Below, one piece after another: positions 1 to 34,692 of a stretch of 34,692 nt of DNA. Below the pieces are notes generated by a model. That model was not told where the DNA came from. It was given only the letters and a program-made list of their open reading frames with translations, and did not search any database. The stretch's first letter is position 1; each line of letters opens with the position of its first letter. Source of the stretch: Chitinophaga pinensis. Lineage in GTDB: Bacteria; Bacteroidota; Bacteroidia; AKYH767-A; OLB10. The translations under genes and the position numbers were made by a program. The stretch is taken from assembly GCA_943332105.1 (NCBI GenBank), contig CALQOD010000023.1, positions 1 through 34,692 of the forward strand. Reading direction: 5' to 3'.

Positions 1-1101
1 TATATCTATGAATACGAGCAGTGGCCTGATTTCTATTGGGAGCATCGATCTATTTCTTCTGTTTTTGGACAAGTTAGAATCAAGCAAGGCTTATTGATTG
101 GTCATATGAATGCACTTGGGTTTTCTCATAAAAACGAAACCGTTCTTACTTCATTAACGATGGATGTTGTTAAGTCTTCTGAAATTGAGGGGGAGTTTTT
201 AAGCTATGAGCAAGTACGTTCATCAATTGCAAGACGGCTAGGTATAAATACCGCAGGACTTGTAAATAGTACTCGTCACATTGATGGTGTTGTTTCAATG
301 TTATTGGATGCTACTCAAAATTATTCGCAGCCTATAACTGAAAAGCGATTGTTTGGTTGGCATGCTTCGTTGTTTCCAACTGGTTATAGCGGTAATCTTT
401 CGATTGAGGTTGGTAAATATCGAACAGGTGAAATGCAAATAGTTTCAGGGCCGATAGGGAAGGAGAAGGTTCACTATGAAGCAATCAAAGCAAGTCAAGT
501 GAAAAAGGAAATGAAAGTATTCCTAAATTGGTTAAACAATGAAAACGAATTAGATCTTGTATTAAAGGCTGCAATTGCACATTTTTGGTTTATTATCATA
601 CATCCGTTTGATGATGGTAATGGAAGAATTGCGCGTGCTATCACAGATTTGTTATTAGCAAGATCTGAGAGTAGTGGCGAACGATTTTACAGTATGTCGA
701 ACCAAATATTAAAAGAGCGAAAAAAATACTATCAAATATTGCAGCAAGTGCAACAGAGTACAGGTGAAATAACTGAATGGGTGGTTTGGTTTATGGATTG
801 TTTGAAAAATTCGATAGACGCAACAGAACATACCACACAACGGATTATTCAGAAAGCTGTTTTCTGGAAGAAATATGATAAAACTTCTTTTAACGAGCGA
901 CAAAGATTAGTTTTAAATAAATTGTTAGATGGATTCGAGGGTAAGCTGCAAACTTCTAAGTGGGCAAAAATCACTAAGACGTCCAACGATACTGCATTAA
1001 GAGATATAAAAGATTTAATTCAAAAGGGAATTTTAAAACAAACAAAAGAAGGTGGAAGGAATTCTAATTATGAATTGAAAAAAGTTAAATTAAAGAATTA
1101 G
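1..1101 (+). CDS. Fic family protein with DUF4172 N-terminal region (5' end cut off)
   Basis: Predicted Fic enzyme that transfers AMP (or another nucleotide moiety) to a target hydroxyl. The reading frame is open from base 1, and its first residues (YIYEYEQWPDFYWEHRSI) look like the DUF4172 region that precedes Fic domains, so the gene starts just before the window and the TTG/ATG codons near 94-108 are internal. The catalytic motif HPFDDGNGRIAR is encoded at about 601-636 and fits HPFx(D/E)GNGRxxR completely. Upstream, SSEIEG (about 175-192) fits the inhibitory (S/T)xxxE(G/N) motif, so this should be a class II, self-inhibited Fic protein. The last 70 residues look like a winged helix, possibly DNA-binding. 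The gene ends 11 bases from the convergent peptidase gene. The target is unknown. Confidence 0.9.
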   Translation, partial: YIYEYEQWPDFYWEHRSISSVFGQVRIKQGLLIGHMNALGFSHKNETVLTSLTMDVVKSSEIEGEFLSYEQVRSSIARRLGINTAGLVNSTRHIDGVVSMLLDATQNYSQPITEKRLFGWHASLFPTGYSGNLSIEVGKYRTGEMQIVSGPIGKEKVHYEAIKASQVKKEMKVFLNWLNNENELDLVLKAAIAHFWFIIIHPFDDGNGRIARAITDLLLARSESSGERFYSMSNQILKERKKYYQILQQVQQSTGEITEWVVWFMDCLKNSIDATEHTTQRIIQKAVFWKKYDKTSFNERQRLVLNKLLDGFEGKLQTSKWAKITKTSNDTALRDIKDLIQKGILKQTKEGGRNSNYELKKVKLKN

Positions 1102-1112
1102 TTCTGATACAA

Positions 1113-1748
1113 TCACTTCAAACGAAAAACTGTTAAGCGCTTATCATTAATTAGTAAACCAGGATTAATTCCAAGCTGTCCTTCGGGGACCTCCATCTGA
1201 AAATACTTTTGATAATAATTTATCCAGCCAGAAAATAGTTCGTGTGTTTCGGGATCTTTAAAGGTCATAGGTTGCATCTTGAAAAAATCTTGTTGCTGAT
1301 TCACCTCTTTAAAAACATAATAGATTAATTCTGCACAGTAAATCTGATTGCTATCGGGTAAATATTTTTCATCGTATTTTATCCCTCTATAGTTTTTTAC
1401 AGCTTCTGATGCTTTGCTGATTTCTAATTGATAACGACTATCTAACCGACCAATATAAATAGTCTCTTTTGTTCGGTTTATAAACGTTTGAATAGATACT
1501 GTATCTACGACATTATCATAGGCTTCCATTACAACTAGTTTTCCGTTGTAGGATGTTAACATTCCTACATGTGAAAAGTATTGTCCGTTAAAATGAGGAG
1601 TAACTTTTTTAATAGCTTTTGATAAATCACCACCTCCTAAATCTTGAAATAAAAAATCGCCGGCTTTCAATTCTGTTCTCTTCAATTGCTCTTGCGCAAA
1701 TGATGAGTGAAATAAAAAGCTGACGATAAATAATAATTTAAATCGCAT
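1113..1748 (-). CDS. YiiX/YebB-like permuted papain-fold cysteine peptidase, exported
   Basis: Predicted periplasmic or surface hydrolase of the permuted NlpC/P60 (YiiX/YebB-like) fold, 211 residues. A signal peptide is visible (MRFKLLFIVSFLFHSSFAQ). After it comes the family's opening AGDFLFQDL, then His60 in FSHVGML, Glu75 in VVMEAYD and Cys138 in YCAELIYY, which is the His-Glu-Cys order expected of the circularly permuted family. Its ATG overlaps the stop codon of the upstream sppA gene by one base (TAATG), so translation is probably coupled. The substrate (peptidoglycan peptide, lipid or protein amide) cannot be told from sequence. Fold assignment is fairly sure, activity is inferred. Confidence 0.8.
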   Translation of the reverse strand: MRFKLLFIVSFLFHSSFAQEQLKRTELKAGDFLFQDLGGGDLSKAIKKVTPHFNGQYFSHVGMLTSYNGKLVVMEAYDNVVDTVSIQTFINRTKETIYIGRLDSRYQLEISKASEAVKNYRGIKYDEKYLPDSNQIYCAELIYYVFKEVNQQQDFFKMQPMTFKDPETHELFSGWINYYQKYFQMEVPEGQLGINPGLLINDKRLTVFRLK

Positions 1749-3511
1749 TAAAACGATAGATTGTAAAATGTTCTAGCTTGTACGCCTTGTTTGTTTTTGA
1801 TAGATTGTAATTCTTTCAGAATGTAATATTGATCTCCTAATGTCGATTGAAAGTACCACACTTTTGCTTCTTCTGAAAGTCCACTCATGATTTCTTCGAA
1901 CGGTTCTTTTTGTTCAGGCATCGATTTAATTCGGTAATCTTTAATTTTTGCTAAATCAGCAGCAATGCGCAATGCATCATTAATATTCCCAATCTCATCC
2001 ACTAGTCCAATTCGTTTTGCATCCACACCTGACCATACTCTTCCCTGAGCAATACTATCTACATCTTCTTGTTTCATTTTTCTTCCTTCAGCAACACGAG
2101 AAGTAAAGGTATTATAAACCTGATCAACACTACGCTGAATAATTACTCGTTCACTTTCAGTCATTGGGCGATTCATTGTTCCGATATCTCCGTAGTTGTT
2201 TGTTTTGTACGTGTCGAATGTAATGCCCAACTTGTTCTTAAACATATTTTGTGCATTAAACATTAATCCAAAAACACCTATAGATCCTGTTAGTGTAGTA
2301 GGCTCTGCTACAATTTTATTAGCAGCACATGAAATATAATATCCGCCAGATGCAGCTAAGTCGCCCATAGAAACAACAACAGGTTTTACTTTCTTTGCTA
2401 ATACTACTTCTCTCCAAATAATATCCGATGCTAATGCGTCTCCTCCTGGAGAATTAACTCTTAATACAATTGCTTTTATTTTATCATCCTTGCGTGCATC
2501 AGCAATTGTTTTAGCTAATGTTTCTGATCCTATTTTCTCATCATCACCTTCGCCACCTGATATTTCACCATTTGCATAAATAACGGCAATTTTGTCGGAA
2601 GCAGTTGAAGTAACAACAGATGCATTTTTGTATTTATTCAAAGTGATAAATTCTGGAGCTTCGCCTTTTTTCTTTCCTGCCTTCACACTTAAGTCATCCA
2701 TGAATTCATCATAGTAAGCTAGCTTATCGACTAATTTATTATCCATCGCATCTTTTGCTTCATTGATTTTTAAGCTATCAGCCATCAGATTAATAGCAGC
2801 TGGTGTAATTTTTCTTGAAGCGGCTACATTAGTAACAATATGATTCCAGATTGGATTTACAAAGCCTGCTATCTGTGCACGATTTTCATCACTCATACTC
2901 TCACGGATGTAAGGCTCTACTGCACTTTTAAATTTACCGTGACGTATAATCTGTGGTTCAATCTCTAATTTATCCAACGTGCCTTTTAAAAACATAATTT
3001 CAGTTGAAAGGCCAGTTAGCGCTAAACTGCCTTGAGGATTTAAATAAATTTTATCAGCAACACTAACTAAGTAATAGGCTCCTTGCGAATAATTTTCTGC
3101 ATAAGCATAAATAAACTTACCTGATTTTTTGAAATCGATAAGTGCGTTTCGAACTTCTTCCATGGTAGCCATTCCCATCGCAACAGATGGAACATCTAGG
3201 AAAATTCCTTTAATGTTTGCATCGGTTTTAGCAAAATTTAATTCCTGTAAAATGTCGTTTAAGCCTGGCTGACTTTTTTTGCTGCTTAAACTTCCAAGAT
3301 CGAAATTATCAAATGGATTTTTTGATGTTCGTTCAGTTACTTTTTCAGATAGCTGAATGTGTAAAACAGATCCGTCTTTTACTTTGACTTCTTTATTGTC
3401 GCCAGAAGAAACTAAGGCTGCTATTAATCCAATAAATAAAAAGAAGCCAACTATCGATGCTAATAAAACTCCGATCATCGCGGCTAAAACAGATTTTAAA
3501 AATGATTTCAT
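1748..3511 (-). CDS. sppA: Signal peptide peptidase SppA, 67K type
   Basis: Membrane-anchored serine protease that degrades cleaved signal peptides. At 587 residues it matches the long form with two tandem SppA domains. An N-terminal membrane helix lies at about residues 8-35. The general-base lysine is in the first half (Lys195 in GKFKSAVEP, matching E. coli Lys209) and the nucleophile in the second half (Ser388 in AASGGYYIS, matching Ser409). The RVNSPGGDAL segment before it is also typical. It is the first gene of a pair with the YiiX-like peptidase and has a TATATTTG -7 element 18 bases before the ATG, inside an inverted repeat. Identification is firm. Confidence 0.95.
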   Translation of the reverse strand: MKSFLKSVLAAMIGVLLASIVGFFLFIGLIAALVSSGDNKEVKVKDGSVLHIQLSEKVTERTSKNPFDNFDLGSLSSKKSQPGLNDILQELNFAKTDANIKGIFLDVPSVAMGMATMEEVRNALIDFKKSGKFIYAYAENYSQGAYYLVSVADKIYLNPQGSLALTGLSTEIMFLKGTLDKLEIEPQIIRHGKFKSAVEPYIRESMSDENRAQIAGFVNPIWNHIVTNVAASRKITPAAINLMADSLKINEAKDAMDNKLVDKLAYYDEFMDDLSVKAGKKKGEAPEFITLNKYKNASVVTSTASDKIAVIYANGEISGGEGDDEKIGSETLAKTIADARKDDKIKAIVLRVNSPGGDALASDIIWREVVLAKKVKPVVVSMGDLAASGGYYISCAANKIVAEPTTLTGSIGVFGLMFNAQNMFKNKLGITFDTYKTNNYGDIGTMNRPMTESERVIIQRSVDQVYNTFTSRVAEGRKMKQEDVDSIAQGRVWSGVDAKRIGLVDEIGNINDALRIAADLAKIKDYRIKSMPEQKEPFEEIMSGLSEEAKVWYFQSTLGDQYYILKELQSIKNKQGVQARTFYNLSF

Positions 3512-3515
3512 GGTT

Positions 3516-3541
3516 CAATTATATTTCTGCAAATATAATTG
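3516..3541. repeat. Perfect inverted repeat over the sppA promoter
   Basis: Arms CAATTATATTT (3516-3526) and AAATATAATTG (3531-3541) are exact reverse complements around a 4-base centre CTGC. The minus-strand -7 element of sppA lies inside the repeat, and the repeat ends 5 bases before the sppA ATG. It could act as an operator or as a hairpin in the leader. AT-rich dyads also arise by chance. Confidence 0.6.
3530..3537 (-). promoter_or_regulatory. Putative -7 promoter element of sppA
   Basis: Minus-strand TATATTTG matches the Bacteroidota -7 consensus TAnnTTTG and ends 18 bases before the sppA start. No clear TTTG -33 element is visible. Confidence 0.55.
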
Positions 3542-3600
3542 CTAATCTGTTTACTAATAGGTTAAATTAAACTTAACGAATAAGACTTTATCGATTGTTA

Positions 3601-3840
3601 TTAAGAAATCTGGTAACGATGACCTGAGCAGCATCCACAATGCGACCGAAGATAACTAGTGTCGACTTTCTTTCGTTCGAGCTGATACTTCTTCTTTTCT
3701 TCTTCTGTTAATGGTTTACTGCAAACAAGTAAAATTAGAATCAGTAAAAAAGGAAGAATTAAAACACCCAATAAAACGATTCCAGTAACGGTTAGTAAAA
3801 CCCAAGATTTCGATACTGCATCATTGAAAAAATCTTTCAT
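3601..3840 (-). CDS. Small membrane protein with cysteine-rich tail (hypothetical)
   Basis: Unrecognised 79-residue protein. It has one strongly hydrophobic segment (about residues 13-40, VLLTVTGIVLLGVLILPFLL), then a charged stretch (TEEEKKKYQLERKK), and ends in a short tail HCGCCSGHRYQIS with three cysteines and two histidines in nine residues, which could bind metal. It has its own TATATTTG -7 element 16 bases before the ATG, which supports it as a real gene. It lies between a T9SS protein and sppA, all on the minus strand, but with separate promoters. No function is claimed. Confidence 0.6.
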   Translation of the reverse strand: MKDFFNDAVSKSWVLLTVTGIVLLGVLILPFLLILILLVCSKPLTEEEKKKYQLERKKVDTSYLRSHCGCCSGHRYQIS

Positions 3841-3856
3841 AAAACAACTATTTAAT

Positions 3857-3864
3857 CAAATATA
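3857..3864 (-). promoter_or_regulatory. Putative -7 element for the small membrane protein gene
   Basis: Minus-strand TATATTTG matches TAnnTTTG and ends 16 bases before the ATG at 3840. It lies in the short gap after the stop codon of the upstream T9SS gene. Confidence 0.5.
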
Positions 3865-3885
3865 GCAATTTATTTTAGGCTCAGT

Positions 3886-6486
3886 TTATTCCTTGATAAA
3901 TTTTATAGTCGATTGTTGTTTGCCGTTTAATTTCAAGATGTAAAATCCGTTGGCAAGCATTTTAAGAGGAATACTAAGCGTGCTAGTAAAATCACCATTT
4001 ATGCTCGTGATTACTTTACCAGTGATATCTATCAACTGATATTGCTCAAATTGATAATTTCCAAGCTCTACATTTAAGAAATCGGCAGCTGGGTTAGGGT
4101 AGTAGTTTAGATTTACGAAATTGTTCGTGCCAATTCCTGAAAAACCATTTACAATTACTTCAATTGCATTAGAATTACCATCGCAGAATCCATCGTTTAT
4201 ATTAAGTTGGTATGTCCCCGGTATTTTAACAGTCAACGAATCATCATTTGCTCCTGCAATAGGTACACCGTTTCGAAACCATTGGTAGGTTCCAACAGCT
4301 CCACTTAAGTTGATTAGAATTAAAGAATCACCATTAATGAAGGTTGTATTACCGTTTGCGTAAACTAGTACTTGAGGAGAATCGTGAATGTCTAATGCGT
4401 TTACGGGTATGTTGCTATACATTGGTGGATTAGTAGACGCAATTCTGATGCGATACAATGCACTTGGCGGGATGCCTGCAGGAATCGTAGCAGTAATACT
4501 ATTCATCATTGTAGCTTGAACAGTTGCCATTGTAGTTGGATAATCAAAGTTTCCAAAGTCGTCAGATAGCTGTGCAATGAATGTGTTTCCTGCATTAAAA
4601 TATCCTAGAGTGAATGCGCCAAAGCTATATTCATTTCCAGAGCAATAAGTTCCAGCACCAACAGACAAGGCAATTTCACTATTACGTGTAATAATTTTCC
4701 CTTGACCAGCACCTAGTGCAATTGCGGAATAGCTTCCTGAAAAGTCAACAGCATGAACATCATTGCATGGAGAGAACTCCTTTGTCCATGTTAATCCAAT
4801 ATCATTTGTTTTGAATATCCCCTGATCTGTAAACGCCCAACCGGTATTAGTATTAATAAATTTTAAGCAATGAATATTTCCAGTAAATCCAACCATCGAA
4901 CGGTCCGTCCACGATTGACCGCCGTCATTGGTGTAAAATATTTCTCCGTTATCGCTTCCTATCCATCCATTTAATCCGTCTGAAAAGCTCAAACAGGTCA
5001 TAGGCGCAAATAGGCCTGTCATGCGTAAATACCAGTTTTGTCCACCATCATCCGTCGTGATTATTTCAGCGCTGTTGGTAGCAATAAATCCTGTATCGTT
5101 AGTTGCAAAATATACATCCGTGAAATTGTATTGAAATCCAGTAAAGGAAGTTGTTTCAAACGTCCACGAAGTACCATCGTTAGTAGATTTTAAAATCAAA
5201 TCATTATTACCAACTGCGTAGAGCGTTCCGTTAGGAAGTCGATGAATAATACTAATATTATCAGAGTAGCCAGTGCTTATTTGCGACCATGTTGCACCGC
5301 CATTGGTAGTTTTTAAGATTGTTCCTGTGTTTCCAACCGCAACGGCTGTATTGGCGTTAATTGTAGTAATGCTTCTTAAATTAACGGTGCTGCCTGAGTT
5401 CAGATTATTCCAGGTTTGTCCGTCGTTGGTCGATTTAATTATTGTTCCTGCGTCACCCACTGCGAAATAAGTGCTTCCGAAATGATGAATATCCCATAGC
5501 TCCTGATTTGTAATTCTTGTTTCCAAGGAACTCAATGTAGAACCTGCGTTTATAGTTAATGCAATTTTACCATTATCACCAATAACTAAATATCGGTTAT
5601 TACTCAAGGCGATGCAGTTATTCAACGAATTCCCCAACAAACTACTATTGTAATTCCAAATATTACCACCATCCGAAGTAAACCAAAGATTACCATCACC
5701 ATCAGTTATCAAATAACTATTCGTATTAAAAATATTTACCGATTTTGCATTAGAACTCGAAAGTGTAGGAGGTGTGTTTACAGGAGCTGTCCACGTATTG
5801 CCATTATCTGTCGACTTATATAAAACATTGTTAACAATTACGAGTCCTATTGAAACATTCGTATTTAAGTCCATAGTATTATAATTACCGCCAATACTAG
5901 AAGCACTTAACCATGATTGTCCATAGTTTGCTGTATGCAACACATCACCTAAAGTAGTAACCGCAATTCCATTTCCGTTGCTTCCAACCTTTATTGCAGC
6001 TATGAAATCACTAACTCCATTATATTGAACGGTCCAGTTAACGCCACCATCATTTGTGTGTTGAATATTGGTTCCAATCCCTTCCCATCCTTCGTTAGCA
6101 TTAATAAAAGAAATGGAAGAAGTATTAGGCCCAAAGAATAAGCTTCGCAACGTCCACGTATCTCCACCATCTGCACTTACAAGTACTTCATTGTTATTGT
6201 TGAGAATAAAAAGAGTGATTGAATCAACAACACATAAATCGATAATGTTATTATTGCTAAGTGTGTATTGATTTTTCCAGGTGTTTCCACCGTCTGCTGT
6301 TTTTAGGATTGTTCCCGTTTCACCTGTTATCCAGCCTGTATTAATATTGGCAAAACTAATTTTGCTAAGGTTATTGCCTGTTGGACTTGCGTGCAGATAT
6401 TCCCATTGTGCATAGGAAGTTTGATTCAAGAAAAGGATGGAAATGATTGACGTAAAAAATACTTTAACAAATAGATGCGTTTTCAT
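3886..6486 (-). CDS. T9SS-exported Ycf48-like beta-propeller protein
   Basis: Large secreted protein of 866 residues. After a signal peptide (cleavage near SYAQW) come about twelve copies of a short motif of the type KSTDNGNTWTA, KTTNGGATWSQ, YTNDGGQSWTD, spaced along residues 25-600. This is the pattern of Ycf48-like/BNR propellers. About residues 610-790 look like Ig- or PKD-like beta-sandwich domains. The last 75 residues (from YYPNPAADFLNVEL to LKLNGKQQSTIKFIKE) form a Por-type T9SS type A sorting domain, so the protein should cross the outer membrane by the type IX system and be anchored or released at the surface. Ligand unknown. A near-consensus TATCTTCG lies upstream. Confidence 0.88.
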   Translation of the reverse strand: MKTHLFVKVFFTSIISILFLNQTSYAQWEYLHASPTGNNLSKISFANINTGWITGETGTILKTADGGNTWKNQYTLSNNNIIDLCVVDSITLFILNNNNEVLVSADGGDTWTLRSLFFGPNTSSISFINANEGWEGIGTNIQHTNDGGVNWTVQYNGVSDFIAAIKVGSNGNGIAVTTLGDVLHTANYGQSWLSASSIGGNYNTMDLNTNVSIGLVIVNNVLYKSTDNGNTWTAPVNTPPTLSSSNAKSVNIFNTNSYLITDGDGNLWFTSDGGNIWNYNSSLLGNSLNNCIALSNNRYLVIGDNGKIALTINAGSTLSSLETRITNQELWDIHHFGSTYFAVGDAGTIIKSTNDGQTWNNLNSGSTVNLRSITTINANTAVAVGNTGTILKTTNGGATWSQISTGYSDNISIIHRLPNGTLYAVGNNDLILKSTNDGTSWTFETTSFTGFQYNFTDVYFATNDTGFIATNSAEIITTDDGGQNWYLRMTGLFAPMTCLSFSDGLNGWIGSDNGEIFYTNDGGQSWTDRSMVGFTGNIHCLKFINTNTGWAFTDQGIFKTNDIGLTWTKEFSPCNDVHAVDFSGSYSAIALGAGQGKIITRNSEIALSVGAGTYCSGNEYSFGAFTLGYFNAGNTFIAQLSDDFGNFDYPTTMATVQATMMNSITATIPAGIPPSALYRIRIASTNPPMYSNIPVNALDIHDSPQVLVYANGNTTFINGDSLILINLSGAVGTYQWFRNGVPIAGANDDSLTVKIPGTYQLNINDGFCDGNSNAIEVIVNGFSGIGTNNFVNLNYYPNPAADFLNVELGNYQFEQYQLIDITGKVITSINGDFTSTLSIPLKMLANGFYILKLNGKQQSTIKFIKE

Positions 6487-6511
6487 TTGATGGATATTGA
6501 GGCCGTTTGTA

Positions 6512-6519
6512 CGAAGATA
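6512..6519 (-). promoter_or_regulatory. Possible -7 element of the T9SS propeller gene
   Basis: Minus-strand TATCTTCG differs from TAnnTTTG at one base and lies 25 bases before the ATG at 6486. Confidence 0.35.
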
Positions 6520-6540
6520 TCAAATTAAATTTTTTTAATT

Positions 6541-6564
6541 CAAAAAAAAACCTGCTATAGCAGG
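6541..6564 (-). terminator. Rho-independent terminator of the etf/nuclease operon
   Basis: On the minus strand the perfect palindrome CCTGCTATAGCAGG (6564-6551) is followed directly by nine T residues. It lies 10 bases after the bifunctional nuclease stop codon, in the right direction to end etfB-etfA-nuclease transcription. Confidence 0.85.
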
Positions 6565-6573
6565 AATCGTTAT

Positions 6574-7200
6574 TTATTGATTTTTTCTTTTTGTTAGCTC
6601 ATCTCTGATTTTTGATGCCGTCTCATAGTCTTCATCTTCAAGCGCAGTATTCAGTGCATTTTCTAATTCTTCGTCATCCATACCTTGATAATGGTTCTCT
6701 GAAGGGTTTTCGGTATTTCTATCTGATAATTTAGGCATGTTTTGGTCAACAGTTAAATACTGTTCATCTTCATCCAGATCACTTTGTTCTAAATTGATAC
6801 CAGCTACACTCAGTATTTTGTCGTAAGTATAAATTGGAGCACCAAACCTCACTGCCAATGCAATGGCGTCTGATGTTCTTGAATCAATCTGATGCTGAGA
6901 TCCATCCTTTTTGGAAGTGCAGTATATCATAGAAAAAAAGATACCTTCCTTATAATTGTAAATAATTACTTCATCAATAGTAATTTCAAATGCATTTGCA
7001 AATGTTCGAAAAAGATCATGCGTAAGCGGACGTGTTGGTTTGATGTTCTCAATTTCAACAGCAATCGCTTCTGCCTCAATTCTACCAATAACAATTGGTA
7101 AGCGACGTAAACCATCTATTTCTGTTAATGTGAGGATATAGGCACCTGATTGCGTCTGACTACTCTTTAGTCCAAAAATATCGAGTTTATGTTTTTTCAT
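6574..7200 (-). CDS. Bifunctional nuclease family protein (DUF151) with UVR motif
   Basis: Protein of 208 residues. Residues 1-135 are a DUF151/BFN domain: LDIFGLKSSQ at the start, LPIVIGRIEAEAIA at 34-47, and the signature DSRTSDAIALAVRFGAPIY at 106-124. The family includes plant and bacterial proteins reported to have DNase and RNase activity. The C-terminus (about 174-206, MDDEELENALNTALEDEDYETASKIRDEL, in parts) is a UvrB/UvrC-type helical hairpin, often a protein-protein contact. It is the last gene of the etf operon, 24 bases after etfA, and is followed by a strong terminator. Why a nuclease-like protein goes with ETF is not known; the biochemical role here is inferred only from family. 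Confidence 0.85.
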   Translation of the reverse strand: MKKHKLDIFGLKSSQTQSGAYILTLTEIDGLRRLPIVIGRIEAEAIAVEIENIKPTRPLTHDLFRTFANAFEITIDEVIIYNYKEGIFFSMIYCTSKKDGSQHQIDSRTSDAIALAVRFGAPIYTYDKILSVAGINLEQSDLDEDEQYLTVDQNMPKLSDRNTENPSENHYQGMDDEELENALNTALEDEDYETASKIRDELTKRKNQ

Positions 7201-7224
7201 AAGATTTCGAAACTTGAATTGAAA

Positions 7225-8202
7225 TTAAGAATTTTCCGCTTTAAATTCTTTTATTGCACTTATTAACTGAGGAACTACTTCGAACGCATCCCCAACTATT
7301 CCGTAGTCGGCAGCTTTGAAGAACGGTGCTTCTGGATCTTTATTGATAACCACAATTACTTTTGATGAACTCACTCCAGCTAAATGTTGAATAGCGCCTG
7401 AAATACCGATGGCAATATACAAATTAGGACTAACAGCGATCCCTGTCTGGCCAACATGTTCACTATGCGGACGCCAATTAGCATCAGAGACAGGCTTTGA
7501 ACATGCGGTAGCAGCTCCCAATAATTGAGCTAATTCTTCTACCATTCCCCAGTTCTCAGGACCTTTCAAGCCACGGCCACCTGAAACAACAATCTCCGCA
7601 TCGGGTAGCGATACTTTGTCGGATGCACGCACAATATCTTTAACCATTGCAGCGAAATCATTACTTCCAGTAGTTGGCTCAAATGCCTCTATATTAGCTG
7701 GCTGTGTATTTTCAACAACTTTATAGGAGTTAGGCATTATTGCAATCACTTTGTTTTCACTAGTGATGGAAACATCGGCGAAAGCCTTTCCGGAAAATGC
7801 ACCTTTCCGAACGATAAATCCATTTGAGTTATTTGGTAATGAAATAACTCCGTCAACATAAGCCGCATTTAATTTAACTGCCACACGAGGTGCTAATCCT
7901 TTTCCAGAAAAGGTTGCTGATAAAACAACCACATTAGCGTTTTCCTTTTGAGCAGCTTGAGCGATTACAGCTCCGTAAGCCTGGTTCACAAACGCTTTAT
8001 AAGCGACTGCAGAAACAGTTAAGATTTTGGACGCACCAAATTGGGCAAGTTTGTTTAACTCATCGGATGCAACATTTCCAATAGAAAGTGCAACTAGATT
8101 GGTTCCCAGTTGTTGGGCCAAAGCAGCTCCATAAGAAACAACTTCAAAGCTTGATTTCTTGAATTTCCCTTCGGAGTGTTCGGTATATACTAAAACTGAC
8201 AT
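7225..8202 (-). CDS. etfA: Electron transfer flavoprotein alpha subunit
   Basis: Alpha subunit (325 residues) of the ETF heterodimer, which takes electrons from acyl-CoA and related dehydrogenases to ETF:quinone oxidoreductase. The C-terminal FAD-binding domain is complete: SGGRGLKGPENWG near 207-219, GQTGIAVSP at 251-259, GISGAIQHLAG at 266-276, INKDPEAPFF at 286-295 and ADYGIVGD at 298-305. It follows etfB by 29 bases in one operon. In Bacteroidota this pair serves fatty acid and branched-chain amino acid oxidation. Identification is firm. Confidence 0.95.
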   Translation of the reverse strand: MSVLVYTEHSEGKFKKSSFEVVSYGAALAQQLGTNLVALSIGNVASDELNKLAQFGASKILTVSAVAYKAFVNQAYGAVIAQAAQKENANVVVLSATFSGKGLAPRVAVKLNAAYVDGVISLPNNSNGFIVRKGAFSGKAFADVSITSENKVIAIMPNSYKVVENTQPANIEAFEPTTGSNDFAAMVKDIVRASDKVSLPDAEIVVSGGRGLKGPENWGMVEELAQLLGAATACSKPVSDANWRPHSEHVGQTGIAVSPNLYIAIGISGAIQHLAGVSSSKVIVVINKDPEAPFFKAADYGIVGDAFEVVPQLISAIKEFKAENS

Positions 8203-8231
8203 ATTCTTTTTTAGAGATTAATTATTCTAGA

Positions 8232-8972
8232 TTAAATAACTTTTGCTTCCTGGCTTAATAAATTAACAAGCCCTTTTACATCATTAGCATTGACCAATTT
8301 TACATGGCTACGAGGAGCAGGCTTATCATAATTGGTGATAGATTGTAAGGTCGGCGTGTCTGTTGGTTCAATTACTAAAAGTGTTTTTGTTCTAGCACTC
8401 ATAATTCCTCGCATACCTGCAATTCTTGGCTCTGCCATTCCTTCGGTTGCACTCGCAACTAAGGGTAGCGGACAACTGATAACTTCTTTCCCACCTTCAA
8501 TTTCTCTTTCTAGTGTTGCAGTGTTACCTTCAAGAGTTAACAACTTAACAATAGAAACAGAAGGTATATTTAACAATTCTCCAATCATTGAAGCAACTTG
8601 AGATCCGTTATAATCAATCGACTCACGGCCTGTTAAAATCAAATCATAGCCTTGGTCTTTTGCATAATTCACAATCTGCATAGCCACAAAATACGCATCT
8701 CTAGCAATAGCATTTACGCGAACAGCATCCGTAGCTCCAATGGCTAAGGCTTTACGAATTGTAGGCTCTGAAGAAGCTTCTCCAACATGTATTACCGTAA
8801 CCGTTGAACCAGCATTTGCTTCCGCTATTTCAAGTGCTCTTGTAAGAGCTATTTCATCATAAGGATTGATAATGTAAGTTACCCCGCTAGATACAAACGA
8901 TTTATGATCGTCAGTAAAATTGATTTTGGTAGTCGTGTCTGGAACATTGCTAATGCAAACTAAAATTTTCAT
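8232..8972 (-). CDS. etfB: Electron transfer flavoprotein beta subunit
   Basis: Beta subunit (246 residues) of ETF, which holds AMP and provides the dehydrogenase recognition surface. It opens with MKILVCISNVPDTTTKI and contains the family segment NPYDEIALTRALEI and the signature region LTGRESIDYNGSQVASMIGE, followed by PLPLVASATEGMAEPR. It is first in the operon with etfA and the DUF151 protein. A strong promoter element, TATCTTTGCA, lies 23 bases before the ATG, back to back with the promoter of the plus-strand TPR gene. Confidence 0.95.
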   Translation of the reverse strand: MKILVCISNVPDTTTKINFTDDHKSFVSSGVTYIINPYDEIALTRALEIAEANAGSTVTVIHVGEASSEPTIRKALAIGATDAVRVNAIARDAYFVAMQIVNYAKDQGYDLILTGRESIDYNGSQVASMIGELLNIPSVSIVKLLTLEGNTATLEREIEGGKEVISCPLPLVASATEGMAEPRIAGMRGIMSARTKTLLVIEPTDTPTLQSITNYDKPAPRSHVKLVNANDVKGLVNLLSQEAKVI

Positions 8973-8995
8973 AATTCTCTAGTCTTTCAAAGGTG

Positions 8996-9003
8996 CAAAG
9001 ATA
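8996..9003 (-). promoter_or_regulatory. -7 element of the etfB-etfA-nuclease operon
   Basis: Minus-strand TATCTTTG followed by CA is a full match to TAnnTTTG, placed 23 bases before the etfB ATG. A T-rich tract lies in the -33 region but without a clear TTTG. Confidence 0.65.
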
Positions 9004-9079
9004 CTTCCCCAAGTTCACTAAAAAAAGAAATTTGAATGATAATACATTATAAATCGGTCTGATATCAAGTAATGAATAT

Positions 9080-9087
9080 TACATTTG
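9080..9087 (+). promoter_or_regulatory. -7 element of the small TPR gene
   Basis: TACATTTG matches TAnnTTTG and ends 19 bases before the ATG at 9107, diverging from the etf promoter. Confidence 0.5.
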
Positions 9088-9106
9088 TTGAATCCTAAAT
9101 ACACCT

Positions 9107-9427
9107 ATGAACGAAAGAATAAAAATGCTTCAGGAATATATTCAAGATGACCCAGCCGATACTTTTTCTCGTTACGCATTAGCATTGGAACATGCTAAAA
9201 TCGGAGAGGATTTAATCGCTATTAATTATTTGGAACAGCTTCGGATTATTGATGTAGATTACCTTGCCTTGTATTATCAGCTTGGAAAACTATTTCAGAA
9301 AAATGGAAAGGCGCAAGAGGCTATCGATATCTTGAAGGCCGGGATATTGGTTGCTCAAAAACAACACAACAAACATACAGAATCAGAATTAAAGGGCGCA
9401 TTACTGCAATTAACCGACGATATATGA
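9107..9427 (+). CDS. Small tetratricopeptide repeat protein
   Basis: Soluble helical protein of 106 residues, without signal peptide or membrane segment. Residues about 16-50 (DTFSRYALALEHAKIGEDL) and 52-86 (YLALYYQLGKLFQKNGKAQEAIDILKAG, in parts) have the small/large spacing of two TPR units. It is probably an adaptor for protein contacts. It has its own TACATTTG promoter element and lies 83 bases before the PDH E1 beta gene, which has another promoter in between. No specific partner can be named. Confidence 0.75.
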   Translation: MNERIKMLQEYIQDDPADTFSRYALALEHAKIGEDLIAINYLEQLRIIDVDYLALYYQLGKLFQKNGKAQEAIDILKAGILVAQKQHNKHTESELKGALLQLTDDI

Positions 9428-9480
9428 ATAGTTTTTTGGTTTTATTGCCACTTTTCTTTTTTTTGTTAGGTGGTTAACTT

Positions 9481-9488
9481 TATTTTTG
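9481..9488 (+). promoter_or_regulatory. -7 element of the PDH E1 beta gene
   Basis: TATTTTTG matches TAnnTTTG and lies 22 bases before the ATG. A TTTG at 9462-9465 is 15 bases upstream, slightly closer than the usual -33 spacing. Confidence 0.55.
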
Positions 9489-9510
9489 TGCATCGAAAAA
9501 AACAATAAAC

Positions 9511-10497
9511 ATGAGAGAACTACAGTTTCGTGAAGCCTTGAGAGAAGCAATGTCAGAAGAAATGCGCCGTGATGAGGGCATCTTTTTAATGGGAGAGGAA
9601 GTAGCTGAATATAATGGAGCTTACAAAGTAAGTCAGGGTATGATGGCTGAGTTTGGGTCTAAACGAATAATTGATACTCCAATTGCTGAATTAGGCTTTG
9701 CTGGAATCGGTGTAGGCGCTGCAATGAATGGACTTCGTCCTATTATTGAATTTATGACTTTTAACTTCTCCTTGGTAGCCATTGATCAAGTGATTAACTC
9801 GGCAGCTAAGATGAAAAGTATGTCAGGCGGTCATTTTGGTTGCCCTATTGTTTTTCGCGGACCAACGGGATCTGCTGGTATGTTGAGTTCTCAACATAGT
9901 CAGGCTTTTGAAAGCTGGTATGCCAACTGCCCTGGATTAAAAGTAATTGTTCCTTCAAACCCTGCTGATGCTAAAGGATTATTAAAATCTGCCATCCGTG
10001 ATAACGATCCAGTGATTTTTATGGAGTCGGAGCAAATGTATAGCGACAAAGGAATGGTACCTGATGGAGAGTATTTAATGCCTATTGGTGTTGCTGACAT
10101 TAAGAAAGCAGGTACAGATGTTACGATTGTTTCATTTGGAAAGATGATGAAAATTGCTTTGAAAGCTGCAGAGGAATTAGCAGCTGAAAATATCAATGCA
10201 GAGGTAATCGATTTAAGAACTGTTCGTCCGATTGATTATGCAACCGTAATTAACTCTGTAAAGAAAACAAATCGATTGGTAATTGTGGAAGAGAGTTGGC
10301 CACTAGCAGCTATCGCTACAGAGGTTGCGTTTAAAGTTCAACGCGAAGCATTCGATTATTTAGATGCTCCTGTGTTACGTGTTATGGGTGGCGATGTTCC
10401 ATTACCCTACGCTCCAACATTAATTGAAGCATACCTTCCAAATCCTGCTCGCGTTATCAAAGCAGTAAAAGAAGTGATGTACATGCAGAAAGCATAA
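9511..10497 (+). CDS. pdhB: Pyruvate dehydrogenase complex E1 component, beta subunit
   Basis: Beta subunit (328 residues) of the thiamine-diphosphate-dependent alpha2beta2 pyruvate dehydrogenase E1, which converts pyruvate to acetyl groups on lipoyl-E2. It starts MRELQFREALREAMSEEM, carries the conserved GEEVAEYNGAYKVSQGM with the ThDP-activating glutamate, FRGPTGSAGMLSSQHSQ, and the transketolase C-like domain with VEESWPLAAIATEVA near the end. The length is that of the subunit alone, without an E2-like extension. The alpha subunit is not in this window, so E1 genes are not adjacent. A branched-chain 2-oxoacid E1 beta is less likely, judging from overall similarity to PdhB. A terminator follows. 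Confidence 0.92.
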   Translation: MRELQFREALREAMSEEMRRDEGIFLMGEEVAEYNGAYKVSQGMMAEFGSKRIIDTPIAELGFAGIGVGAAMNGLRPIIEFMTFNFSLVAIDQVINSAAKMKSMSGGHFGCPIVFRGPTGSAGMLSSQHSQAFESWYANCPGLKVIVPSNPADAKGLLKSAIRDNDPVIFMESEQMYSDKGMVPDGEYLMPIGVADIKKAGTDVTIVSFGKMMKIALKAAEELAAENINAEVIDLRTVRPIDYATVINSVKKTNRLVIVEESWPLAAIATEVAFKVQREAFDYLDAPVLRVMGGDVPLPYAPTLIEAYLPNPARVIKAVKEVMYMQKA

Positions 10498-10516
10498 TTT
10501 AACCATTTACAATGTT

Positions 10517-10548
10517 AACGGAGGCTGATAGGTCTCCGTTTTTTATTT
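10517..10548 (+). terminator. Rho-independent terminator after pdhB
   Basis: Stem AACGGAG (10517-10523) and CTCCGTT (10534-10540) with a 10-base loop, followed by TTTTATTT, 20 bases after the pdhB stop. Confidence 0.85.
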
Positions 10549-10624
10549 CCTTTAGATTGAGATTTTTTTCAATAAAATTATAGGTGCCAATAAAAACATT
10601 AGAAAATAATTCTCAAATTTGAAT

Positions 10625-12253
10625 ATGCTTAAAACTTTTCCAATTGCTGTTCGGTATTTTCTTGTGATTATATCATTTGTTCTAAGTAATCACGCTGCAT
10701 TTAGTCAGTCGCTTGTACGTAAGTTTGACATCACCATCGGAGGTAACGGTAGCGAATATCCTAAAAAACTAATTCGAACCAATAACCATAATTTTATAAT
10801 CGTTGCTCCTTCTTCTTCGGATACATCTTTCTTTAAGTCGGAACATAATCGTGACACCTCTTTTTCTACTTATGATTACTGGGTGGTTTGTTTCGATTCA
10901 TCAGGATCGATACTTTGGGAACACACTTTTGGCGGAAAAGGAAATGATATTCCTACCACCGTTATCGAGCTGTCTGGTGGTGGATTTTTAATTGGTGGTT
11001 ACTCTGATTCACCCGTGTCTGGAGAAAAGTCGGAAAGCTGTCGAGGCAATATTGATTTTTGGTTACTGCGAATTTCTGCAACAGGCCAGCTTGTATGGGA
11101 TAAAACTTGGGGTGGAAATTCGTTTGATCAGTTAAGTGACATTGCTGTTTCTGCTACAGGCGAAATATTCGCCGTAGGCACCACTTTGAGCGGAGTAAGT
11201 GGAGATAAAACTTCACCGTCATATGGTAATTTCGATTTTGTCATGGCCGTATTTAATTTAAACGGTCAATTATTGTTTGATAAATCCTATGGATCTACAC
11301 AGAATGATAATTGTTACGGATTAGCCTATAATGGAAGTGGAGGATTTCTGCTCGCTGGATTAAGTGATAGTCCTGCTGGTTTTACTAAATCGCAAAATGC
11401 CAGAGGAGTTAACGATTTTTGGATGGTGAAAATTGACAGTACAGGGAAGAAATTATGGGATATGACTCAAGGAGGTACAGCTGAAGATTACGGATACGCC
11501 TGTCGTTATAAGGATGGATATTATTACGTCGGTGGCGATTCATACTCACCCGCAGGACTCGATAAAACAGCTGCGAATAAAGGCGCCTGTGATTATTGGG
11601 TCATTAAAGTGAAAGATGCTGGAATTAAAATGTGGGATAAAACGTTTGGAGGTAGTGATGTGGACGAGTTACGTCAGATTGATTTTACTTCGAATGGGAA
11701 ATTGCTTTTAGGAGGAAGTTCTTATTCGCCAGTTAATAATGATAAAACAGAAAGTAATCTCGGTGTTGAACAAATCTGGCTGGTTGTGGCGGATACAAGT
11801 GGACAGAAACTATTTGATAAAACATTCTTTTCTCCTGGTCACGATGAAGATGGACTGGTAGTAGAAATGAATAATGGGACCTACATCGGTGCAATTAATT
11901 CTTCGTGTAGTACAGGCGGATATAAAACACAAGATTCACTTGGTATGGGCGATGTTTGGATCTGCGGACTATCTCCCGCGGTTAGTGGAGTGGAGGATCT
12001 ATACTCTGAAAATCAGGTAAGGGTATATCCGAATCCGTTAGTGGATGGAGTTGTTACAATTGAATCCATTGACCCTTTTGAATGGATTGAGTTATTCTCA
12101 TCAGATAACAAACTGCTTTTGCATCGAATAAACACTTCAAATTCGGTTACTATTCAATTTTTATTAGATAAAATTAAACCAGGAATTTATTTCCTTAGAA
12201 TAGCATGTAGAAATCAAATGATGACAAAAAGAATTGTTATTGTTAGAAACTAA
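10625..12253 (+). CDS. T9SS-exported repeat (propeller-like) protein
   Basis: Secreted protein of 542 residues. The ATG at 10625 is preferred over a TTG six bases upstream because it starts a normal signal peptide ending near NHAAFSQS. Five or six repeats of about 60 residues follow, each ending in a line such as DYWVVCFDSSGSILWEHTFG, DFWLLRISATGQLVWDKTWG or DYWVIKVKDAGIKMWDKTFG; these resemble blades of a beta-propeller. The C-terminus (from RVYPNPLVDGVVTIE to NQMMTKRIVIVRN) is a T9SS type A sorting domain. Its stop codon touches the stop codon of the convergent transketolase gene with no base between. Function at the cell surface is unknown. Confidence 0.85.
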   Translation: MLKTFPIAVRYFLVIISFVLSNHAAFSQSLVRKFDITIGGNGSEYPKKLIRTNNHNFIIVAPSSSDTSFFKSEHNRDTSFSTYDYWVVCFDSSGSILWEHTFGGKGNDIPTTVIELSGGGFLIGGYSDSPVSGEKSESCRGNIDFWLLRISATGQLVWDKTWGGNSFDQLSDIAVSATGEIFAVGTTLSGVSGDKTSPSYGNFDFVMAVFNLNGQLLFDKSYGSTQNDNCYGLAYNGSGGFLLAGLSDSPAGFTKSQNARGVNDFWMVKIDSTGKKLWDMTQGGTAEDYGYACRYKDGYYYVGGDSYSPAGLDKTAANKGACDYWVIKVKDAGIKMWDKTFGGSDVDELRQIDFTSNGKLLLGGSSYSPVNNDKTESNLGVEQIWLVVADTSGQKLFDKTFFSPGHDEDGLVVEMNNGTYIGAINSSCSTGGYKTQDSLGMGDVWICGLSPAVSGVEDLYSENQVRVYPNPLVDGVVTIESIDPFEWIELFSSDNKLLLHRINTSNSVTIQFLLDKIKPGIYFLRIACRNQMMTKRIVIVRN

Positions 12254-13207
12254 TTACTTTCTCTTCAATACCTTCTCCGCTGCTTCTACAATGTTGATCG
12301 TATCTAATCCGTATTTGGTCATTAACTGATCAGGGGTTCCACTTTCTCCGAAGCTATCGTTTACAGCAACGTATTCTTGTGGAACAGGATTGTTCTTGAT
12401 AATTACCTGTGCCACTGCATCACCTAAGCCACCAAAGCGATTATGCTCTTCGCATGTTACTACGCATTTTGTTTTCGCAACCGAATTTAATATTGCTTCT
12501 TCATCGATTGGTTTAATCGTATGGATATTGATAATCTCTGCTGAAATACCTTTTGCTGCTAATTGTTCTCCCGCTTCAATAGCTTTCCAAACCAAATGTC
12601 CTGTTGCAATAATGGTAACATCGGTTCCTTCATTTAACAACACTGCTTTTCCAATCTCAAAATGTTGGTCGGCAGGTGTGAAGTTTGGAACGGACGGTCT
12701 ACCGAAACGCAAATAAACTGGTCCGTGATGTTTTGCAATAGCAATAGTTGCGGCTTTCGTTTGATTGAAATCACAAGGGTTGATTACTACCATTCCTGGT
12801 AACATGCGCATTAAGCCGATGTCCTCTAAAATCTGATGTGTTGCACCATCTTCTCCTAATGTTAATCCTGCATGCGATGCACATATTTTTACATTTTTAT
12901 CACTGTAAGCAATCGACTGACGAATTTGATCGTAAACGCGGCCAGTGCTAAAATTTGCAAAGGTTCCGGTGAATGGAATTTTACCTCCAATCGCTAACCC
13001 CGCAGCAATACCCATCATGTTTGCTTCTGCAATTCCTACCTGAATAAATCGTTCAGGATGATCTTTTGCAAACGCATCCATCTTTAATGATCCTGTTAAG
13101 TCGGCACAAAGTGCTACAACATTTTCGTTTTCTTTTCCAAGCTGACTTAATCCCGCTCCGAATCCAGAACGTGTATCTTTCTTTTCAGTGTAGGTATATT
13201 TTTTCAT
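12254..13207 (-). CDS. Transketolase, C-terminal subunit
   Basis: C-terminal half (317 residues) of a split transketolase, the pentose phosphate enzyme that moves two-carbon units between sugars with thiamine diphosphate. It carries the pyrimidine-binding domain with the catalytic glutamate segment [37 protein letters not shown], and the C-terminal domain with [14 protein letters not shown]. It works only with the N-half encoded at 14619-15470; the two are separated by a VWA protein gene. Start codon follows the VWA stop by 7 bases, so the three form one transcript. Some members of this family are called 1-deoxyxylulose synthase-like, but the length and partner fit transketolase. Confidence 0.9.
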
Positions 13208-13214
13208 TAGGTAA

Positions 13215-14606
13215 TTAATTTATCACGACACTTGCGCTTGTGCCAGAGGTTATGTTAAATGATTTCTCGATGGTGTATTGCGATGATTGAGAATTCTTTG
13301 GACGGTAGATAACGCGGTAGTTGCCAGGTTGTAAAACAACCGACTCTCTTGTTGCTTGATTAGATAAGGTGTGAACTAAATTCAATTTGTTATTTACTTC
13401 CTGAACAATGTATCCATACCCAGGATTGTTATATTGAAAGTTTACAATACCTGGACTCGGAATTTGCATCGTAGTTGTTTTACTTTGGTCGATACGGACA
13501 TGGTTGGCATAAATTCGAGGATTAGATAATATCTCCAAATCGTATTCTCCAACAATTAATCTTTGAGAGGTGTTAAAATTCTGTGCAATCACTGTATTCA
13601 TTTCACCTGATTTGCGAATGATAGCTTTTAATTCACGGTAATCATTCTTACCGTCAATCTTTAAAATCAAATCACCTTGTGGAGCATCAATACCAATAAT
13701 GTTGTGTATGCCTGGTATCAGAATAATTGAATCTTTACTAACAGGAGGTACAGTATGCACAACAATATTATAAGATCCTAATGGATCAATATTAATCGTA
13801 TCCGGATTGCCTTTCACATTCATCGTGTGCATAATATTATATCGTACATCGCCTGAATATTTATCATAAAATGTCATGGGCACATTGGTCTCTGTAGCTT
13901 TTCCAAAGGCATCTATCAAGTTAACCTGAACAGTTGTGTTATTAAGTGCTTGTGATATGATAATGTTTAATGCCGACTCAAATTGTTCTTCGTTAGAAGC
14001 GTCAAAATAATTTCCTACACATTCAAATTGTTTTAAAAAATCTTTATTACCACCTAGGCCAATAACAAATGGTTTCAATATAACGCCCTTACGTTGAAGG
14101 ATAGCCGAAACGGCACATGGGTCGCCGCCACACTCTTCAATTCCGTCAGTAATCAAGACGATGATATTTCTTGATGGGGTAGAAGGAAAGTCACCACCAC
14201 ATTTTTCTAAAGACATTGCAATGGGAGTGGTACCATTCGGACTAATTGCATCCATGCGTTTTTTTATCTGCTCTCCATTCTTTTTTCCAAATGGAACTTC
14301 TAATCGTGTATCATCACAATCTTGCGGCGGATAATGCTTCGTATGACCGTATACACGCAATGCTAATTCTAAGTTGTCTAATCGTTGAAGCGAATCAACC
14401 ATATTACCTAATAATCGACGAGCTACTTCAAACTTTGTATTCGATTCCCATTTGGCAATCATACTTTGGGATGCATCAAACAAAAATAATATGCGCGTGG
14501 GCTGATCTTTCGAAAATTGCGCATTACTTCTAAATGTAATTAAAAGCAAACATCCAGTAAGTAGAATGCTTTTTAAAAGTGTAGTACTGTTTTTGAAATT
14601 CTTCAA
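13215..14606 (-). CDS. Exported von Willebrand factor A domain protein between transketolase halves
   Basis: Secreted or periplasmic protein of 463 residues with a signal peptide ([17 protein letters not shown]; a lipoprotein reading of LLTGC is possible but the cysteine lies early in the hydrophobic core). The VWA domain spans about 37-220 and has an intact MIDAS: DASQS at 44-48, the TTPIAMSL threonine, and [13 protein letters not shown]. It therefore probably binds a divalent metal and a protein ligand. Residues about 225-463 are beta-rich, perhaps carboxypeptidase-regulatory or Ig-like repeats. It lies 12 bases after the transketolase N-half and 7 bases before the C-half. Its function and its reason for being in this operon are unknown. 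Confidence 0.85.
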
Positions 14607-14618
14607 ATTATTTGGATT

Positions 14619-15470
14619 TTAATAATCGCCTAAAGTTGCTTGGTTCTGTGCTAGTGCAGTAGCTAATTGTTCATCGTTAGGAGCTATACCATGCCATTTA
14701 TGCGAGTGCATCATAAAGTCAACACCATTGCCCATTTCTGTTTTCATTAGTATTACTACAGGCTTACCTTGACCAGATTTTGTTTTCGCTTCTTGCATCG
14801 TTTTCATAACAGCATCAACATCATTTCCATTCATCGTTAATACAATCCATCCGAATGCTTCCCATTTCGACCCCCATTCGCCAGTATTTAATACTTGCTC
14901 CGTGCTTCCATCTATTTGCTGACCATTTACATCAATTGTTGCGATAATATTATCTACATTCTTGGCTGCTGCAAACATGGCTGCTTCCCAAACTTGTCCC
15001 TCTTGAAGTTCTCCATCACCCATTAAAACGAAGACGTGGTGCTTATCATTGTTCAATTTTTTAGCTAATGCAACTCCAATAGAAACAGATAGCCCTTGGC
15101 CTAAAGAGCCAGATGACATTCGAACACCCTCTAAACCTTCATGTGTAGTGGGATGTCCTTGTAATCTCGAGCTTAATTTTCGGAATGTTGCTAGTTCCGC
15201 CACTGGAAAATAACCTGAACGGGCTAATACACTGTAAAAGACAGGAGAAATATGTCCGTTGGAAAGGAAAAATACATCCTGATTTTTTCCATCCATTTCC
15301 CATCTTCCCGGAGTATGATTCATTACGCCATTGTAAAGCGTACATAAAAACTCTGTACATCCAAGCGAACCACCAGGATGACCACTTTGTACCGCATGCA
15401 CCATCCGAACGATATCGCGGCGCACCTGCGGAACCATATTTTTTATTGTAGAAACAGTATCCATGATCAT
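14619..15470 (-). CDS. Transketolase, N-terminal subunit
   Basis: N-terminal half (283 residues from the chosen start) of a split transketolase; it holds the ThDP diphosphate-binding domain. Visible are AVQSGHPGGSLGCTEFL, FLSNGHISPVFYSVLA, and the ThDP motif GDGELQEGQVWEAA reaching to IDVNGQQIDG. The frame is open to an ATG at 15518, but the promoter element TATTTTTG (15492-15485) lies inside that extension, and GAGGA sits 7 bases before the ATG at 15470, so 15470 is chosen (15464 is possible). It is first in an operon with a VWA gene and the C-half. Confidence 0.9.
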   Translation of the reverse strand: MIMDTVSTIKNMVPQVRRDIVRMVHAVQSGHPGGSLGCTEFLCTLYNGVMNHTPGRWEMDGKNQDVFFLSNGHISPVFYSVLARSGYFPVAELATFRKLSSRLQGHPTTHEGLEGVRMSSGSLGQGLSVSIGVALAKKLNNDKHHVFVLMGDGELQEGQVWEAAMFAAAKNVDNIIATIDVNGQQIDGSTEQVLNTGEWGSKWEAFGWIVLTMNGNDVDAVMKTMQEAKTKSGQGKPVVILMKTEMGNGVDFMMHSHKWHGIAPNDEQLATALAQNQATLGDY

Positions 15471-15484
15471 TATATTTTCCTCGG

Positions 15485-15492
15485 CAAAAATA
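15485..15492 (-). promoter_or_regulatory. -7 element of the transketolase operon
   Basis: Minus-strand TATTTTTG matches TAnnTTTG, 14 bases before the ATG at 15470. Its position rules out the longer reading frame start at 15518. GAGGA follows as a ribosome binding site. Confidence 0.6.
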
Positions 15493-15528
15493 ACAGATGT
15501 CAGCAGAGTCATATTCACTTATGAACAT

Positions 15529-15542
15529 CAAAATGCATTTTG
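15529..15542. repeat. 14-base perfect palindrome between divergent genes
   Basis: CAAAATGCATTTTG is its own reverse complement. It lies between the transketolase promoter and the exonuclease gene. A second arm pair, ATTCAC (15513-15518) and GTGAAT (15542-15547), surrounds it asymmetrically. Possible operator; no regulator gene is adjacent. Confidence 0.5.
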
Positions 15543-15599
15543 TGAATAAAATAAATGTCGGCTATTCAAATACAAAATATTGCAGGCATTTCTATTTCC

Positions 15600-15607
15600 G
15601 ATATTTG
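15600..15607 (+). promoter_or_regulatory. Possible -7 element upstream of the exonuclease/GIY-YIG gene
   Basis: GATATTTG differs from TAnnTTTG only at the first base. A TTG lies 17 bases upstream (15580-15582). It would place the transcript start at about the ATG at 15612. Confidence 0.35.
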
Positions 15608-15611
15608 TCAA

Positions 15612-16979
15612 ATGTTTGCGATTATTGACATAGAAACATGCGGGGGGAAGTTCGAATATCAGAAAGGTCGGATTATTGAGATTGCTATTGTTGTTCACGA
15701 TGGGCTATCAGTCGTGAAATCATTTTCATCTCTGATAAATCCCGAGTGTTTTATAGCACCTAATTTTACGCGAATATCAGGAATTACTAACGAAATGGTT
15801 GCTGATGCACCTAAGTTTCATGAGGTTGCTAAAGATATTTTGGAGTTTACGGAAGGTTGTGTATTTGTTGCGCACAATGTGAGCTTTGATTATTCGTTTA
15901 TTCGAGATGAATTTGCTTCCTTGGGCTATAAATATCACCGCGACACCATTTGCACAGTGCGTTTAAGTAGGAAGTTATTACCTGGTAAGGATTCGTATAG
16001 TCTAGGAAAGCTTTGTGATTCACTAGGGATTAAAATTGAAAATCGCCATCGTGCGTTGGGTGATGCAGAAGCTACTGCTAAATTGTTTGATCTTTTATTA
16101 GAAGCCAAAGCAACTCATCCAGTTTATAAAAATCAAGGAGCTGAAGAATTGATGATACGCCGAATTGATAAAATTAAACAGTATATTTTAAATAAAATTC
16201 CTGGGACGACAGGCGTTTATTATTTCCTCAACAATAAGCAAGAGATTCTTTATATCGGTAAAAGCACTAATATGTATAACCGAGCAATCAATCATTTTAA
16301 TCCTGCAGAAAATAAAGGAAAGAAATTATTGAATGAATTATTCAATGTGGATTTTATTGAGACCGGCTGTGAGCTTATAGCATTGTTGCACGAAAACAAA
16401 GAAATTAAATCCCATAAACCTCAATTTAACACACGCCAGAAAGCGGATGTTTTTACGCATGCTATTGATTACTTTCTGAATAATGAATCCATTGTGACTT
16501 TTAAAATTGTTCCGTATGATGATGCTCAAAATCCATTGTTAAGTTTTACATCAATTGGCGCGGCGCGTGAAAAGCTAGAGTATTTACTAGACGAACACAA
16601 TTTATGTTTGCGCTATTGTTCACTCACTTCGGAAGATGCTATTTGTTTTAATCATCAGATAAAAAAATGCAACGGGATTTGTGCAGGTGAAGAATCCGTT
16701 GAAGATTATAATTTTAGAGCGAAAAGAATTGTGCAGCAGTTTACATATGTGAATGCTGATTTTATGATACTAGGAAAGGGTCGAGCGCTTGATGAAAATT
16801 CATTTGTAATTATTTTAAATAATCGTTATGCTGGTTATGGTTATTTACTGAAAGATATTGCATATTCAAGTAAAGATGCGATACAGGAAGCATGTTTAGA
16901 AACAATTTATCATCCCGATGCGGATCATATTATAAAGAGCTGGATGGGTAGAAACAAATTCGAGGTAAAAGTGTTCTAG
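15612..16979 (+). CDS. DnaQ-like 3'-5' exonuclease fused to GIY-YIG (UvrC-type) nuclease
   Basis: Two-nuclease fusion, 455 residues from the chosen ATG. The N-terminal DEDDh exonuclease domain starts at once (MFAIIDIETCGG, with the D and E of motif I) and shows AHNVSFDYSFIRDEF (motif II) and HRALGDAEATAKLFDLLL (motif III). It is followed by a GIY-YIG domain, PGTTGVYYF...ILYIGKSTNMYNRAINHF, and a UvrC/Cho-like tail with CSLTSEDAICFNHQIKKCNG. The family is often annotated as DNA polymerase III epsilon-like or excinuclease cho. The ATG at 15555 adds 19 residues, but family members begin directly at the exonuclease domain and a possible promoter lies in the extension, so 15612 is preferred. It lies 35 bases before the MutS2-type gene. 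Role in DNA repair is inferred. Confidence 0.87.
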   Translation: MFAIIDIETCGGKFEYQKGRIIEIAIVVHDGLSVVKSFSSLINPECFIAPNFTRISGITNEMVADAPKFHEVAKDILEFTEGCVFVAHNVSFDYSFIRDEFASLGYKYHRDTICTVRLSRKLLPGKDSYSLGKLCDSLGIKIENRHRALGDAEATAKLFDLLLEAKATHPVYKNQGAEELMIRRIDKIKQYILNKIPGTTGVYYFLNNKQEILYIGKSTNMYNRAINHFNPAENKGKKLLNELFNVDFIETGCELIALLHENKEIKSHKPQFNTRQKADVFTHAIDYFLNNESIVTFKIVPYDDAQNPLLSFTSIGAAREKLEYLLDEHNLCLRYCSLTSEDAICFNHQIKKCNGICAGEESVEDYNFRAKRIVQQFTYVNADFMILGKGRALDENSFVIILNNRYAGYGYLLKDIAYSSKDAIQEACLETIYHPDADHIIKSWMGRNKFEVKVF

Positions 16980-17014
16980 TTTACGCTGTTGAAAGTATAT
17001 TGTAAATTTACCCA

Positions 17015-19258
17015 ATGAAATTATTCCCTGATCACTCCCTATTAGTCGAAGAGTTTGAGCGCATCAAACAAATGGCGGCTGATTATTGTGCGGGAAATCT
17101 TGGTCGTAAAATGATTAGTGAAATTATTCCTTCTGATGATTTTACAGAGGTTATTACATGGTTAGAGCAGACTGAAGAATTTAGAAAAATTATTTCTAGT
17201 GGTGAGCCCTTTCCATTTGATGTATATCCAGATATTTCTGCCGAATTAAAATTGCTGGGAATTCGTAATTCTGTTTTGTCGTTAAGTCAGCTTGTGCTGA
17301 TTTTTAAAGTGATGAATCATGCTCGTGCGATGTATGATTTTTTTAAAGAACGTTCAATACGATTTCCATTGTTAATGGGTGTATTGAAAGATATTCCATT
17401 CGAAAAAATAATTATTACTTCCATTGAAGAAGTAATCGATGAAACAGGTTCCATTAAAAGCTCTGCATCCTCTGATTTGGCGCGCATTCGTAAGCTGCTT
17501 GGCAGAAAGCGTATAGAAGCTAATCAGATTTACATGAGTGTAATTGCCAAGTTTCGAAAAAGTGGTTGGTTAACGAGCGATGCAGAAGAAAGTTGGAGAA
17601 ACGGTAGGAGGGTGGTTTCGATTGTAGCCGAGCAAAAACGAACAGCCAAAGGAATTATTCATGATATTAGTGCAACAGGTAAAACCTGTTTTATTGAGCC
17701 CGAAGAAACATTTGCTGTTAATGCAATGCTAATTCAATTGGAGCACGATGAACAGGAAGAGATTCGTAAAATCCTGAAAGAGCTCACAGAGACATTACGT
17801 AAATACCATGGCGTTATGAAGCATTATTTAAATTGCATTGTGCGATTTGATATGATTGCTGCGAAAGCGCGATTGGCGATTTATCTAGATGCTCACCTTC
17901 CTTATATCGAGAACAAGCCTAATGTCGATTTAAAAGATGCCTTCCATCCCTTGTTGTATGCGATGAATAAAGCTAACAAGAAGCTAACGATTCCTTTCAG
18001 TCTGAAATTAAATCAAGAGCATCGAATTTTGGTTATAAGCGGACCAAATGCAGGAGGAAAAACTGTTTGTATGAAAACAGTTGGTCTTCTTCAACTATTA
18101 TTACAGTCGGGATTTTTAACAACCTGCGACGGTAATAGTCGCTTTGGATTTTTTAAAAAGATCTTAGTTGATATCGGCGATTCGCAGTCGCTGGAGTTTG
18201 AATTGAGTACGTATAGTTCTCGTTTGCAACACATGAAAGTGTTTTTGCAACAATCTAATCCCGATACATTGTTTTTAATTGATGAATTTGGTACAGGTAC
18301 TGATCCTGCTTTAGGTGGAGCATTAGCCGAATCGATTTTAGAAGAAATGAATTTCAGAAAAGCTTTTGGTATTATCACTACGCACTATATGAATTTAAAA
18401 GTATTGGCAGATAAAACACTTGGGATTATTAATGGTTCTATGGCTTTTGATGCACAGAAACTATCACCACGTTTTTATTTGGAAGTTGGTAAGCCAGGAA
18501 GCTCTTATACATTTGTTGTGGCTGAACGCAGCGGATTACCTCCATCTGTGATTAATCGCGCCAGAAAAAAAGTAAAGAAGAATAGTTTAGTTTTAGAAGA
18601 GTTGTTGAATAAAATGGAGCACGAGAAGGGAGAAGTTGCGCGCTTGTTAGACATAAATAAAAAGCAAGAACAAAAATTAGAAGAGTTAATTAATAAATAT
18701 GAGCGTAACGTAGCTAGTCAGGAAAAGCGAAGTGAAATGGATGACGAACGTATTCGACAGCGTGAATTAAGATTAGCCAATCAGTTAGAAGAAAAGTTTA
18801 AGCGCTTCGTGAAAGACTGGAAAGAATCGAAAAACAAAAAGGCCGTGTTAGAGCGCTATAACTCGAGCTTATCAAATCGGAAAAGTAAACTAAGTGAGAA
18901 AGAGGTGTTGATTATTGAAGAGCAGATAAAATACACTCAACTGCATATACAAGCTGGCAAGAAAGTGTTTTTACGTGATGGGAAAGTAGAAGGAGTAGTT
19001 GAGAGTGTTGATGGAAATAAAATTATTATCGTGTTTGGCAATATGAAAACCACGGCAGATATTTCTCGCGTATTATTAGCAGACATGCCTAAAGAAACAG
19101 GAGTTGTTACGACTAAGATACAGACAGAAAAGAAAAAAGAACAGCATCCCAAAAATAATCCGAAGAAGAAGAATGAAGTGATAACGAATACCGATAAACA
19201 AGCTCCTTTAGAAGAGAAAAAATCGAAGTTTTTACCGAGGAAGAAGAAGGGAAATTAA
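17015..19258 (+). CDS. MutS2-family ATPase without Smr domain
   Basis: DNA- or ribosome-acting ATPase of the MutS2 family, 747 residues. There is no mismatch-recognition domain; the core/lever domain is followed by the ABC ATPase with Walker A SGPNAGGKT (about 342-350), a signature region, and Walker B TLFLIDEFGTGTDP (about 417-430). A long coiled coil (about 520-640) and a KOW-like segment (VFLRDGKVEGVVESVDGNKI, about 650-690) come next. B. subtilis MutS2 ends in an Smr nuclease domain; here the last 60 residues are instead a low-complexity lysine-rich tail (KKKEQHPKNNPKKKNEV, FLPRKKKGN). Known MutS2 proteins suppress recombination or rescue collided ribosomes. Family assignment is firm, the cellular role is open. 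Confidence 0.88.
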   Translation: MKLFPDHSLLVEEFERIKQMAADYCAGNLGRKMISEIIPSDDFTEVITWLEQTEEFRKIISSGEPFPFDVYPDISAELKLLGIRNSVLSLSQLVLIFKVMNHARAMYDFFKERSIRFPLLMGVLKDIPFEKIIITSIEEVIDETGSIKSSASSDLARIRKLLGRKRIEANQIYMSVIAKFRKSGWLTSDAEESWRNGRRVVSIVAEQKRTAKGIIHDISATGKTCFIEPEETFAVNAMLIQLEHDEQEEIRKILKELTETLRKYHGVMKHYLNCIVRFDMIAAKARLAIYLDAHLPYIENKPNVDLKDAFHPLLYAMNKANKKLTIPFSLKLNQEHRILVISGPNAGGKTVCMKTVGLLQLLLQSGFLTTCDGNSRFGFFKKILVDIGDSQSLEFELSTYSSRLQHMKVFLQQSNPDTLFLIDEFGTGTDPALGGALAESILEEMNFRKAFGIITTHYMNLKVLADKTLGIINGSMAFDAQKLSPRFYLEVGKPGSSYTFVVAERSGLPPSVINRARKKVKKNSLVLEELLNKMEHEKGEVARLLDINKKQEQKLEELINKYERNVASQEKRSEMDDERIRQRELRLANQLEEKFKRFVKDWKESKNKKAVLERYNSSLSNRKSKLSEKEVLIIEEQIKYTQLHIQAGKKVFLRDGKVEGVVESVDGNKIIIVFGNMKTTADISRVLLADMPKETGVVTTKIQTEKKKEQHPKNNPKKKNEVITNTDKQAPLEEKKSKFLPRKKKGN

Positions 19259-19273
19259 TGCACTATAAAAATT

Positions 19274-20659
19274 TTAATTCACTTTATTTTCTTGATTGCC
19301 GTACTTCTGCGATAATTCTAATTTACCTAAATTCTTATAGGCTTTCGAAAGCGAGTCGGTAGTGGCCTTTGAATCAGGAAATGCCAATAAATTGATTTGA
19401 AGTAACGTAGCAGCCTCCTCATTCATTCGCTTAATCATTAACTCGCTTGCCAACGAAATATAATGCGATTCTTTTAGTGGGTAGGTAGTATTGATTTTTG
19501 CAAGCCGATTTTTTAATGCTGTAGTTTTGTTTTGATAAGTAGTAAAATCAATTGTTCCGTCAATCATATCCCTTTCGTATTTCTCAATGCATGTAACAAT
19601 CTGATCGCTCTCAGAAATATTTTTCAATTGCTTTCTGTTTACCTTCGACTCATAACGCGCACCATAAACAATAAACACGCTATCACCATCTGAATTGATC
19701 AGATCATCGAAGTTTAAAAGTGAAGCCAATGCTATTTGTGAGTAATTCTGACTCTCATTTTTAAATCCACATGCTTCAGTTGTCCATAGTTTAACTATTA
19801 ACTCTTGTCCACCTGTAGTAGGATTAATTTTGTTAATCGCACATCTTAAATTACCAGGACCTGCATGATAAGCATGCATTACTAATAAGCGGAACCATGT
19901 ATCAGTTTCATTGTATTTAATATTTCTTTCGTTTAGTATTTTGCGTACTGATGGAATAAAATTATTCTTCAATGACATCGAAGATGCATAAGCTGATTTT
20001 TTCAAATCACTGCGATCGTCGCGATTACTATTCACTACTAATCCATATTTCTGCGCTTCGTAAGGCATTAATTGAAAAGGACCACCAGCACCAGCATAAG
20101 AAATCGATTTGCTTTTGCCTGGACTTTCAATCAGTAAAATAGCCTGTGCATAAAAGGGATCAACATCGTTATCTATAAAATACTGAACCGCTTTTGATAA
20201 ATACGGAATTGTTTTACGATGCTCGAAGAAATGGCGCTTACCACTTGTGATGTAAATTTCTTTATCATTAGCGATATTATATTTGTTTCTGACCTTACCT
20301 TTCTCTCTAGATAATTCAGGCTCAACTATAGTTTTCCAATCCGTGTATGGAACTTGTTCAATTGGAGTTCTTGTTTCTGCAATGTTTACAATGCATGAAT
20401 CGGGACTAAGGCAAATAATTTTTTTCCAGAATGCAGGCTGTGCCAATTGGTCCCATCTTTCGGTTTTGAGTTGGTGAACATCAACAAAGGCCATCTTGCT
20501 AGTATCATTGTTGGTTGCAACTACTTTTTTAATGAGTAATGAATCAAATTTGCCAGGATTAATTTGAATTGTTTCGGCAACGGGTTCTTTACCTGAACAT
20601 CCTATTGTAAGTAATAAGAAAGTAGAAATATAAAGAGTGCTTGTAATTATTTTTTTCAT
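19274..20659 (-). CDS. Lytic transglycosylase-like lipoprotein
   Basis: Predicted peptidoglycan-cleaving lipoprotein, 461 residues. The signal peptide ends in a lipobox, LLTIGC, with Cys21. An SLT (lysozyme-like) domain spans about 150-330: AILLIESPGKSKS with the likely catalytic Glu178, then AGAGGPFQLMPYEA (193-199 is the GxxQxMP-type motif) and AYHAGPGN (264-270 region). The last 100 residues look helical, TPR-like. It would act in the periplasm, anchored to a membrane, cutting glycan strands. It converges with the MutS2-type gene (15 bases between). The MltD/MltF-like subtype is not certain. Confidence 0.85.
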   Translation of the reverse strand: MKKIITSTLYISTFLLLTIGCSGKEPVAETIQINPGKFDSLLIKKVVATNNDTSKMAFVDVHQLKTERWDQLAQPAFWKKIICLSPDSCIVNIAETRTPIEQVPYTDWKTIVEPELSREKGKVRNKYNIANDKEIYITSGKRHFFEHRKTIPYLSKAVQYFIDNDVDPFYAQAILLIESPGKSKSISYAGAGGPFQLMPYEAQKYGLVVNSNRDDRSDLKKSAYASSMSLKNNFIPSVRKILNERNIKYNETDTWFRLLVMHAYHAGPGNLRCAINKINPTTGGQELIVKLWTTEACGFKNESQNYSQIALASLLNFDDLINSDGDSVFIVYGARYESKVNRKQLKNISESDQIVTCIEKYERDMIDGTIDFTTYQNKTTALKNRLAKINTTYPLKESHYISLASELMIKRMNEEAATLLQINLLAFPDSKATTDSLSKAYKNLGKLELSQKYGNQENKVN

Positions 20660-20830
20660 TGAATAGTAAAGATCTGAAGACTAACGTATAATGTAAAATA
20701 AAATTGTGGGTGTGATTTACAAAATTAGTTTTTGTATTTATGGGTTTTGCCTTAGTATTTTAAATATTATGAACCATATGATGTTAAACAGTGTAAATAT
20801 TATTATGCTAGTTCAATATTATAATATTAT

Positions 20831-20859
20831 TTTGGTTTTAGCTTTTATTCTTACTTTTG
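20831..20859 (+). promoter_or_regulatory. Complete -33/-7 promoter of the 154-residue protein gene
   Basis: TTTG (20831-20834), 17-base spacer, TACTTTTG (20852-20859). Both elements match the Bacteroidota consensus. The -7 element ends only 4 bases before the ATG at 20864, so the mRNA is predicted to be leaderless. Confidence 0.65.
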
Positions 20860-20863
20860 CAAT

Positions 20864-21328
20864 ATGTCAGCAACTCATTTTAAAGACTCAATAGAAATTA
20901 CCGCAGCAAAAGAATTAAAACTATTTGTACGTTCTATGGCCGCATCTTATCGTTTTATTTTTCAGCAGATGGAAGTCGATTTTGTAAAGCGCGCCGATAT
21001 GCTTGAATTAATCGAGCATGAAGAGGTTAGTAAGTTGGCATCTCGTTTTGCAACAGTATCCGATGGCGATAAAATTATTTTAAAACGCATTGAATTATAT
21101 CAGTTATATACGATGATGGAATTGGTTTGTCGTAGTTTTTTAACTGAGATTGGTGATGCTTATAAGGAGATAGCAATGCGCATAAATAAAGTTGATGAAG
21201 AAAAGTACAATGCTGTACGAAATGTGGAATTGAAAATAGCGCAGACATTAATTCAACAAATAAGAGTGGATTTCGCTAAAGATTCCGACTTTGATGAGAT
21301 TGAAGAAAAGCTAGAAATGCTCGATTAA
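20864..21328 (+). CDS. Helical protein of unknown function
   Basis: Not recognised. A 154-residue, cytoplasmic, mostly alpha-helical protein without signal peptide or membrane segment; charged residues are spread throughout and the C-terminus is acidic (DFDEIEEKLEML). Its start is supported by a full -33/-7 promoter placed so that transcription starts at about the ATG. If translation needed a leader, the next in-frame ATG would be Met25. It stands alone on the plus strand between two minus-strand genes. A hairpin terminator lies 216 bases after its stop. No function is proposed. Confidence 0.7.
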   Translation: MSATHFKDSIEITAAKELKLFVRSMAASYRFIFQQMEVDFVKRADMLELIEHEEVSKLASRFATVSDGDKIILKRIELYQLYTMMELVCRSFLTEIGDAYKEIAMRINKVDEEKYNAVRNVELKIAQTLIQQIRVDFAKDSDFDEIEEKLEMLD

Positions 21329-21544
21329 TGGCGTCATTAAATTTTTATTAGAATGTATTTTAATGTTAAGAAGTGATTATTTTTTTTTGGCTTCTTAATG
21401 TTCTATGTTGGATTTGATAATAATCTATTGACCGTAAGATTATACCTAATTAACCTTGCTGCTCTTTCTTTGCAGTATTGTATTAGAAGTTTAAAGTATA
21501 TGAATGGTTGAAAAAATATTGGTAAATGTTAGTTTTGGGAATTA

Positions 21545-21572
21545 GGGAGGCGAATGCTTCCCTTTTTCTTTT
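21545..21572 (+). terminator. Terminator-like hairpin, plus strand
   Basis: GGGAGGC (21545-21551), loop GAAT, GCTTCCC (21556-21562; one G-T pair), then TTTTTCTTTT. The T tract is on the plus strand only. It overlaps the end of gmhB and may end the 20864 gene transcript or an unseen short RNA in the gap 21329-21544. Confidence 0.65.
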
Positions 21573-22107
21573 ATAATGTAATTGCCCAATTAGCCAAGGA
21601 GTCAAATATATCATCCATGACTTCTGTTTTTGTTCCAGCATAATTCTTTTTTTCGTCTATAAAAACCGTCTTCATCCCAGCATTTTTTCCAAATTCCATA
21701 TCAGAAATTGAATTGCCCACCATAATTGAATTTGACAAATCAATTTCAGGAAAATCGTTTTTAGATTCTAAAGCCATGGTCGGATTTGGTTTTCGGCGAA
21801 TATCGCTTCTGTCAGCGGCAGGAGCATAATAGATTGCATCAACTCTTCCTCCAGCTTTTTCTATTGCAGATATCATTTTAGTATGTATCGAAGAAAGGTC
21901 TTCGTCCGTCATGATTTCAATACCAATTCCCCTTTGGTTGGTAACAATAATTATTTTTCCGAAAATGTTGGATAGTTTGGAAATGGCTTCTAATGCCCCT
22001 GTTTCAAAAATAAAATCATCCCAGTGTTTTACATAATCATTACGAAGTTCTTTATTAATTACTCCATCACGATCTAAAAAAAGTGTCCACTTTTTATTGT
22101 AGCTCAT
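21571..22107 (-). CDS. gmhB: HAD-IIIA phosphatase, GmhB-like (heptose bisphosphate phosphatase)
   Basis: HAD phosphatase of 178 residues, likely removing the 7-phosphate from D-glycero-D-manno-heptose 1,7-bisphosphate. Motif I is FLDRDGVINKE, motif II IIVTNQRGIG, motif III RRKPNPTM, motif IV MVGNSISDMEFGKNAGMK. The start at 22107 is chosen because its ATG overlaps the gmhA stop as ATGA; an upstream ATG at 22140 lies within gmhA. The zinc loop of classical GmhB (cysteines and a histidine before RKP) is absent: the segment reads YYAPAADRSDIRRKPNP. Pairing with gmhA supports the heptose role, but another sugar or histidinol phosphatase substrate remains possible. Confidence 0.82.
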   Translation of the reverse strand: MSYNKKWTLFLDRDGVINKELRNDYVKHWDDFIFETGALEAISKLSNIFGKIIIVTNQRGIGIEIMTDEDLSSIHTKMISAIEKAGGRVDAIYYAPAADRSDIRRKPNPTMALESKNDFPEIDLSNSIMVGNSISDMEFGKNAGMKTVFIDEKKNYAGTKTEVMDDIFDSLANWAITL

Positions 22108-22682
22108 TTTGGAAAAATTGTTTCTTCTATCAACTGACATATTATATGTCCGATTAATATATGAGACTCCTGTATTCTAGGTGTATCAGTACTAGGTACG
22201 CGTAACATAATATCACAGAATTCGATCATTTGGCCTCCTGATTCGCCTGTCATGCCAATTGTAATCATACCTTGTTTTTTGGCAGTTTCCATTGCTGCTA
22301 AAATATTTTTTGAGTTGCCGGAAGTCGTGATTCCTACCAATACATCTCCCTTTCTTCCGCAGGCTTCTACCATGCGACTATAAACAACATCATACGAATA
22401 ATCATTTGCAACAGCGGTCATATAAGAACTATTTACATGCAATGCTTCTGAATACAAAGGCGGACGATCAGTATAAAAACGACCACTTAATTCAGCTGAG
22501 ATATGTTGTGCATCGGCAGCGCTTCCTCCATTGCCACAGAAAAGAACTTTTTTGTCAGCCTTAAAAGCAGTAATACAAGCCTGCGCGGCATTTTCAATTG
22601 CTGATAATAATTTTTGGTCTTCTAAAACCAATTGCTTGGTTGCGATTGAATCGGTTATCAGTTTTTTAATATCAGTAGCCAT
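22104..22682 (-). CDS. gmhA: D-sedoheptulose-7-phosphate isomerase
   Basis: SIS-domain isomerase (192 residues) that turns sedoheptulose 7-phosphate into D-glycero-D-manno-heptose 7-phosphate, the first step of heptose synthesis for surface glycans. Visible are LFCGNGGSAADAQHISAELSG, including the conserved glutamate, GITTSGNSKNILAAME (sugar-phosphate loop), and ESHILIGHIICQLIE with the C-terminal histidine. The transketolase encoded nearby can supply its substrate. It has its own promoter element, TATCTTTGCA, 7 bases before the ATG, and overlaps gmhB by 4 bases (ATGA). Confidence 0.92.
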   Translation of the reverse strand: MATDIKKLITDSIATKQLVLEDQKLLSAIENAAQACITAFKADKKVLFCGNGGSAADAQHISAELSGRFYTDRPPLYSEALHVNSSYMTAVANDYSYDVVYSRMVEACGRKGDVLVGITTSGNSKNILAAMETAKKQGMITIGMTGESGGQMIEFCDIMLRVPSTDTPRIQESHILIGHIICQLIEETIFPK

Positions 22683-22689
22683 AGTATTG

Positions 22690-22697
22690 CAAAGATA
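22690..22697 (-). promoter_or_regulatory. -7 element of gmhA-gmhB
   Basis: Minus-strand TATCTTTG followed by CA, a full match to TAnnTTTG, in the 26-base gap after the GT4 gene. It ends 7 bases before the gmhA ATG, so the mRNA would have almost no leader. Confidence 0.6.
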
Positions 22698-22708
22698 AGT
22701 TTATGGGG

Positions 22709-23836
22709 TTATTGTATAAAATCAAGTATCGTTTCACTTAAATAAGTCCAACTGTATTTCTTTTTTTCTTGCCGTATGGCAGTATCAAATCGATTTATAT
22801 CAGCATTGAAAAAAGCAATTAAAGCATCACTAATGCTGCGAGGATTAACATCGGTTACAAATCCTGTTTCTTCATGTTTTACAATTTCAGGTAATCCACC
22901 AACATTGGTTACAACCATTGGCTTTTCAAAATGATAAGCTAATTGAGAAATTCCACTTTGTGTCGCGCTTCTATAAGGTTGTACTACTAAATCACAAGCT
23001 CCAAAATAAAATTTAATATCTGCATCTGCAATATAATGTGAGTGTAGTTCGATACTCTCTTTTAAACCAAGCGAAATTATTAGATCAAGATAAGTTTTTT
23101 CATCCTCGTAAAACTCACCTGCAATTAATAATTTGTAATTTTTAGTATTGAGTTGGCTCTCTGAAAAAGCTTTTATTAATAAGTCGAGCCCTTTATATTT
23201 CCTTATAAATCCGAAAAACAATAAGTAGTGCACCTCTGGGTTTAAATTTAATTGTTTGCAAGATTCTATTTTCGATGCTTTATCACCGTAATGATCATAC
23301 ACTGGATGTGGCGACATTAGACATTTTTTTGAGGAAAAATTTTCAATTTCATTTTTCACTTGATTGGATAAAGTAATAAATCCATCGCAGGAAGCAATAA
23401 AATATTTAGATAAAATTGTATCACCAATTCTTTTTTCATGAGGAATTAAATTATCGACGAATCCAATAACTTTTGTGTTTTTATTTTTGATTAATATTCT
23501 TCCAATTGTTCCTAATGCTGGCGCCATAAAAGGAATCCAAAATCGCAAAAGAACTAAATCAGGATTTAGAGTGCGAATATACTTTGCTGTTTTAAACCAA
23601 GTAATTGGGTTGATAGAACTTAATAATCGTTTAATATTTAAATTCTCTGGCGGTGGGTTAATTGTATATTGAGTTTTGCCTGGGAATAAAAATGATGGAT
23701 ATTGTGTTGTGTAATTTATAATAATTGCATCGTGTCCTAGCTTGTTTAAGTCTACGGCTATCCGTTCATTAAAAGTAGCAATACCTCCTCTAAATGGATT
23801 TGCAGGACCAACAATTATTATTTTTTTTGAATTCAT
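22709..23836 (-). CDS. Glycosyltransferase family 4
   Basis: GT-B fold retaining glycosyltransferase, 375 residues. The N-terminal glycine-rich loop is GPANPFRGGIATFNERIA; the C-terminal donor domain has LLFFGFIRKYKGLDLLIKAF and the GT4 signature with the E-x7-E pattern in FEKPMVVTNVGGLPEIVKHE. It probably adds a sugar from a nucleotide donor during envelope polysaccharide or lipid glycan assembly. It is 20 bases after the GT2 gene and 26 bases before gmhA, within the glycan cluster. Donor and acceptor cannot be inferred. Confidence 0.88.
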   Translation of the reverse strand: MNSKKIIIVGPANPFRGGIATFNERIAVDLNKLGHDAIIINYTTQYPSFLFPGKTQYTINPPPENLNIKRLLSSINPITWFKTAKYIRTLNPDLVLLRFWIPFMAPALGTIGRILIKNKNTKVIGFVDNLIPHEKRIGDTILSKYFIASCDGFITLSNQVKNEIENFSSKKCLMSPHPVYDHYGDKASKIESCKQLNLNPEVHYLLFFGFIRKYKGLDLLIKAFSESQLNTKNYKLLIAGEFYEDEKTYLDLIISLGLKESIELHSHYIADADIKFYFGACDLVVQPYRSATQSGISQLAYHFEKPMVVTNVGGLPEIVKHEETGFVTDVNPRSISDALIAFFNADINRFDTAIRQEKKKYSWTYLSETILDFIQ

Positions 23837-23856
23837 AACTGCTAGTCGATAGGATA

Positions 23857-24828
23857 TTATAGGTTAGTAGTACTTTGAATTAAATAGTTATTTCGATCAG
23901 TACTGTTTCTGCCTATAAGTTCACTAACAAATCCCGCTAAAAATAATTGTGTTCCTATGATCATGCAGGTAAGTGAAATATAAAATGATGGTCTGTCGGT
24001 AAGTAATCGTGCGGGCATATTCATACTAACATCGTAAAGTTTTGTTGCACCAAGGTAAATTGATAAAACAAATCCTGCGAAGAATATTAATGTACCTATT
24101 AATCCAAAAAAATGCATCGGACGTTTTCCAAAGCGAGACACAAACATGATGGAAAGTAAATCAAGAAAACCATTTACAAATCTTTCTAATCCGAATTTTG
24201 TAGTGCCATATTTTCTAGATCTATGCTCAACAGTTTTCTCTGTAATTTTTGTAAATCCAGCCCATTTAGCAATCACAGGAATATATCGATGCATTTCACC
24301 ATATACTTCAATGCTTTTTACTACTTCATAACGATACGCTTTTAATCCGCAGTTAAAGTCATGGAGGTTGTTAATCCCCGACATTTTACGAGTAGCATAA
24401 TTAAACAACTTTGTAGGAAGAGTTTTTGAAATAGGGTCGTAGCGTTTTTGTTTCCATCCAGACACTAAATCTTGTCTATTATCCACAATCATATTATAAA
24501 GTGCAGGAATTTCATCAGGACTGTCTTGCAGATCAGCATCCATGGTTATTACCACTTTTCCCGAAGCAGCTTCAAAGCCTTTTTGTAACGCTGCCGATTT
24601 ACCGTAATTCCGGTTAAAACGAATTCCTTTAAAATTTGAATTGGATGATGCTAAATTGCAAATAATGTCCCATGAATTATCTTTGCTACCATCATCAACA
24701 AAAATCACTTCGTAATTATATTTATGTTCTTGAACAACTTTTTCAATCCACACAGCTAATTCGGGTAATGATTCATCCTCATTAAGAAGAGGAATAATAA
24801 CCGATAAATCAAGACTTGCTTGCGACAT
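23857..24828 (-). CDS. Membrane-bound glycosyltransferase family 2 (DPM1/ArnC-like)
   Basis: GT-A glycosyltransferase of 323 residues with two C-terminal transmembrane helices (about 235-257 and 277-300). Motifs: VIIPLLNEDESLPELA at the start, FVDDGSKDNSWDI, and TMDADLQDSPDEIP with the metal-binding DxD. The architecture matches polyprenyl-phosphate sugar transferases such as dolichol-phosphate mannosyltransferase, ArnC and GtrB. It probably loads a sugar on undecaprenyl phosphate at the inner membrane. Its start overlaps the end of the DUF4199 gene by 20 bases, so the two are translated together. Confidence 0.9.
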   Translation of the reverse strand: MSQASLDLSVIIPLLNEDESLPELAVWIEKVVQEHKYNYEVIFVDDGSKDNSWDIICNLASSNSNFKGIRFNRNYGKSAALQKGFEAASGKVVITMDADLQDSPDEIPALYNMIVDNRQDLVSGWKQKRYDPISKTLPTKLFNYATRKMSGINNLHDFNCGLKAYRYEVVKSIEVYGEMHRYIPVIAKWAGFTKITEKTVEHRSRKYGTTKFGLERFVNGFLDLLSIMFVSRFGKRPMHFFGLIGTLIFFAGFVLSIYLGATKLYDVSMNMPARLLTDRPSFYISLTCMIIGTQLFLAGFVSELIGRNSTDRNNYLIQSTTNL

Positions 24829-25369
24829 GAGGTATAGGATTAGTACGTTTTAATTTAAATGACATTAGAAGTGCGAAAAATGCTCCACTCAATATTTTAT
24901 TAAAGTATTCTTTAAATGCGATTGAAGAAAGCGTTGTTTTAGAAACTTCTTCAATTATCTGATCTTCGTAGTCGCTATATTTTTGTCCTAGCAGCTGACG
25001 CAAACCATCTTTTGAAATGTCTAATTCGTGAAGATAAGTTTGAATATAATCATTTGTAAAATTAGTGTAGATGACTTTGCCAAATATGTAAAGTAATAAA
25101 ACATAAAGCAGTGCATAGCTGGAAACAATAAGCATCTGAGCTTTAAAAGCCCCCCAATAATGAATAGTTCCATTGAAGAAATAATCACGCAATGTTTTTG
25201 TTGCAATATACATAAACACCAATGGAATCCAGAAGAAGTAAATTGATTCTGTGCCAAGTGGAAAAACTCCAATTATCCATAAAATAAAAAAAATCAAAAA
25301 CATTACAAGGCCACATATAGCTCCGTAATTAAACAAATGGGTAAAGGGCGAAGGTTTGTTTTCGTTCAT
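24809..25369 (-). CDS. DUF4199 family membrane protein
   Basis: Integral membrane protein of 186 residues. Three or four hydrophobic helices (about 10-35, 36-60, 68-95 and 150-172) and the overall pattern match DUF4199, a Bacteroidota family often next to a GT2 glycosyltransferase, as here. The start at 25369 (MNENKPSPFTH) is chosen because the -7 element TAAATTTG lies just 5 bases before it; an upstream ATG at 25396 would lie before the promoter. First gene of the glycan cluster; it overlaps the GT2 gene by 20 bases. Function unknown, perhaps a helper or flippase-like partner of the GT2. Confidence 0.82.
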   Translation of the reverse strand: MNENKPSPFTHLFNYGAICGLVMFLIFFILWIIGVFPLGTESIYFFWIPLVFMYIATKTLRDYFFNGTIHYWGAFKAQMLIVSSYALLYVLLLYIFGKVIYTNFTNDYIQTYLHELDISKDGLRQLLGQKYSDYEDQIIEEVSKTTLSSIAFKEYFNKILSGAFFALLMSFKLKRTNPIPHVASKS

Positions 25370-25374
25370 CGATA

Positions 25375-25382
25375 CAAATTTA
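25375..25382 (-). promoter_or_regulatory. -7 element of the DUF4199-glycosyltransferase operon
   Basis: Minus-strand TAAATTTG matches TAnnTTTG, ending 5 bases before the ATG at 25369. It implies a leaderless transcript and settles the start codon. Confidence 0.55.
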
Positions 25383-25430
25383 ATGTAAAATAACAAGTAG
25401 GAGAGAGTAAATTTATAGAGTTAAAAACAA

Positions 25431-25456
25431 CCCTTTTTTAATAAAAAAAGGGTAAG
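25431..25456 (-). terminator. Terminator of the SRP RNA gene
   Basis: The RNA's closing CTTACCC is followed on the minus strand by seven T residues, and CCCTTTTTT/AAAAAAGGG (25431-25452) can fold as a further hairpin. The symmetry could also stop plus-strand transcription. Confidence 0.6.
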
Positions 25457-25547
25457 CTACTTACATCGCACCGCTCAACCTCTTATCCTTGCTACCTTCC
25501 GGTCCTGGGGAGGTTCGAAGGAGCTGGTCGTATAAGACTTACCCCGC
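25450..25547 (-). ncRNA. ffs: Signal recognition particle RNA, small bacterial type
   Basis: RNA of about 98 bases that binds Ffh and targets membrane proteins to the inner membrane. The apical domain reads CAGGACCGGAAGGTAGCAAG on the minus strand, with the GGAA tetraloop and the asymmetric A/C internal loop bases needed for Ffh. The ends pair: 5' GGGTAAG (minus strand from 25544) with 3' CTTACCC (to 25450), and the flanks CTTAT and ATAAG continue the rod. There is no Alu domain, so this is the short 4.5S form. A textbook promoter (TTTG, 18 bases, TACATTTG) ends 3 bases before the 5' end. End positions are accurate to a few bases. Confidence 0.92.
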
Positions 25548-25549
25548 CA

Positions 25550-25579
25550 CAAATGTAAAAATTTATGGTCATCCTCAAA
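25550..25579 (-). promoter_or_regulatory. Complete -33/-7 promoter of the SRP RNA gene
   Basis: On the minus strand TTTG (25579-25576), 18-base spacer, TACATTTG (25557-25550). It predicts a transcript start near 25546, matching the first bases of the folded RNA. Confidence 0.75.
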
Positions 25580-25737
25580 AATTTGCTTAATCAAATTGTT
25601 GACTAATTTCAATTGAAGATTCTAAAACTTTGATTATTAGTGTTTAATAAATTAGTAACAAAGAGATTTTTAACATATTTCGATTGATGGAATAAGGTAA
25701 GCCCTCAATTATTTAATTTAGCTCAAAATTCATAAAC

Positions 25738-26394
25738 ATGAAATTCTTTATTGATACAGCCAATCTTGATCAGATTCGCGAAGCCTATGATTTAGGTGTT
25801 TTAGATGGAGTAACTACTAATCCATCGCTAATGGCGAAAGAAGGCATTAAAGGAAAAGATGCAGTTTTAAAACATTATTTAGATATCTGTGAAATAGCAA
25901 AAGGGGGTGATGTTAGTGCAGAAGTGATTTCAACGGATTATGAAGGTATGATTCGTGAAGGTGAAGAGCTAGCAGAATTACATCCTCAAATAGTTGTAAA
26001 GATTCCAATGATTAAAGATGGAGTAAAGGCAATCCGTTACTTTACCAATAAAGGAATTAAAACCAATTGTACGTTAGTGTTTTCTGCAGGACAAGCTTTA
26101 TTAGCAGCAAAGGCAGGTGCAACATATGTATCTCCTTTTATCGGACGCTTAGACGATATTTCATTTGATGGAATTGAACTTATTGATCAAATTGTTCACA
26201 TCTATCGCGAGTATGGATATGAAACGCAAGTATTAGCAGCGAGTATCCGTCATACAATGCATATTATCAAATGTGCAGAGGTGGGGGCTGACGTTGTTAC
26301 AACACCGTTACAACCAATATTAGATTTGTTAAAGCATCCGTTAACAGATTCTGGTTTAGCGAAGTTTTTATCTGATGCGCAGAAGTTTGCGTAA
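25738..26394 (+). CDS. Transaldolase / fructose-6-phosphate aldolase family (TalC/Fsa type)
   Basis: Short-form transaldolase, 218 residues, TIM barrel. It starts [16 protein letters not shown] and has [18 protein letters not shown] with the Schiff-base lysine (about Lys86), [32 protein letters not shown] and ASIRHTMHI. The family contains both transaldolases and fructose-6-phosphate aldolases; sequence alone does not separate them securely. With the split transketolase in this window it would complete the non-oxidative pentose phosphate pathway. A one-mismatch -7 element (TAATTTAG, 25714-25721) lies upstream and a terminator follows. Confidence 0.92.
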
Positions 26395-26412
26395 ACATAT
26401 ATTGTGCTAATA

Positions 26413-26440
26413 AAAAGCCCTGAGTCTAGTAGGGGCTTTT
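26413..26440 (+). terminator. Rho-independent terminator after the transaldolase gene
   Basis: AAAAGCCC (26413-26420) and GGGCTTTT (26433-26440) form an 8-base stem ending in Ts, 18 bases after the stop codon. Confidence 0.75.
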
Positions 26441-26456
26441 ATGTTTTCAAAACTAT

Positions 26457-26479
26457 TCAAGCAAATTTAATTTGCTTGA
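26457..26479. repeat. Perfect 23-base palindrome at the edge of the rhodopsin fragment
   Basis: TCAAGCAAATT and AATTTGCTTGA are exact reverse complements around a single T (26468). The right arm runs directly into the first recognisable rhodopsin codons, so the palindrome marks the left breakpoint of the gene remnant. It is not followed by a T tract. Confidence 0.75.
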
Positions 26480-26751
26480 GACAGGCGAATCACCAACATT
26501 TTTCCGTTATGTAGACTGGATTCTTACTGTTCCTTTAATGTGCGTAGAATTCTATTTAATCACTAAGAAAGCTGGTGCTAAAATTTCGTTATTATGGAAG
26601 TTGATTTTTGCTTCAATAGTGATGTTAGTAACAGGTTACTTTGGAGAAACGATTTCAAGAGATTCAAGTGTAATGTGGGGCGTAATTTCAGGTGCTGCAT
26701 ATTTCTATATTGCGTACTTGATTTGGTTTGGTGAAGTTGCTCAACTAGCTC
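26472..26751 (+). pseudogene. Proteorhodopsin fragment (helices C to E only)
   Basis: The frame reads ETGESPTFFRYVDWILTVPL and on to YFYIAYLIWFGEVAQLA, which is the centre of a flavobacterial-type proteorhodopsin, the light-driven proton pump with retinal. In proteorhodopsin numbering Arg94 and Asp97 (GAC, 26514-26516; proton acceptor), Thr101 and Glu108 (GAA, 26547-26549; proton donor) are intact, giving the D-T-E triad of proton pumps; Met105 (26538-26540) predicts green tuning. The signal sequence, helices A and B, helices F and G and the retinal-binding lysine are missing, and there is no ATG at the start of homology. The remaining frame has no internal stop or frameshift, so the loss seems recent, unless this is an assembly join. 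It cannot encode a working pump. Confidence 0.85.
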
Positions 26752-26779
26752 AGCGATATTACATGCCAAGCTTGCCACT

Positions 26780-26869
26780 GCAACGCGCCGTTCAGGTGGT
26801 TATCCAGGTCCTGGAATATTACCAGGTAATGCACGCACATTTAGTGTAAGTATAGGTGGCATGTTTTAA
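26780..26869 (+). pseudogene. Probable C-terminal tail of a TonB-dependent receptor (remnant)
   Basis: One frame off from the rhodopsin fragment, codons from about 26780 read ATATRRSGGYPGPG, then ILPGNARTFSVSIGGMF and a stop at 26867-26869. The PGNxRTFxVSxxxxF ending with a final phenylalanine is how TonB-dependent outer membrane receptors finish their last beta strand. Only about 25-30 codons remain and no start or barrel precedes them. The match is short, so the assignment is moderate. Confidence 0.5.
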
Positions 26870-26969
26870 TTCTATTTAGTTATTCTAATGCTTTTTGTTT
26901 CGTTATAATGCAATTGAAAATGACTTTGTGCCTTAGTCGAATTTGTAATATATTTACGAAATTTATATT

Positions 26970-27488
26970 ATGAAAAATAAATTTACTGCAATTGTTTTAA
27001 TGTTGTTTTCCTTCTTCATCGGATTTCAATTAAACGGAATGATGTCGAGCTACGATAGTAACAAGGGTAGAGTTACCAGCATCGGAGGTGTATTTTTCAA
27101 GTGCAAAAATCCGAAGGAGTTACGTAACTGGTATAAAGAAAATCTAGGCTTTAGTGTTAACGATTACGGTGCTGTTTTCGAATGGCATCATGGAGCTGAT
27201 TCAACCAAAAAAGGATTTACACAATGGAGTCCGTTTAATGAGAAGACGAAATACTTTGAGCCATCTGCTAAAGACTTTATGATTAATTTTCGTGTAGTGA
27301 ATATTGAATCGTTAGTGCAGGACTTGAAAAACAAAAATGTTAACGTGGTCGATTCGATTGAGTCATTTGATTATGGAAAGTTTGTTCACATCATGGATCT
27401 CGAAGGGAATAAAATTGAATTATGGGAGCCCAATGATCAAGTATATGAGAAGATGGGTTTAGATATGGGATTTACAACGATTAAATAA
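26970..27488 (+). CDS. VOC (glyoxalase/bleomycin-resistance fold) protein with N-terminal anchor
   Basis: Single VOC-fold protein, 172 residues. The first 25 residues are hydrophobic (FTAIVLMLFSFFIGFQLNGM), an uncleaved anchor or signal peptide, unusual for a fold that is mostly cytoplasmic. The VOC module runs from about 37 to 160: IGGVFFKCKNPKELRNWYKENL at the start and FVHIMDLEGNKIELWEP at the end, with a glutamate in the usual metal-ligand place. WHHGAD may provide a histidine. Reaction unknown; the family covers lyases, dioxygenases and binding proteins. A near-consensus TATATTTA lies upstream (about 26949-26956). Confidence 0.82.
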   Translation: MKNKFTAIVLMLFSFFIGFQLNGMMSSYDSNKGRVTSIGGVFFKCKNPKELRNWYKENLGFSVNDYGAVFEWHHGADSTKKGFTQWSPFNEKTKYFEPSAKDFMINFRVVNIESLVQDLKNKNVNVVDSIESFDYGKFVHIMDLEGNKIELWEPNDQVYEKMGLDMGFTTIK

Positions 27489-27620
27489 TTGGGTTAGCAT
27501 TACAGTTAATTGCAATAGCTATTCTAAATTGAAACAGTACTATTGGCAAATATTTATTTGAAGTTTTTTCGGAGGTAAATACAATTTAGTATCTTCATCA
27601 AATTATCTTTAATAAGTTTT

Positions 27621-28640
27621 ATGCGGTTAGCAATTATCATTTCATTTTGCATGTTGGTTCTATCATGCAATCAACCATCGGCTAATTCATCAAAAAGTAT
27701 TTCTGATTATTTCACTTACAATGATTCGGTGGAGGCGGCGGGTGTTAAAATGATTCCGATTAAAACCCCTGTAGGCGAATTTAAAGTATGGACAAAGCGC
27801 TTTGGTAATAATCCTAAAATCAAAATTTTATTGTTACACGGCGGACCAGCTATGACACATGAATATATGGAATGTTTCGAAACATTTTTTCAGCGTGAAG
27901 AATTCGAGTTTTACGAATATGATCAGCTAGGTTCGTATTATAGCGAGCAACCAACGGATAGTAGTCTGTGGACAACCGATCGATTTGTTGAAGAAGTTGA
28001 ACAAGTTCGTATGGCTATTCATGCCGATAGTTCTAACTTTTATGTATTGGGCAATTCATGGGGTGGAATTCTTGCGATGCAATATGCATTAAAATATCAA
28101 CAAAATTTAAAAGGATTAATTGTATCCAATATGATGGCAAGTGTGCCCGAGTACGGAAAGTATGCGGATGAAGTATTAGCGAAGCAGATGAAACAAGAAG
28201 TGTTTGCTGAAATAAAATCGCTAGAAGCCAAAGGAGATTATAACAATCCTCGTTACATGGAATTACTTATTCCGAATTTTTACAACGAACATATTTGTCG
28301 TTTGAAAGAATGGCCAGAAGCTTTAGATCGCTCTATGAAGCATTTGAACAGCAATATTTATGTGATGATGCAAGGTCCAAGTGAGTTTGGTGTTAGCGGA
28401 CGATTAACAAATTGGGATGTTAAAAATCGTTTACATGAAATTACAGTTCCTACATTAATGATAGGTGCGAAGTATGATACAATGGATCCTAAAGCGATGG
28501 AAGAGCAGAGTAAGCTCGTGAAGAATGGAAAATTTCTTTATTGTCCTTATGGTAGTCATTTATCAATGTGGGATGATCAGAAAGTGTTTATGAGTGGAGT
28601 TGTTAAATTTATTAATGATGTAAATGAAAGTAAGAATTGA
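27621..28640 (+). CDS. Proline iminopeptidase-like alpha/beta hydrolase, lipoprotein
   Basis: Predicted envelope-anchored serine hydrolase of 339 residues. The lipobox is LVLSC with Cys16. The alpha/beta-hydrolase core has the oxyanion segment LLLHGGPAMTHEY (70-82), typical of proline iminopeptidases, nucleophile Ser146 in LGNSWGGILA, a likely Asp in GAKYDTMDP (about 287) and His in YGSHLSMWDD (about 319). The family takes proline from peptide N-termini, but related members hydrolyse other amides or esters. It lies alone, 132 bases after the VOC gene and 29 bases before a transporter gene. Confidence 0.88.
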   Translation: MRLAIIISFCMLVLSCNQPSANSSKSISDYFTYNDSVEAAGVKMIPIKTPVGEFKVWTKRFGNNPKIKILLLHGGPAMTHEYMECFETFFQREEFEFYEYDQLGSYYSEQPTDSSLWTTDRFVEEVEQVRMAIHADSSNFYVLGNSWGGILAMQYALKYQQNLKGLIVSNMMASVPEYGKYADEVLAKQMKQEVFAEIKSLEAKGDYNNPRYMELLIPNFYNEHICRLKEWPEALDRSMKHLNSNIYVMMQGPSEFGVSGRLTNWDVKNRLHEITVPTLMIGAKYDTMDPKAMEEQSKLVKNGKFLYCPYGSHLSMWDDQKVFMSGVVKFINDVNESKN

Positions 28641-28669
28641 TTCTAATAGTTAAATAAAACGAAAAAAAC

Positions 28670-29113
28670 ATGAACAAGAATAACTGGATACTACTTGCAT
28701 TATTAGGCGGAGCAGTTCTACCAATACAAGCTGGAATAAATGCGAAGCTTGGTAAAGCTGCTGAAAGTCCACTGCATGCTACCGCAATATCTTTTCTTGT
28801 GGGATTAATCGGATTAGTTCTTTACATTCTCATTACTAAACAAACATTTTCTTTAGCAGGTATTAAAGGGGCGCCTGCGTATGCTTGGTTAGGAGGATTG
28901 TTTGGAGCTTTCTATGTTACAATTGTTGTACTCTCATTTAAGGAGCTTGGCCCAGCACTTACTTTCGGATTAATCGTAGCAGGTCAAATGACATGCTCTG
29001 TGTTATTAGAGCATTTTAAAATATTAGTGACACAGCCTAATCCCATTTCTATGTATCGTTTAGTAGGTGTTGCATTTGTTGTTGTTGGTGTTATAATTAT
29101 ACGGAAGTTTTGA
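28670..29113 (+). CDS. DMT-superfamily transporter, DUF606/YdcZ type
   Basis: Inner-membrane protein of 147 residues with four or five hydrophobic helices and the half-size typical of DUF606 (YdcZ) proteins: GAVLPIQAGINAKLGKA near the start, ATAISFLVGLIGLVLYI, AWLGGLFGAFYVTIVV, and LTFGLIVAGQMTCSVLLEHF. Such half-size units are thought to work as dimers. Substrate unknown. It may be co-transcribed with the hydrolase lipoprotein 29 bases upstream. Confidence 0.88.
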   Translation: MNKNNWILLALLGGAVLPIQAGINAKLGKAAESPLHATAISFLVGLIGLVLYILITKQTFSLAGIKGAPAYAWLGGLFGAFYVTIVVLSFKELGPALTFGLIVAGQMTCSVLLEHFKILVTQPNPISMYRLVGVAFVVVGVIIIRKF

Positions 29114-29160
29114 TTTATTTTATTTCGAACGACCTGTTATCTTTAATCTTATAAAAAATT

Positions 29161-29940
29161 ATGAAATACAAATATTTCTTTCTGCTATTAATCGTTTTCA
29201 AAACATTTACTATTTGCCAGGCACAAGAATCGATAACTACAAATAATCCTCTATTGAATGGTTTGCGCAAAGCTGACTTCCAAGATTTAGATCCGAGTCA
29301 ACCAATAATGTTAGATGGAATTACAATCCCTGTTTATTCAGAAGAAATGAAAAGGCTGGAGGGCGAAAATTTCATGAAGGTTATGATGTCGGCGGATTAT
29401 ATTCCCGAGCCATATATTGACAGTACAAAGGCGGTCAAGCTTTTTTTACTACGTAAAGCAACCGAATTGGAAAAAAGTCAGATGTTGCAATTTCAAGGTG
29501 ATGCGCCCAATTCATCTAGTGCAATGATTGGTAAACCTGCACTTCCTTTTACAGTAACTGATATGATAGGTAATACTTATTCACTGGAATCTTTAAAGGG
29601 TAAAGTAGTGGTACTTAATTTCTGGTTTGTTGAATGTAAACCCTGCGTGATGGAAATTCCAGAATTAAACAAACTCGTTGAAAAGTATAAAGGGAAGGAT
29701 GTTGTGTTTTTAGGCATTGCTACAAATGATAAAGCAAAGCTTCAAATTTTTTTAGAGAAACAACCATTCAATTATAATATTATTCCTAATGGAAGTAAAA
29801 CGGCAGGCGATTATCAAGTAACCGCTTTCCCAACGCATATAATTATCGATAAAAATTCGGTGGTAGCATTTGCGACTACTGGGTTAGGTCCTACAACAAT
29901 GGAGGATATTGAAAAACTGCTTGATACAATGACTAAGTAA
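29161..29940 (+). CDS. TlpA/ResA-like thioredoxin-fold protein, exported
   Basis: Periplasmic thiol-disulfide protein of 259 residues. The signal peptide ends near TICQAQES. Residues 30-115 are a family-specific N-terminal region. The thioredoxin domain follows (about 122-258): IGKPALPFTVTDMIGNTYS, then VVVLNFWFVECKPCVMEIPE with active-site cysteines 159 and 162 (CKPC), and the cis-proline region TAFPTHIIIDK. AhpC/TSA-Redoxin family TlpA-like proteins reduce periplasmic disulfides, for instance in cytochrome c assembly, but no cytochrome gene is nearby, so the target is open. Confidence 0.88.
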   Translation: MKYKYFFLLLIVFKTFTICQAQESITTNNPLLNGLRKADFQDLDPSQPIMLDGITIPVYSEEMKRLEGENFMKVMMSADYIPEPYIDSTKAVKLFLLRKATELEKSQMLQFQGDAPNSSSAMIGKPALPFTVTDMIGNTYSLESLKGKVVVLNFWFVECKPCVMEIPELNKLVEKYKGKDVVFLGIATNDKAKLQIFLEKQPFNYNIIPNGSKTAGDYQVTAFPTHIIIDKNSVVAFATTGLGPTTMEDIEKLLDTMTK

Positions 29941-29985
29941 AAATTGATTTAAGATTAACAGTAGTTCAGCAGTAATTATTTATAA

Positions 29986-30285
29986 ATGAAAAACAGCACC
30001 TCACAACAAATACTACCAACGGCCGCAAATCTAATCGGATTCTGTTTGTTTGTAATAACCTCTATGCATGTAAGTGATAAAGCTGCATCCAGTTTAGTAG
30101 ATGAGTTTGTGGCTGTCGTAACATTTTCACTTACGTTATCATGCCTGTTTTCATTTATCTCAATACGTTCAAATGAAACAAGTAGGAAGCAAGGAATGGA
30201 GAAATTGTCGGAGTATTTATTTGTATTTTCGTTAGTAGGAATTTTGATTGTAATTTTTATGCTGGTACTGGGGATAATTAATTAA
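29986..30285 (+). CDS. Small membrane protein (hypothetical)
   Basis: Protein of 99 residues with three hydrophobic segments (about 12-28, 38-58 and 78-97) and a short basic loop (SNETSRKQGMEK) between the second and third. No family is recognised. It follows the TlpA-like gene by 45 bases on the same strand and converges with the large TPR gene. Real by its clean start, codon use and membrane pattern; function unknown. Confidence 0.65.
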   Translation: MKNSTSQQILPTAANLIGFCLFVITSMHVSDKAASSLVDEFVAVVTFSLTLSCLFSFISIRSNETSRKQGMEKLSEYLFVFSLVGILIVIFMLVLGIIN

Positions 30286-30290
30286 TACAC

Positions 30291-32663
30291 TTAATCATTA
30301 TACCCTTTCGCAAATCCCTTTTCAAAGCGCTTCAGGTTTTTATCATCACTTGTATATTGCTTTACTAATTTCTTAGCCTTGGATCCAGGATTGCTTAAAG
30401 CTTCGCGTTTCCCGAATTTAAATCCTAATTCATAAAGCGATCCTTCCAGAATTTTATCATCTACATTTTTCGATAACAATAATTTGAAAAGTGTCAATGC
30501 TTTTTCCAGTTCGTTTTGTGCAGTGTAAGTGTCTGCTGCATATTGCATCAATCCATTGCTTCCTTGATTGCTTACATAGTTATAAAAATCAGGTTCGTGG
30601 TTGATTCCGAAGTTGGCTACATTTTGTGATGTATAATAGCTGGTAGCTTTGTTGTAAATAGAAATACAGTCACTGAATTGTCGTTTGTATTCTTTGTCTA
30701 TAAAGTCGCGCATCATATCTAAGTAAGTCGCTGCAGGACGAATTTCTAACTCGTTGCTTTCAATTTGCGATACATCAATTGCACAATTGTTAAACTGTCT
30801 TGCTATATCCATTGCTTTATTAAAGTCGTTGCTAGCCTCTAATAACTGCTTACTCGATTTCTTTTGCATTCCACTATTATACAAATTGGTGATATCTCGT
30901 TGTGCATTGATGCATTCCTGCGTGCTAATTTTCTTACGCAGTTGCTCTTTTAGTTTGTTTAATTCTGCTTCGTTCGTTAAATCATATTTTAGTTGAAGCT
31001 GAATGGACTGTTGCATTTTTTTACTTGCAATAACCAAATCTCCTTGTTCAATGTATCTATCACCATCGTAAAACAATTCGCTTATACGTGGCCTAGCGGC
31101 TTGCTGCTGACTTGTTTTTAAGTCGGTAGGTGCGGTAAGCTCATAAGCCTTTAGCATTTGCTCAGCCTCATCAAAATTCAATAAGGCAGCATCATAATTT
31201 TTAACGAGTGTGTTGTTTTTAGCTTCTGTAATTTTACGGTCGTAATAACGCTGACGAACAACCTTTTTTAAGGCAAGCGCTTCTGAATTATTAGTTATGT
31301 CTCTAGCATTTAACGATTGATAGCGAATCGCATTATCTAATTCTTCATCAGCATCGGCTAGATTGTTTTGTTGAATAGCTATTCTTCCATAATTTATATG
31401 ATCCTGATAAATTCCAGTTTTAGCAATACGTATTCCGCTGAACAATTCATCATCGCAACGTACCGCAGTATACTTTTCACAAATACGTCGCGCTTCTTCA
31501 AACTGGTCGACTGATTTGTAATAATTTTTATTGACTTTCAAAAAGCTATTGCCTAATTCAATTCGTTTTTCATACACATCACGAATTAAATCGTAGGTAC
31601 GTTGTTTTGTTTCTGGATCAGGATATAGATTGTAAAGGATATCATCTGACTTGCAAATTGCATCCATTAGGTTATCTCTTCTAAAATCAATTATTCCCAA
31701 TTGCAGCAATGAAGGAGCAAAGGAGGGGTTTAGCTCGAGTGAGAAATGAAAATACTGCTCTGCCTTCGGAATATTTCCGGCTCTAAGAAAATCAATGCCA
31801 CGGTTATAAAACAATGCATACAAATTTACCATCATCTGGTTGTATTGTTGTCGTATGGTGTTAGAAAGATTACGACATTCATTTATTTTCTTGTTTAATT
31901 GCGCTGGATCATACTGTGCTAATCGAAGTATGTTGTTATAATTCCGATTTTCTAATTCAGCAAGTTTTAAATCTGCATCGTCTAGTTTTTTCTGATGTAA
32001 ACGAAAATTTTCAATATCATTCAGATTGATACTTTGAAGTAATCCATAGGTATTATCTACAAGTGCAACCGACAAAAAGTAATTATTGATTAGCTCTGCG
32101 CGTTCGCGAATTTTATTCACGCAACTTGCGTTATAGGTAATTTGAAAATTATGAATATTAATGTCCTTCGCATTATTCAATGAATCAATAAATGTAAAGC
32201 TGCTATTATTCATTAAGCTATTATTGATATTTCCTGAGATTGGAAAATCTTTCATTATACCTCTTTGGAAAACTACTTTTACGTTAGCAGTATAATACAC
32301 TGGTGAAAGTGCTTCATTTAAATTAAATCCTTTGTAGTTTACATCACCACTATACTGAATTGTAGTTCCTTCTATTTTTACTTCTTTTGTTAGATTGTTT
32401 CCTTTCGCTTTAATGATAACGTTAAAGTCCAATACTAATGCAGTAGTTCTCGGAGGTTTATTAAATAATCGCGCTAGTTCATTTAGTACTTCGCGTCCAT
32501 AAGCATCTGTTTCGCTTATCACAATATTTATAGGAACCGTTTTGCTATAATTACCATTCAGATTTCCTGTAGTATTATTTAACTGGCTTCCGATAGGATG
32601 TAATTGTGCAAATAGTATTTGTGGACAAATGAAGATGAATAATAAACTAAAAAAAAGTTTCAT
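30291..32663 (-). CDS. Large exported TPR-rich protein
   Basis: Exported helical-repeat protein of 790 residues. A signal peptide is visible (LFFSLLFIFICPQILFAQ). Residues 25-170 look beta-rich, and residues about 220-760 are long helices with TPR-like units, the clearest being FYNRGIDFLRAGNIPKAEQY followed by SLELNPSFAPSLLQLG. Others are degenerate. Probably a periplasmic or surface scaffold. It follows miaA by 20 bases with no visible promoter between, so the two may share a transcript. It has no T9SS tail. Partner unknown. Confidence 0.8.
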   Translation of the reverse strand: MKLFFSLLFIFICPQILFAQLHPIGSQLNNTTGNLNGNYSKTVPINIVISETDAYGREVLNELARLFNKPPRTTALVLDFNVIIKAKGNNLTKEVKIEGTTIQYSGDVNYKGFNLNEALSPVYYTANVKVVFQRGIMKDFPISGNINNSLMNNSSFTFIDSLNNAKDINIHNFQITYNASCVNKIRERAELINNYFLSVALVDNTYGLLQSINLNDIENFRLHQKKLDDADLKLAELENRNYNNILRLAQYDPAQLNKKINECRNLSNTIRQQYNQMMVNLYALFYNRGIDFLRAGNIPKAEQYFHFSLELNPSFAPSLLQLGIIDFRRDNLMDAICKSDDILYNLYPDPETKQRTYDLIRDVYEKRIELGNSFLKVNKNYYKSVDQFEEARRICEKYTAVRCDDELFSGIRIAKTGIYQDHINYGRIAIQQNNLADADEELDNAIRYQSLNARDITNNSEALALKKVVRQRYYDRKITEAKNNTLVKNYDAALLNFDEAEQMLKAYELTAPTDLKTSQQQAARPRISELFYDGDRYIEQGDLVIASKKMQQSIQLQLKYDLTNEAELNKLKEQLRKKISTQECINAQRDITNLYNSGMQKKSSKQLLEASNDFNKAMDIARQFNNCAIDVSQIESNELEIRPAATYLDMMRDFIDKEYKRQFSDCISIYNKATSYYTSQNVANFGINHEPDFYNYVSNQGSNGLMQYAADTYTAQNELEKALTLFKLLLSKNVDDKILEGSLYELGFKFGKREALSNPGSKAKKLVKQYTSDDKNLKRFEKGFAKGYND

Positions 32664-32683
32664 GAGTTTTTTTTTAAATGACG

Positions 32684-33589
32684 TTAGACGTTAATATTTG
32701 AATCTATGATAGATAGAACTTTTTCCAATGATGATGGAATCATTTGGTATTCACCTTGATTTTTAAACCAGGTTAATTGTCGCTTGGCGTAATTTCTCGA
32801 ATGCTGTTTGATAAGTTCAATTGCATTTTCGAGCGTGCTATTCCCATCTAAAAAATCAAATAACTCAGCGTATCCAACAGTACGTAATGCTGATTGATTA
32901 CGAAATGCCATTAATGATTCTACTTCGCTTACCAAACCATTTTCAATCATTTTATCTACTCGCCGATTGATTCGCTCGTAAAGCGTTTCTCTCGGAAGGT
33001 CGATACATAAGGTAATTGAATTATATTTCTTACTTGCTTCTTTTTTATTGATTAAATTAGAGAAGGGCTGTCCAGTAAAACGGATCAATTCAATTGCTCT
33101 TAATACGCGCGAAGGATTATTTAAATCAACTATAGCGTAATGAGCAGGGTCTTTTTGTTTTAACTCTTCCGTAAAAAACGCAAGTCCTTTATTTAAATAT
33201 TCTAGTTTAAGCGCATTACGAAAATCTTCTGGAATAGGAGGTAAGTCATCAAGACCTTCAAGCATAGCTTTAATGTATAAGCCAGTGCCGCCTGAAACAA
33301 CAATGTGACTTTTTGTCGGACTAAGTTTTGTTATTATTTGATGTACATAATCGCAAAAAACACCTGCATTTACTTCTTCGAAAACAGAAAGTGTATTGAT
33401 GAAATGATGTTTAACTTCAGCTAGTTCTTCTTCGGACGGTTTAGCAGTTCCGATAGTCATTTCTCGAAAGCATTGTCGAGAATCGGCAGATATTATTTCG
33501 GTATTAAAATGCTTTGCAACTTCAATAGCTAACGCAGTTTTGCCTGATGCAGTAGGACCGCCAACAATAATTAGAATAGGTTGCGACAT
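32684..33589 (-). CDS. miaA: tRNA dimethylallyltransferase
   Basis: Enzyme (301 residues) that adds a dimethylallyl group to N6 of A37 in tRNAs reading UNN codons. It has the P-loop GGPTASGKTALAIEVA near the start, SADSRQCFREMTIGTAKP, VVSGGTGLYIKAMLEGL, the swinging insertion, and near the end LRTVGYAELFDFLDG and SRNYAKRQLTWFKNQ, all family signatures. Length is normal. The start ATG is 28 bases after a terminator that ends the upstream gene, so it probably has its own promoter in that gap, though no full TAnnTTTG is seen. Confidence 0.96.
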   Translation of the reverse strand: MSQPILIIVGGPTASGKTALAIEVAKHFNTEIISADSRQCFREMTIGTAKPSEEELAEVKHHFINTLSVFEEVNAGVFCDYVHQIITKLSPTKSHIVVSGGTGLYIKAMLEGLDDLPPIPEDFRNALKLEYLNKGLAFFTEELKQKDPAHYAIVDLNNPSRVLRAIELIRFTGQPFSNLINKKEASKKYNSITLCIDLPRETLYERINRRVDKMIENGLVSEVESLMAFRNQSALRTVGYAELFDFLDGNSTLENAIELIKQHSRNYAKRQLTWFKNQGEYQMIPSSLEKVLSIIDSNINV

Positions 33590-33605
33590 TGCTATTTATT
33601 TCACA

Positions 33606-33640
33606 AAAAAACCACAAAGCACCCTTTGTGGTTTTTATAA
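33606..33640 (-). terminator. Bidirectional terminator hairpin between the pRiA4b-like gene and miaA
   Basis: CCACAAAG (33612-33619) and CTTTGTGG (33624-33631) with A tracts before and T tracts after on both strands (stem up to 13 pairs). It lies after the stop of the 33656 gene on the minus strand. Confidence 0.85.
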
Positions 33641-33655
33641 TTTTCTTTACTAGCA

Positions 33656-34333
33656 CTAATAATCGTCTTGATGTTTATCATTAAAGCTGGGGCTATCATC
33701 CTCACTTTCATTTGAATTTTTTTCTTCTTCTTCGCTTTCTTCCCCTTCTTCGCTCATGCCCAGAATTTCATCTTCTTCAACACCGTCTTCAGTATCTCCA
33801 ATGATATCATCTACTAAATCATCTTCTTCAGGATCATCATCGATCACTTCTTCAGCAAGGAGTAGACTGGCAAGAGTATCTTCAGGAGACAACTTGACTT
33901 TACCTACTGGTATAGATTTATATTGCTTCGGTGCGTCACCAACCGATTTAACACAAACAGGATACATCCTTTTTTCATCCGCAGCAGGAATTATTTTTGA
34001 AAGCTCTACAAAGAAACTCCAGTTTGCATCATAATCAAAAACGTAAATCATTTTTTGATGTGGATCATTGATATGATTTTTAATCAATGAATCTTTCATC
34101 AAGGGTAAATGGTTCCCTTTTGAATCTTTTTTTTCTTCTAAAACAATTTCCTGTTCTTTTATCCAATGATCGGTACAAATGAAGAAGGAGGCAGGTTTTG
34201 AGGCATCAAATCCTATTGATGATTGAATAATATTGTGAAATTCTTCGAATGTTTGAAGATTAGTTATTTCAATATAACGAGCCACATCATCATGATCTTC
34301 GAATATTGCTTTAAAACGGTATACAACAGGCAT
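33656..34333 (-). CDS. Plasmid pRiA4b ORF-3-like (IS1096 TnpR-like) domain protein with acidic tail
   Basis: Cytoplasmic protein of 225 residues. Residues 1-165 match the pRiA4b ORF-3 family: VYRFKAIFEDHDDVARYIEI, TFEEFHNIIQSSIGFD, FFICTDHWIKEQEI and MIYVFDYDANWSFFVEL. The family is named after a plasmid and an IS1096 passenger protein, but it is widespread in bacterial chromosomes and its function is unknown; no transposase is near here. The last 60 residues are almost only Asp, Glu and Ser (for example EEGEESEEEEKNSNESEDD). It has a complete -33/-7 promoter overlapping the end of the CCA gene and its own terminator, so it is a single-gene unit. Confidence 0.82.
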   Translation of the reverse strand: MPVVYRFKAIFEDHDDVARYIEITNLQTFEEFHNIIQSSIGFDASKPASFFICTDHWIKEQEIVLEEKKDSKGNHLPLMKDSLIKNHINDPHQKMIYVFDYDANWSFFVELSKIIPAADEKRMYPVCVKSVGDAPKQYKSIPVGKVKLSPEDTLASLLLAEEVIDDDPEEDDLVDDIIGDTEDGVEEDEILGMSEEGEESEEEEKNSNESEDDSPSFNDKHQDDY

Positions 34334-34351
34334 ATTATCTAATTTATCCTA

Positions 34352-34382
34352 CAAATTTAAAATCCTTTATCAATATTACAAA
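34352..34382 (-). promoter_or_regulatory. Complete -33/-7 promoter of the pRiA4b-like gene
   Basis: On the minus strand TTTG (34382-34379), 19-base spacer, TAAATTTG (34359-34352), ending 18 bases before the ATG and starting 1 base after the CCA-enzyme stop codon. Confidence 0.7.
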
Positions 34383-34383
34383 T

Positions 34384-34692
34384 TTATTTCTTAGCAGGGG
34401 TTAATCCAAGTTCCATCGCCTTGAGCATCATAAATTGCAGGGCAGGCTCAAATTCATTGGGAATATCACCATCTAAAATCGCCTCACGAATAGCATTTTT
34501 AATAATTCCAACTTCTTTTCCTGGCAATAAATTAAAGGTTTCCATAATATATTCTCCAGTAATTGGTGGTTGCCAGTTTCGGATATTATCCTTCTCTTCA
34601 ACTTCAATCAGTTTTTGTTTTACTAATTCAAAGTTCGATCTGTATTTCTTCTGTTTGAATTCATTTTTCGTTGTCACATCAGCGCTGCACAA
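34384..34692 (-). CDS. cca: CCA tRNA nucleotidyltransferase, C-terminal part (5' end cut off)
   Basis: The last 102 residues of a poly(A) polymerase/CCA-adding enzyme of the HD-containing type; the frame runs off the window end, so the apparent first codon (TTG) is internal. [11 protein letters not shown] is the conserved segment after the HD domain, and [20 protein letters not shown] and [15 protein letters not shown] are characteristic of Bacteroidota CCA enzymes. The enzyme adds or repairs the 3' CCA of tRNAs. The nucleotidyltransferase and HD domains lie outside the window. With miaA it makes this end of the window a tRNA-maturation neighbourhood. Confidence 0.85.

Follow-up and report, generated by a model that had tools for sequence, protein, structure and literature searches.

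A rhodopsin fragment between a transaldolase-like and a VOC-like gene as the probable scar of a recent multi-gene deletion

How the centre of a proteorhodopsin gene, with both ends missing, came to lie between a transaldolase-like gene and a VOC-like gene is the question raised by one locus of the draft genome G000, whose host is described as a freshwater-type bacterium. Rhodopsin genes are often gained and lost in Bacteroidota, and their loss is usually read from an empty site only. The window analysed was the whole of contig C23 (34,692 bp) of G000 (2.77 Mb, 147 contigs, 96% complete), the one draft assembly of the species on which the evidence is based. The best reading of the locus would appear to be a very recent deletion by replication template switching, combined with the correction of a quasipalindrome; judged from the sequence, a probability of roughly 0.7 seems appropriate for it.

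The rhodopsin fragment and the pieces around it

An earlier note on this DNA had recognized the uninterrupted centre of a proteorhodopsin, and a rhodopsin profile search bore this out: the 94-residue translation of positions 26472–26753 matched Pfam Bac_rhodopsin (PF01036) with E = 2e-18 over profile positions 63–152 of 224, without stops. The closest chains of known structure were the proteorhodopsins 9jov/9jou (best E = 1.2e-36). The identity of the fragment as a rhodopsin is far beyond chance. Alignment to the intact gene of G001, a congeneric MAG, set its coordinates at 26475–26752 on the plus strand (278 bp, about 92 codons, region of helices C–E); the borders proposed earlier were at the right place, but off by 1–3 bases. 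At the DNA level 256 of the 278 bases were the same (92.1%), and the amino acids were 100% identical over 92 codons; all 22 base differences were synonymous, 21 of them at third positions. As had been claimed, equivalents of Arg94, Asp97, Thr101, Met105 and Glu108 could be read in the motif FFRYVDWILTVPLMCVEF, so that the Arg/Asp/Thr/Glu set and the Met105 equivalent of Bacteroidota-type proteorhodopsins are also present in the retained piece. Unlike a full protein of this type, however, only about 92 of 238 codons are left; the fragment stops before helix F, and the native start, helices A–B, helices F–G and the retinal-binding lysine of helix G are missing, again in agreement with the earlier claim. 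The fragment cannot be classed as a functional rhodopsin; the locus is best explained as a deletion scar without function.

The stretch 25738–27488 of the window consists of four exact, abutting tiles when aligned to the parental locus of the congeners G001 and G006. The first tile (25738–26477, 86% to G001) contains the intact left neighbour, the transaldolase-like gene tal (25738–26394, plus strand; PF00923, E = 1.6e-59; 86–87% DNA identity to G001, G004 and G006), and, as left border of the scar, an intergenic end with the last codons of a convergent HSP20 gene (26433–26477, minus strand; 89% to G006:C22 12937–12980), which is contiguous with tal in G001:C83 8261–9007. The second tile is the rhodopsin fragment. 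The third comprises 26 bp of a gene for a 375-aa photolyase/cryptochrome-like protein (26753–26778, minus strand, inverted with respect to the other tiles), with 26 of 26 bases matching G001:C83 4056–4081 and G006:C22 10489–10514 in the opposite orientation. The fourth (26779–27488, 88% to G006) starts with the C-terminus of a TonB-dependent receptor (26779–26869, plus strand; the last base of a Tyr codon, 29 codons and the stop; ATRRSGGYPGPGILPGNARTFSVSIGGMF), the residues of which agree with the TonB receptors of G006 and G004 save one or two, and ends with the intact right neighbour, the VOC-like gene (26970–27488, plus strand), with 91% protein identity to the gene beside the TonB receptor in G006. 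Three of these pieces had been missed in the earlier note: the 3' end of HSP20 (to 26477), the inverted 26 bp and the TonB C-terminus. Its name "VOC" rests on reading the sequence, which does resemble that of a glyoxalase/VOC protein, but a Pfam match at E ≤ 0.001 was not found for 26970–27488. Upstream of tal, a Bacteroidales small SRP RNA gene (Rfam RF04183) is present on the minus strand at 25446–25551.

The parental locus and the extent of the loss

Full rhodopsins of 238 aa, followed by blh, are present in G001 and G002, which belong to the same genus. In G001 a single contig (C83; CANFIN010000083.1, MAG Jr-14may18-136) carries, in this order, tal, HSP20 (convergent), NmrA, the full rhodopsin, blh, the 375-aa photolyase/cryptochrome-like gene, a 484-aa photolyase and the TonB receptor. 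Contig C22 of G006 contains HSP20, NmrA, two photolyase-like genes, the TonB receptor, the VOC-like gene and an alpha/beta hydrolase, with tal farther out past other genes. When pieced together from these two contigs, since tal, rhodopsin and the VOC-like gene are never all on one contig, the parental order reads tal, HSP20, NmrA, rhodopsin, blh, 375-aa photolyase-like gene, 484-aa photolyase, TonB receptor and VOC-like gene. The combined contigs thus place a full rhodopsin between tal and the VOC-like gene in relatives, as the earlier note had proposed to check. Because congeners carry an intact cluster between the same neighbours, the rhodopsin copy was lost by local deletion; all tiles stem from the congeners' native locus, which speaks against a rhodopsin piece having entered the gap between tal and the VOC-like gene by horizontal transfer, and this reading was rejected.

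Several features of the relatives may be mentioned here. The photolyase/cryptochrome-family pair (375 and 484 aa) is found directly behind blh in both G001 and G002, and an FAD-binding domain was the only Pfam match of the 375-aa protein. About 7 kb of extra genes (G006:C22 8516–15838) lie between HSP20 and tal in G006, with none there in G001; several of them read, by inspection, like sugar-nucleotide epimerases or glycosyltransferases. In a short three-gene tree, G004 and G003 + G005 fell outside, and G000, G001, G002 and G006 were left unordered.

The lost span reaches from the last HSP20 codons to the last 29 codons of the TonB receptor, minus the 278 bp of rhodopsin and the 26-bp inverted piece. 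Of about 8.6 kb, 0.3 kb are left, so that about 8.3 kb net were lost (estimated along G001, with the TonB receptor completed from G006). The event is a complex deletion of HSP20, NmrA, rhodopsin, blh, two photolyase-like genes and the TonB receptor; the earlier suggestion of a recent local rearrangement which cut off both ends holds with respect to a local deletion, but several genes were involved, not rhodopsin alone. Between the 9.3-kb G001 contig and G000, the only matches were tal with its flank, the rhodopsin piece, the 26-bp piece and a few stretches of 35–40 bp, which fall in a terminator-like stretch after tal. A family search of G000 gave a single rhodopsin match (26454–26750, stop-free); neither a second full rhodopsin nor displaced copies of the cluster were found in its 147 contigs at 96% completeness. 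It had been proposed that the lineage recently had a rhodopsin or still has one elsewhere; the absence of non-synonymous changes among the 22 differences agrees with the first alternative, and the second does not apply to G000. Genome searches showed also that HSP20 and blh (PF15461, present in G001 and G002) are absent from G000. Two other photolyase-domain genes (C8 and C16) are kept. With respect to the suggested search for blh and crt genes, a CrtY-like lycopene cyclase was found at C100 and, because it remains, beta-carotene may still be made, judging from gene content, but would not be cleaved to retinal by Blh.

Joints, mechanism and alternative explanations

The three joints lie within 305 bp, are all of one locus and follow each other in locus order. 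At joint 1 (26474–26477) 3 bp, CTT, are shared; at joints 2 and 3 the number of shared bases is 0. Joint 1 is straddled by a perfect palindrome, TCAAGCAAATT-T-AATTTGCTTGA (26457–26479), in which the outer GA of the right arm is rhodopsin-derived. No other perfect hairpin of the 34.7-kb window has arms of at least 10 and a loop of 3 or less. The left arm of G001 and G006 pairs with the G000 right arm at 8 of 11 positions, the left arm of G000 itself at 11 of 11; the 3 left-arm bases which are changed in G000 versus G001 and G006 are exactly the 3 mismatches, and the changed base at 26458 now pairs with a rhodopsin-derived G. The chance of a coincidence of such perfecting changes is about 2e-5 to 4e-5 by a rough estimate. 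A nearby change at 26456 does not fit arm correction, and the palindrome changes could partly predate the joint, as the reference arms come from other species (G001 and G006). For a tRNA-related integration site at the joint, considered because of the D-arm-like GCTCAACTAGCTCAGC, ARAGORN yielded no tRNA, and the bases are mostly ordinary rhodopsin codons; this candidate was rejected.

A template-switch deletion is favoured because of the palindrome correction, the inverted piece, which matches the same locus (26/26 within the 375-aa photolyase-like gene), and the absence of Ku in the genus: a search for PF02735 gave no Ku in seven genomes of the genus, G000 and six congeners, but did detect the B. 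subtilis control. A replication fork would have stalled or broken near the HSP20 end; a first switch would have led into rhodopsin, at the 3-bp microhomology, a second to the opposite strand inside the photolyase-like gene, where 26 nt were copied, and a third would have restored the original strand close to where the TonB receptor ends; how many steps there were, and in which order, is a reconstruction. Then or soon after, the quasipalindrome at joint 1 would have been perfected by copying from the other arm. The cell would thereby have lost rhodopsin and retinal synthesis, with the lycopene cyclase and two other photolyase/cryptochrome genes staying in place. Template-switch models usually expect microhomology, but joints 2 and 3 have none. 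In rearrangements of E. coli, paired template switches produce inverted pieces (PMC3161906), and the copying of one arm from the other is a known signature of template switching at quasipalindromes (E. coli; PMC7202029).

The age of the scar bears on this reading. Over the 92 rhodopsin codons dS between G000 and G001 was 0.48, and neutral evolution of the scar tiles from the split of the two onwards would be expected to bring roughly 40–67 non-synonymous hits; observed were 0 in the rhodopsin tile and at most 1 private change in the TonB tail. Because none of the 22 changes in the rhodopsin tile is non-synonymous, the scar should be young, i.e., younger than about 5–7% of the G000–G001 divergence by this count, provided that it is real; this bound is for zero hits and would be about half as high again with one. 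That the rhodopsin amino acids are conserved can be put down to selection, which until recently acted on a gene still intact. An undecayed fragment is, however, equally predicted by an artefact, and dates the scar only if the scar is real.

An assembly or amplification artefact is the main and a serious rival to a real deletion, although it appears rather unlikely. The contig would have been built across a chimeric molecule, and the true genome would keep the cluster, unassembled or unbinned. Besides the zero decay, the state of the draft (147 contigs, 96% completeness) is consistent with such an origin; single-cell MDA products carry one chimera per 13–27 kb (PMC2668756), and MDA chimeras are often inverted with deletions (PMC1855051). 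The close spacing of three joints from one locus, with the locus order kept, argues against it. The 0 bases shared at joints 2 and 3 rule out repeat collapse and would be unusual for MDA chimeras; for those with segments less than 10 kb apart, complementarity of at least 2 bp was reported for 93.5% of those joined in inverted and for 90.9% of those joined in direct orientation (PMC1855051). Furthermore, none of the bin's other contigs contains the missing 8 kb, an artefact offers no cause for the perfecting of the palindrome at the joint, and about 20 kb surrounding the scar are otherwise colinear with G001 and G006, further mosaics not being found there.

A real deletion could also have arisen by end joining of broken DNA, with capture of a short fragment as filler; two joints without shared bases and a short inverted filler do resemble ligated broken ends, but the lack of Ku in the seven genomes of the genus, as opposed to its detection in the B. 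subtilis control, and the hairpin correction at joint 1, which points to copying, make this improbable. Retention of the fragment for a new function, as a short membrane peptide or RNA, is hardly credible: it is true that 125 codons, counted from TTG at 26472, stay open across the joint and that the amino acids are perfectly conserved versus G001, but native start, helices F–G, retinal lysine and blh are lacking, the end of the open stretch reads the photolyase-like and TonB sequence out of frame, and an Rfam search found no RNA family match at the scar.

Parallel losses and comparison with known systems

The loss in G000 is not the only one in the genus. G006 is without rhodopsin and has kept the last approximately 50 codons of blh between NmrA and the 375-aa photolyase-like gene (203 bp, 89%, intergenic part included); this remnant (G006:C22 6453–6789) adjoins the truncated start of a small membrane-protein gene, which is longer in G004. 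The loss of rhodopsin and most of blh in G006 is a second, independent deletion with other joints. These relics imply that the module was once present in the lineages of both G000 and G006; its inheritance from a common ancestor is the simplest explanation. At the photolyase-like genes of G004 neither rhodopsin nor blh was found, and among the 24 genomes of the family that were compared, full rhodopsins were found in only 4.

Near-identical rhodopsins of the Bacteroidota type were also seen in records titled as Methylotenera, Myxococcales, Polynucleobacter and Bdellovibrio MAGs; these four are probably misnamed or misbinned contigs, or cases of transfer. Two contigs with this type of rhodopsin are present in MAG CANETC01, and another rhodopsin-bearing record (L126) has two rhodopsin genes about 2.7 kb apart, with blh between them.

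If the scar is real, the loss took place very recently, and template switching is indicated rather than gradual decay; a single step could then take away rhodopsin and retinal synthesis together with two photolyase-like genes and a TonB receptor. The fuller claim, namely that one template-switch event deprived a wild bacterium without Ku of the whole light-use cluster, that an almost fresh scar was left, with a 26-nt inverted templated insert and a quasipalindrome perfected across the new joint, and that the loss was repeated independently with other joints in G006, is evenly balanced between being right and wrong. Should the single-event reading be true, a molecular record would be at hand of how photoheterotrophy is lost and, with the separate loss in G006, the genus would be a natural system for asking when losing the use of light pays off. 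No rhodopsin relics of this kind were found in the papers covered by a literature search.

Complex rearrangements in starving E. coli (PMC3161906) likewise have several novel joints per event and inverted segments by repeated template switches. They are mostly amplifications or inversions on the kb scale with microhomology of 3–30 bp, whereas the present case is a deletion with a 26-bp inverted piece and 3, 0 and 0 bp at the joints. In quasipalindrome mutation of E. coli (PMC7202029) an imperfect inverted repeat is likewise perfected from one arm; unlike there, the corrected palindrome of G000, as deduced from its bases, spans a fresh deletion joint and includes bases of the joined gene. In marine Flavobacteriia proteorhodopsin and blh were likewise lost together between conserved neighbours, and genomes with proteorhodopsin, which is tied to extra photolyases, tend to be richer in photolyase paralogues (Kumagai et al. 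2018, PMC5932025). The biology of the loss is of the expected kind, in another group of Bacteroidota; what is uncommon is a legible, very young and unusually clean scar. Unlike in the marine Flavobacteriia, photolyase-like genes, HSP20, NmrA and the TonB receptor went in the same event, and whereas the loss was inferred there from empty sites, a fragment, its joints and an inverted insert remain here.
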